Source: Fomes fomentarius (taxonomy: Eukaryota > Basidiomycota > Agaricomycetes > Polyporales > Polyporaceae). Taken from it: a stretch of DNA of 64,000 nt. Every line of letters begins with the position of its first letter. Within the stretch, counting starts at the first letter, position 1. This document shows, piece by piece, positions 1 to 64,000 of this stretch. Under the pieces are notes generated by a model. That model made no database searches and was not told the DNA's origin. It worked only from the letters and a program-made list of their open reading frames with translations. Both the position numbers and the translations under genes were made by a program. The stretch is from NCBI GenBank assembly GCA_022606135.1, contig JABYQN010000004.1, positions 2,170,001 to 2,234,000 on the forward strand, given 5' to 3'.

Positions 1-2004
1 TGAGCTGGTCAACTACGTTCGCAGGAATCTTCAACTTCTCCCTGCGAGATCGTCAGCCCAATCCCTGGCATGGGCACGGAAGGACATACTTGAAGATAAT
101 GCTCATAATCCTGGAACGAATCGCAGTGGCTTGTGGTCTTTGGAACGTCATGCTGAACGTAACACCGATTAGTGGCTTTAGCTTCTGGGCGCCGCGATCG
201 TTCGCAATGCAAATGACGGGTATCTTCGTCTTCTTGATCAGAGCGACTAGAGCCCCTACACCTCCCCGGTCGCCACCAGCCATGCCGTCGACCTCGTCCA
301 TGATGAGACACGACTTGTCTGTAATGACGACACCAGCTGCGTTTGTTTTCTGTGGATCGACCTCTGCTCAGTATTTCGTTGATCGGTCTACTTTTATATG
401 TATATACCTGGCCACCGGTCATCCATCCATCCAAAGACGCATTCATGATGTTCGTGTTGTTCTGCTCAGACATCAGTTGAAACACGCCGAGACGCCAAGG
501 AAGTTTACATGCCTCGACGAGCTTCTTACTTCGTGCGTCACTTGCATTCAGCTCGATGGGCGTAAACCCGGCCGCCTTCGCGCACAGATGTGCGCTCGTC
601 GTTTTTCCGATCCCCGGAGGACCTGTGATCATGACCGCGCGATAGATGTTCATGCCGTTCTTACCAGGCTTCTTGAAACCGGATGCAAGGCTCTTCGCCC
701 AGTCCGCAAGCCATTCCTGCAGCCTGTCCACCTGGGCTTTGTTCCCGCAGATCTCCTTGAGCGTCTGCGGTCCGTAGCGGTCCGTCCAGAGCTGGTTCAC
801 CGCAGCGGGTTTTCCGGTCCTTTCAAGACAGTCATGTTAACACTCCATCTCACCATTCCATACGTGAGCAGAGTTGTGAGCGAACACGCACGATCCATGC
901 GCTGCGTTCTCCTTAGCAGCCTGCTTCTCGCGTCGCTCCATCTCTTTCGCACTCTCGCGGATGGCCTCCCGCTCCTTCTGAATCTTCTTACGGGTCTTCT
1001 CGTCCAGCGCGCTCTCGTCAGTGACGCGAGTGGCTATGAGGTTCAGGAAACCATCCTCATCTAAGGTCTTTAGTTTGTTCTTCTCAATCGCCTTGAGCTT
1101 GCTTGGACCGGCGTCAGCACCAACGACGACGTAGGACGTCTTGGAAGAAGGCTGTCCGGTAATTCGCCTGCGGGATTGAATAAGCGAAGGACAACGCTGA
1201 GTGGTTAGAATGCGCACCCGCCATAACGCTTAGCGAGCTCGACGGCCTCGTCTCGAGACAGACTGCTGAGCTCGCCAGTGAACACAAACGCAAGCCCCGC
1301 AAGACAGTTTGGATCTGAAGGTATCGGGATCTCCTTGGAGCCCGGGTTGGATGGGCCGGCACGAGCTTTGGCGGCATACCAACTGAGAACATAGAGCATG
1401 TCAGGCTTTCGGGCATTTCGAAGAAGAGTGTAAACGAAACACACTTCGGTCTCTTCGCTAGCTTGGTCTCCTCCTCCGCCTTTGAGCCCGTGTCCTTAGG
1501 CTTCTGCTCCTCCGCTTTCGGCTTGGAGGCCGACTTTGCAGGAGTGGACTTTGCGGTGAGCTTCTTCGTAGGCTTCACCCCTTCCATTTCTACTTCCTCG
1601 TCCTTCGTAGGTTTCTTCGCCTCGGTCTTGGTATTCGCCGCCACCTTCGCCGGGGTAGACTTTGCAGGAGTAGACTTGGCGGGGGCGGACTTAGCTGCAG
1701 GTTTCTTCGCAGGTGCATGAGACCTCCGCTTGCCCTTCTTCACGACCTCGTCCTCATACTCATACTCGTCGTCTACGTCCTCATCAGACAGTATCTCAAT
1801 AAAGTCCTCGTCCTTCGGCTTGGTCTTGCGGGAGGGAGCTGACACTCTAGGCTTCGGTAGAGGAGCTATCTTGCGAGGAGCAGGTTCCTCCTTCTTCGCC
1901 GTCGCTGGCTTTGGTTGCGAGCTGCTGGCTGACGCAGTCTGGCCTTTTGAAAAAAACCCACGAATGTCGCCATTGGGCGCCGGCTTGACCTTGCTCTGAG
2001 ACAT
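1..2004 (-). CDS. RFC1: Replication factor C large subunit, 3' part cut by the window edge
   Basis: Largest subunit of the RFC clamp loader, an AAA+ ATPase that opens and loads PCNA at primer-template junctions in the nucleus. The start (MSQSKVKP) is followed by a DIRGFF PCNA-interacting motif, as in other RFC1 proteins. A long Lys/Ala/Pro-rich disordered region with repeated STPAK units spans about 1470-1900. A BRCT domain (LAGLAFVFTGELSSLSRDEA, about 1210-1310) continues over an intron into TSYVVVGADAGPSKLKAIEK. The AAA core shows Walker A GPPGIGKTTS (about 605-640) and Walker B DEVDGMAGG (about 270-300), followed by a sensor-1-like IANDR. Introns lie near 340-420, 780-860, 1150-1210 and 1390-1450. 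The C-terminal collar domain lies beyond base 1. It is divergent from the UBX gene, with about 200 bases between starts. The family call is very secure; the intron edges are by eye. Confidence 0.95.
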
Positions 2005-2208
2005 ATGCAAGAAAAGGGAACGGTAGTAGATGGCGGAGCGTGGCTGAACTTGAAGGAGAGGGTGACGCGATGACGCGCGGTTGTGGCGGCAAACGCGGGA
2101 CGTCACAGTCTCCGTCACATCCACGTGCGGTATGTCACATCGCGTGCCTTGCAGCGTACGTCTGCTCTCGCCACTACTTAACTTAACCATCCTGACTGCT
2201 GTGATAAC

Positions 2209-3295
2209 ATGGCTGAAAGCTCGACGTCTCCTCCGCACGCAAACCCACAGCAAGGTACTCCCGCTGCCCTTGAGAAACCCTCATTCAGATACTTCCGTCC
2301 GCCTGCATCCCAACAACTTCGTAGTGTGTCTGTCTCCCTCTCGCCTTCGATCCGACATTGCCTGACCATATTGTGCCCTCCCTGCTTACTATATCGCGAT
2401 CTCCGGTTATCAATCTCTTCGCAGGCGAACTCCCAGAGAGCTACTTTGAGCACACTGCCGCCGATGTCCGTGCCCAACAGGCCTCGCTCATCGCCCGTCG
2501 TGATGCACTCCACAACGCACCATTGAAGACAGCTGCGATCAGAGAGGCTGAAGACAAGAAACGGAGAGCGCGGTGGCCGCAGGTGCGTTTTCTTTATCTT
2601 CCCTTCGTTCTCTCTGCCACAAACTGAATACACGTACTCGTCCATGTGCTGTGTACAGACCACCATCAGGGTCAAGTTCGCGGACAGGACCCTACTCGAG
2701 AAGACCTTCCCGTCGACAGACAAGATCAGGTCCGTGTACGCTTTTGTGCGTGGATCGCTCAGAGAAGACGTCAAGCCCATCAAATTTGTGCTTTGTGAGT
2801 ACTATACAACATACGCTGGCTCGTATGCTGGATGACTGAACTATCACGACCGAGAAGACCAGTCGCCACCAAAACGCGAGTACAAAGTGTCCGACCCCAA
2901 GGTCCGCGACCTCACCCTCGCAGAGCTCGATCTTTCACCGTCGTCCGTGCTCATGATCAAGTTCGACGATGATCGCTTCAATCGTACGTCTCGCCCTAAC
3001 TTGAGTTCTCAACCTCTCATCTTGTTCCCTGTGATGCCCAGACATAGATGCGCCTGCGCCATTAGATGCATCCATCCTCGCCAGGATCGAAGACTTCCCA
3101 AGCCCTCCAAACTTTGACAGCCAGCCGCAAACTGACAACGACGACAAGACGTCTGAAGGGAGCAAACCACGAACGAACTTCTTCGCTAAGAAAGACGAGG
3201 GTGAGCGCAAGCTTCCTAAGTGGCTGAAGCTCGGACCGAGTAAGTGCACCCGCATCGTATCTTACGCATTGATTCACATTTCGAGCACAGAGTGA
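2209..3295 (+). CDS. UBX-domain protein of the TUG/Ubx4 (ASPSCR1) type
   Basis: Short UBX protein assembled from about six exons: MAESSTSPP..., then ELPESYFEHTAADVRAQQ, an Arg/Lys/Glu-rich helix ending ARWPQ, the UBX fold (TTIRVKFADRTLLEKTFPST through KPIKFVL), a second half ending SVLMIKFDDD, and an acidic/basic tail with LPKWLKLG before the stop. The order short helix, UBX, then a PKWLK-like C-terminus matches the C-terminal half of TUG/Ubx4 proteins. Those proteins bind the p97/Cdc48 ATPase and help in ERAD and membrane traffic. The N-terminal ubiquitin-like domain of full TUG proteins is absent, so this is a short form. The first intron is about 2321-2424. The last exon adds only a Lys codon and TGA at 3291-3295. 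Family confident, cellular role inferred. Confidence 0.82.
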
Positions 3296-3570
3296 AGGAT
3301 AGGGGATTGGTACACAATGTATGATATGAAGCTGCTGTACTTATATAGGTCGCTCTCCCACTTGGGGACATCGGTATTTCCTAGCAATGCTATACTGCTA
3401 CGCTCACCATTTGCGCGACATCCGTGATATACTGGATTGACTTTTGACCTCACATGGCACGAGAGAACACTCGGCAATGTGAGCTCTTTGAGCGACACTG
3501 CTCACAAACCGTTCTGTCGAGGTCGCATGCATGCGCACATTGCGATTGTATATTTGCGGCAGTACGGTGA

Positions 3571-4327
3571 TCACAACAAGACGAGCGCGACGGTAGAGAC
3601 TGCGGTAGCTCCGAGAACGGCATACCCAGAGCCGTACGCGCCCTTGAGGGTGAGGACTACGTACATCAGAGGTCAATTATGGTTTATTAAGAAAGCCAAG
3701 TTGATTACTCACACTTGCCCATGTCCCAACCCAAGTGGCGGAGGCCGTTGAGCGAATGGAACGCAAAAGGCGCGGCAAGGATGAACTTTGCGGTGTACTT
3801 GAGTGCATCAGGAACACCAGCGACGAATTCGATGACGTGAGCAGAGTCAAAGGTGGTGGGGGCAACAAGGTAGGCGAGTGCGTAGCCGTAAAGGACTGCA
3901 AGGACAATGACTGTTGAGTAACTGAGGAGAACAAGATGAGATTGGGAATACGCACGGACACTGAAGCCAACGCCGGTAACACGGTTGGCAATGGAGCCGA
4001 GCCATGTGAGCTGGGGTTGGTAGATGGTGAAGTGAGGGCTGGAGGGGCGGCGGAGACGTTGCTTGTTGAGGATTTCTTGGGCGGCGGAAGGAGGGAGCGA
4101 CTCGGTTTGGATGGTACTGTGAATACGCGCTCAGGGATGAGAAAGGACAGAAGATGGTCGACAGGCGACTACTTACCGCCTCAGCGCGACGTTGCGGAGA
4201 GCGACTGCATGCGACAGTCAGGGTTCACTGTCAGGGCGGAATTGGAAGGCGTGTACGCACCAGATCTGGGCCTGAGCGCGGCCTGCCTGAGGGCAGGGCC
4301 AAAGCCGACGACGCGGGTGGAGAGCAT
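3571..4327 (-). CDS. SDH3: Succinate dehydrogenase cytochrome b membrane anchor (complex II)
   Basis: Membrane anchor subunit of mitochondrial complex II, which passes electrons from the flavoprotein/Fe-S subunits to ubiquinone. The product starts MLSTRVVGFGPALRQ, an Arg-rich amphipathic presequence typical of mitochondrial import. The family core follows: RRPSSPHFTIYQPQLTWLGS, then IANRVTGVGF (the Arg and Thr-Gly quinone-site region), then three hydrophobic helices. HSLNGLRHLGWD carries the probable haem-ligand His in the second helix region. The last exon reads LTLKGAYGSGYAVLGATAV and ends in a hydrophobic tail. Four introns were resolved by eye, including one within GFSV|LIVLAV and one before FLTLKG. 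It is convergent with the UBX gene and divergent from LDB17, sharing about 325 bases. Length about 180 residues, normal for the family. Confidence 0.93.
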
Positions 4328-4652
4328 GGCGGGCGAGGGAGGGAGCGAGTGGAGGAGGAAGAGGTTGTCGTTGAAGCGTTGGTGGCCGTCGGTGTTAAAG
4401 TCTAGCTCAGGCTGAGCTCTCGGCCGCAGACGGGTGTGACGGATCACGCATGTCACACCTGGAAATTCACGTGAGTGTGCTCTCTAGATCTCTGAGTCTG
4501 AGTCTTAGACTTTAGTTTCGCTTTCGCTTTGGACAGTGACTGTGACCTCGTGGCTCGGTTCGAGTGCTTGGTCTCTACTCGCATCGCTCGCCCGCTCTGC
4601 TGGCCAACTACCTTGCCCGCATCGCACACTGACCCAGCCAGTGTCCACAGCG
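4328..4652. promoter_or_regulatory. Divergent intergenic region SDH3 / LDB17-like
   Basis: About 325 bases between two divergent start codons, so it must carry both promoters and 5' leaders. Pyrimidine-rich stretches lie close to the LDB17-like start. I see no clear TATA box and no recognisable binding site. Nothing else is visible. Confidence 0.4.
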
Positions 4653-7057
4653 ATGCCCGTACCGCCGATGGACGTCTTTGGTATCGTGTACATCATCGAG
4701 AATGCCCAGCAGTTCTGGTCAGGTACGCCCCTGCTCATTCACTCCATCTTTAGCATCTTATCCTAACCTCCCATCGACCGCCGCAGAGCTCGAGGACATG
4801 CTGCACTTTCCCGACGACATTACCCTCGACAAGCTCGACGGCACCCTCAGAAGATACGTCTCCTTCTGTGCCGCCTACCATGGTGAGCGTTACCATCTTC
4901 TCCGGGGCGCGTTCGGACCTTCACGTCATCCTCCCTCCTTTTCTCCGTTCGACCGTGGCGTTACGCTCCGCGTGCTTGACGAACAGAGCAATATCTCCAA
5001 AGCCCACTTCAGCTCGAACACGCATGCGACATGGTTCTCCGCTCGGAGCTATTCTCCTTCCACTCGGAGCGCATGTGTGACTTGTTGGTGAGCGACGCCC
5101 AATCCGTGAGTCTTCTTCTCTTCCGTCTCTTCATTCCCGCCTCTCATCTCTCCCACGCTCCTTCCCCACCTATCCGTTCCTGGCCTAACACCACCACAGA
5201 ACACAGACCCACATTACGAAATGATCCTCTACAGTCTCATGCTCTCCTACGGTCGCCGAAACGCCTCCTTTCTCCGCTCTCAGAAACGGTGGCAGACCTT
5301 GCTACCCCTTCTCATGGACCATGTTCGGCTTGATGTTGATCCAGAAGTCGATGACGGCTTCTACGGCTCGGCTTCCGGTTCCGTTCCTGGCACATCCCGT
5401 CCCATAGCAGTACCCATCGAGGCCAAGCTCAGGTCTCTGTCCGTCCGACTCCTCTACGAGGTCTGTCGCGTTCAGAAGATGACATTACAAGATCTACGTG
5501 AGCTGTATCGTTTTTCCCGGTCTTTTATCCGGCTCACCCTCAATACAGGGATGTTTGATGATTCCTTCATTGATTACCTGTTCGACCTCGTTGAGCAAAC
5601 GCGAGATATTCAAGATGAAACATTTAACTATTCGGTCATAAAGCTCATAGTGCGTACGAACGCATGCGTGAAGTAGTTCGATACTTTGACGCCCTCATCA
5701 GGTAGCATTGAACGAACAATTCATGGTAGCTTCATTACAACCACATACTCCGCAGCCACACACTCCGCAACATCGCACAAATGGGTTTGCGCAGCAACAG
5801 GTAGATCCACGAGAGCCGGAGAACATCAACCGAATATTGAGAATCCTCAAATCACGAGTCGGATCAAGCCCGACTTTCGGTGAGAACCTGATCTTCATGC
5901 TCAATCGCGCAGATCGGACATCAGAAGATCTATGCATGCAACTGCTCGTCCTCAAGCTTTTGTATCTGCTCTTCACCACTAAGGGCATGTCAGATTACTT
6001 CTATAGCAACGACCTCTGTGTGCTTGTGGATGTCTTCTTACGCGAGATTGGCAATATTGACGAGGACAATGAATCTGTATGTATCCCGCTCTCGTTTCAT
6101 TCACCAATGTCACTCACATCTCATCAGTTGCGGCATACGTACCTCCGTGTCCTCCATCCACTGTTGACCAAGACTCAGCTCCGTGACATGCCTTACAAGC
6201 GCCCACAAATCGTGCGTACCCTCGAATCTCTTGTCGAGAACGAGTCCATCCGCGACCTTGACCCCACCACCAAACGCTTGGTCGCACGATGCTTGAGTGG
6301 CGACTGGTGCGTGCATCTGCGCAAGTCTACCCCCACTATATCCACCGAAGGGCGCAAATTGACCATATTCGATGACATACGGCGAGGCGACAGTCCAGGA
6401 CTTGACGCTGTCACGTCTGCGGTCTCGCCACGTTCGGCCGGCGTCCCTTCGCGCCCTAGTGCTACTCACACACCCCATCGTCCACATCGGCACTCTGGGG
6501 AACATGTCCGTAAAGACTCGCAGTCGAGAGTACGCCATGCGAGCGGAGATAGCTCAATGAGCCTTCCACGGGTTGCCGCTGCCACTGCCGACCTGTCGTC
6601 AAAGCATAGGATACGTGCTGGCTCGTTCAACCTCGAAGCCATGGCCGCTTCTTTCACTGCGCTAACGACAAGCGCGGATACGACCCCCATGCACATCTTA
6701 GATATCTCCTCTCCCATTGTCGACGAACCGACAACAGACGACGCGCCCGAGATCCGCGTCCTTTCTCCCACCTCTCCTGCAACAGGCCATGGCGTGCCCT
6801 CTCCCATCGACCGACCCTTCTCGTCACTGTCTTCATCCCCTGTATCATCTTCTTCTAGTTCCCTTGACACGACGCCAAAATCTGCGTCCCCGAGACGCGC
6901 ACCGCCCCCACCGCCTCCCAAAGCGCGCAGGAAACCACCAGCAGTGCCGATCAAGAAGGCACAACACAGCCCTAACGGCGGACCTCTTAGCGCCATCGCG
7001 GCGTCGTCGCAGCCAAACCTGTCTGCCTTGTCGGCTGGGAAAGCCTCTGCCTACTAG
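4653..7057 (+). CDS. LDB17: SPIN90/Ldb17 family actin-patch protein
   Basis: Homologue of Ldb17 (yeast) and SPIN90 (animals), cortical endocytic proteins that bind Arp2/3 and promote linear actin nucleation. The protein starts MPVPPMDVFGIVYIIENAQQ and continues through ELEDMLHFPDDITLDKLD. The leucine-rich domain follows: RLLYEVCRVQKMTLQDLR, DDSFIDYLFDLVEQTRDIQD, ETFNYSVIKLI, LNEQFMVASL, and LRHTYLRVLHPLLTKTQLRD with YKRPQIVRTLESL. The last long exon (from about 6,128) adds a Ser/Thr/Pro-rich disordered tail with class II SH3-ligand runs (PPPPPPKARRKPP and PAVPIKK, about 6,900-6,955), as in Ldb17. At least six short introns. The start at 4653 keeps the conserved N-terminal helix; an in-frame ATG further upstream exists but lies in the shared promoter. 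Confidence 0.9.
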
Positions 7058-7990
7058 TTATTGGATTCACTTCAAAGTTCAGAGGAAGCATCACCACTTG
7101 CGCTGGACGAAGATGCTGTGCATCTCGTGCCTTTGAGCTGAAGTCGTATCGTTAGAAATGGCGACCTCTTGAATACTCCCTTTTTGTTCATCCTCCCTCC
7201 ACTTTCTTATCGTCCAGCGTGTATAGTCTCACCCTATCATTGCATATCCCACATTGCACTATATCGATATTCCCTTTTCTCTCCATACCTCATCTCTCAT
7301 CTCGCGCCACATTACGGACACCACACCCGCACGTCGTTACAAGCATCTCATCTCATCTTGCCATTGCTATCACCTATCGATCGTCGCTCTTGTCACCGCA
7401 AGTCGGACCGTCTGACCGTGGACCATCGCGTTTGCACTGCATACCATATTTCATGAGTGATCCGGATCATCTTCGACGTATGCCTGTGTACGTTCCCCTT
7501 GACGGTACTTAAGGAGCGTCGAGCTCCGACAGCATTCTGGTCTCATCCTACTTTACATTATCTTGCAGGTCTATGTTAGCGTATCGAGGTCAAGTATGCG
7601 ACCAGCATAGTTATGCGGTATATTTAACTGCAGACAGCGTGGATACGCTATGGCTAGACTGATTGGCTCGAACGGAACCCAAGTCACCTGCAACAAGATC
7701 AGATCAGTCTCCAACATCACCCTCAAGAGGCCATTGCCGTCAGGAAAAATGAGGATGTGCGCAGAACAGCTGCGATAGGTCTATTATATTATTAACACAA
7801 AGAGTGCGACATTACAAACAAAGTCAATGTCGAAGCCTACATCTACAGTTCTTGCCCAACAACGATCCATTACCGAGAGTATATGTACGTCGAAAACAAA
7901 GATGTGACAATCGAGAGGGGGGTCAATGTGCTGCGCAACCGTCCGCAGAAGATTTCAGTTGGTATCCAGATGAATAAGTAAGTACTAGTA
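7058..7990. other. Convergent 3' flanks, no gene seen
   Basis: 933 bases between the LDB17-like stop and the stop of the PHD-finger gene on the other strand. Short pyrimidine-rich and AT-rich stretches occur (about 7,160-7,300 and 7,770-7,830) that would fit 3' UTRs. No open frame here resembles a protein family I know, and I see no repeat. Confidence 0.5.
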
Positions 7991-10900
7991 TCATGACGAG
8001 GGGTAATTGAACGAGGTCGCGCCGTTCGTGTGGGGAGGTCCGTGACCGACATGTTGCTCTACACGAGTCGAGAAACTCTGTCCGGTGAGTGGGTCTATGC
8101 CTGTCGGTGCGGGCGCATGCGAGTACGAGGAATGGTGTGACTGGGACGATGCCGTCGCGTGCTGTCCATATGAAGATGCTGCAGGCCAGGCTGAGCTACT
8201 ACTGTACCGACTGCTGCTGCCATCTTGCATGAATGCAAGGGAATGCGCAGCCTCTTGTACGGCCGGAGAATGGTAGCCGTTCGACGTTGACGACGGCCAG
8301 CGAGAACTAGACATACCAGACGTGTGATCATTGTATTGTGCAGTGTGCGGAGGGGGCCCATGATTCTAGGCCGCGGAAATGAGCTCAAGGGCACCAGTAC
8401 TCCTCGGAAAACGGCATACCTGATATCCGGATGACATCCTGCTGCTCGCATACATACTGCCGTTGTGCGCGTACTGCGACGCAAAGGGCGACGAAGGGGA
8501 TCTTGCAGCCAAGGGATCCGGCAAAGCCCCGTATCCACCATTACTACTCCACGAGCCCTGTGGCGTGCTGGGAATCGCTCGAGACTGAAGCCCCCTTTGG
8601 TCCGGCTGATAATGGTTGAATGAAAAGCCGGTGTTAGGATACGATGAACGGGGATACGGAGCTGCACCAACGTTGTTCGACAGATACTGCTGCTGTGAGT
8701 AGCCTGCCCCATTCTCCACCGGAGACCGATGCGAGTATCGCATGTCTGAGGTGTGCGCAAATGGGTCCATCCCGCCTGGCTTCTGCAAGTGGATTGGTTG
8801 ACCCGATTGGGCCCAGGCGTACTGCTGTTGGCGGTGCGCAGAATAGCCCTGGCCGCCGTAGAGGCCACCATTGAGCGATCGTTGTCGACAACGTGAACAG
8901 TAGAACTGCTGCGTCTCCCAGTCTCGACAAGGTCGACCGGACCTCTGGTCGTGGAGATTATGGCATGCAATGTGCTGCCATCGGTTACATGAACTACATG
9001 ACACCATCGCCTTGCCGTCATCCTAGCATTGTGAGGTGAGACCTGACACGGCACAGGAAGCATAAGCAGACTAACCAGGTTGACGCCATGTTTGTGACAG
9101 ACTTCGCAGTCAAGCATCCAATCGGGTGTATGCACTCCATTGGGAGTCACAACCCGGCTTGGCTGGATGGAGCTCGATTGTTGAGTACCGTTGACTGAAG
9201 GCGTCCCAGTTGACCTTGCAGCAGCAGCCTCGTCCCTAACGTCGCAAACTTAGACGGCAGCCGCGATCGCATGACACATTGCGGGAACAAACCTCTCAGC
9301 ACGTTCAGCCTTCGCCCGTGCTCTAGCCTCGCGCTCCTCACGTTCCTTAGCCCGCTGCTCGCGTGCCCGCTCCCGCTTCGCGCGTTCAGCGTCTTCCTTC
9401 TTTTGTCTTACCTCCTGCCTTCTGGCACGGGCAAGCTTCTCCTCATCCTCCGCTTTCTTCTTCGCGGCCAGACGGGCCTCCTCCTTCTCACTCTCCTTGA
9501 TCGCAATACGGGACGATCGTTTCCGGTGCACGATTGCCGCCTCCAGGCGTTTCCTCTTCTCCGCCTCCTGTTGTCGAGATGGGGGGCATCGCAATGAGCG
9601 ACGACTGGAACTGAAAGAGGCTGGGGCACTTACCCTGAGGTCCTCAACAACGATCGGGACAATGTTCTGCGTGAGCATCTTGTACAGCGCCCTCTCTAAG
9701 TAATGGGTAGCCTTGGCGAACGGTTCGGCGATATGCTCCCATTCAGTGAGCGTGACGGCAATCTGGTAAGGTTCAGCTAACGGGTCGGAAGTAAAGCGCC
9801 AGAGAGCGATAAAAGTGAGATGACGTACGGTTTCCCACTCGACAAAGTCCTCCGGTACCGCAGGCGCAGGCGGCTCTGGTTCAAGCTCAGGTTCTTCCAT
9901 CTCCTGATCTTCTTCCTCGGGCTCGGGTTCGCTTCGGGCGTTCCGTTTTGCCTTTGACTTTGACTTTGAATTTGACACTGACGGCGACGGGTCCGCAGAG
10001 GCTGCCTTGGTCCGGCGCGTGCCCCGAGTGCTTCGCGAGGGCTTCCTACGACCGCCGTTGCGAGCACGTTGACGGGGTGTGGTGGCCGGAGGCGCGTCCT
10101 CGTCAGATTGCTCCTGGTCAGATAGATCCGTCAAGTCGCTGACACTGCCACTCTCCAGCCCCGCCTTCTGGAGAAGATCGTCCTTCCCCACATCTCCGTC
10201 GGCCTCTTCTCCCGCTCCATCCCCATTCACTTCTCCATCCTCGTCCTCCTTTCCTTCCTCACCGTCATATTCGCCCCCTCCCCGCCACCCTCCTCATCGT
10301 CCTCGTCCTCCTTGCGCTCCACATTCTCGCTCTCACCTTCCTCCTCGTTCGCCTGCTCCTCCGCTACTCGCTCCTCGTCTTCTTCAAGCTCTTCCTCTTC
10401 TGGTTCTTCCCTCTGCTTCCCTTTATTCCGCGTCCTCGTGCTGCGGCGAGTCGGAGAAGGAGGATCCTGTAACCACTCCTCGGGTACCTGCTGCCACTCC
10501 TCGTCCTCATCGTCCTCACCATCGTCCTTGATGGAATTGCGCAACCTCGCGCTGACCCGTGTCCCGACAGCACGCTTCGCAGGACTCGAAGAAGCACCAC
10601 GAGACTTCCGCGGACTCGCGTTCGCCCGAGACTTCGCGGAAGCCAGCCTGGCTGCTTGTCGCTGATACTCAGCGAGCTCCTTGGCCTGAACGTCAAGCTT
10701 CTTATTCGCCTGAACCTTTGCGGCGCGACTGCTCTTCCCGGGTAAGATGAGGTCAGAGGAGTCGTTGGATGACTGCGCGGCACGTCGTGAGGTACGAGTT
10801 GCGCGACCGTTCGCCTGGTTTTGGGACCGGGACTTTGACTGCGACTGCGGGCGTGTCCGCTTGGACCGTGCCGGAACTTCTTCCTCTTCCTCGTCAGAAG

Positions 10901-12128
10901 ATGACTCTTCTACTTTGGCACGGGCAGCTTTCTTTGGCGGGGCGGCAGGGCGTTTTCGTTTGAGGGTACGATTGCGGGGAGGCTTCGGCGGTGCGCGTTG
11001 AATCCAGAGACGGTCAGCTAGAGGTATCGTGAGCTAGAATCATGCGACACGAGATTGTGTACATACGTCCAATTAGCCAGTAAGCATTCGTCTTCGCATC
11101 ATAACCGATAGGCTCAATACGCTGGGTGGGCATGCAAGCGTGAACGAAGAGTAGAAGAATGCGTAGAAGGCGTTGCGTACCCAGTTAGCAGCGTCGTCGT
11201 CGTCCTTCATCAATTGCCGTACCCTGTAGGGATTTTGGAATTGCCACTCGGTAAGGAGGTGTAATGAATCGAGTTTGTCGAGCATAGGGAGCTCAAGCCA
11301 ATCCTTGCTCTCTTCTTCTTCGACTTCCCGCAGCTGGTCGTCACTTTCCGCAGGTATCTCCTCTGGGATCTTGACATCCTCTGAAGGCTCTTGCTTGGGA
11401 TTTGAGGACGGCTCGCCCTGTGCAGCGACATCGAGAGTGGGTTTCTCCTCAGAATCCACATTCATGGCCTCTTGAGCAGGTTTCGACTCCTCCTCAGATC
11501 TGTCTTCCTCCTTGGCGACCTCCTCTGGATCCTCCTCATCCTTCTCAGACGGATCAACAGAGGACTCACGAGAAGGGGCTTTCGGCTCAGGGCCGATGGG
11601 ATTCGCAAGAGGATCGCGCCTGAGGTACTGTCGACGGAGGGCAGTCTGCCAGTTGTCGATACTAGACCGAAGTTGGAATGTGGGTGAGTAAGCGCTTGAT
11701 GAACTGGAGCGTTACTCACTTGAGTTTGCGATCCTGGGAGAGGGTATAGAGGAGACGATGCATGATACGGGGAATATAGACGTTAGTGCCGCGGGCAAGG
11801 TCATCCTCAAGGTCCTACGGGGAAGACGGACGCGTCAGAGGGTGTGGATGATAGTGCGCGACCACGGGGGGACCATTTGACGCGTCGGGCGCGGAGATGG
11901 GAGGGAAGAGAGGGCACTCACAGAGAGGAAGAGGTCGGGCATGTTGAGGAGGGGGGCGAAGGTGTAGAAGAACTGGGAGAAGTTGGCCCATTTCCAATGG
12001 CGGCGGAGGATACGGAGATTGTGGGCCCATTCTGGGTCGGAGTCGGCTAGGGCGACGAGGTCGCGCGGGGGAGGGGGGAGGGGCGCGGAGGGCGCGGGTG
12101 TGGCGGGAGTCGCGGTGCGTCGGGGCAT
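7991..12128 (-). CDS. DDT/WHIM and PHD-finger chromatin protein (CECR2/Rsf1-like)
   Basis: Large nuclear protein resembling non-catalytic subunits of ISWI-type remodellers. From the start (MPRRTATPATPAP): a DDT-like helical domain (DPEWAHNLRILRRHWKWA, NFSQFFYTFAPLLNMPDLFL, LEDDLARGTNVYIPRIMHRL); an acidic linker; a WHIM-like pair, WLELPMLDKLDSLHLLTEWQ and RIEPIGYDAKTNAYWLIG followed by DRLWIQR; a long Lys/Arg/Ser region with acidic blocks (about 10,230-11,000); a conserved block EWEHIAEPFAKATHYLERAL; a highly charged Arg/Lys/Glu coiled coil (about 9,250-9,520); and a PHD finger split by an intron, CEVCHKHGVN then MVSCSSCNRWQHIACHN and FYCSRCRQR. The tail is Gln/Ser/Tyr/Gly-rich and low in complexity. 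About ten introns. The PHD spacing supports binding of a histone H3 tail. Exact orthology to CECR2, Rsf1 or Ioc proteins is inferred. Confidence 0.82.
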
Positions 12129-12437
12129 GTGAGGCACAGGCGTCCGAGGATTTTAAACCTGACCGGAGATCAACGAGGAGCGAGGAGATCTGCCGGACGA
12201 GGAAGTGCGCTGGAGAGAGTGAGGGGATATGAGGAACGCGGTTGGAAGCTGGGAGGAGAAGCGAGGGCGGGAGTGGGCGGGGGATGCGGGGTCGGGAGGA
12301 TGAGAGGGACGGAGAGACTGAGGTGGACGTCGTCGGCCACGGCCAAGCACATCCTTTGTTTGCCATCCAAATAGCCCATATCAGGCAATTACGTTACATT
12401 CCCCTATCTGCACTATGTAGTAATTAGCTTATCTATC
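12129..12437. promoter_or_regulatory. Intergenic promoter of the PHD-finger gene
   Basis: About 309 bases between the PHD-finger gene start and the stop of the co-directional Alba-domain gene. It holds the promoter of the former and the 3' end of the latter. An AT-rich patch at about 12,356-12,440 fits a 3' UTR. No motif recognised. Confidence 0.35.
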
Positions 12438-13238
12438 CTATTCCTCTATTTCCATCCTCTTCTTGCGCCGGTTCTTGAGCCGCAGCCGGGCACTCTTCTT
12501 CAGCCGCCGCACAGACGGGGCCTGGTATCTGTTCTGTCCGTCAGCCATCTCCCCCTCGAGACAGAAAGAGAATACACACGTCGCAGCCTTGCCGGGGAGC
12601 TCGGGGAGCTTCTTACGACAGAGCGTGATCCGCATGAATGCAATCTTCTTCTGTTGCACGCTGAAAGAGAAATAAATCGTCAGTCAGTTTGATGGATTCA
12701 TAGCGCAGAAGGGAGACGGACTGGTTACGCCCTTGCAACGCCCGCGCGAGCGACTCCAGTCGCCCTTCCTCCTCGTTCCCTGCCTTCCCACCCTCCTCCA
12801 GCTCCCCGATCTCATTGTACTGGTGTAGCCCGGACAGTGTCCCTCCTTCTGCCTCTGTCGCATCAAGCGTCTTGAGATATTCTCGCTTGATGATCTCCAC
12901 TACGGAGACCAGTCGTGGGATCGTCGACATGCAAGGGTGCATGCGTTCTGGCTTTCCATTCTTCCCTGCGCGCGCGGTCTCCGTGGCGGCCTCTGCCACT
13001 CGCTCTTCAGACTGCTCACAGCCGGGTCCCTTGCCCTTCCCCCCAGGCAGCGTGTGCAGCATCAACCGTCCGTCCTCATATTTCTGTCTTATCAACCCCC
13101 TCGTCAATCCCCTTCTCCTCTGCAACGCTGCGCACGCACCTGCAAGTACTCGAGAGCCACCGTCACCCAGTGGTTGATTTTGCCGTGGTTCGTGATCCTG
13201 ATCTCGTGAGGCGCGGATGGGCCTGCTTCCATGTTCAT
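12438..13238 (-). CDS. Alba-domain protein, possible RNase P/MRP subunit
   Basis: Start MNMEAGPSAPHEIRITNHGK, then INHWVTVALEYLQ, KYEDGRLMLHTLPGGKGKG, and after an insert STIPRLVSVVEIIKREYLK. The final exon has QQKKIAFMRITLCRKKLPEL and a very basic end (VRRLKKSARLRLKNRRKKR). The combination of HGKINHWV, a short helix and PRLVSVVEIIKR matches the Alba fold found in the Rpp20/Pop7 and Rpp25/Pop6 subunits of RNase P and MRP and in other RNA-binding Alba proteins. The basic tail would favour RNA binding. Insertions between the Alba strands are long and low in complexity. Intron 1 lies at about 13,087-13,140 and intron 2 at about 12,672-12,726. Two in-frame ATGs (13238 and 13232) are possible starts. 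Subunit identity is an inference. Confidence 0.72.
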
Positions 13239-13519
13239 CGGGAGTGATGAAACTGTTCTTGGCCTGAGGGGCTATGAGCGGAGTTCAAGTGGTGAAGAAC
13301 AAATCCATCGCCCGACGCAATCGCGTGCAGTCCCTTGCAGGACGCGAATGTGGCTGAGCGCGCCAATCGTACAATTGTTGCTTATCCGTCCAAATCATAA
13401 TCCCGTCATAATTCTTGATATACTATAATCCCCATCATTATCCATACCGTACATACAGTGTAGCTAAATCACAATCAACTATCGTACACGATCTACAACG
13501 CTACAAGCAGCGGTCTCAT

Positions 13520-14513
13520 TCACCGTATGGTTTGATAGAGCCTGAACGAAGCATGCTTGAACGGGAAAGGTTCTTCATGTGGCCGCAGCTTGTCCCTACA
13601 AAATGCCACACTGTCAGCACTCACCCAGACATCCAGACATCTCAGGGACAAGCTACGTACTCGATGGGTCCAAGAATCTTCAGTCCACGCACATGTGTGT
13701 CCTTACCATTCATATGATTGTTGACAATGATCACCTGTAGCATGTACGCCTCCACATACTTGCTGCTCAGACAAGATGCTTCAGCACAGAGTCACAGTGC
13801 AAGACCAACAGACTTACAACCCATCACCATCCTCGTTCGGCTCCAAGCAAACATCGAAAGTGATCCAACCATCGGGCTTCTCAATTGACAAGATGCGAAT
13901 ATCCTGCAGGTCCAGATTCCCAGTTCCCGCGCGCACAGCGATAGTAGCCGGAGTGTACGAGTCATCAAGAGGGAAGCTCAGGTACATAGATATTTTCTGC
14001 AACCTCATGGTCAGCATGCTTGATCGCACGATCCATGAATGGAGTGGAGTGAACGTACCTGGATGGCGACCTTCCGCTGGAACTCGACAGTAATAGCATG
14101 GGGCTGGGGTCCATCAGAGCTAGCGCTCCTGTATAAGTCAAGGCAGTCTCAAATCATGTGTCAAAGAGGGAAGAAGGACGTACTGCCAGAACGTATCTGG
14201 GTCCTCGTCTGTGAGACACTCGGGCCCAAAGCCAAACTTATACGACGAGACAGACCACTTGCCCAGGTGACCGATGTCGGGCCATTGCAGACGCGGTGGC
14301 ATCTTACCTGCGCGAACGTGGGTAGAGCTGTGAAGGGCGAGAAAGAGGGGATGGTTAGGCTACAGACGTACCTGGGTGCATGATGGGGGCACCGTCCCCC
14401 GCGGCGGCGAGCATGGTGCTGTTGCTGCCTCCGATCGGGAGCCGTCTGCGTGCGACGATGGGCGCACCAGCGATGGGGACGCCTCCGGGAAGTGTAGCAC
14501 TTGCGCTTGCCAT
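13520..14513 (-). CDS. APC10: Anaphase-promoting complex subunit 10 (Doc1)
   Basis: Substrate-recruiting subunit of the APC/C ubiquitin ligase; with Cdc20 or Cdh1 it forms the D-box receptor. The DOC beta-jellyroll is clear: DIGHLGKWSVSSYKFGFGPE, LTDEDPDTFWQSDG, PHAITVEFQRKVAIQ, ISMYLSFPLDDSYTP, TIAVRAGTGNLDLQD, then VEAYMLQVIIVNNHMNGKDT and HVRGLKILGPIE. The last exon ends FKHASFRLYQTIR, so the protein terminates in Ile-Arg. This is the IR tail that docks APC10 onto the TPR subunit Cdc27/APC3. A variable N-terminus rich in Ala/Gly/Ser precedes the domain; the start at 14513 is the first ATG in frame. Five or more introns, with the last at about 13,613-13,660. Confidence 0.95.
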
Positions 14514-14836
14514 AGTTCCCAGTAGCAAGCAAACAATCTTCAACAGACGCGGTGGCCGGCCGTGGAGTTCAAGTTTATAATACGAGAGATGTTGGCTGCG
14601 TCAAGGGAGCAGCAAGACAGGAGAAGAGGCGAGCGAGGATGGTGGAGTGAACGAAGGCGGGAAGAAAGCATGGTGGGCGGGAAGAAGGCGCGTCGGCCAA
14701 ACATGTCATTTCATTGTCCCAGTGCGCCTCTTGCTGACTTCCTCGTCCCGATCTTGCCGACACCGACACCCCTGCCTCTGGGCTGGGCTCGCTCTTGACC
14801 ATCTCTTCAACCGTCTCTATAGCGATAGACCTTAGC
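14514..14836. promoter_or_regulatory. Divergent intergenic region APC10 / UBA4
   Basis: About 323 bases between divergent start codons, so both promoters lie here. It is purine-rich on the plus strand near 14,600-14,690. No TATA box or known site was recognised. Confidence 0.4.
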
Positions 14837-16455
14837 ATGTCTTCTTCTCCCACCGTAGAACCTGTGCCACAACTCCCTCTCGAGGACTACCGCCGCTATG
14901 GTCGACAGATGATCCTCAATGGCTTCGGTCTAGACGGTGGGTAACTGCATTATCTTCATTCCTAAGATCATTCACGAGCAACGCAGGCCAGTTGAAACTG
15001 GCCTCGGCCTCGGTAGTAGTTGTAGGCGCAGGAGGGCTCGGATGTCCGACACTCCAATACCTCGCTGCGGCTGGTGTAGGTGCGTTGTCTTCCACCGACA
15101 TAACCCTCCTGTTCACCCCATGTCGTGCAGGAACAATCGGTATCATCGACCATGACGCCGTTGAGATCTCCAATTTGCAACGTCAAGTGCTGCACACTGA
15201 GTCAAGGGTCGGGATGCCCAAAGTCCTCTCCGCAGCTGAAGCCATCAAACAGTGAGTTGGCTCATCTCGCTTTTTGATGTGATAGAGAATGATATTGACT
15301 AGTAAAGCTCAACAGGATGAACTCCCGAGTCAAAATACACCCAATCACCACCGCCCTCACAGCAGCGAATGCCCTGAACTTACTCGCACCCTACGACCTC
15401 ATCCTCGACTGCACCGACAATCTCCCAACGCGCTACCTCCTCTCCGACACCGCCGTTGAGTTGCGTAAACCTCTTGTCAGCGGAGCAGCTCAACAGTTAG
15501 AGGGGCAACTCTGCACATACAACCTTCCTTTAAACCGGCCAGCTGACAACTCTGATGATAAGGTTGAGACTGGTGTCGAGCGAGGCCCATGTTTCCGGTG
15601 CCTCTTCCCGAAGCCCCCTGCTCCCGAGCATGCAGGCTCTTGTGAAGAGCTCGGCGTGCTTGGAGCGGTGACTGGTGTCATTGGAACCCTACAAGCTCTC
15701 GAAGCTATCAAGATCATAACTGGCCTCCACGGTAAGTCCCGTGCAGGCTCTAGATCGCATCCACCGCTCAACAAACTGGTGCTCCCGTTCGCGGTGGTAT
15801 AGACGGCAAGCCATCCTTACTGATGTACTCTGCCCTCGCCATGCCCCCCTTCCGCAGCGTCAATTTACGCTCCCGGAGAACATCCTGCCCAGCGTGCGGG
15901 ATCGAAGGCGAAAAAATCGGGAGCATCGAAGCGACCGACTACGTCGCGTTTTGCGGCGGTGAGCGGCCTGACTGGGTATCCAGAGGTTTGGTCAATGGTA
16001 GCCCGGATATCAGGATACGTGCAAAGGTCGGTCTTACGAGGTATGTCTTTCCTCGTACACAGCTGGTTGATGTAGTCTTCCGCGTAGGACTTGAAGGAGC
16101 GTCTCACAGTCGGTGGCCAAAGGCCACGAATACTGGACGTCCGACCCCGAACTGAGTTCGGGATTTGCCACCTCCCGGGATCTATCAGTAAGGTCAAATA
16201 TGTCCCGTTATGACACTTCCGTCTTGACCCACGTTTTGTCGTCGCACAGACGTCCCGATCAAGGAGCTCCTGGCGAATCCTTCAGAATTTGCATCAAAAG
16301 GAGAGGACGTGTATGTCGTGTGCCGATTGGGGAACGACTCTCAGCTTGCAGTTGACGCACTGCGGAATGCGGGGAGCAAGGGTGTAGTACAAGACCTGGT
16401 AGGTGGGCTGCGCGCGTGGGCGGGAGAGGTGGACGGGAGTTTCCCGGTGTACTAG
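14837..16455 (+). CDS. UBA4: Adenylyltransferase and sulfurtransferase Uba4/MOCS3
   Basis: E1-like enzyme that adenylates the C-terminus of Urm1 (and MOCS2A in species making molybdopterin) and transfers sulfur to it, feeding tRNA wobble-uridine thiolation and urmylation. The ThiF-like domain begins [13 protein letters not shown], then the nucleotide-binding loop [32 protein letters not shown] with the NLQRQ motif, and [24 protein letters not shown] and SCPACG supply two CxxC zinc pairs. The C-terminal rhodanese domain shows [18 protein letters not shown] with its catalytic Cys and a final [16 protein letters not shown], normal for the family. Introns lie at about 14,938-14,987, 15,078-15,129, 15,252-15,315, 15,733-15,803 and 16,030-16,249. 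The open frame looks intact. Confidence 0.94.
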
Positions 16456-16880
16456 GTAAGAGGTCTCTCGCGGTGTTGTACGGAGATTCGGCGGTCTCAG
16501 CTGGGCAATGTACGCGCACATCTGGCCGCAATCCTGCGAATGGCGTTGAATAAAGCCCACTCACCTTGGCCATCAAGTTCGTCGAACGCTATGCACATCA
16601 GCTTCTCGCAGAGGCCATTTGGCTCTCAAACTATCTTACTACGAAGTGGCACGACAGGCTCTATGTAGAGGACAAATATTTCCCTCTGCGAATCGAGGTG
16701 GCTTTGTCATGATTGTGACATGCTGATAGGTAGCTCGGTCAATTCAAGGACATGGATGGAGCTTGTAGCCCTTGTATTTCGCAGGGTATTGAAGGGCGGC
16801 AGAATGCTATCGATAACGTCTTAGACCCAAAAGCAAGTCACATAACGAGAGCATCAAGGAGATACATGGACATACCTACT
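16456..16880. other. Convergent 3' flanks UBA4 / NCS1 permease
   Basis: 425 bases between two stops facing each other. No coding pattern, repeat or RNA gene is visible. Confidence 0.45.
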
Positions 16881-18857
16881 TCACTCCGCTTTCGCGTCAG
16901 AAACCTCCACGACCTCAGTACTGTGCGCTTTCTCCTTCCTCTCATCGTCTTCCGGGACAGTGATGTCCAAGTCAGATGGCAAGGATCCCGCAGACTTGCG
17001 CCCCGCATTGAACTCTCGAGCCAGTACCTCCCAACCTAATCCCCTGTCGACGCCCGCAAGCGGCCGTACACGGCACAAGGTGACATACACCGTTCCCGCC
17101 ACAACCGCGCTGATGTACCAACCAAGATCGTCCAGTCTCGTCGCGCCAATGGGAACGCTGACACCAAACGTTCCGACGAATCCAAGGAAGGGGATAAGCA
17201 GTCCACAAAAGTATGCGATGACGGCGTTGAGGTTGAAGCCGTGGAAGTACATGTAGCGCGATCCGGGGGCGGATGTGTACGCATCGACTATGTGGATGTT
17301 GCCCCTGCGCACGATCCAATAGTCCGTGATCATAATCGCGGCAGTCGGGCCCATGAAGATCCCATAACCGTCGAGGAAAGCGAGAAAGCCATCCGCCGAC
17401 GCGAGGATCTTCCACGGCATGAGCGCGAGCGAGACGAGGCAGCAAAACCACATCCCGCGTGTGAGGTTGAAGTACGTCGGGAAGAGGGCGGTGATATCGC
17501 TCGCGAAGGGGAGGAGGTTCGCGCCGAGCACTGCACCGAAGTTGAAAAGCATGGAGCAGAATGCGAGGAGGAAGACACCGAGACGGGCGGGACCTGTCCA
17601 GGAGTGGTTGAGGATCTCGTCATAGACGTCCCATTGGTTCCAGATCGTAATACCCCAGGCTTTCTGTAGACACGATGTGCCAAATATGCCTATCATACCA
17701 CCCTGGGGTAAGGTCATGATCAGTTCAGGCGTAGTACATATCCGCTCGAGGTATGCTTACAATTGCGGCGGGGAAGGGGACGAATATGATGTGGGTCCAC
17801 ATAGTCGCGGATGGATCCGTCGCGTAGCGTGCAAAGTCTGGCATGTTAGCGACAAAGGTTGACTGAGTGAGACAGAGTCAGTCGTAGCGAGTGTCATGAA
17901 GTGCAGAAATCGTACCCAGTTGCCCATTGCAGAGTTTATGGAGCTCACTAGAAGCCACGCGAGGGCGCCGCCGTGCGGGTGGGTAGTCGTACCAGACAGA
18001 GCTTCATCGGTGGCGAGCTGTCCCCGACTCTGTACCAAGCAATAGATGAGGAGGCCGAGTGTAGAAGGTGGGAGGAGCCACGCTTTCAAGGTGTACAACC
18101 ACTTGAGGTTGTTCGGCCGCAGAGAACAGAACGGAAGCTCAAAAGCCCAAAGGAGGAGGTAGCCGATGAAGCGCTGGAGGGTAGTGCCAACAGAGGGAGA
18201 GAACTGTGCGCCAATATTGTCCCAATGGTGTCCAAATATACAGCGTAACATAGTAGAGACATAAGCACCGCCCTGGAAGTCTAGAAAATTGTGAGTGGAT
18301 TGCCCGGCGGCGAACGTATGATACGCGTTAGACTTACTGAGCACAGCGACCCATAACATTGCACACGCTCCGCGGGAGATGACCGGCCAGTAGTGTCCGT
18401 ACATTCCGAAGCATGTGCGGAGGATAACCGGATAGCCGATATGGTAGTTAGCTGCCGCTCGAGAGTTGAGGGCCATACATGTACCAGAGACACCTGCCCC
18501 GATCCATACAACAATGGTCGCTTGCCACCACGTCAATCCGGCGCCGACGATGCTGGAGCCAAGAGTCCTGATAAGCGTCAAGGCGTGAGTAATCTTACGA
18601 CATTGGCGGTGTCCGATTCGGACGTACCAGTTTCCGAAACCCATGCCGAACCAGAAGAGACAGAAGTTGTACCACCGCCAATTGACCATGTGAGGTGGTG
18701 ACGGCTTCAAGTCCTCGTTCGTCCAGGAATGACCTCCATGAGCATTCCCCTCCGTTCGCACATACTGCAGGAACGCGTCTTTTGAAGAGAGTCCTAGACG
18801 TAGGCGGGTGGTCCACCCACTGATTGCTCGGAGAGGAGGCTTGGTAGCCAGCATCAT
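16881..18857 (-). CDS. NCS1-family permease (uracil/uridine/allantoin type)
   Basis: Proton or sodium symporter of the nucleobase-cation-symport-1 family in the plasma membrane. The N-terminal region has NEDLKPSPPHMVNWRWYNF, GSSIVGAGLTWWQA (family signature), YHIGYPVILRTCFGMYGHYW and STHNFLDFQGGAYVSTM. The long C-terminal exon has GPARLGVFLLAFCSMLFNFG, ANLLPFASDITALFPTYFNL, RGMWFCCLVSLALMPWKILA, FLDGYGIFMGPTAAIMITDY (the conserved TM9/10 region) and RYMYFHGFNLNAVIAYFCG. About 12 membrane segments are expected; the acidic cytosolic tail (about 16,881-16,990) could carry ubiquitylation sites. The start is a tandem ATG ATG at 18,857. Fungal Fur and Fui transporters look like this. The substrate cannot be assigned from sequence alone. 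Several introns, near 17,710-17,760, 17,840-17,900, 18,280-18,340 and 18,570-18,620. Confidence 0.88.
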
Positions 18858-19409
18858 ACGACGGGAGTATGCGTACCTGTAACCGCGAAGTTGGGCTGGA
18901 AAGAGGATGGCTGGCAGTCATCTTATATTGCGGTGAAGAGATGGACAGATGCCGTACAGTGGTGTAGCGATAGCAAAATAAGACGGAGAAGCCTGGTAGG
19001 CCGAGGAAGTTATGTCACGACCGGGGGAAGGGGCATATGACCTACCTGTGAAGGAAAACTACTACGAATTAATGGGAATTGCATTGAACAGATTGTGGGC
19101 TATCTCCTTCTGGTACTTTTCTCCAGCCGCGGTCGCAGGCGGGTGTCAGCATGAGCGTTCAAGACGAGTTGAGCGTTACTGGGCTAGGTAGACTTCAAAT
19201 TCCTTTACGGAATGCTGCCACTGCCTCTCGCGTGGGCGGTTATTAAGTATGTATGCATTCCGTTCTGATTTTCAACAGCAGTTAGTCGGCTGATCACCTA
19301 CCAGCGTACTCGCCACAATGAACATTGTAGACTTTATCCAGACCTGCGTTCTACCCGTAGGCCATTCGTCCGTTCCTGCCACTGATACCCCAACGGTCCT
19401 GTCCTAAAG
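18858..19409. other. Upstream region of the NCS1 permease
   Basis: About 550 bases. The part next to 18,857 must hold the permease promoter. I recognise no regulatory motif and no coding pattern until the DUF6533-like relic begins near 19,410. Confidence 0.4.
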
Positions 19410-19759
19410 GTCTAAAGGTCGGACGCCACGAGCTATACCGTCTATTTCATAAACCCGATGATCTCCATCCTCGTGTCACGCTTCCTCCTCAGCCTGCGCG
19501 CCGTCGACGAGTCTCGCGATGCTGGTCCAGTCAGTGAACTCTCGTTCGTGATGACCCAGAAGGACCAGCCACTCCCCTCCCCTCATTCATCGCATCACTC
19601 GGTGAGGCCGTTCATGCCTCCGCCGCACATAACATGCCTTCAAAGAGGCGTGACGATGACTGGGGGGACCCGGACTTGGGCTTGTCCCTAGACCATGACT
19701 TCGAGGTTAGCCCTGAGCCTACTCAGGACAGCAGTGCCGATCATGCCTTCGCGTCCTAG
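19410..19759 (+). pseudogene. 3' remnant of a DUF6533-type membrane protein
   Basis: A short coding relic reads SYTVYFINPMISILVSRFLL SLRAVDES (written in two pieces). SILVSRFLLxLRxxD is the typical end of the last membrane segment in Agaricomycete DUF6533 proteins. About 130 bases on, a second frame continues FIASLGEAVHASAAHN and an acidic tail (WGDPDLGLSLDHDFE) to a TAG at 19,757-19,759. The two pieces are in different frames, so either a small intron or a frameshift separates them. No DUF6533 N-terminal domain is found upstream before the NCS1 promoter. I read this as a 3' gene fragment. Confidence 0.6.
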
Positions 19760-20029
19760 GCTCGCGCGAGCGAGAAGGACATCGAGGAGTGTCCTCGAGT
19801 GCTGCCAACCTCCCGTCTTTAAGTTGGCCCTAATTGGGCTCCAAGGGTCCGACTTGCATAGGGTCCGCGTGCAGGCGTGAACGATGTAGGGTTGTATCTG
19901 TATTCCTCCACTCCGCGAATGAACAACATCTTGTAAATGACTGCGCTACGAATACCGGCCGGCGGTGGTCGCGGGCAAAGCAAAAGATGCATTAGGGTGC
20001 GTACTATGTAACGAGTAGGGGTTAAAAGG

Positions 20030-20562
20030 CTATGATGTTTGCATGTCAATGCGCTCCTTTTTGAGTCGCGCCACGTATGTTCTACTAATGATGTCGACTG
20101 GGAAGCTAGAGGTGAGGCGAGAGGTGAGACATACGAGTTCGAGCCAACGTACATGCTTCCAAGTACCGGTCCATACATTGCGTGAGACATTTCTGTGGCC
20201 GAAGAGTTTTCTGTATTGATGGTGTGGAAGAGCGACGAGCGGCGTACCTCTTCAGAGCTGGAGAGAGAAGTGCCAGGTTTTGGGACACACTTGGCATAGC
20301 ACTTGTCGCTGACTTTCTGCAGACCGAGCGCGGTCAGAGACAGAAAACACAGGAGAGCGAGGATTCTCACGTTCATAAGCTCCTGCACATTTTGCAATGC
20401 CAGCTCGTTACGAATCGAGCTTTTGAGCGAAGCCACACGCGCTGCGACCTCTGTGAAATTGACTAGTCGGTCTACGTGAACTTGTGCGACATGAGCTCTA
20501 GACGTACCGTCAGGAGATGAGGTCGGCGAGGGACCACGAGTAGCACCAAAAAGCGAAGTCAT
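20030..20562 (-). CDS. TIM13: Mitochondrial intermembrane-space chaperone Tim13
   Basis: Small Tim protein that pairs with Tim8 to escort hydrophobic carriers and Tim23-type precursors across the intermembrane space. Four coding exons give MTSLFGATRGPSPTSSPDG (start at 20,562), VAARVASLKSSIRNELALQN VQELMN, then KVSDKCYAKCVPKPGTSLSS SEE, KCLTQCMDRYLEA and finally IISRTYVARLKKERIDMQTS. The twin CX3C motif is explicit: CYAKC and CLTQC, spaced as in Tim13 (not Tim8), which form two disulfides via Mia40. Introns run about 20,455-20,506, 20,336-20,390, 20,193-20,248 and 20,099-20,150. Length about 95-100 residues, typical. It is divergent from JJJ1, with 233 bases between starts. Confidence 0.94.
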
Positions 20563-20795
20563 CTCGTGAGCAGAGCAGAGACAGAACAAGCTGGAGTGAG
20601 AGAGGGAGAGAGAGAGTTGAGTGAGAGACTCGCGCCGGCGGGTTGTGACGCGCCTGCGCGCCTACGCGTCTGCGCGTCTGTGTCTGGTTACCTCGAGCTC
20701 GCTTAGATCGCTTCCAAAAGTTCCTCCACGCTGCTTGCTCCTTCTACTCCGCGCGATCACTGCACCAGCACGCCCTTACCGCTCGCTGAACTAGT
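20563..20795. promoter_or_regulatory. Divergent promoter TIM13 / JJJ1
   Basis: 233 bases shared by two divergent starts. A GA-rich run (about 20,590-20,625) is followed by a GCG/TCTGCGCG-rich stretch (about 20,640-20,690). No TATA box was recognised. Confidence 0.4.
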
Positions 20796-22943
20796 ATGGG
20801 AGCTCGCGAGTCAACGGCCCGAGGCGTAGACGCAGATGGCACACAGGCCGGTCCTCCAGACTACTATGCTCTCCTTGAGGTAGACGAGTCGGCCACAGCG
20901 GACGAGATCAAGGTGCGTCGACTATATGAGCTCTCTTACTCTGTCCAAATGCGAGAAATAAGGGACTGCGGAGGGGCTGATCAACTGCTTGATCCAGAAA
21001 GCGTTCAGGAGGCTCGCCTTGGTCCACCACCCTGACAAAAATGCTCACGATATAGAGGGCGCGACAAAACGCTTCGCCGCCATACAACAAGCTTACGAGG
21101 TTGGTCAGCTTGCGAACGATAGCACGACCACCCACCATAGCTCACCCGATACCTAGGTCCTCAGCGACGAACAGGTGTGTAATCTCAGCTCATACCCTTC
21201 ACCAGCTCCTCATTATTCCCACTTGCGTCGCAGGAACGGGCATGGTACGACAGTCATCGCGCATCCTTAATTCCCGAACCAGATGCGGCAGACATCTTCG
21301 AACAGGTCAAGAAGGGCGCACCTCCACCCCGCGCACGAGATCGCGGCCTTACAGTCCGGCATCTTGCCCAATTCTTCGACACGACTATTTACAGCGATTT
21401 TAGCGATGGCCCAAACGTGCGTGGTACCTAATCCCTCCTCCATGCTTCTTCTCATCCTTGGTTTACCACAACGCAGAGCTTCTTCACCATCTACCGCAAC
21501 CTCTTCGACCGTCTCGCACACGATGAGAGGCAATTCGTCGACACCCCTCTTCCCACCTTTGGCGATTCTACTTGGCCTTGGTTTCCGGTATCCAAGGACG
21601 AGAAAGACAAGTGCGCGCGCACATTCTACACTTACTGGACGAACTTTGCTACGAACAAGGAGTTCGAATGGGCAGACCAATGGAACATCGCCGAAGCTCC
21701 CGACAGGCGGATCCGTAGGTAAGCGCACCATCCTTTTACACTCCTCACGACGGCGAATTAAGGAGGGATATGCAAGGCTTATGGAGCGGGACAACAAGAA
21801 GGCGAGAGACGAGGCTCGGAAAGAGTACAATGACACTGTCCGCGTAGGTCTCCGCCATCCGCTTATCTGCACTGTTCAACCGGGCTCATGGTCTCCTCAG
21901 TCCCTCGCCACCTTCATCCGTAAGCGCGACCCCCGCTACAAAACGCACCTCGCGGCCCAAGGCCAAGGTCAATCCACACCCCAAGGCGCCCGCACGCCTC
22001 GTCCAGTTCCCACAGGATCCTCCACTCCCGCGCCCCAATCCGTCTTTGTCGAGCAAGAATGGCAAAAAACCCACGTCCACGACGACGCAGCCGACCTAGC
22101 GTGGGCAGCAGCAGAGGGCGAGGACGAAGAAGAGTGGGAGTGTGTAGCGTGCGGGAAGATCTTCCGGAGCGAGGCGGCTTGGGACAGCCATGAGCGGAGT
22201 CGGAAGCACTTGAAGGCGGTGGAGGCGCTGAAGCGGCAAATGGAGCAGGAGCATGAAGACTTAGGACTAGATGCGGGGACGGAGAGGCGCGAGGGAGACG
22301 AGGACGAAGGATTGGGGCTGGACGATGAGGAGGAGGAGGAGGAGGAGGAGGAGGAGGAGGAGGAGGATACATCTGCCGTCACGGAAGAGCCCCCAGCAGC
22401 GGTTGAAGAATCGCTTTTTGAACCAGACGTCGAGGAGCACGAGCCCTCGTTGCCGACATCGATGCTGACATCGAAAGGCAAGCGGAAGAAGTGGAAGTCC
22501 AGAGTTACACGCGCCCCGTCGCCAGAAGTCACGACGAAGACAGACAAACGGCCACGGAAGCGAGACGTTGTAATTTCTGATGTGTTCGCGGACGCAGAGC
22601 CTCCCAGTGCCGAGTCTCCCAACAGCGGCGTTGGAACGCCCGACCGAGAAGAGCAGGATTCGAAACTCGGACCTACAAAGCGAGAGAAACGGCGAGCTAA
22701 GGAGGCGGCAAAGAAGGCTGCTGCAGAGAACAGGATTGCTGAGAGTGTGGTATGTGGACATATGGACCCTATGATGACCACAGGGCATTCTCATTGACCT
22801 TGTCCTGCTGAAAGGTCTGTAATGTGTGCCATACACAGTTCAGCAGCAAGACACAGCTCTTCGGACACTTGCGTGATGAGCCAAGCCACGCCCTCGCCAC
22901 TCCACAGTCTCGCAGTACAGGCAAGAAAGGAAAGAGGAAGTAA
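20796..22943 (+). CDS. JJJ1: J-domain and zinc-finger protein Jjj1/DNAJC21
   Basis: Co-chaperone of Ssa Hsp70 that releases and recycles Arx1-Alb1 from pre-60S ribosomes in the cytoplasm. The J domain is split by introns: [18 protein letters not shown], then [16 protein letters not shown] with the HPD motif, and [19 protein letters not shown]. The family-specific middle follows: [71 protein letters not shown]. The first C2H2 finger is [25 protein letters not shown]; the second, after the last intron, is [20 protein letters not shown] ending in a basic GKKGKRK. Between them lies an uninterrupted run of 14 Glu codons (about 22,328-22,369, GAG repeats). About eight introns. Full-length and intact. 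Confidence 0.94.
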
Positions 22944-23467
22944 CTTGAAGAGGTTAGCTACGACGACTGTTCATTAGTAGTGGATTCAATCTGATACATT
23001 GAGACTCTGGTTGAACTGGACAGCTCGTGAGTCGAATCCTCTCGTGTCGGCCGTAAATTGATAGTGGCCTAGTATAGTTGGCAGATCAGCATTGGTGATG
23101 GTATGCTCACCTTTCAATGTGTTGTGCTCACTGTACAATTAAACCTGTGCAGCATCTCACATACTGCGGTCCTCTGATTAACACATAAGGGGAGTTAAGG
23201 TGTCAATTGTTTTCTCGATCTCCCCACTGTCTAGTGGGGCGGAGAAGACGCCTGTCATTCAATCACTGGTAATGAGGAGCTCACAATGTTTCAGCGGGGC
23301 TATCACGCCCAAATGACGTTTTTGCACGCTCGATATAAATGCGCAACTTATCATACGACTCATGTTGGGCGTCCCCTCGAGACCCTACATATACCTCACC
23401 AATAAAATCTGCACAGTCATTAGACCTATATACAGGTCCGCGGCATCTCATAGATACCGCGGCCCGG

Positions 23468-23565
23468 CTTCTCCACCATGTAATACTCGAGATATTCACA
23501 GGATATGGCAATCTGCCTCCTCCACCATGTAACACTTGAAGATATTTACAGTATATATCAACTCA
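23468..23565. repeat. Two-copy ~49-base direct repeat
   Basis: CTCCACCATGTAATACTCGA from about 23,470 is repeated as CTCCACCATGTAACACTTGA from about 23,519. Each is followed by a matching GATATT(C/T)ACAG(G/T)ATAT. Differences include C/T changes, fitting an old duplication. Confidence 0.6.
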
Positions 23566-23824
23566 TAATATAGAGTGCATATGTAGCCTCCAATGGGGAG
23601 ATATCTGCCGATACAGATCAGGAAAAGGACATTGCACAAGTAGATGAGGTGATAACAAAGGGCCATGCCGATGACCTCAATGCATGATGATCTGCTGAAG
23701 CTTATCTATTATCACTATCAAACACATTCTGGAGCCCGGTGGAGGAATCAAGACACAGAGTTTTTGTTCCAAGTGCAGCAAAGAGCAAGTTATATTTGAT
23801 TAGCTGAATTTATACACAAGGGAC

Positions 23825-24040
23825 TTTGGAGCAGTGGTTGGCGTGTGGTGTAGGAACTGGTCAGATTTTAGTGTGTGGGTTTGAATCCGGTTTTGTTTTG
23901 TTGTGTTTTCACCTGCGAGCTTCGGGAAATCAAGCGCTCGTTCCGGTATCCCCCCAAGGTCTCAGCCCATGTCATGGGGATATAGAGCTCAGGGATATTG
24001 GTCGGGTTCCTGCGCCACACATACCTGGTCAATTTTTTTC
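23825..24040 (+). repeat. Candidate tRNA-derived SINE
   Basis: A B-box-like GGGTTTGAATCC at 23,877-23,888 (consensus GGTTCGANTCC, one change) lies about 40 bases after a degenerate A-box region (TGGTTGGCGTGTGG at 23,835-23,848). An unrelated body then runs to a seven-T stretch near 24,028. Internal Pol III promoter, short body and T tail are the layout of a tRNA-derived SINE. Target duplications were not found. Confidence 0.45.
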
Positions 24041-24279
24041 ACACAATATCTGGCCAAGGGGTGGGTGGCAAGCAATAACTAGTTATATTGTTCGATAGGT
24101 AAAAATGTGCATGTTATAGGGTTGGATACATGCATGACATTGCATCAAGATACAGTTTCACTGGCTTGTGTGTATATATATATGTCTTCCATGTGTGTAT
24201 GCCACTGAATGGGACTACACTGCCCAATAAGTGAGATACATGCCCAAATGAGCATAGTATCCAGGACTTACCATTAATA

Positions 24280-24640
24280 AGGGGGGTCAGAGTGGGCAAT
24301 TTTGAAGGGATTTTGATATGATTCTTCTGGTGATTTATCATGAATCATCTTGACAGAATTGTGGCCAAGTTTGACTGCTCCATATGTATGCGACATCAAA
24401 TCTGATTGAGTGCGGGATGGGGCTCCAAAGTGCCTCTGGGACCCTCCCAGCATCCACAGAGCCAGAATCGGCCATTCAGATTCACAGAAGTTCCTCCTGA
24501 GTTGCTTTTCAGAATTGAGCACAGATCCTCTGAATCGCTCTAAGTGCCGGATTCCCAAACAAATCCGAAGCATTTCTGTTGAAGATTATCAAAATGATTT
24601 TTTGACAGAATCATGTAGAATCCCCCACTCTGACCCCCCT
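24280..24640. mobile_element. Short TIR element (MITE) 1, 361 bases
   Basis: Perfect 17-base terminal inverted repeats: AGGGGGGTCAGAGTGGG at 24,280-24,296 and its reverse complement at 24,624-24,640. TA is immediately outside both ends (24,278-24,279 and 24,641-24,642). No transposase is encoded. The TA duplication and size fit a non-autonomous Tc1/mariner-type MITE. Confidence 0.8.
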
Positions 24641-26330
24641 TATTGTCCCATTTCTGGTCCGATCACCTTCCGATACAGTGACATGTCATCTGCCAATACT
24701 GTGAGAAAAGCATATGTCACACATTGGCACCATAATGATACTATAACTGATGTCACATGATTAATATTTACACTCTCCCCAGCTTATGTTCTGGTTAATT
24801 ACCCAATGGGTTCTATGAGTGGGCTGTAAGTAGATCTGAGGGCAATGAGAGAGTATTCAGATGATAACCCTCATTTATCAGTATACCTGAGCAATCCAGG
24901 GGTAAATGAATATTGATTGATCCAGTACCACAACACCCTAAGTGGGAGATATGGACATGGGCACTTGCTTTCCCAAAAAGCAGGCTGGGGTGCAAGGAAG
25001 GGTCACATCTAAAAAAGTCTCCACTGGCAAGGTCCAAATCTGCACCACCATCAGCACAAGGTGCGAGAGATGCCATCAGCAAAAGTGCACCAGGCTGGTA
25101 TGGACAATACCTGTACATACAATGGCCACCTGGAATGACCAGATTTCCCAGAGTGGTGACAGATCTGATATGCGCATATCATTGACCTCTGAAGCTGACA
25201 TATAGTCTGCCATACTGGCAAGATCCCATCAGTATGGTGACATATACCAGCACTGTGATTATATGTATTGTTCCCCAGCATATGCATATGCACTTTGCTG
25301 AACTTACTAAAATATCTGGTCACCTCACATTAATTGACTAATATGGTCAATTTGTTCCGGGGTTGTGGGGGTCTTGCAAATCAATTTGATGAGATTATAG
25401 ATATATTTGCAATGCAGAAATGATCATGAGTAGACTACTAATACACACCACACAAAACTACATTCCTACCCAATACAGCAAAAGGAACAACAAGTAGGCA
25501 ACAGGACATAGGGCATCATAGGACTCACAGGAAGACATGCAACAAGGACTTACCAGATTGTCTTATTCAGGGAGTGAGAAGACAGGATGGCATACCTTTC
25601 TTATTACAGGGCATGAGGGTACTTACTGGGTGAGACCCATAGGAGTTACCACATGGATTTATGACCAATGGAGATGCAAACAATGGAGATGGAGAGCAGA
25701 GGGATGTCAATGGAGAGGTGAATGATGGGAGGGGCCTCCATTTATGCAGTGATGGAAGAACTGGGTTGAGTCGGGATGAGACAGCAGCCAATGTCCAAGG
25801 GACACTTGGCGGCTGTGCTTGGACAATGGCACAATTCCTGAGAGCTGGAGGTATAGCCTCAGCATTTGGGAGATGCCAGAAGTGCTCAAAAACCCAAGTT
25901 TAGGGCTTATCAATAGGGTGGGACACAAGTGATGGCTGTGGTGGAGTCTGAATGATATCTAGAACTCATGGCCTTCAAAGTGCTGTTAGGAGTCCAGATA
26001 TTAGATCAGATGACATGGAACTGCCAGAATGGTATGTCTCTAGTAAAAGAGCAAGCATTGTGGGTGAACAATGGCAATTTAGGCCACTGTTGGCAGGTAC
26101 ATATCAATAAGTTGCCAGAATGGTAAATTCCTCACCATGCAAGGTTATATCTTATCAGATACTGCAGCACTGATCACATCTACCTATGCTTACCTGACAC
26201 CATCACTTTTGCTGATGGCTCCAACTAATGTTCCTTGTAGCTCTTGCTAAGTTTTGACAACTGTCTCTGTGATGGATGTGGAGGACTGGTGGAGGAAAAA
26301 CAGGAAGACAAGATGGACTTGTAAGTACTA

Positions 26331-26977
26331 TGGTGCAGTTCACCTAGATGCAACCACTTTTTGACAGTGGTAGGTGCCCGTCCACTGTAGCACCAATTCT
26401 TGATAAAAGTCCTTGTTCTATTGCCATTTGTGAGGATTTGGGAAGGAGAAGGAAATCCCAAGAGGGTTTGTCTATTGGGTCAAAACTGAGAGAGATGCCT
26501 TTTTATAAATTGCACCTGCATGTGACATGGGCACTTATTACTCCATATAGTAACATTACATAATGAAAGGTCAAGCGTCAACATCCATTGCCTGTGCCAA
26601 CCACTCTGTGTATTGATGCAAACTGAACTCCTTCACTGTCCTTAGTGCATTGAGCATCAAGCCCCTGTGAATAAGCATCAATAAACCTCCAATCATGGTG
26701 CTCAAACTGACCAATGAGCTCAACGAGACTAAACACAGCACCTCTGGCATGTTCTCATGCAACATATCAAAGGTATAACTGCAGTGCTCCATGGCACCCT
26801 AAAAGTAAAGTTAATGAAGTTGATCTCACAGTGGAATTTTGGCAGATATGCCCTAATGCAAGTTTAATCAGCAAAAATTTGATATTTGTGATTCACTTTG
26901 GTAATTATGCTGGCATGTGACCACTTATGGGTGCTTACTGCTGTCAAAAAGTGGTGGTGTCTAGGTGAACTGCACCA
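26331..26977. mobile_element. Short TIR element (MITE) 2, 647 bases
   Basis: Imperfect terminal inverted repeats of about 45 bases begin TGGTGCAGTTCACCTAGA at both ends. The two arms differ only slightly over the next ~25 bases (both then read ACCACTTTTTGACAG). TA flanks both ends (26,329-26,330 and 26,978-26,979). No credible open frame inside. Same target preference as element 1 but an unrelated terminal sequence, so a different family. Confidence 0.78.
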
Positions 26978-27238
26978 TAGTCCAGTCATGATTCTACCTC
27001 AACCCAGCCCATTGCATTGCAAATTCTGATGCCACCTAGGCCTTGTTTGAGACATAAGAAAACCATCAATGTGTCAGCAGCATGTCACTATGGACCTGCA
27101 GTGGTGGCTGAAGGCAAACATGCTTTGGTGCGTATTAGGATGGATTCTCACAGCACTGCAAATGAGTGCAGCATGCATGGGTGCATGAGTGCCCACATCA
27201 TCTCTTTTCCACCATCCACATTTGGCATCACAAGACTA

Positions 27239-27728
27239 TGTTAGCTGCAGTGTGCCTCAGAGCAATCCCAATGGCCTGTGTCAAGCTCTGTGAAGTCTTA
27301 TATGTTGCAGAAATAATACTACCCACCTGTGTCAAGCTCTGTGAAGTCTTAAGAGACACCAGAGCTCAACACAGCAACTGTCTACGAGGCAGGAGCCCGT
27401 GGGAAACAACTGTACAGTACTTCCTAACATAGGAATCCACAAAACATACAGAAGCGCTCAAAGAAAAACTCATGGAGGGCACAGGAGTCAATGCATGGCC
27501 TAGCGCTCTTAACCGAGGTGCGGGGCGCCCGTGGCGACCCTGTGTGAATATTTGCATAGCCACAGGTCGGATAGGGAAGGAGGGAAAATCGGCGAAGATA
27601 ATGCTGCAAAGGAGCACACTTGGACAGTGTGGAATAAAGAAAGGGAATTACCCATGAAAGAAGTGGGCAGCACCCCCAGAGACTATTCTGGGGGCTTGAC
27701 TAGGGCACAGGACCCATGAGGTCCAACA
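27239..27728 (+). mobile_element. Solo LTR of the copia family, with GACTA target duplication
   Basis: Related throughout most of its length to the 454-base LTRs of the copia element at 39,817-45,374. It starts TGTTAGCTGCAGTGTGCC and ends GAGGTCCAACA. A perfect 5-base duplication GACTA flanks it (27,234-27,238 and 27,729-27,733), showing insertion followed by LTR-LTR excision. It is the most diverged copy; several differences from the intact LTR are CG to CA or TG. Confidence 0.88.
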
Positions 27729-28247
27729 GACTATGCTGTGCAAGATGTAGAGGGTGATGCTCATGGAAGTGCAATGAGCTCTACTGTCTTTTGCAACCCA
27801 TAGAGTGCCTTCTGTACCATCTCCAGCCATCACCATTTGTATTGAATGTGGTGTCTGCTTAAACAACTTCCATTCCCTTTTCTTCTGTCTCAGAGATAGT
27901 GTTAATGTTAATGCATGGCTTGCTATACTGGGCTGTGGTCATTCATCTTCTCACAGAGCAACAAATAAGTCATGGCCCACTAACCCAGCCTATCTATGCA
28001 CTTATTGTTGTGAAGATCACCTTCTGGCAGCTCTTGGCCATGCAAACTTCAAGTCCATCTTACCAATCCTTCTTGACTGTCTCCAATCTCCTCCTGTGCA
28101 CATACTGCTCCTACTTTGGGCACATATATCATCAACCATCTCAGCCTGTCCTTCATGTGTACCAAACCTGGTGTGCCACAGAAGCACAAAGAAGATGTGC
28201 ACTTGCTATCACTGTCATCAACATAGTATGAGCTGTATATACATATA

Positions 28248-28304
28248 GTACCAGCCAAATGTCCAGGCAACCTGGACACTGCATCCTTTTGGTGTAGCTG
28301 GTAC
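28248..28304. repeat. Nested perfect hairpin
   Basis: Outer arms GTACCAGC (28,248-28,255) and GCTGGTAC (28,297-28,304) enclose an inner perfect stem GTCCAGG-CAA-CCTGGAC (28,261-28,277). It could be the end of a foldback element or a small structured relic; no transcript evidence is visible. Confidence 0.45.
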
Positions 28305-30000
28305 AGTGGCTGGTCTGTATTAAACAATCATCACCCTATAGGGTCTATCGCATGAAGGAAGATGTGTGGAATCTAATTTGTTTATTGAATTTGTTCTTTG
28401 CAATGATATCTGCATGGTCTGCCTGTTTTGTGTGCATCCTCAACCACCTTCAACATACATTGAATAACTACACTATTAAATGTTGTACAGTTGAACATTG
28501 CACTATACTACATGCCCAAACAAAAATGTGCTTGCAGACTTATTGGGTCAACAGTTATTGACCAGTGTGAAGTCCAATTCCAGCTCCATTATCTGGCATA
28601 AGCTGTGCTAATAACATGAGAATAGAATGTGTGAGGTAATTTACATCATAACAACATCATAATAGAAGTTAAATCTCCCCACCATATGTTGACATGTACT
28701 GTGCAGTTATCAGATGGATGCCTGATCACACTGAGGATTCAAAGTGGTGTCTCCTATAGGTGAACCAAGAGCTTGGATAATGTCATTGTCAGATACATGA
28801 GATCATAAGAATGTAGTGCCATCAGTGACTCCTCTGTCCAGCAAGGCCTGCTACAGTTTCAGGTAGCATATCACCATCTATGCATTGTCACAATTTGTCA
28901 GTGCAACAGTATTCAAGGTAAGGTGGACTTCTAGTACCCATGCTGCAAAAGTCAGCTGTATCTGTGTGATGAATTTCTTACAGATCTTCAAGCATGATAT
29001 AAAATTATGTTGTTGAGTTGAGGTCAATCAGTGCAGTCTTCTGCAGCCTGTAAGCATCCACAGAGAGGGCAACTGCATGAAGTGGGGACACACTGTGCAA
29101 ATAGCAAGTGTTGTAAAAGATCAAGTTGATGGTCTATAATGTTTCCCATATCAATACCATGAGAAAAGTATGCACCATCCAGCAACACTGGCAACAGCTG
29201 AAAATCAAACATGTTACTCACATGAGCACAGGAAACAAGTACTATAGTATAAGCTGCACATTTACAACTTGTATATTATAAGCATACTCTTGCAAGCTGC
29301 TAGCCTCTGAAATACTTTCTGGGCCTCAGGAGGATGATGCACTGCTCTTATCATCTGCAGAGCCATAGCTGTGGGTAATTCCACAGGGGCAGAAAGAAAG
29401 GTCTAAAGTAACTCAGTAAACAGATAGCTTTCAAACAAGCTAATCAGTGACACAAATGGAGAGGATTCCCCAAGGATATCACATGATCAGTGAGGAGAGG
29501 AGGGACCAGACTTGCAAAAGTGTGAAACTAGAGATGGAGTTTGAGACTTACCACAGTCTACCTCTGATGATATCATTCCCTCAAGTCTCTATACCCTCTG
29601 TAATGCTTTTGCATGACTTAAACATTATGCCTTATTCCTTAACCCTAGTTTCTTATGTCCTACTAGTCTGGTATACCTTATTTGAAGGAGACCTTAAAGT
29701 TAGTCTTAAAGAGTGAGTGATAACTTGCTAGAGTGTAGCATGTGTTATTCACAAAGAGACTAAAGCTTGGAAAGTTGCTCTGAGATGACCTCCCTTATAT
29801 ACATGTAGAGAGACTGCAGTCAAGATGACTAATCACACAGTTAAATTGACTAAGTGAATGGGTGTGCACAGTCTGGCTGACTAAGTCTATGGTCCTGTTG
29901 ACTACTACTAAATGACAGAAGTGTGTGAAGAATTCTTGAACAACTAGACTTCTTGTATGAGATCAGTGAATTCAGTTAATTGGGATACAATCTACAGTTA

Positions 30001-30615
30001 GTTATGACCAAGATGGGATGATCCCAGGGCTCAAGGTAGCCAAGTGGGATATCTCACTGTGAGATCTGAAGGCAGACATCCCAGCTAGCCAAGTCAGATA
30101 TCTCATTGGCATGCTCAGTTATCTCACCCAGCGCTAGCATAAAGAATGGGTCTAGACCTCAGTTACTGTGAGGTGTTCTGGGAGTCAATTCACACTGATA
30201 TCATACAACTGATTCTATGTTATAGTATGTCACAGTATATGAGACAAGGTGACTTGAGTATGAGGAGTGTCTACAGGATGGGAGTCAACTGTTCATCCTA
30301 TGGACAGTGCGTGGCTCCCGAATCTTCTAAGTATGGCACTGCACAAACCATATATATTGCCACATTTGTGAGTGCAAATACATGAAGCTGTGGCTGAGTT
30401 GGATAAGGTGTCTCCATTTATGTACGTGTCTTTGTGGTCACTAGTTTGATCCTTGCACATTGCACATCTTGAGGGTCTATCAAGATGTAGGTGCTGGGAC
30501 TGGGATATCTGAGGTATATGAGATATCCCATGTTGCACTGTTAAGCCATATGAAGTACATATGAGATATCCCATGTAAACCTTAAGCCTTGGGATCATCT
30601 CAATTTGGTCATAAC
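30001..30615. mobile_element. Short TIR element (MITE) 3, about 615 bases
   Basis: Terminal inverted repeats of about 40 bases begin GTTATGACCAA at 30,001 and end with its reverse complement at 30,615. TA lies outside each end; the shared sequence also extends a few bases outward (AGTTA), so the exact edge could be 1-5 bases off. Subterminal copies of GGGATATCTCA, in both orientations, occur near each end (about 30,048, 30,500 and 30,520-30,575). No transposase frame. A tRNA-like module lies inside it. Confidence 0.65.
30386..30470 (+). repeat. tRNA-like module with A and B boxes inside MITE 3
   Basis: TGGCTGAGTTGG at 30,391-30,402 is a full match to the Pol III A-box consensus. AGTTTGATCC at 30,443-30,452 is a near B box, about 40 bases on. 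The rest does not fold into an intact tRNA, so it is a tRNA-derived sequence, not a tRNA gene. It resembles the head of a SINE. Confidence 0.45.
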
Positions 30616-31216
30616 TAACTGAGTGGGATGATCCTTCTTAACTGATATAGGTGATGAGATCTGAAAGTATAGAGAAAGTACTGCATTCCCAATCATGCAA
30701 TTGAGTATTAGTACCAGATACTGATTTTGTAACATTAGCTCCCCCTTCCTATAGAGATGTCCTCAGCCCTATGAACTATGCTTCAGGACAAGTCTGGCAT
30801 TATTGACAGCACATCAGAACTCAATGCCAAACAGGCCTCCAAGATCTGTGCCTCTGTTACAACCCACCCTGATGTTTTCGGTCAATGTTTATTGACCGGG
30901 GTCTAAGCAATGTGACTTGCGAACCCGCGCGCGACACGTTGCGCATTGCGTGCCAGACATACGTCCTTTGCGTCCTTTCATCCTTTCATCCTTTCATCCC
31001 TTGTCTCCTTTGTGTTCTTGTACTATATATCTCCTGCTCCTCTCGCTCTCTCTCTCTTCACCTCCTTCCTCACCTGCATGCTCAAAAGTCCGCAACTTCG
31101 AGCACTCTGTGTATTTTCTCTAGGTCACAGCTCCATGCCACCGTAAACCACAACTGCCCCGTGGTCCCAACGGCCATTTCCTAAGAACTCCCGAACCAAT
31201 CTCCAACTTCAATGAT

Positions 31217-32152
31217 ATGGCTCTGCCCATGCCACCTACAGACCCAGTGGCCACTATGGGCCAAGACGCCACTCAGACACCTGGCACCTCCTCTTCCACT
31301 GCCGCGACTGCCATGGTGCAAGTGTTAGCATCAGTGTCTAACCAGACCAACTTCACAGCGGACCAGGTTCAGCTACTGCTCCAGTCATTGGCTGCCGCGC
31401 TTGGTAGCCAGAACAATGGTGGGCAGTTACCCGCAGCCGTGTTCCCTGCCTTCACATTTGCACCCCCGTTGGTGCCACCAGCCGATGCGTCATTACATCT
31501 ATTCCCCACGATCGATGGTTGGGTCTTGCTCGAGATCGCGAGGCATGAATTCAAGCCTGGCAATCTCTATAAGCTGGATACCAGGCACAAGGAGTGTGCC
31601 TCGTGACAAGTGCTCGAGCTGAGCAGTGGGTAGTCTTGGTGCGTGATCAAGTGCCCCGGGATTACCCCTCATTCAATTCACTTTACATTCTGCTAAGCAC
31701 GTACTTTAATGTGCTTGTGGGGTTCATGTCCACAGGTGGCGATGCAAAAAAAAAACACGCTCTATCACCTGTCTTCGAGCACCGCTGCGTACCTGGCTCG
31801 GCTTGTGCAATTTAGCCAGGACTACCAGTGGAGCGCTGTCATGGCGTATCACTTTGATTTCCACTACAAATGGTGCCGCAACATGCTCCGAGGCGACTAT
31901 TCAGGCTGGGCAACAATCAACACTGGCCTCCAGGCCAAGCATCTCATTGGGAAGGAGCGCGCGCATGGTCCCGCCTCGGCAAAGGCAGGCACCGCGTCAA
32001 AGGCAGCATACAATGAAGCAGCTCCGCCATGTCGCAACTTCAACAAGGGCACATGCAAGTTCACTCCCTGCACGTGGGGGCGGCCACACAAGTGCTCTGG
32101 CTGCGGCACGTCAGACCACGGGCAGTCCACTTGTCCTAAACCGGCAGCTTGA
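31217..32152 (+). pseudogene. Gag-like protein of the DIRS-like element, frameshifted
   Basis: The frame opens MALPMPPTDPVATMGQDA and has an Ala/Pro/Gln-rich N-terminus. It then continues in other frames with YPSFNSLYILLSTYFNVL and FSQDYQWSAVMAYHFDFHYK, and ends with a zinc-binding segment, CRNFNKGTCKFTPCTWGRPH followed by CSGCGTSDHGQSTCPKPAA. A TGA at 31,604-31,606 and a run of ten A near 31,747 separate the blocks. At least two frame disruptions are needed to join them. A CCCH-like plus CCHC-like pair is usual for these Gag proteins and would bind RNA. Not functional as read. Confidence 0.7.
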
Positions 32153-32273
32153 AGGCGCGGCAGGACGGGCGACAAGCGCACTCCAGTCGCTCGTCCATGC
32201 CCTCATCCATCACCACTGACTCCCCTCGCCTCGACCTCTCGTCTCTGCCCACTCACCCTCACTCTCGCTTCAC

Positions 32274-33631
32274 GTGCGTACGCACACTCCAGCGTGCACT
32301 ACCTTCACCCCACCTCACATTGTAAACCCCGTCGCGCTCACCTTCGCACCTGGTCCAGCACCTCCTCCCTGCCCAAACATGGACCCTCGATGCAACACTT
32401 TCGCATTACGACAGGGCGACACTACGCAAGTGTCATCTTCGCTCAATAAAGAGGCATGGGCATGCTATCTCGCAGACTATCCCAATCACATGTATGTAGA
32501 CTCGCTACTTCACATAATAGACTATGGCGCCGCCATAGGATTTGCCAGGTCTCAGTCTGAGCAAGCTTGCCAGAATCTCTCCACCGCACTCAAACACCCC
32601 GAGACCATTACCACCAACCTCGCTGCCCTCTGCTCGCAGCAATGTATGCACGGCCCCTTTTCATCCCCATCACTGCCCCAGTTCCGCACCTCCCCATTCA
32701 GAGTCGTCTCGCACCTGCACAATCCTGCAAAGCTGCAGGTTATTAACCATCTTTCCTGGCCCGACGGCTTTTCAGTCAATGACAGCATCCCAGATACAGA
32801 AGCCAGCATTGTTTATGAGGCATTTGATTCAGCCATCTCAGAGATTCGGCAGCTCGGTCGGGGCTGCCTCTTAGCCAAGCTTGACCTAAAAGATGCGTTC
32901 AGGCACATCCCCATCCACCCAGCTGATTGGAACTTGCTGGGCTGCACTTGGGGCGATCAGTTTTATTACAGCATCGTATTGGTCTTTGAAGTCTGCGCCC
33001 TACATTTTTGACCTCTTCGCAGAAGGTTTCCACTGGATTATCCAACGACATATTCCCGCCTCAATACGCCATTATCTCGACGATTTCTTGCCAATTTTTC
33101 CTCTGGCAACACCACTCTCCCTGGCGAACGCGGCCGTCAACTGGACGACAGCTCCGGGGGAGAACTCAGGTTCACTATCCAGGAGGCGAAGACAATCCGG
33201 CCCACTCAGGCTCTCAAATTCCTCGGTTTGGAACTCAACACAGAAGCTATGGAGGCATGCATGCCTCCCGACAAGATCCTCTGGCTGGGCGATCTGCTAG
33301 CGCGTTGGCGTCACCAATGCGTCTGCCGCCTGTGCGATCTTCAAGCGTTGATAGGGTTCCTGCAATTTGCCGCACAGGTCATCCCTCATGCTCACACGTT
33401 CATCCAGCGGCTGATTGAATTCTCAGCGACATTCTCATCAGACTTCACGTCCCGCCACATTCCTCGTTACACGCATGCAGATATCCAGTGGTGGTCTGTA
33501 TTCCATTCGCAGTGGAATGGCATCCACCTTATCGCACCCTCGCGGCCAACTATTCACATATACACAGACACGAGCGGTTCTGAGCATAAAGGGATAGGCG
33601 GGATCTTCGGCGACTTGTGGTATGCCAGTTG
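32274..33631 (+). pseudogene. Reverse transcriptase / RNase H of the DIRS-like element, frameshifted and truncated
   Basis: RT blocks in order: FRVVSHLHNPAKLQVINHLS, LAKLDLKDAFRHIPIHPADW (first catalytic Asp), LKSAPYIFDLFAEGFHWIIQ RHIPASIRHYLDDF (the YLDD catalytic box), then ALIGFLQFAAQVIPHAHTF. The RNase H start is IHIYTDTSGSEHKGIGG. The frame shifts at about 32,985 and again between about 33,130 and 33,230. The coding stops at IFGDLWYAS where the copia LTR begins. Expected downstream RNase H residues and the tyrosine recombinase are absent. The HPADW and YLDDF style is characteristic of fungal DIRS/Ngaro RTs. Confidence 0.78.
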
Positions 33632-34019
33632 TGTTGGACCTCATGGGTCTTGTGCCCTAGCCAAGTCCATGGTTTGTTTTCATTCAGTCTTTCGCACATT
33701 CCCTAATTCCTTCACTGCACCATTATCTTTGCCGATTTTTCCCTCCTTCCCTATTTGACCTGTGGCTGTGCAAATATTCACACAGGGTCGCGACGGGCGC
33801 CCCGCGCCTCGGTTAAGAGCGCTAGCCCGTGCATTGACTCCTGCGCCCTCCATGAATTTTTCTTTGAGCGCTTCTGTATGTTTTGTTGATTCCCATGTTT
33901 GGAAGTACTGTATAGTTGTTTCCCACGCGCTCCTGCTAGTATTATTTCTGCAATATATCAGACTTCACAGAGCTCAACATAGGCCATTGTGATTGCTCTG
34001 AGGCACACTGCAGTCAACA
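33632..34019 (-). mobile_element. Copia LTR with internal deletion
   Basis: Inverted relative to the LTRs of the main copia element. Starts TGTTGGACCTCATGGGTC and ends CTGCAGTCAACA. Only 388 bases long: about 66 bases are missing at about 33,930, between CTCCTG and TAGTATTATTTCTGC. Flanks are AGTTG and AATTG (4 of 5 match). It separates the DIRS-like pol on the left from a WD40 relic on the right. Confidence 0.85.
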
Positions 34020-34168
34020 AATTGCCCCTCGTTGGTACGCCAGATACAGACGTCACCATCCAGTGCCGCAGTTGTGATGTGTCAGCCATGGATACTGAAA
34101 GCGACTGCGGTGATGCCCTTGATGTGTCCGTTGGTAAGGGTGACCTTCGGTTTGTATCTGCACGCCAT
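34020..34168 (-). pseudogene. WD40-repeat fragment cut by the LTR
   Basis: On the minus strand a piece reads KVTLTNGHIKGITAVAFS, then a TGA (34,082-34,084), then HITTAALDGDVCIWRTNEGQ, up to the LTR edge. The GH...ITAVAFS...LDGDVCIW pattern is one WD40 blade. The TGA falls where DG-R is usual, so a CGA-to-TGA change is likely. No further blades are visible upstream, and the other side of the LTR is not WD40 sequence. Confidence 0.6.
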
Positions 34169-34984
34169 GGTTCACTTGGTGGATGGATGGGAGCAATTCA
34201 AGCAAGCCTACGAGTGGCGCAACCATCTGGTAGTGACATACACGTGTTTGTCACGCAGGGGCGGATTTCGGGCAGGTTTACCGGCCTTGCATCCCCAGGT
34301 CTTGTCAGCCATCAATGTATGCTAGGAACCGTGAAACCGTGAAGTATATCACCTTGTAGAGTGATACTCGAGGTACCTTCCATGATACACATGCATGTGC
34401 ATATGCATACCATAGTCCACTGGCACGGCGCACAGGTGCTGTCAGCCCGAGCTAAGTGAACTGTAACAAGACGATCGCGCATGTCCTGATATTACTTACT
34501 TGACAATGGCCGACCCCGAGCCCTGTTGTGTAAGCCTCGCTCGAGTTGCAGTCCTTCCGTTTGTAATGTCTCTGCTACCTTTCGCGCGACTGCGCTGAGC
34601 CATAATATAGAGCGTGGTGGTGTTATTCAAAAGACTTGCTTTTGGAGGCGCATTCTGTAAGCACAGATCAGAGTTGGGATGCAGATGGCTTGCGCCAGGT
34701 TTGGGCTTTGTGGCTTAGTAGCGGAGGGACCAGGGAAGGGACGGCGAGCTCGCTTGGGCGTTCGCTCTCTCCTGGTGCCGCGATTCCGGGTCCGACGCGG
34801 GCGGACCAACATTCCTAGATATGGACGGTGCGCCGCTTGAGCTTCTGTCCTCTTCCTTTGTCATGTTCAATCAGCTTTGTTCAATGGCCAGCTCCGCCTC
34901 TCAATTACCAGCTCTCTTCCAAACACACTCGCTGCCCCCTCAGCTCTCACGTCCATCCCGTACTCTCGAAATGCCCTTGTTCAC
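34169..34984. other. Non-coding stretch, no feature recognised
   Basis: About 815 bases between the WD40 relic and the first supported exon of the hypothetical gene. A short alternating purine-pyrimidine patch (CATGCATGTGCATATGCAT, about 34,389-34,408) is visible. I see no gene, tRNA or inverted repeat. Confidence 0.35.
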
Positions 34985-36190
34985 ATGGACTCCATCTCAC
35001 TGCACTCGTGAGTTTCAATGCATATGAGATACCTGTTCTCCTGCTAACAAGGACCTAGTTGGTTCGACCTACCCTACGTGGTGTTCTGCTCCAATGAAGC
35101 CACGTATTCCATCGTCGACTTACATTCGGGGCGGCAGGCGAGTGTGTCTGTTGTAGAGCTGGGACAGGAAGTCTGTGAGTGTTATATGCATGGACGATTG
35201 TGTCCTTATCCATTCGTCCAGCACCGCTCATGCACCAACTACCTCATCTCAGATGGCTTCATCATTTGCGATGTGCTTGAATGCGGTTTCGCTCCTACCC
35301 CCATCCGTGCTCAGCATGGGTTTGTGTTGGATGAGAACGTCTTGATGACTGCTAGTCAGAAGTCGTGGATGATCAGATTGACGGTGACACAGGTAGGCAA
35401 TCCTTTCGAACGTTTCTGGCAAGCCAAATTGTGACTGACACTACTTTCTCAGGCACCATCGTTGATCTATCTAAGGCATGTTCGATACGTTCACGACCTT
35501 TTGATCAACATCCATTTTGACAAGATGGCAGATTATCTAGCCTGTGTCAAGGCGGTCAACGAGGCCGCACTCACTTCGGACAACCGGTGGCAGGAGCACA
35601 TCCTGACCCTTCGCCGTGCGCTGCACACAGTTCCTCAGCACTCTCCTCCTGATCAGGAGGAGCGCGTATGTTCTATGCACCCTCATGCCCGCAGCATCGA
35701 TACTATTGCTGGGGGCAATGAAGGAGCCGCCAGTGACAACAACAACACCATCGCGCACACGCACCAGGGAGATGGTGACATAGTCGGCCAGGTGCAAGGC
35801 AACGGTGACGTGATAGACGGGTATCCCAGCGTCATAGCGGGTCAGGCACGCCGCGATGGTGTCCAGCAACAAGGAGACGAAGGCGGAGTGAGGGAGTCTC
35901 ACGTTACCCCACAGGAACGCGAAGACGACGCCGGCGCCGGTGCAGAGCAATGTGCCAGTGACACTGCTGATGCAGGCGAGGAAGGTACTTTTGCTTCTGG
36001 CGAGCAACAGGTCGCCCGCCGGCAGGATCACGGCGCCGTCATAGACAGGGGGGATGCAGACGCAGTCAGTGCGGAACAGGGCAGCGCTGTCATTGCAAAC
36101 GAGGTGCAGGGTGATCATGTTGCTGCTGGTGAGGAGCAAGATGTTCACGTCAGTGCCAGCAAGGTCGAGCGAGTACCAGAGCACTGGTGA
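34985..36190 (+). CDS. Unknown protein, Asp/Glu/Gly-rich C-terminal half
   Basis: Three exons can be joined without a stop. Exon 1 ends MDSISLHS at 35,007. Exon 2 (35,059-35,392) reads WFDLPYVVFCSNEATYSIVD LHSGRQASVSVVELG and has several Cys (CECYMHGRLCPYPF, HRSCTNYLISDGFIICDVLE). Exon 3 (35,453-36,190) starts APSLIYLRHVRYVHDLLINI and then becomes low-complexity, with repeated QGDGD, VQGNGD and GEEQ units. I do not recognise the family. It precedes a decayed membrane-protein gene on the same strand by about 150 bases. An upstream coding exon may exist (frame open to about 34,841). Codon pattern and clean splice sites support it moderately. Confidence 0.45.
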
Positions 36191-36336
36191 GGCTGGGATC
36201 AACTAGATAATGTCCTTTTCTTTTTGGCTCTTGATATCATGTACGTCTAGATCTGTAATAGTCAATGGGAGGCAAGCCTTCATTGCCAAGTCCTTTATTT
36301 CATGTTTGCAGATGTGTGGTGTTCGTGAGTACTACA

Positions 36337-37725
36337 ATGCCCAAACAACGTTCGTGGCCGACCTTCACCAGTTCTGTTCGATCCTGCGCCTTATCTTCCT
36401 ACATGACGGACATCCCACCTGCGATGGATCATACGAAGACTCAGGTATAGTAATCATACAACATGTTCAAACACTCACTTAAATCTATCGCAGCACCAGG
36501 AACACGAAGTTCCACTATGGCGTTAGTGGTGTGACTGCCTCTCGCCACTGCTCCTCGGAGTGCTCACTACTGTTTCGCGCACACTCTCCGTCATCTCCTC
36601 CTTGCTGGGCATCCTCAACACGGCGCTTTGGTTTATGCGGTATCCTCTGGGATGCCTCCTGTCTCTGGTATTCATTGGGGCGATCTGCATTGCCCTCACC
36701 AGCTCGGCCATTGACTTTGTTCAGGCTCGCGCTCACAGTCTTTGCACATTCCCTATCATCTCCCAACTACCATGCTGTGCCACGAATTCCTCCACCGCAG
36801 CGACGGCATACGGATACCTATCGCATCCCGATTTCCCTTCTCTGATGAGGATTCAAAATTTAGCACTGGACGAGCTCTCGGGACAGTCTAGGGTCGGCTC
36901 GAATATTGCGCTCAACCTCAAGCATGCGGAACTTGCTGTCAAGGATCTCATCGTGGTTGTTCAAGCTACCAACATGAGCATCAAGGACGCCCTTGTGGAC
37001 GATCTCTCTATGTTTGTCGCCGACTCACGTCAGGCTGCGCGCAGCCTGCAAGTGATCTCGGCGAAGATACTTGGATTTATGGACAGGTGAGTTTTAGCAT
37101 GATAATGTCCACATGCTCCTCGGACTGAGTACCATACGTATCCTGCCCCAGTATGATGGTGTACAGCCTCTACACTCACTGTGCGCTCGATGGTGTTTGT
37201 ATCTCGACAACGAACTCTCAAAGCTTAACTCCCTCTGTCACGCGAACATTCCTATCATCAGTTGCCGAGCTATCGATCCAGGTGTCCGATATTGTCACGG
37301 ACGTCACGAAGGCATCAGCGACCCTTGATTCGCTCGAGATGACCTTGTTGCACATCCACAGTCTTTGCATTCGAGAATCGCTAGCCATGACAACAGCACA
37401 CAATGACCTTCTGTGGAATATATGGGCAATGCTGGAAGGCTCCTACCAGAGACAGCTATGCGACATCCAATACCGGACCACCACCGTGAAAGATATTGAT
37501 CACTACCGCACTTTGGCCGCCGGTTATGTGGCTGTGAGTATGCAGACCTTGGTGATGATTGACGTTGAGCTGTCAGAGCTCCGCCACCGGATGGAACAGG
37601 GTCCCCTCTTTGGGCAGGAGCAGATACCAATGGAAGTGCAACTTGCTAGCATCGAGGTTACGTTGCGCCGCTTGAAGGAGGAGTTATCGGCGGGAAAAGC
37701 TGGCCTCCTTGGGAGGCAGGGCTAA
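36337..37725 (+). pseudogene. Basidiomycete membrane protein family, one premature stop
   Basis: Three exons. The first starts MPKQRSWPTFTSSVRS and includes YMTDIPPAMDHTKTQ; the second starts HQEHEVPLWR at 36,494. An in-frame TAG at 36,524-36,526 is followed without frame change by WCDCLSPLLLGVLTTVSRTL and a membrane segment LGCLLSLVFIGAICIALTSS. A helical region follows (about 36,840-37,085), then exon 3 with LDGVCISTTNSQSLT, LLWNIWAMLEGSYQRQLCDI, YRTLAAGYVAVSMQTLVMID VELSELRHRMEQGPL and IPMEVQLASIEVTLRRLKEE. From memory this layout (membrane segment, helical bundle, LLxxxW...LEG, ELxxLRxR, IPxEV) recurs in an uncharacterised Agaricomycete family. TAG from CAG is a single C-to-T change. Function unknown. 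Confidence 0.6.
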
Positions 37726-38496
37726 GTAGTGATTAGTACACACAGAGCAAATCGCAGTACTTAGGGACACCATACTTACTTAGTTCCGCGTGGTGCCTGT
37801 ACATGAGCGTTACTTTTGATCTTATCACTAGCTCCATCTTATCAGATCGCTTGGTGTAATCATTATCGGTCCAACATTATCAAATCGTGTGGCTACACCA
37901 ACTCGGACCGATTCTTGGGCGCCTGATGGGCCGACACAGCCACCCGAGTCGCATCTACATACCAGCTCATCTACGTCCATTTTCGACGCCACCATGAGCT
38001 GTTGATCACCGTGCGTCAGTCACTTACAGGTACTTCGCCTTGTACACAATGCTCGAGCGCGCTGAGCTGCAGTTACGTCTGTCAAGGTGACATGCTCTTC
38101 CGTGACCAGGGTAAGTAGCAGACAAACATGCTCGCATTGCAGACATGCGCTACAGCACAATCGTACGCCTGCATATTGATCAATGAGGGGGGGTTGCGAA
38201 GGGATACTAGGCTCATGCAGCTGCCCTGTTGCACATCCTCTCAACTGTCGCACATGAGGGGCAACCGTGCCAGTGGTCGTGATGCGGCACTCGCTACCCT
38301 CTGCTGCAAAGCCAGGCTCTTCCTCGGACCGTATGGTATGTAGTTGCTCAGCAATCCAGCAATAAGGTTTTTAGGTAATAACAACATGTTTACTACTTGA
38401 AGCGGCTCGTCCAGACCACAGACACACTCACTGCTTTCCCCTGTTCCCCCATCCCCACCTGCATCCCAAGGTCGTAGGAAATACTATATCACTGTC
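37726..38496. other. Intergenic stretch, no gene supported
   Basis: About 770 bases. A short plus-strand coding-like piece (YFALYTMLERAELQLRLS, about 38,035-38,090) is followed by a possible splice donor but has no extension I can support. Otherwise nothing is visible. Confidence 0.35.
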
Positions 38497-39696
38497 ATGG
38501 ACCCTTCTCTTTCTCCCTCCACCACTGTTGGTTCTGCTGGGTATTGCTGGGGAGATGGTCGCAGTCCCCCAGGTGGCACATACTATAGCACGATCACCGA
38601 CGAGGAGTTCATTAGGACAATGAAGGAGGTCATCACTCCCAACGTTATTGAAGATGCTCTATGGTGAGCCTCCTTGAATATTCCACCCGATATCAGTCTT
38701 GTATCGGTTGCTGGCCACAGGTTCCCATGGTCGTCGACCGCTGTCACGCCGTCAGACGGCACACGTCCATTGACTTGGCCCTATTCTGTTACAACCCACT
38801 ACAACAATGCTGGTGAACCCATAGCACCGAACTATACCATGTTCCCTGGTGGGTCCTGCCTTTCGCACTCCTACTATGCTCCCAGCCTTGGCACTGGTCT
38901 GCACGGCTCCCACCAGCCACTCCCGGATTGGTATGGGGCTGCACCGTCAAATTTCCCTATCCAAGGACCTTATAACATGGGCGCGCCCACCTATGAGCAA
39001 TCCTCCGCGCCTATTATAGCAAAATCCCCTCCACTTGACCATGCTACTCACTCGCAGGTCACTCTTAATGTCGCTTCCACTGCTCCCTGTCCCCTGGGCG
39101 CTACTGATCAGAAGCAGAAATACAAGCCAGAAGAAACCTTTCCAAAGACCAGGGCATCCTGGACATGACGTGCCCACATGCATCTTCCGACAATGGCGGA
39201 GATGTGGAAAGGTCTACACTTCCCCGAGTCCATACACAGGAAGCGCGCCATGGTCTACAAACACGAGAAACACGAGCTCATTGACGACCCAACGCTTGAC
39301 CCGCTCGACCTCCCGCTCCAGCGCGACGTGGAGGGGGTGTATTGGTGCTTGCTGGACACGTGCGACTACAAGGGTGAGTGGGCTCACAGCTAGATGGAGA
39401 GCAAGATAGAACTGACCCGTGTTCTGGCGGTTGATCGCTGCATAGGAAGCAACAAGAGGGAACATGTGAAGGAGCATGTCTGGGGTAGGCACCTCGACTA
39501 TCGTCCTCACAAGTGTCCCTACATGTGCCCTGAGGGGTTCACACGTGAGAGAGACCTTTGAAACCATTTCATGTCCTATCACACGGAACTGGGTTCTGCT
39601 CGTAATCGCAGGAAGTCTCAGTCAGTGGGCAATCGCAATGGCGCATTCAAGGACGGGCAAGACTCAGACTGCGACAACACCCCCAACCTGGAGTAG
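38497..39696 (+). pseudogene. C2H2 zinc-finger protein with two in-frame TGA stops
   Basis: Exon 1 (38,497-38,663) starts MDPSLSPSTTVGSAG and contains YYSTITDEEFIRTMKEVITP. Exon 2 (from 38,721) is Pro/Ser/Tyr-rich, resembling a fungal transcription-factor N-terminus. In the same frame a TGA (39,166-39,168) interrupts it before MAEMWKGLHFPESIHRKRAM and GVYWCLLDTCDYK. After an intron, exon 3 has KREHVKEHVWGRHLDYRPHK, then CPYMCPEGFTRERDL-stop-NHFMSYH with TGA at 39,559-39,561 inside the finger, and a polar tail to TAG at 39,694-39,696. Restoring Arg at both stops would give an ordinary C2H2 finger, so both look like CGA-to-TGA. A recoded or alternative-splice explanation is less likely. Confidence 0.65.
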
Positions 39697-39816
39697 ATGT
39701 CTCCTTTGGGTCGGTGAGTAAGCTGTGGTTGTACCTTCAGTGCTTCCTGACGGATGATTCTGTCGTTACAGGCCTTTACTGGCTGCGTGCACCACTGCTG
39801 TATCACCTCTCAAGTC

Positions 39817-40270
39817 TGTTGACTGCAGTGTGCCTCAGAGCAATCACAATGGCCTATGTCGAGCTCTGTGAAGTCTGATATATTGCAGAAATAATACTAC
39901 CCACCTATGTCGAGCTCTGTGAAGCCTGAGAGACACCAGAGCTCGACACAGCAACTGTCTACGGCGCAGGAGCACGTGGGAAACAACTGTACAGTACTTC
40001 CAAACATGGGAATCAACAAAACATACAGAAGCGCTCAAAGAAAAATTCATGGAGGGCGCAGGAGTCAATGCACGGGCTAGCGCTTTTAACCGAGGCGCGG
40101 GGCGCCCGTCGCGACCCTGTGTGAATATTTGCACAGCCACAGGTCAAATAGGGAAGGAGGGAAAAATCGGCAAAGATAATGGTGCAGTGAAGGAATTAGG
40201 GAATGTGCGAAAGACTGAATGAAAACAAACCATGGACTTGGCTAGGGCACAAGACCCATGAGGTCCAACA
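39817..40270 (-). repeat. 3' LTR of the copia element
   Basis: 454 bases, TGTTG...CAACA ends. Left flank AAGTC. Differs from the 5' LTR mainly near 40,085-40,215, several differences being C/T or G/A. Confidence 0.92.
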
Positions 40271-40281
40271 CTCCCCCCTGA
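40271..40281 (-). other. Polypurine tract of the copia element
   Basis: Minus strand CAGGGGGGAG immediately before the 3' LTR (plus strand CTCCCCCCTG). This is where the plus-strand DNA primer would form. Confidence 0.75.
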
Positions 40282-40285
40282 CCAG

Positions 40286-43200
40286 TCAAGTCCCCAGCCC
40301 AAGCATCTTCACCATCTCCAGCACCTTGGGCTTAGGCAGTGACTTGGTGAGGATATCCGCCGGCATGTCCAAAGTGCGGAGGTGCTCAATCTCAATCCGC
40401 CCTTTGGCTACTTCGTCCCGCAGCCAGTAAAAGCGCAGATCAAGGTGCTTCATGCGCCCATGGTGCTCAGGATTTTTTGCAACAGAGAGGGCGGAGAGGT
40501 TGTCGATGCGGAGCTTGGATGCAGAGGAGACATCGAAACCAAACTCCGTGAGCAGGTTGCGAAGCCAAAGCATTTCCTGGCCGGCGGAGACTGCTGCGAC
40601 GAATTCTGCTTCTGTGGTGGACAGCGCGACAATTGTCTGCAGACGACTCGACCAGGAGATCGCACCAGTGCCCATCTTGATCACATAGCCAGAGGTGGAG
40701 CGACCAGTGTCAGGACAGCCAGCATGGTCCGCATCGGTGAAGGAAGTGAAGAGCTCAGCATCGGGCGAAGGGGAGTAGGTGAGCTTGTAGTCAAGAGTGC
40801 CCTTGATGTAGCGGAAGAGGTGCTTGACGGCCTTCCAGTGCATCATCTCGGGATTCTGGGAGAAACGCGCAAGGTTGCCCACAGTGCGAGAAGCCGTAGC
40901 ATTCGAGGATGTTGAGGGCGTACTGGCGCTGTGAGACGGACAGGGAACGCGTCGAGCGGTCGCGCTCAATCTTGACACCCAGGAGCCAGGATGTAGGACC
41001 AAGGTCTTGCAATTTGAAGTGCGTGCGGAGGTCGTCCTTGACATGCTGGATGGCCGCCTTGGACTTGCCAGCAATGGTGATGTCGTCGACAAAGACAGGG
41101 ATGATAAGACGCACTCTGTTGCGCAGATAGACCCAGACACTGTGCTCGCAGACCAGGCGCAAAAATCCGAGCTTGAGCAGGACCTCATGCAGCTTCTCAT
41201 GCCAGCAGCGGCCAGCGTGCTTGAGGCCATAGAGAGCCTTGCGGAGGCACTACACCCACTGCGGAGTCTTCTCCTCAAAGCCCTCGGGCTGCTGCATGTA
41301 CACCTCCTCCTTGAGCTCACCGTTGAGATAGGCAGAGGAGATGTCCACAGACTCGAGTTCGAGGTCTTCGAGTGCAGCAAGAGCGAGGATAGTGCGGATG
41401 GAGGCCCACTTGGGTGTAGGAGCAAAGGTCTCGTTGTAGTCGAAGCCAGGGCGCTGGGAGAAGCCCTTTGCGACAAGACGGCCCTTGTACCGCTCAATGG
41501 AGCCGTCTGCATTGCGCTTGACACGGAACACCCAGCGTGAGCCAATGGCTTTGCGACCGGGCGGAAGCTGCACAAGCTCAAAGGTGCCGTTCTCGACAAG
41601 GGACTGGATCTCATCCTGCGCGGCCTTGAGCCACTTGTCACGCTCGTCTGGCGGAAGCCTCATCGCATCAGAGACAGAGCGCAGCTCGCCGTGCTGCTCT
41701 TGCGCTGCCTTGAGCGCATGCTCAACTACAGACTCGAATGTGACCTCCAGTGCATTGTCGTATGACAGGAAGTCGTCGCGCTCACCAGTGTAGACATGCT
41801 CAATGCCCGCAAGCATTGCCTCGACAGTGCACTCCAGTCCGTCCTCGTGATCGCGTCCGAGGAGGTCAAGCTCACTGTCCGAGGATGTTGGAGACGGCGG
41901 AGGTGAAGGAGAGCGGTATGTGCGGAACTGGACTGGGATTGGGTCGACTGGTGTGTCAATGAGTGGGTCTGGTGAGGGCGAGTTGCGCTGTGGAGTGTCG
42001 TCGTGCTCAGAGGGCTCTGGAGTGGGAGCAGGTGACGGAGTGTGGATGCGGAGGCGCTGCAGAACATGGTTCTCTCGCTCGAGCTGCTGGTTGTTCAGTG
42101 AGCCTGTGTAGCGAGTGGAGCGTGCTGGGAGCTTGCGTGCGAGCGCAGGATATGGCCTGAAGCCACCATGACCGTCCGCTTCATGGTGGGCGGACGGTGC
42201 ACCCGAGCGAGATGCTGGGCGAGGTGGAGGTGCAGCGCGCGGTGCAGGAGGCGCAGGAGGTGCTGGAGGACTCGGACTGCGTGGTGGTGCATCCGGGGAT
42301 GGTGCGCGCGGCTCTGGAGGTGCAGGCGGAGCGTTTTGCAGTGCAGGTGGTGCAGGCGGTGCAGGATCATCTGGATCATCTCCCCCCTGATCGTGCAGCT
42401 CTGGCACATCCTCAGTGTCGTCGGGCACATCGTCCGCATGCTCTCCGTCGCTGGGAATGTCTACTTCGTCCAGAGGCAGCCCAAAGACATTGATAGAGGG
42501 CGAGTTTCCGGGGAAGCAGTGCTCATCGAACACAGCATGCGAGGAGATGAGGAATTTCTTCGCAGCTGGATAGCTGACGAAAATGCATTTGCGCGTGTGA
42601 GGCTGCAGCGCTTTGCGGTCCTTCTTGCGCACAAGCACATAAGCCAGGCAGCCAAAGACGTGGAAGTAGGACACATCTGGTTTGCGTCCGTCGCGTTTCC
42701 AGGCAGTGTAAGGGATGCCGCCGCCCAGCGCAGAGGTAGGCATGCGGTTGCGAGTGTGGACAAAGGTGGAGACGGCGTGACCCCAGAACGACAGAGGCAG
42801 CTTGGCCTAAGAGAGAAGAGCTGTTGCGCCCTCAGCAATAGTGCAGTTTGCTTGCTCCGCAACACCATTTTGGTGCAGCTCGTCTGGCTCTGTGTGCTGG
42901 CGATGGATGCTGTGCTCAGTGCAGAAGTCGGCGTACTCCTGGCCAATGTACTCGCCGCCCTTGTCGTCGCGCATGGCCTTGATTCGCAGGCCGAGGCAGT
43001 TCTCAGCATATGCTTTGAATGCCTTGAACGCAGCAAACGCGTCGCTCTTGCGCTTCAGGAATGCGATGGCCCAGAAACGCGTCGCATCGCACACAAAAAT
43101 CATCCAGTACAGATGACCTTCGGGCGTAGCAACCGGGAGCTTGCCCTTGAGGTCGGTGTGGACCAGCGCGATGGGAACGAGCTTCCTGGACGCGAAACGA

Positions 43201-44696
43201 GGGATGGAGTGACGGTTGAGCTTTCCAGCAAGACACGGCTCGCAGACAGTGTCCGGAGCGCGTTTTGAGCGAATGGTGAGACCACGGACAAGGCCCTTGC
43301 GCACAACAGCGTGCAGGTCGTCGAGGTTGGTGTGGGAGCAGCGCTGATGCCACAGCGACAAGTCCTCCTCGCTGGCGGTCGACACAGCGAGTGCACTGTG
43401 CGACTGGGACACAGTACGGCCAAGGAGATAGCCCACATTGTGCCGGTCGACTTGTGCTTCGAAGCGCAGCTGTCCCTGCTGGCGGAACAGCGCACGCGCA
43501 GCCTGGATCTCGACGACATAGCCCTTCTCGCGCGTGAGATGGAAAACGGACAGTAGATTGCTGGCGAGCGCAGGAACATGCAAGACATCGTGTAGTACAA
43601 CAGCAGGTGGTACAACCCCGTCCCTCTCCGCTGGTTGGAACACCACAGACCCTAGCCCAGCCGAGTAGACGATGTGCGAGTTGGCGAGGCGAATGGGGAT
43701 GACGTGCGGCGAGTAGGAGCGAAACCAGTGATGGTGGGGAGTCATGTGTGCAGAAGCACCTGTGTCGGTGTTCCAGTTAGTCGCAGCCGGAGTAGCGAGC
43801 CAAGCAGAGCGGTCGGAGACAGAGAGGAGGGCGGAAGCGCAACCAGCACTCACAGCAGCTGACCCAGCAGACTCCGGGGGAGTGTCCTGCGTGTCCTTGG
43901 ACGCCTCAGCCGTGTTCTCCTTGCGCTTGGGCTTCTGGGAGCAGAACTGCAAACACTGAGCCGCTTTCTCCTTGGCCCGAGTGCTCGCATCGCGCTTGGA
44001 GAAGCACTGGTCCTCGGAGTGGCCGGTGCGACCACAGAACGCGCAGACAAGGGTGGATGCGGCATGGGAGAGCGCAGGCGTCGACGGGGACACCCCAGGC
44101 TGGTTCTCGAGCGCAATGAATGCATCCTGCGGCTTCTCCAAGGTCAAGGAGTCGTCGAGGAGCAGCGTCTGGCGCAGCGAGTTGAACTCAGCCGGCAGTG
44201 CACGGATGAGCGTCATGAGGACAAGCTCGTTGTCTAGCTGGTCGAGATCGAAGCCCGCAGGACGCAGGGCACGCATCTCAGACTTGAGCTGTGAAGCACG
44301 GGTGGAGAGAGTGGATAGGGACTCATCTTCGGCCTTTTGGAGGCTGAGCAGCGCATCATAGGTGTTAAAACGCGTACCGGGACGTTTCTGCATGTGTATG
44401 GCCTCCAACTTTGTCCACATCGCACTGGGATCGCTGCGGATGGGCTCCAGATGCGTGTGCTGCTCCCTCTCCACACAACCCCATAACTCCCCAGCTGCCA
44501 TGTCCACCTTGTTGTCGAAATCACGCATTTCACGGCGCTCACCTGAGTCCCATGGCTGCGTGAAGATGGGCCTGGTCTCAGTGCCCTCGACAATGCGAAG
44601 AGCACCAAGAGTGCGGAGCCGAGCCTCCATGTCCAGCCTCCATTGCTGGTAGTTGCGATTGTTGAGCTTTGGGAAGGAGGGCGCGGATGGAGCCAT
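40286..44696 (-). pseudogene. Copia gag-pol polyprotein, two stops and an RT deletion
   Basis: Starts MAPSAPSFPKLNNRNYQQWR at 44,696. Gag carries a CCHC knuckle CAFCGRTGHSEDQC; the protease box is NTDTGASAHM. Integrase shows HQRCSHTN and CEPCLAGK for zinc, then HTDLKGK, MRDDKGGEY and HQNGVAEQ for the catalytic acids. RT has ETFAPTPKWASIRTILALAA and FVDDITIAGKS. RNase H has FTDADHAGCPDTGRSTSG and STTEAEFVAA, ending VLEMVKMLGLGT. In-frame TAGs lie at about 42,807 (just before AKLPLSFWGHAV) and at about 41,250 (just before CLRKALYGLKHAG). At about 40,895 a frame change coincides with absence of the usual ~50 residues between LECYGFS and TVGNLARFSQNP. All other domains are recognisable. Confidence 0.9.
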
Positions 44697-44903
44697 GGTG
44701 ATAGGGGAAGTGCACGGCGCATGACGAGTGGGCGAAATTGTGAAGGGATTGGGCGAGAAACCCGCGAGGAGCGATGGAATTGATGGGGGAAACACCCAGA
44801 GAGATGAAAACAAGTCAAGCAGAGCAAGCAGGGAAGACTGGGGACCAGGATGAGGTCTTGAGAGCGATGGACTGGCGGAGATGGATGTCTGGAGGCAGTC
44901 AGA

Positions 44904-44920
44904 GCGCAGGGCTCATAACC
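44904..44920 (-). other. Primer-binding site: half-tRNA initiator Met
   Basis: The plus strand reads GCGCAGGGCTCATAACC directly against the 5' LTR (starts 44,921). This is the anticodon-arm sequence of eukaryotic initiator tRNA-Met (anticodon CAT inside). Its complement on the element strand would therefore prime from a tRNA cut in the anticodon loop, as in Drosophila copia and yeast Ty5. Confidence 0.85.
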
Positions 44921-45374
44921 TGTTGACTGCAGTGTGCCTCAGAGCAATCACAATGGCCTATGTCGAGCTCTGTGAAGTCTGATATATTGCAGAAATAATA
45001 CTACCCACCTATGTCGAGCTCTGTGAAGCCTGAGAGACACCAGAGCTCGACACAGCAACTGTCTACGGCGCAGGAGCACGTGGGAAACAACTGTACAGTA
45101 CTTCCAAACATGGGAATCAACAAAACATACAGAAGCGCTCAAAGAAAAATTCATGGAGGGCGCAGGAGTCAATGCACGGGCTAGCGCTCTTAACCGGGGT
45201 GCGGGGCGCCCGTCGCGACCCTGTGTGAATATTTGCACATCCACAGGTCGAATAGGGAAGGAGGGAAAAATCGGCAAAGATAATGGTGCAGTGAAGGAAT
45301 TAGGGAATGTGTGGAGGGCTGAATGAAAACAAACCATGGACTTGGCTAGGGCACAAGACCCATGAGGTCCAACA
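44921..45374 (-). repeat. 5' LTR of the copia element
   Basis: 454 bases, TGTTG...CAACA. Right flank GGTTG, which is the reverse complement of the CAACC found to the right of the LTR at 46,666-47,119. Confidence 0.92.
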
Positions 45375-46665
45375 GGTTGGGCATGAGGACGTGATCATAA
45401 ATCGACTGTAGACCTCTGATATATACGCCATCATGTTCTTGTCAAAGAGCACAATACGGTCCGGGGAGGTCAAGCGACGCGTTGCAAGGTCTGCAGTGAC
45501 AACTAGGTGTACGAAATTCTCGAGGACGACCTGTTCTTCTTCTGATGCCCCAGTACGCCCCTACACTCGCACGAGGGTCATGGCCAGATAGATCATCGAG
45601 AGCGTCCGCCATTGATCTGCCTTCAATTTACCATGACTGGATTCGCCGAAGTTTGAGGGCGGTTTCTCAACCCAAGTAGGTACAATCAGTCAGCAATATC
45701 CTGGCGCACTTTCAGTAAGACCTCGCCGGTGAAGAGCATGTACTTTGCAACACGGTCTTCCTCAGGGTTTGGAAGTTGATAGTGCGATGTGGGCGCTGGG
45801 AGAGCTTCCGGAATGCAAACGAATGAAGCGATATCCGTCAGTGGTTCGCTCTGCTGAACATTTCTGTCAGCTGTGGTAAGATCCCAAGACGACAGCCAAG
45901 CATACCCAAGTGAGCAGAAGCTCTGCGAGTTGCACCTTCACAGCCTTGGTCTTCCGTTCCACCACACTGTTTAACTCTGCAACGGCCACAAGGTAATCTT
46001 GCCGTATCGCGGTCAGAGCACTGAGGGACCTGAGCTCAAGCGCGCAAAGAACACGAGCAAGCTGTGTCTTCTGCTGCTCAGGTGTGTGCATCCTGGCATT
46101 GCCGGATTTGACACTGATGTCGCGGATCCCCCATAGGTTTACAAAGTGATGACGAAGCTTGCCCAGAAACAGGTTGTGCATTGTATCGAGGAGCACGAAC
46201 TTCGTTGGGTCCCAGTACTCCAGACAAAGGAGTTCGGACCAGCGCAGACCGTGGGTGTCGAATATCTTGGTCCTCTCGGCCTCGGAGCTCGCATCTCACC
46301 ACTGCCTAGCCAGTCACAAGTGCTCCCCCCAGCTATGACGTCTCGGCCATTGTGACCGATCAGGGTTCGAGATGTCCTTGAGCATGAGCATGCAGAAGGA
46401 GCATAGGTGGTGGGATTGGTAACCTGAGAACCCAGCGACCTTGTGGATGGCTGGAAGGTTGCAGACGAGAGGTATTACTGCCACATGCACTAGACGTCCG
46501 ACATCTCGATTTGCTGTACGTGCGTAGTTGACGCCAGTGTGCCAGAATTCTACAAGCTCGTCGACAAGAGGATGTAAGAAATGGTAGAGTTGATCGACAC
46601 TGGGCTCGTGGGGCCTGGGAATAATTCCAGCGAGATAGATGTATTCGGGGCGGAAGCGCAGGTGG
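45375..46665 (-). pseudogene. Tnp2-like transposase, middle segment, inverted
   Basis: On the minus strand from 46,665: HLRFRPEYIYLAGIIPRPHE, DQLYHFLHPLVDELVEFWHT, RLVHVAVIPLVCNLPAIHKV AGFSGYQSHHLCSFC, then RWSELLCLEYWDPTKFVLLD TMHNLFLGKLRHHFVNLWGI and, nearer 45,400-45,660, ESSHGKLKADQWRTLSM. These are core blocks of the Tnp2-like/CACTA transposases of Agaricomycetes (a zinc-binding CNLPA...CSFC and the D-x-MH-NLFLG catalytic region). TGA stops at 46,314-46,316 and 46,296-46,298 replace probable Arg codons, and a TAG lies near 45,575. The segment is bounded exactly by two inverted LTRs. The N-terminal third is missing. Its C-terminal continuation is on the opposite strand at 47,120. Confidence 0.85.
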
Positions 46666-47119
46666 TGTTGGACCTCATGGGTCTTGTGCCCTAGCCAAGT
46701 CCATGGTTTGTTTTCATTCAGCCTTCCACACATTCCCTAATTCCTTCACTGCACCATTATCTTCGCCGATTTTTCCCTCCTTCCCTATTTGACCTGTGGC
46801 TGTGCAAATATTCACACAGGGTCGCGACGGGCGCCCCGCACCCCGGTTAAGAGCGCTAGCCCGTGCATTGACTCCTGCGCCCTCCATGAATTTTTCTTTG
46901 AGCGCTTCTGTATGTTTTGTTGATTCCCATGTTTGGAAGTACTGTACAGTTGTTTCCCACGTGCTCCTGCGCCGTAGACAGTTGCTGTGTCGAGCTCTGG
47001 TGTCTCTCAGGCTTCACAGAGCTCGACATAGGTGGGTAGTATTATTTCTGCAATATATCAGGCTTCACAGAGCTCGACATAGGCCATTGTGATTGCTCTG
47101 AGGCACACTGCAGTCAACA
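46666..47119 (-). mobile_element. Inverted 454-base copia LTR (solo)
   Basis: Same element-sense LTR, TGTTGGACC...CTGCAGTCAACA read on the plus strand, thus opposite to the neighbouring copia LTRs. Left flank GGTGG, right flank CAACC; no duplication in the present arrangement. Full 454-base length and very similar to the other two LTRs, so it is young. Confidence 0.9.
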
Positions 47120-48030
47120 CAACCACCACCTCTGTTTGCATCTGATGGAGTGCTTGCTCGCTTTCGGACCAGTCCACGGCTGGTGGTCTTTCCCATTTAA
47201 ATGGATAAATGGGCTGCTTCAACGTCTCAACACCAACTACAAGCCAGGTTAGTAGAATTGATCCTCGGTCATGCTCTCCTCCTGATCACCTTGATTGACA
47301 GGTGAGATGCCGATAACTTACATGAAGTATTTCTACCTGGGGGTCAACCTGCGATGGTTGGTGACGGAGATCGACTGGCCAGATGTGCAAGTTTTCCACG
47401 ACTGGGTGGACGCATTCAAGGCCGCATTCAAGGATGCCACTCGCGGCATTCGTTTCACCGAAATCTCTGCCTATCTCACGGCTGCTGCAGCATACACTTA
47501 TAACGAACGTCAACAGACTCCCTAGCCCGACAGACATACGACAACCTCTTCTCACTCATCATATCCACAGGTCCAGTGCCATCGTTCATTCCAGTCTACA
47601 CCCCTCATAATCCAGACCATCTTCCCCGTCTGTCGGAGCAGGCACACTTTGTGGGTAGTTCCGGATTCCACGGTATCGGTGGGGCAGATCAAAAGTGTAT
47701 TTCATCATCGACGAATGGAGAGCAAGCGGATGATTGTGGAGCTGTTCGTGGTCATCAACGAGTACGCGTCCTTGTCTAGTGAAGACCAGCCGCATGACCC
47801 GTTCCACCATTTCCCCGAGCTTCAGACACGACTCTACTACAACATGTTTCATCCTCAAACTTGGCTGGTGTGACTCTCTGACATCGTCGCTCATGCAGTG
47901 ACCTTGCCTTACACGCCGAAAGATATTGTGCAACCCTGCATTATTGTGAAGTCGCTGGACAGGGTGTGTTCCATCTGCAACGGTCGTATCAACATATGCT
48001 GACCTGAATCTTGACAGAGTTGATGGGTAA
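47120..48030 (+). pseudogene. Tnp2-like transposase, C-terminal segment
   Basis: Plus strand, directly after the LTR: NHHLCLHLMECLLAFGPVHG WWSFPFKWINGLLQRLNTNY KP, a short intron (47,249-47,301), then GEMPITYMKYFYLGVNLRW, later SFIPVYTPHNPDHLP, and after a further junction FVVINEYASLSSEDQPHDPF and YYNMFHPQTWLV. The end is TLPYTPKDIVQPCIIVKSLD R, finishing at TAA 48,028-48,030. The GPVHGWWxFPF...NTNxKPGE block normally follows the HGKLKADQW block now found reversed at 45.4-45.7 kb. Strong family match, gene broken by LTR insertion and inversion. Confidence 0.85.
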
Positions 48031-48054
48031 CTCAGGAGGGGTCTCCGCTCGATC

Positions 48055-48609
48055 ATGCAGTCACTGTCATTCAGTCTCGTTTTATGCAGTTCTGTCAAGT
48101 CGCATCTCGTTATGGCAAAAGGAGCGAAGGGGAAACAAGTGACCACGACCAAACAGCGAGCGGGATCCCAAGTCACCGGGCGGGGCGGACTATTGACAGG
48201 GATCGCCGCTGTGCGCGACCTTCGAGGGTTGGCTGCGCTCAGCCCCGGTGGAGTCGGGCAGAGGCCGTGCGACAAGGTACAGAACTTCATGAAGTTCCGT
48301 AAGTTATGCAGTGGATTTGATGGGGTTAACTGCTCCGTGCACATAGACGGAGCAGGCAGACTCGGCTTAGCTCGGCCTTTGAGCTCCGTTGTGCACGGTG
48401 AGCTCAGAGACGACGGCGGGCGCGTGCGATGGACTTGGTGGGATAAGCCAAGAGCTCTGTTGTACAACGTGAGCTCAAAGGGTGAGTTACACCGAGCCTA
48501 CGGGCTCGACTACGCTCGGCCTTTGAGCTCCGTTGTACACTGTGAGCTCAGAGGCAACGGCCGGCGCGTGCGACGGACTTGGCGGGATGAGCCCAGATCT
48601 CTGTTGTGA
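48055..48609 (+). CDS. Doubtful ORF over the 144-base repeat
   Basis: 184-codon open frame beginning MQSLSFSLVLCSSVKSHLVM and continuing into AKGAKGKQVTTTKQRAGSQV, Lys/Arg/Gly-rich. Its C-terminal third is the translated tandem repeat (RPLSSVVHGELR, then RPLSSVVHCELR). Because the repeat unit is 144 bases (48 codons), the frame stays open across copies by arithmetic alone. It directly follows the transposase end and could be an accessory protein of that element, or just chance. No family recognised. Confidence 0.2.
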   Translation: MQSLSFSLVLCSSVKSHLVMAKGAKGKQVTTTKQRAGSQVTGRGGLLTGIAAVRDLRGLAALSPGGVGQRPCDKVQNFMKFRKLCSGFDGVNCSVHIDGAGRLGLARPLSSVVHGELRDDGGRVRWTWWDKPRALLYNVSSKGELHRAYGLDYARPLSSVVHCELRGNGRRVRRTWRDEPRSLL

Positions 48610-48730
48610 ATCGGGAGCTCAAAGGCCAAGTTACACAGAGTGTCCAGGCTTGGCTTAGCTCTGACTTTGAGCTCTGTTGTACACTGTGAGCTCAGAGACG
48701 GCGGGTGCGTGCGACAGATTGAAAGAGCTC
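48371..48730. repeat. 144-base tandem repeat, about 2.5 copies
   Basis: The units begin at 48,371 (CTCGGCCTTTGAGCTC), 48,515 (same) and 48,659 (CTCTGACTTTGAGCTC), each exactly 144 bases apart. Each contains TTGAGCTC(C/T)GTTGT, GTGAGCTCAGAG and a GCG(C/T)GTGCGA block in the same order. The third copy is truncated at about 48,730. Confidence 0.85.
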
Positions 48731-49178
48731 AAGGAATATACACTGCAACCCAGCTTTGGATGCCCGTGGGCAGAGGAGCTGTGATTAGCTCTGGTTAGCT
48801 CGGCCAAACTGGAGCTCTTCTGCAGTCTGTGGAGCTCAGGGTGTGGCGTAATCTGGGTGGCTAAGTTACGAACCTTGTGCTCGGTTGCGCAGGGTGTGCT
48901 CAAAGATGGGCCACACGGTCATCTGAGAGAGTTCAGATGAGCAGTCCAAGAGCTCGCTTCCATTGTAAATCAGAAACTGGGAGCTTGCTTATCATCTTAG
49001 TTCCATTCGCTCTGCACGGCGTGTTAGCAGAGCTCGGGGGGTGATGGTAATAGTTGTGGAGTTGATGCACGACTAGAGCTCAAATGGTGCACATCGGAGC
49101 TCATACAGTGTACATTCAAGTCCATACTGAGCACACAGTATACTGAGATCGAGCTCCTTGCGGGCTCAGATTGAGCTC
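48381..49178. repeat. GAGCTC palindrome array
   Basis: I count 18 copies of the 6-base palindrome GAGCTC in about 800 bases; one is expected per ~4,000 bases. Copies occur both inside the 144-base repeat and outside it (for example about 48,811, 48,831, 48,950, 49,030, 49,076, 49,096, 49,151, 49,172). The array lies just downstream of the transposase C-terminus, which suggests subterminal repeats of a CACTA-like element. Confidence 0.75.
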
Positions 49179-49209
49179 AGAAGGGACTCAGTCCGAGCGC
49201 CATCTTGCC

Positions 49210-50127
49210 TTGAACATATCACAACCTAGGTAATGACCGATCATATCTTGCTTAAGGGTATTGTTGTGGAATGTTACAATCCCTATCCATTACCCAATGC
49301 AGAAATTGTAACCTTACCCAACCTCTGCTACCTAAAGTATCACAATAGTTTCCGAACCTTATCCTCCCTTGTGAGACGGGTGTCCAATTGTTGGGAAATC
49401 CTGACTGTATCACAATACGTGATACTGTTGCTTAAGGTAGCATTGTACGAGCATATCAGAACAATATACTAGGGCAGACACCTTTCAAATTGTCCAATAG
49501 GTGATATGAAACAGGATAATGGTAGGGCCATCTTACATATCACTTGCTGGATATTGTCGTCTGATGCTTGGGATATGTTACATATAACAAATATTTCCCA
49601 AGCATAATCACAACCCCTATTCTGAGCCGTTGTCTGTCGTGTTAGATACCATATATAGTACTTTCCCACCCCAAATGGACTCGACATTACTCCCCCCAAG
49701 GCCTGTCCCCTAAAGTGTCCAGGAATACATTATAGCTCGCCGCAACCACCGGAGTGTCCAGGACCGCACGGAGGGCCATAACTATATATGTCTTCCACGC
49801 GTGTATAGCTCACGTATAAAACTCGTTTGGGTGTGTGCTGATGTCAAACCGGGCAGGTAAGCAGTCTCGGCGAGGATGACTCACGCAATGGAATATTGGG
49901 TCGTCCCGACGTGCAATTAGGGCTGCAGATCTAAACGGATGCAACAAATTATGACTACGGACTCCATCAGGCCAATCGTCAACCTATGTCCAGTCCGACA
50001 CGCAACAGAATAGGAAAACACAGAACACCACAGTACAGGCATGCAGCAAAGGGTAGTGTTCGCGACGCAAGCGGCACTACCAAGCTGCACATACACAGAA
50101 GATTGCTCGCTCGAGGACGATAACGCC
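49210..50127. other. AT-rich relic and DBP2 3' flank
   Basis: About 49,210-49,720 is AT-rich with internal repeats (TTGCTTAAGG at about 49,247 and 49,430) and a hairpin TGCTTGGGA/TCCCAAGCA (about 49,565-49,605). The sequence TATATATGTCTTCCACGCG at about 49,785 matches one at about 24,175. About 49,800-50,127 is the 3' flank of DBP2. No gene seen. Confidence 0.45.
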
Positions 50128-52803
<2,676 letters not shown>

Positions 52804-53360
52804 GCCGGCGTTTATTGGTCAGCGCAAAATCTCACCTTTGATTATGTCAGCACAACCAGGCGTCTCTTCGTCCAGCATCAGATTCAACGGTGTGGATCTG
52901 GTGTGGATCTGGTGTGGATAGACACCACGAGCGAACATTAGCACTGGCAGGATGTACACCGAAGTGGAGAGGCGGCCTAGACCAACTTCCTAGGTGTGCT
53001 ACTCAACCCGACAACGATACCTATGTACTTGTGCTGGACCGTAGATGATCTATGAAGGTATACACGGTTCTCGTGAATTTGTCCACATCATTTGCCAACT
53101 GTAGCAATAAGAGGCTGAAAATCTAACTCGTGGAATGAAGCATCTATTAACGCGAGTATGAAGCGACGGTACATCGGTAGGAGTTTAGTGAAATAGGGAT
53201 TTGGTCGTACATAGACTCCGCGATATTGCTTTGTAGGGGGAAGAGCGGAAATGTGAAATCGTCCGAGGGCAGCCAGAATTAGGGCAAGTATCGGTACCCA
53301 GTAGCTCATGTAACACATGTCTTCGCTCCCAACAGGGCAAGGAATTCCCCCCTAAGACCA
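52804..53360. other. DBP2 upstream region
   Basis: About 557 bases. The part next to 52,803 is the DBP2 promoter; a purine-rich run on the plus strand (about 52,725-52,790) actually lies in DBP2 intron 1. A short direct repeat GGTGTGGATCT(GGTGTGGATCT) is seen at about 52,892-52,918. Nothing else. Confidence 0.4.
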
Positions 53361-53834
53361 ATGGTCTCCCGAGCTACTCAGAGCCATGTACACCCAACTA
53401 CAAGTGCAACTGCGATCCAATCCCAGCTTCCTAGTACTCCTACTCCTACACCGACTCGTCGGTCTCCGAATGCAACTGGACCTCGGATGGGTGCTCTACA
53501 GACTCAATAACTTATGCTTCAACTTCGCCACGGGATACTGTCACTTCGGCTGGATCCCACACTGACTCCTGCGTCAACCTCGAACGTGTCTCTTACATAT
53601 GAGGAGATGGCGAGATGGGTGGTGGTCATAGAGGACATAATTCAGGCGTCGAAGCGCCGTCTTGAAGCATCCGAGTCGAGCGCAGTAGGGGAGCCCAACA
53701 CCAGCACGTCCCTACAGCCACGCATACCGTCCGGACACAAGCGTCGTAAGTCAGCCCAGGGAGGAAACTCGGGCAAGATGTTGGCTGTGACGACAGCAAA
53801 GAACCTCACACCTGCTCAGCGGCAGGTTCGATAG
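53361..53834 (+). pseudogene. Unknown Ser/Thr/Pro-rich protein with one premature stop
   Basis: Starts MVSRATQSHVHPTTSATA and continues SQLPSTPTPTPTRRSPNATG. A TAA at 53,508-53,510 falls where CAA would continue the frame. Then LMLQLRHGILSLRLDPTLTP, SLTYEEMARWVVVIEDIIQA SKRRLEAS and a basic IPSGHKRRKSAQGG lead to TAG at 53,832-53,834. The amphipathic helix before a Lys/Arg cluster could be a short coiled coil or a DNA-binding tail. No family recognised. It lies between DBP2 and a transposase relic, so a mobile origin is possible. Confidence 0.35.
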
Positions 53835-54099
53835 AAACTTTTGGTGGTATATTCCTTGACGTCTATCGGGTGGATCCCCGCAAGTGGATCTTCCCTGTAG
53901 CCAGTGCAAGCACTGGCACAGATCCCGGCGGCCCTGCTGAAGGTGGCCACACTGCGTCTCAGCCATCGACGACCGATAGTATGCAAATGTATTTCGACTT
54001 TACAGAACGCGTCTCTCATCGAGCGTGTTGCAGATATCGTTCGGAAGGAACAAAGGGTGAGTATATATCATTAAGGTTCATGTGACACCGCAGACAACC

Positions 54100-56138
54100 T
54101 ACTTCCTTGCTATGTTCCCAGAAGCCGCCAACTTTGCACATGGTTGGATGGTCGCAGCATACGACAACAAGTGCAACACGGAGGTGACGACCTTTTGGGA
54201 TCGTATGAGTGAAGACTCGACTCTCGGGTGTTCAAGTAAGATACGACTGACCCTGCGGAGAACATTTCGTCTGCATGATGACGCCTTCATCGTACAATGC
54301 GATGAAATCGTCCACAAGATTCTTCATGAAAGTGCTGCAACTGCTCCGATGAGAACTCTTTTGGACCTGAGGTGATACCGTAGATCAGGAGATTCCGAGG
54401 CTGGTACTTGAGGTGCATCGGGAGGTTTGCGATGGATAGTGACACGGCACCTGAACTATGAGAGCTCAAGCCATGGCTGTTGGAGTACACAAACCTACCA
54501 TGTACTTCAGTCTAGTATATTATGCAGTAGATGGGGTGATACATACCCATCGAACCCAAGAGTGACGCCGATGCGTACGTAGTTCATCTGCGTTCTTACG
54601 TGTTGGACTGTTGTCAAAGGTCAAAGAAGGTCGATCCATCTGGACCAGGAAGCGTCGCCCAGATCTCGCCGTCTTACCTGGTGTTTGCTTGCGTGATCGC
54701 CAAGAGTCACAGATCTGCTCGTTCAAACCTTGGGAGAGGAATCGAATAAGAGCATCACATATAGGACGCCGAGGGGCTTGAAGCTCCATCTCATACGCAG
54801 ACTTCGTGTTTCTTTGGTGAACCCGATCACCTGGCACCGGGGATTCAGTGGAAGTTGTATTAGGAAGGCTATCAGAATATGAAGAGGCGATTCGCAAGAG
54901 ATTGATCCCACAGTAGTCACAGCTACAGTCGTGCGGCGACTCCGCGGGATAGATGGCTCGACAGCTTAGGCAGAGTGGGTGAATGTCGAAGTCGTCTTCG
55001 AGCCCCAGACGGCGGTACGTAGTCTTGAGCGTGACAGGAACCTTGATGTCGTCAGCGAACACATGTAGCCCAACAATGACAAGGCGAAGAGCGCAGAGGA
55101 AAAATGGCAGGCAGCGTGTGGAACACTGTACCTCAGAGCAAGTCATGAGGTGAGCAACTAGTACGTCGAAGCGTTCTCGTACTGATCAACCAAATCCACT
55201 CCTAAGAGCCTCGATGCATCACCTGTTCCGAGGACATACATAAACACAGGTCAGAAGTCACAAGTGGAGCCCAGAAGCGTACTAGAGGCGATGTAGACTC
55301 TTTCGTCCTGTTCAAGTCCTAGATCTTCGGCACCTTGAGGCAAGTCTGATATCAAGCCAAGTAAGCTAGCATATAACAGAGAATGTTGAACAAGCATACC
55401 TTGTGTGTCAGAAATCAACTCCCCGCTGTGCTCAGAATGCCCTAGCAACTCCTCGGGCGATGGTGACCTGGATTTACTAAGAGCATCGGTCAGAACTTCA
55501 AAGACTCCGATGTACTAGACCGAGCCTGGACACATACTTGACAATCTTGGGACGAGGATATCGATACTCATACCATGGTCACTAGCAGATGACATTGTCT
55601 GATGCCTGGCGCGAATGCGTCTCCTGAGCCAAGCTACTACTACACAAACTCACTTCAAAGTGTTCATCTGCTAGTGGTCATATGAGCGGTAGTGACGACA
55701 ATACAGTTTTGACGGTGAACAGCTAGAGGGAGTGCACTTACGGAGGGTTGGGGCCACTCCATGAGAGATTATGCCAGAAGAACCCTGCTCGGCCAGGGAG
55801 GGTGCTATCGAAGTGTCAGGAAAGTCAAGTAGTGAGACAACTATGAGTCGACCACACCTTGCTTCTCCTTCTCGAGAACCGCGCTGAGCACGGGGGCCTT
55901 GTATTGGTGAGTGATAAGGGTCTGTTGCACCTTGCTCATGCACTCCGAGTCGTTCTTGTTGCAGCATGTCGGTCACGTTGAGGATGATGTTGCCATTGGG
56001 CCCGTACTCCTTGATGCATATGTGTGTACAAAGGCATTGTACGCGTTGTTGACGATCTGCACGCTGTGCCAGTGTCAGAGTCTCATAGTCAGCGCGCATA
56101 AGCAGGGAGTTCCATACCGCTTTCGGTCCTCTCGCCAT
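54100..56138 (-). pseudogene. Second Tnp2-like transposase, N-terminal two-thirds
   Basis: From 56,138: MARGPKAVWNSLLMRADYET and CLCTHICIKEYGPNGNI, an N-terminal Cys-rich start. Poorly resolved exons follow (about 55,250-55,950), then VPVTLKTTYRRLGLEDDFDI, CLSCRAIYPAESPHDCSCDY CG, FLSQGLNEQICDSWRSRKQT, then SSGAVSLSIANLPMHLKYQP RNLLIYG and, past stops near 54,235-54,250, HLRVALVVVCCDHPTMCKVG GFWEHSKEVGCLRC. These are the zinc ribbon, the SWRSR region and the CNLP/CGF...C-x-x-C block of the family. It overlaps in domain content with the copy at 45-48 kb, so it is a different element. The catalytic MHNLFLG region and the C-terminus are missing. Confidence 0.72.
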
Positions 56139-56805
56139 GTACTATGGAGTGTGGAAGCCAGTGCGTGCCCCCACGCAGTGAATTCATTCACAGTCCTCCT
56201 GCAAACCTGCAGTATTCCACAAGTGGGAAGAAATAATACAAGGCTACTAGCAATTAGGGATTCAAAAAGGCCGCGCAATACCAAAACAAGTGCGCGCTAG
56301 GGATAGCGTAGTACGGAGTACGAAAGGTAATGGGCTCGAATGAGTGTCGGTGGGTCGGATCGTAAAGCTTTATACTGGTGAGTACCGTAATCTGGGCGTC
56401 AAGGAGTATACCAACACAACATTGTCCGTGCACTGTCCAGTGCAGAAGCGGCCAGCGTCACGGAGAGGACGAGATACTATGTCCAGGCTATCCGGCGTAA
56501 ATCAGTAACGCAGGCAGCGAGGACGGGTAGTCGGTATCATAGCGGTATCGTAGATTAGAACAAGGTCAAGTCCACGCGGAGTGCAAGCATTAGTAGCAGC
56601 AGCGACGACGAAAGCGGCGGGCCGCGGCGGGAGCGCGCTCGCCGCCCGCGCCCGCAAAAGCCCCAAAAGCGATAGCAGGAAGACAGCAAACAGCGCGCGC
56701 GGCGCAACGCACAGTGCGATGTACGGCGTACGGTGTGGCGCACAGAGCGCAAGACATATATGGAGAAGGCAAGCGATCGACTGGTGCCTCACAAGCCGTT
56801 GGACG
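56139..56805. other. Intergenic, no feature recognised
   Basis: About 667 bases between the transposase start and the RSR1-like stop. GC-rich near 56,600-56,700 (GCGGCGGGCCGCGGCGGG). No gene, RNA or repeat identified; the right part is the 3' flank of the GTPase gene. Confidence 0.4.
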
Positions 56806-57814
56806 CTACATGACCACGCACTGGTCCCTTCGTCGCTTCCTGTTCTTCGGCTGCCCGTCAGGATACCGTTTGCGCATCCGCACCAAGAGGTGATTGAACA
56901 CCTCGTTCACATGCCATCCCTTCTTTGCTGATGTCTCGTAGAACGGCAAGCCCCACTGGACAGCTAGCTCCTGCATCTGCTGACTCGACACCTCCCGCTC
57001 GCCGGTCTGGAAATAAGCATCAACGACGCATGCGTCTCGGTCATCATGGGTTGATTCACCGGATAGTAGAGGACGTACCAGATCCATCTTGGTCCCAACA
57101 ACAACCATGGGAATGTCCTTTACTCAAAGTTAGCATAAGCATCTTGGACGTTAGTCTAAGTGTAATGGACTAACCTCATCGCCACCCTTGATCTGAGTGA
57201 TTTGTTGGCGAATGCGGTCTACTTCTTTGAGGCTGGCCTCTTGGGTCAGGCTGCGACAATGACCACTAAGTGACGGGTCCTAAAGCGGGATGGGAGTTGT
57301 ATATTCACCTGAACACCAGCACGAAGCCGACTCCCCTCTGGACAAGCGAGGACGTGAGCTTGGTGAACACATATTAGAAGATGGAACGTACTTGGATGTA
57401 ACTTTCGTTGATGCCGGTAAATTGTTCAACGCCCGCAGTGTCGATGATCTCGAGCTGTCAAGGTAGAAGAAGGTCAGACAGAGTGGGGGTTATGATGGAC
57501 TGGAGTGATTACGTACTTGGCTGCGCTTCCCCTCATACTCTACGGTCAATTCGTACTCCTCTGCGAACGGAGAAGACTGATGAGTGGGTTGGAAGTAGAA
57601 GAAGAGGTGTGGACAGACCTTCGATGGTCGGGTCGTACCGCTCGAGGAAGACATTCTTGCCGTACCTCATGACCAATGCGGACTTGCCAACTCCGCCGGC
57701 TTGAGAGGGCGTTCGGAGAGAGAGAAAAGAGCGAGAGAGATTTGAACGAACATGGATGGTGGAGAGTGAAGTGGAAGACTGACCGCCCAAGACTACAGCA
57801 CTATATCTCTGCAT
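56806..57814 (-). CDS. Ras-superfamily small GTPase, Rsr1/Rap1-like
   Basis: Exons read MQRYSAVVLG, then AGGVGKSALVMRYGKNVFLE (P-loop GAGGVGKS), YDPTIEG (switch I), EEYELTVEYEGKRSQLEI, IDTAGVEQFTGINESYIQ (G3 DTAG), GFVLVFSLTQEASLKEVD RI, then MVVVGTKMDLVRP (G4; TKMD in place of NKxD), FYETSAKKGWHVNEVF (G5 SAK). It ends in a basic stretch and a CAAX box, CVVM, for prenylation. The sequence VVLGAGGVGKSxL...DTAGxEQFT and the FVLVFSLT strand place it nearest Rsr1/Bud1 and Rap1, which mark sites of polarised growth at the plasma membrane. An insert after TKMDLVRP is longer than in Rap1. An alternative ATG at 57,865 would add 17 residues. Six or so introns. Confidence 0.85.
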
Positions 57815-58639
57815 GCCGATGCTGCCAATGCTACCAATGCTTGTAACGCGTGGTCGGGTGAACATGCGTGTAGCCGGGGAGGCCGACTTTAAAAGTGAGT
57901 CGCTGTGGTCGCGATTGCGGATGAAAGTGCTCCGGAAAGTGAGCCTCTTCTTGAGGTCGGGGACGGAGAGAGGGATGGGGGTGGAAGGGGGAGTAGGAGC
58001 CAGGGCGACGGCGGATGTACGGTGGGTAAACCCGCCGCGAAAAGGTGATAGGCGTGTAGGGGGACAGAAGACAGGGAAGAGAGAACCAAAGGAGTACTAG
58101 CACAAAGGAATACTGCGAGCTATCGATCTTTCGATGCCGATGAAGAAGCGATGGGTGTCCTGTCGTGGGTGCACGCGCCGCGGGTGAGGCTGAAGGAGAG
58201 GATCGTCCGGAGACCTTGGCGGACGGCGGCGGGAGGAGAAGGAGGACGAGGAAGAGGAGGAGGAGGAGAAAGAGGGGGGGAAGGAGAGGACGAGCAGGGA
58301 CGACTGCGGGGTAGTCTGGAAGTTGAAGCGAGTCAGGAACGCAGACTGAGAGAGAGCGAGGAGTGCGATGGCGACCGCCAGTGGCCTTCATTCCGTCCTC
58401 GTCTTCTCCGCCCATCACTTCTCTCTTCGCGCCAGCCGTTGCCCGTCGTCCAGCAGCCTTTCCGTGCATTCCCCACACATCCTTGCTCTCCTCCACCTCG
58501 GAATACGCGAAGACGACGATCGGAATCCCACTTTCAATTCGCGCGCGAACCCCACGTGCACTCGGAGTAGTCGCCCGTGCACGCAGCGTTGAAGAAGTTG
58601 AACAGAAGAACAATCCACTTCTCTCCCAGCTAAGTACGA
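57815..58639. promoter_or_regulatory. Divergent region RSR1-like GTPase / cyclophilin
   Basis: About 825 bases between divergent starts. A strong plus-strand polypurine run (GGAGGAGAAGGAGGACGAGG and continuing, about 58,230-58,290) stands out. Long open frames on both strands reflect its GC-rich composition and resemble no protein family. Promoters of both genes are expected here. Confidence 0.45.
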
Positions 58640-60066
58640 ATGGTCAGCCCACGCGTATTCTTTGATTTTGCTATTGGAGACCAGCCTGCTGGCAGGTGAG
58701 TCTTATTCTCATCTCTGCCAGACTTCCCTCACCCCCACGCGCTAGGGTCGTCTTTGAACTATTCAGTGACACCGCACCAAAGACCGCAGAAAAGTATCGC
58801 TTGCCGTACCCTGTCCCGTTCGCTTTACTAACACCGCCTTGTCTCAGCTTCCGCGCACTATGCACCGGCGAGAAGGGTCTCTCTCCAATATCCGAACGGC
58901 CTCTGTATTACAAGAATAGCATCATCCACCGCTCGATCCAGGGGTTCATGCTCCAGGGTGGAGGTACGTCCACTTAATTCTTCTTACTATCGCACTTCCA
59001 ACACCCTCATACCTCCACTTCTCAAGATTTTACCAAGCGCAATGGCACCGGCGGCGAGTCCGTCTATGGCGGTCGCTTTGCCGACGAGGACCTCTCCCGT
59101 CCGCTCGATTCCGAAGGGTATGGTTGCTTCCAACACTATCCTCAGCCCCCCTCATCACATGCACAGGCTGCTCTGTATGGCTAACAAGGGCCCAAACACC
59201 AACAATTCCCAGTTCTTCATCACCCTCCGTGATTGCCCTCACCTCAATGGTAGGTATCACTACCTCAACATCTCATCTATTCGCGCTAGCACTCATCCTC
59301 ATCTCCCTTGAGGCAAACACGTCGTCTTTGGACGTGTCGTACGTGGCTACGAGGTAGTCGAGCGGATTGCAGAAGTCCCTACGGACGAGAAGGACCGTCC
59401 CCGCACGCCGGTCGTAATCGCCAACTCCGGAGAACTCATGCTTCGCGCCCAGACTCAGCCACAAACGGCGAAAAGTACGTCCGGTCGATCGTCGCTAGCC
59501 CGTCTCTCATCTCACATCTACAATTCCTCTCGCATTCCGTCTCTCCCGTACTTGCAGCACCAGTCGAACGGGGCTCCGAGAGCGCAAGTGACTCTCAATC
59601 AGAAGACGACCGGCGGCCCGGCAAGAAACGCCGCCACAAGTCGCGTTCTCGCTCCTCGTCTCCGTCCCCCGAACGCGACCGCTCTCGTTCTCGACCACGC
59701 GACCCAGACTCAGACCAAGATCGGAGGCGACACATGTCTCACAAAGACAGGAAGGAGAAGAAGAAACACAGGTCTAAGAGCAAGAAGCACAAGAAGGCAC
59801 GCCCAGCCTCGCGCTCGCCCTCTCAGGGTCGTGAGGGGGACAAGGATGCGGGGGCAGTGAGCGAGACAGAGTCGCAGTACGATGCACGGCTTGAGCGCGA
59901 GGAGAAGGAGCGCATGGAGGCAGGGCGGAAGCGCGAACTGGAACGCATCGCGCGGAGGCTGAAAGAGGAGGAGGAACGGCGCACGCGAGACAGCGGCGGA
60001 GTGCGGTTTAAGGGGCGAGGGAGGATGAAGTATATCGACCCCGAGCTGCAGCAGAGGAGGGATTGA
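58640..60066 (+). CDS. RS-tailed cyclophilin (PPIG/SR-cyclophilin type)
   Basis: Peptidyl-prolyl isomerase with an Arg/Ser-rich tail, likely nuclear and spliceosome-associated. The cyclophilin domain: [64 protein letters not shown], then [40 protein letters not shown] and [16 protein letters not shown]. The catalytic Arg of [12 protein letters not shown] and the Gln-Phe-Phe of the active site are present. The tail (about 59,560-60,060) has [36 protein letters not shown] and [18 protein letters not shown], then a charged helix and [17 protein letters not shown]. About six introns. The divergent partner is the small GTPase gene. Confidence 0.92.
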
Positions 60067-61547
60067 CCTAATGGAGCACGGGCCCGTTTGGACCTTAGCG
60101 GCTTGTTCGTTCGTTCGTGTTTCAGTGCTGTTTATGTCGCATGCTAAACTGATCTGGACATTCTTGTGTGAGTGGTATATTGAATGTACAGTCGCAAGCG
60201 CATCGCCGTCTTTTGCGGTGTGCAGATCTCGGCACGTACACATCAACTTCGATGCATCTAGCGTGGCTCACACGGACGCCTAAGCTGTGTACCCATGGAC
60301 CATTGCTCACTTGCCTTTGCCTCACGAGCCGCAGCTCAGACTGAGCTATGCTTAACGTGAGGTGTGGATGGCTGGTGCAGATCTGCAAGCGGATGAAGGC
60401 CGAGGTTGGTTTGGCAACATGCCAGGTAGACAGCTCTGGTCCCGCGGCGTGGCTCACGCTTCAATTCCTCCGCCATGAGCCCAGCGCCGCCCGCTGCCGT
60501 CACGCGAACGGGTCCTCGAAGGCTGGAAGCCATCCGCCGCCGCCAGTCGACGTTCAGTAAGCATCTTCCGAATCGTCTAGATCTTTCCCAATCTTACTCA
60601 ATGCGAGTCTCTTGCGCCAACAACAGCGAACTCGTGCGTAACACCCTCCCGTTCGCTATTCATCTTTTCTCTACCATCTCTCCCGAGATAGACCCATTGG
60701 GAATCTAGGCCGTGCGCCTGCCCAGAACCGGCCGCGTTCTCCCATCCTCCCAGCGTCCCCCCCACGCCGCGACATTGCACGCGCACAGCTTAGTTACACC
60801 CAGGGCCAGCAGCCACCCCCACATCCACGCTGTCAGCTCAGGATTATAATGTCAGCGGCGTATCGAGCCCTACTCCTTTTATCCCAGTCCATCGAAATCA
60901 ACCACTATATCATACATGAAGACAGCACAACAAGCTTTCCTCCCCTTCGCAAGCGTACGCCACCCCGTGCCAGTGCGCCACTACCCTCCAATTGCCACCG
61001 AAAGACAAGATTGTCCGCCGGGCTCCGTAACTCTGGGCACATGCTGCACACGGCCCATACATCCTCCTTCCCTCCTTCCATTTCTCTTCCCCGCCCCGGC
61101 TTCCCCTCGGCCTCGGTTCTGCACTTACCTTCTCAAGCTCATCGGCTCATACGCTTCTCTCATGAGTCTCGTAGACGGCCCGCGTCCACCCAGTCAAAGA
61201 GACGGACAACACGCGCCCGGCCGGCCACTCAGATAACTATCCTATACGACACATTCCGCGAGGCACAGCGAAGTCCGAAGACGAGTCTACCTGACACGCC
61301 CTCGATCGACGTCCCCACGCTCCACCTCTTCCTCTCGCTGACTGACCCACTCCGGCGCCCCCGAAACCTCTCTTTGCCGTTACATCCGTTCAGCCTCGAC
61401 CTCACTTAAAGATCAGTGCAACCTCGCGCCCTCCTCGTGCTCCCCGCTCATCGTCCCCCGAGCTCCGAGCCCCGTGCCTTGCTCCCTTCAGTCCTGCGAT
61501 CCGCGAGCAGTCACCTTCACTCGCCTAACGCTACTGTCCTTCCAGCC
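60067..61547. other. Intergenic region before the DUF6534 gene
   Basis: About 1.48 kb. A plus-strand start at 60,475 (MSPAPPAAVTRTGPRRLEAI) runs 28 codons to a consensus donor GTAAGC; I could not extend it convincingly, so it may be a small unannotated gene or chance. A Pro/Ser/Arg-rich open frame (60,849-61,409) lacks family resemblance and probably reflects a GC/CT-rich leader or promoter. The right end is the promoter of the DUF6534 gene. Confidence 0.35.
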
Positions 61548-63937
61548 ATGGATCAACTTCCAGCGTTCCCCGGCAACCCCGCCGAGCCTGTCATGGGCGG
61601 CCTCTTGATTGAGGTTTTCGTCGCGTGCATGTCCGTTACATCCTTCTCTCCACCTTCGCATCCCTTCATTCATACCAACGTCGCTTCCTGCAGATTGTAC
61701 GGGATCACGACCCTGCAGACATTCATCTACTTCCAGAAGTACACAAACGACCGGACATTCCTCAAGTCTCTTGTCGCGACTGTCTGGTACGTCACAAATT
61801 CATTTCCGCCGTGTTCACATGCAGTCCTGTCCCATTCGTGGAAGCCTGTCCGTTGACGTATTGCACGCCGCTGATTCAACGCAGGGTGATTGAGACGGCG
61901 CACACGGTATTCTGTATCCAGTTCATATACGACTACCTCATCAAGGACTTCGGCAACTACTTCAATTTCATAGTCATCAACTGGTACGTCCATGTCACTT
62001 GTGACATCATCCGTCCATCCTGCTGATAGTCTCCTCGTAACTGCAGGGGAGTCGGGATAACTGTCTTGTGCAGCGTGCGTGTCTTGACTTGCCCGCGTGG
62101 CCCGAGACGTGCTGATATTCTTCCAGGCAAGCATCGCATTGTGCGTGCAAGGGTGAGTATCATGTCCCCGACCTTGTCCTACAGGCGTAATCTGACCCAT
62201 CATCGTGTGTGCGTATCAGGTACTATACATGGCGAGTCTGGATCGGTGCGTGGAACCTCTTCTTCTCGGCGAATACCAGATGGCCAATCAGCCCGATTCC
62301 ATAGTCAGCGGTAACTCGATCGTCTGGACCGGAATCATCGTAAGTCCACCTGGGGGAATCTCGCTTCCGCGTTTCATCTATTCACGACCCATCGTTCTTC
62401 CCTTCAGGGCACGTTCGCACTGGCCCGCGTAGGTCGGTAGATCAATTATGATAAGCTTCTTTCTGTGACTTCTTGCTAACTCTCGTCCCTATCCTCCAAA
62501 TTACACACGTACAGGCTTCGGTATCGGTACGTAGCAAGGCACCCTGCTATGTTTTGCCCGACCTTTCTCACCCGACTGTCGTTCCTGCACAGCCTCCTGC
62601 GTCCTCTGCTACCTCTACCCCTCTTGGCCGATCCTCCGTGCCCGCGAAGACTCCCTGGTATGCATACTATCTCCGATATCGACCTTCCCGTCCCTCACTC
62701 ACCCCTGATGTCGACAGGTGACAGTCAGCGGCGGCCTTGGCTCTGCGGCGCTTGTCGACATCCTTGTCGCGCTTACATTGACGATCTACCTCAAACGTCG
62801 TCGTTCTAGTGACTCATGGCCAAAGTACGCACCACATCCGTCCGTGCCATTGTGGTCCATCGCTCACATGCATGTCCTCCACACCTGTGATGATGCCTAC
62901 CTTACGATCTGTCATCACTAGGGAGTCGAACAGCATGGTGAATCGCATTCTGCTGTACGCCGTCAACACAGGCGCAATCACTTGGTGCGTCCGCACTCAG
63001 GTTCCGAACCTTCACTGTGTGCCCTTTCCGGCCGTCGGGAGTGCCTGTAACGCGGGACTTCGGCTAACTTGATTCTCTCGTCCAGCACGGCATCGATTCT
63101 ATGTGTTATTTTGGTATGTGTATACACCCCTCTGCCGCTGCAGACGCTAACCTGAGCATTCGGTTTTGGTCCTCGTGCCTGGAAAATCACCTGCATCCGA
63201 TAGTTTGCGGTACAGAAGAATAGTTTAACCTTCCTCGGGCTAGTCGAGGTCCAGGCCAAACGTATGTCCTTCTCAACCGACATTTTCCCCTTATCTTTCG
63301 CTCTCGCGTCCAATTCCGGTTTCCTCTAGCTTGCGCGCCACGCAGTACTGACGGCTTACCAGTGTACTCGAACTCGTTCCTGGGTTCCCTCAACGCGCGT
63401 TCGCACATTCGTAGCAAGAGCGTTCGCACTTTCTCTTCCTCGGGCAGCGGCTTCCACGCTCACGTCCACAGCGGCGCACCACGCGTTCCAGTGGTGAGTA
63501 CTCGAGTCCCGAGCCCCGACTCCATCGCGAGTTTTGGGCTACCCCGTCCCGACGTACTTATCTTTCGTGATCCCAATGAGCTGATGGCCGAACGTTCCCG
63601 TCTTCTATGTTTCGCCCCGCCCTCCGGATCCTTCTCGTCGTTACCACCCTCTCCATTGTCGCCCTCCTCGCCCTCCTCTCCGTTGTCGCCTCCCTCTCCA
63701 TCTGCGCTGGTTCCTTTCCCTCGGATGTCGTCGTGACGCCAGCTCGAGGTGTATCAACACACCGTGGTGGAGGATGATTGCTCGCCGATGAGCTCACCGC
63801 GCACACCTGATAGCGTGAGTATCCACCATTCAGTGTTATGCAGAGCGCGCCGATCCTCACGATGCAATCGCGACTGCTGCCAGGTCAACTTCGATTTGAA
63901 GAGCCTCCGGTCTGCGAAAGGTGGCGAGCTTGCGTAG
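61548..63937 (+). CDS. DUF6534-type multipass membrane protein
   Basis: Member of a large Agaricomycete family with seven or so membrane helices, function unknown. Exons: MDQLPAFPGNPAEPVMGGLL IEVFVACI, LYGITTLQTFIYFQKYTNDR TFLKSLVATVW, RVIETAHTVFCIQFIYDYL, NYFNFIVINW, short exons about 62,050-62,400, then VTVSGGLGSAALVDILVALT LTIYLKRRR, NSMVNRILLYAVNTGAIT, FAVQKNSLTFLGLVEVQAK, and the conserved end VYSNSFLGSLNARSHIR. After introns at about 63,494-63,741 and 63,809-63,883 the cytosolic tail reads LEVYQHTVVEDDCSPMSSPR and VNFDLKSLRSAKGGELA, stopping at 63,935-63,937. The block NSFLGSLNARSHIR is diagnostic. About ten introns. Intact as read. Confidence 0.85.
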
Positions 63938-64000
63938 ATAATTTATGGACTACGCGTAGTATGGACTTCCGACTCGTCACGACTACTTAGACTGAGTCCC

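What the first reader, a model, noticed from the sequence alone, without database searches (positions are those of the whole stretch)
44921..47170. LTR-LTR inversion split a transposase, and both breakpoints are readable
Seen: the 1,291-base segment 45,375-46,665 lies between two inverted 454-base LTRs. It encodes the middle of a Tnp2-like transposase on the minus strand, while the C-terminus is on the plus strand beyond the second LTR. The left LTR is flanked by GGTTG and the far side of the right LTR by CAACC, its reverse complement. Inverting the segment on paper gives CAACC|LTR|CAACC, a proper 5-base duplication. It also brings HGKLKADQW, then VLMPNHHLCLHL and FGPVHGWW, into family order (one base of frame slip remains). 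So an LTR inserted into the transposase gene, then recombined with the neighbouring copia LTR.
Basis: partly seen in the sequence, partly recalled or inferred. Interest (0 to 1): 0.85.

Follow-up and report, generated by a model that had tools for sequence, protein, structure and literature searches.

The report
Retrotransposon repeats flipped a transposase fragment
In what is probably a bracket fungus, a copia retrotransposon sits in a broken DNA-transposon gene, and a crossover between its end repeats and related ones turned part of that gene around; this is a clearly readable case of a known kind of rearrangement.

Summary
Two 454-base LTRs (A 44921-45374, B 46666-47119) are inverted and 99% identical. 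The 1,291 bases between them encode the middle of a Tnp2-like (PF02992) transposase on the minus strand; its C-terminal part is on the plus strand beyond B. In 8 of 10 chosen relatives the two halves are collinear on one protein; so are 7 of 8 own-genome loci, three of them near-identical. Joining the segment's end to the sequence after B with one CAACC kept reads unbroken across MPN|HHLCLHL.

A and B are each other's closest among 63 LTR copies and alone share matching 5-base flanks, so they look like the two LTRs of one full-length copia. LTR C (39817-40270) groups with LTR D, and its flank AAGTC does not match CCACC. A crossover of C with B, inverting about 6.4 kb (40271-46665), fits slightly better; A with B remains possible.

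The transposase lacks about its N-terminal third and carries a stop and a frame slip. Mismatched flanks are common in this family (8 of 13 elements listed), so such exchange is ordinary here. Misassembly could not be checked against reads.

The parts
39812..39816 (+). AAGTC, outer flank of LTR C; no matching flank at A or B
39817..40270 (+). LTR C (3' LTR position of the copia; probable crossover partner of B). 9 differences to A, 8 to B, 4 of 388 to LTR D
40271..44920 (-). Copia body: gag, Pol_BBD, gag-pre-integrase, integrase, SH3-like, RVT_2 in copia order; in-frame TAG codons at 42807-42809 and 41250-41252; the frames toward 40.3 kb are also disrupted (by eye)
44921..45374 (+). LTR A (5' LTR of the copia), followed by GGTTG
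45375..45379 (+). GGTTG, reverse complement of CAACC: one copy of the 5-base target duplication
45375..46665 (-). Inverted middle of the Tnp2-like transposase (about residues 350-783 of relative P0046), with an in-frame stop and a frame slip near 45,399-45,423
46661..46665 (+). GGTGG (CCACC in transposase sense), upstream cut end of the transposase; no exact partner among the head flanks read
46666..47119 (-). LTR B, 5 differences to A
47120..47124 (+). CAACC, second copy of the target duplication
47120..48020 (+). C-terminal part of the transposase in family order (matching stretches starting about 47121, 47295, 47682 and 47880)
33632..34019 (-). LTR D, solo, internally deleted; flanks AGTTG/AATTG match at 4 of 5; closest relative of C

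Best explanation
A full-length copia element (LTRs A and B) inserted in sense orientation into a Tnp2-like transposase gene and duplicated CAACC. Another LTR of the same family (precursor of C), in the opposite orientation, sat at the upstream cut end of that gene fragment, where its flanks AAGTC and CCACC mark a further exchange or deletion that removed the N-terminal part. Homologous recombination between that LTR and the copia's 3' LTR (B), most simply within the last 56 bases of the LTR, inverted everything between them, about 40271-46665: copia body, LTR A and transposase middle. This leaves the transposase middle on the minus strand between A and B. Shown: the inverted arrangement relative to the family, the exact 5-base match between A's and B's flanks, the unbroken frame at the joint, the closeness of A to B and of C to D. 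Inferred: the crossover partners, the order of events, the loss of the N-terminus. Whether the stop and frame slip came before or after the inversion is unknown.
For: Inverted repeat; flanks GGTTG at A and GGTTG at B read in LTR orientation, AAGTC at C, CCACC at B; frame unbroken at the joint with one CAACC; relatives collinear; A and B mutually closest of 63 LTR copies, sharing 277G with one other copy and 280T with five others; tree AB 94/88 and CD 93/88; single-crossover fit 5 discordant sites for C x B against 7 for A x B; among 13 two-LTR elements listed, the 3 with matching flanks have 0, 2 and 0 LTR differences, while the 8 with mismatched flanks have 3 to 17, C-A being one of the 8 with 9.
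Against: The site counts alone are weak: 6 of 11 variable sites join A with B, P 0.12 against equal thirds. The two tree pairings fall just short of the tool's starred level and the bootstrap had not settled. A and B differ at 5 sites, more than the 0-2 of the other matched elements. The crossover must fall in the last 56 of 454 bases. Neighbouring LTRs tend to group by contig, so local gene conversion could make A and B look like sisters. The AAGTC/CCACC mismatch needs a further event under this model too. No reads across the joints were available.
Confidence: 0.6

Rival explanations
1. One reading: a copia element (C-A) lay beside or in the transposase, a separate lone LTR (B) inserted at CAACC, and A x B recombination inverted only 45375-46665; C was altered by another exchange.
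For: Same duplication and same unbroken frame; smallest inverted segment; flank mismatch is common in this family, 8 of 13 two-LTR elements listed.
Against: Copia C-A then has mismatched flanks AAGTC/CCACC and non-sister LTRs; at least 7 discordant sites for any single crossover; needs gene conversion or a further exchange at C, and a separate step that makes B a lone LTR.
Confidence: 0.28
2. Assembly error: the orientation between the LTRs was set wrongly; the real chromosome has the transposase upright.
For: Near-identical 454-base repeats are typical places for misassembly (general knowledge); clusters on C3 and C5 show perfect or near-perfect inverted or tandem duplications in this assembly.
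Against: 24 contigs for 40.9 Mb, one of 4.9 Mb, suggest long reads, for which a 454-base repeat is short (inference); A and B differ at 5 sites, so they can be told apart; an upright arrangement would still need the LTR insertion with CAACC duplication.
Confidence: 0.08
3. Two separate broken transposase copies lie on opposite strands, each joined to an LTR by chance, with no inversion.
For: L026 is a distant family locus with opposite-strand fragments, on a contig (C14) where no LTR of this family was found.
Against: The two halves here join exactly at one residue with a shared 5-base flank, and alignments to relatives run through the joint; in DNA searches of the genome the segment matched only itself and one 66% relative, and the C-terminal stretch only itself.
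Confidence: 0.03

Closest known systems
Inversions by ectopic (non-allelic homologous) recombination between inverted LTR-retrotransposon copies, as for yeast Ty
   Same: Inverted near-identical LTRs bound the turned segment. PMC3757047 (passages seen) says recombination between repeats can give inversions and that closely juxtaposed inverted Ty elements can create fragile sites.
   Different: Here the event is fossil and lies in a transposase fragment; no rate, allele or strain comparison is available.
GlCEN427, the centromeric Copia element of Ganoderma leucocontextum (PMC10817607; passages and section 3.3 read)
   Same: Copia with an LTR of a few hundred bases, solo and paired LTRs, clustered on chromosomes; the paper reports matches in other Polyporales.
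   Different: LTR here is 454 bases against about 427; sequence relationship and centromere position were not tested; LTRs within 3 mismatches were found on 12 of 24 contigs only, and C1, C7 and C10 have more than one cluster.
REANNOTATE's reasoning on inter-element LTR recombination (PMC2672092; passages seen)
   [quoted passage not shown] C and A do not.
   Different: The passages leave better detection of inversion events to future work; here the inversion was read from flanks plus protein order.

Membership tests
Ty1/copia LTR retrotransposon | gag, integrase before reverse transcriptase, RVT_2-type RT | tested here: met
   Retrotran_gag_2, Pol_BBD, gag_pre-integrs, rve, SH3_retrovirus, RVT_2 in that order; the piece 40289-41659 gave no family in the frame given
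Ty1/copia LTR retrotransposon | LTRs TG...CA with 5-base target duplication | tested here: met
   TGTTG...CAACA; 14 exact 5-base flank matches against 1.6 expected, though most two-LTR elements listed lack one
Tnp2-like (Transposase_21, PF02992) transposase | PF02992 match above curated cut-off | tested here: met
   35 bits against 28.6, 46317-46664 minus
Tnp2-like (Transposase_21, PF02992) transposase | complete open coding sequence | tested here: not met
   N-terminal part not found, in-frame stop and frame slip, split on two strands
LTR-mediated inversion | inverted homologous LTRs at both ends of the turned segment | tested here: met
   true for A/B and for C/B
LTR-mediated inversion | target duplication split so that each copy sits at a different LTR in inverted orientation | tested here: met
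   GGTTG at A, CAACC at B
LTR-mediated inversion | uninverted allele in a relative | not testable with these tools
   the search tool says this genome has no relatives held
GlCEN427 centromeric Copia | LTR sequence homologous to GlCEN427 | not tested
   no GlCEN427 sequence in the text read
GlCEN427 centromeric Copia | present in, and confined to, the centromere of every chromosome | tested here: inconclusive
   clusters on 12 of 24 contigs, more than one cluster on C1, C7 and C10; no chromatin or Hi-C data, and whether contigs equal chromosomes is unknown

The most novel reading that the evidence does not exclude
This copia family marks centromere-like clusters in which LTR-LTR exchange is the main rebuilding process: two-LTR elements there are mostly chimeras, and inversions such as this one and the near-perfect palindrome on contig C3 are successive products of it. 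The window then catches one readable step of fungal centromere remodelling. (Lowered from 0.25 in my draft after counting that only 12 of 24 contigs carry the LTR within 3 mismatches.)
Probability: 0.2. Interest if true: 0.5.

Novelty: new member of a known kind. Interest (0 to 1): 0.28.

Why it matters
It is a worked example in which target duplication, LTR relationships and the protein order of the interrupted gene are all readable, and in which they lean against the simplest choice of partner LTRs. It warns that LTR pairs in this family should not be dated by LTR divergence without checking flanks: 8 of 13 two-LTR elements listed have mismatched outer flanks. Nothing in it changes a known mechanism.

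Tried and rejected
Orphan N-terminus: searched the genome with the N-terminal part of relative L024 (11 matches, 10 candidates, all scored) and with P0046, a relative from another record (31 matches, 38 candidates, all scored), and the window locally. I saw no unpaired N-terminal piece ending at the cut beside an LTR. C5:1133461 looked promising but proved to be another collinear copy with an internal deletion; C18:404395 is a decayed copy whose match continues past the cut.

D/C inversion of 34020-39816: rejected by reasoning, because D's own flanks match at 4 of 5 and swapping them makes the match worse.

Copia bodies: differences of the window's body to seven others along its length showed no switch that would separate the models.

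Literature: searches returned no paper, and one that was not opened. Searches gave lists; from these I read passages of PMC2672092, PMC10085805 and PMC3757047 and passages plus section 3.3 of PMC10817607; the other listed papers were seen as listings only. PMC10085805 added only an example of a centromeric inversion that may have occurred through 5S rRNA genes. No search was aimed at whether this very locus is in print. The use of mismatched target duplications plus LTR phylogeny to detect rearrangements by human endogenous retroviruses is recalled, not read.

Full report
What is there. The window is C4:2170001-2234000 of a 40.9-Mb, 24-contig genome. The transposase's named relatives in the list are mostly Trametes and Ganoderma, so the host is probably a polypore (inference). 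Two 454-base sequences, A 44921-45374 (+) and B 46666-47119 (-), are 99% identical inverted repeats with 1,291 bases between them. They start TGTTG and end CAACA and differ at 5 sites. A third copy, C, at 39817-40270 (+) bounds a copia body (40271-44920, coding minus) together with A. A deleted fourth, D, lies at 33632-34019 (-), and an old fifth at 27239-27728 (+). The body carries gag, integrase, SH3-like and RVT_2 domains in copia order and two in-frame TAG codons.

The transposase. The 46317-46664 piece (minus) matches PF02992, tnp2. Of the eight own-genome loci compared, seven (L020, L021, L022, L023, L024, L025, L027) carry the matching pieces on one strand in family order. L020, L021 and L022 are near-identical, so these are fewer than seven independent cases. 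L057, fetched later, is collinear too. The eighth, L026, a distant broken copy, has opposite-strand fragments; no LTR of this family was found on its contig C14. In the window the middle is minus and the C-terminus plus. Of ten proteins that I chose from the 120 listed, eight hold both halves in order (P0003, P0010, P0013, P0039, P0046, P0049, P0065, P0088), while P0014 and P0061 match the middle only; P0013 lacks the exon at the joint. So the present arrangement is an inversion relative to the family.

The joint. A is followed by GGTTG, and B is followed by CAACC, its reverse complement. Joining the reversed segment end to the sequence after B with a single CAACC gives YDHVLMPNHHLCLHLMECLLAFGPVHGW in one frame; with two copies the frame breaks. 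Alignments to relatives run through the joint. The N-terminal part is not in the window, and I found no orphan piece in the genome.

Which LTRs recombined. They are AAGTC and CCACC. For a C x B crossover, turning back 40271-46665 gives a copia in sense orientation with CAACC on both sides, A and B as its two LTRs, and C as a lone LTR between AAGTC and CCACC (joints printed). Both models leave that one mismatch. The LTR sequences lean to the second. A and B are mutually closest among 63 copies of 380 bases or more and share 277G, found in only 3 of 63; C shares 394A only with D. The tree pairs A with B (94/88) and C with D (93/88), just under the tool's starred level, with a bootstrap that had not settled. 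The best single crossover leaves 5 discordant sites for C x B (position 398-454) and 7 for A x B. The margin is small, the raw site count is not significant (P 0.12), and local gene conversion could imitate it, since LTRs tend to group by contig.

How usual this is. Genome-wide there are 81 LTR heads and 76 tails within 3 mismatches, on 12 of 24 contigs. Distinct outer heads and tails gave 14 exact 5-mer matches against 1.6 expected: eight LTRs matching themselves (one of them sitting in another LTR), three two-LTR elements, this pair, and two cross-locus matches, which is about what chance gives. Of 13 two-LTR elements listed, 3 have matching flanks, 1 matches at 4 of 5, 1 is tandem, and 8 mismatch (two of these are copies of one another). 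Elements on C5, one on C10 and those on unread stretches are not in that list. Flank mismatch, and by inference LTR exchange between elements, is therefore common here, and the window's event is one instance.

Known background. PMC3757047 says in the passages seen that recombination between repeats can give inversions. A Copia LTR family found only in predicted centromeres is described for Ganoderma leucocontextum (PMC10817607, passages and section 3.3). The clusters here look alike, but C1, C7 and C10 have more than one and half of the contigs have none; neither sequence relation nor centromere position was tested.

Verdict. Observation confirmed; interpretation partly supported, with a somewhat better-fitting partner LTR and a larger inverted segment. 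It is a new member of a known kind of rearrangement and of modest interest. Assembly error is not excluded without reads.

Noticed in passing
L047, L048, L049 (C3:1256200-1278300): Palindrome of about 21 kb centred near C3:1267282 with copia LTR sequence at its centre: inverted stretches of 995 and 1537 bases at 100%, and 580 bases at 99.7% around the centre; the stretches between were not all read. Real structure or assembly artefact not decided.
   Followed up: partly
L054, L056 (C5:1100800-1106800 and 1117800-1123800): Tandem copies with a spacing of about 17 kb, 99.98% identical over 6000 bases.
   Followed up: partly
L003, L004 (C6:485511-493798): Two copia 5' LTRs with adjoining body in inverted orientation, 99.6% identical over 1955 bases; another inverted LTR pair at C6:478109/481792 shares the same 12-base outer flank.
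   Followed up: no
L027, C10:949104-950390: Another Tnp2-like gene begins at the head of an LTR of the same copia family, about 26 codons upstream of the position of the window's cut.
   Followed up: no
L026 (C14:771000-779000): Distant Tnp2-like copy with middle fragment on + and C-terminal fragments on -; no LTR of this family found on C14.
   Followed up: partly
window 54326-55185 (-): Second, diverged Tnp2-like fragment: a match at 54326-54490 and an N-terminal-looking ORF at 54520-55185 (by eye).
   Followed up: no
whole genome, C4:2.13-2.22 Mb (window) included: LTRs of this copia family lie in one to three clusters on each of 12 of 24 contigs, resembling the centromeric Copia of another polypore.
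   Followed up: partly
window 32220-33758 (+): Remnant of a further retroelement (reverse transcriptase and RNase H-like frames, by eye) ends at LTR D; Pfam gave no family for 33012-33755.
   Followed up: no
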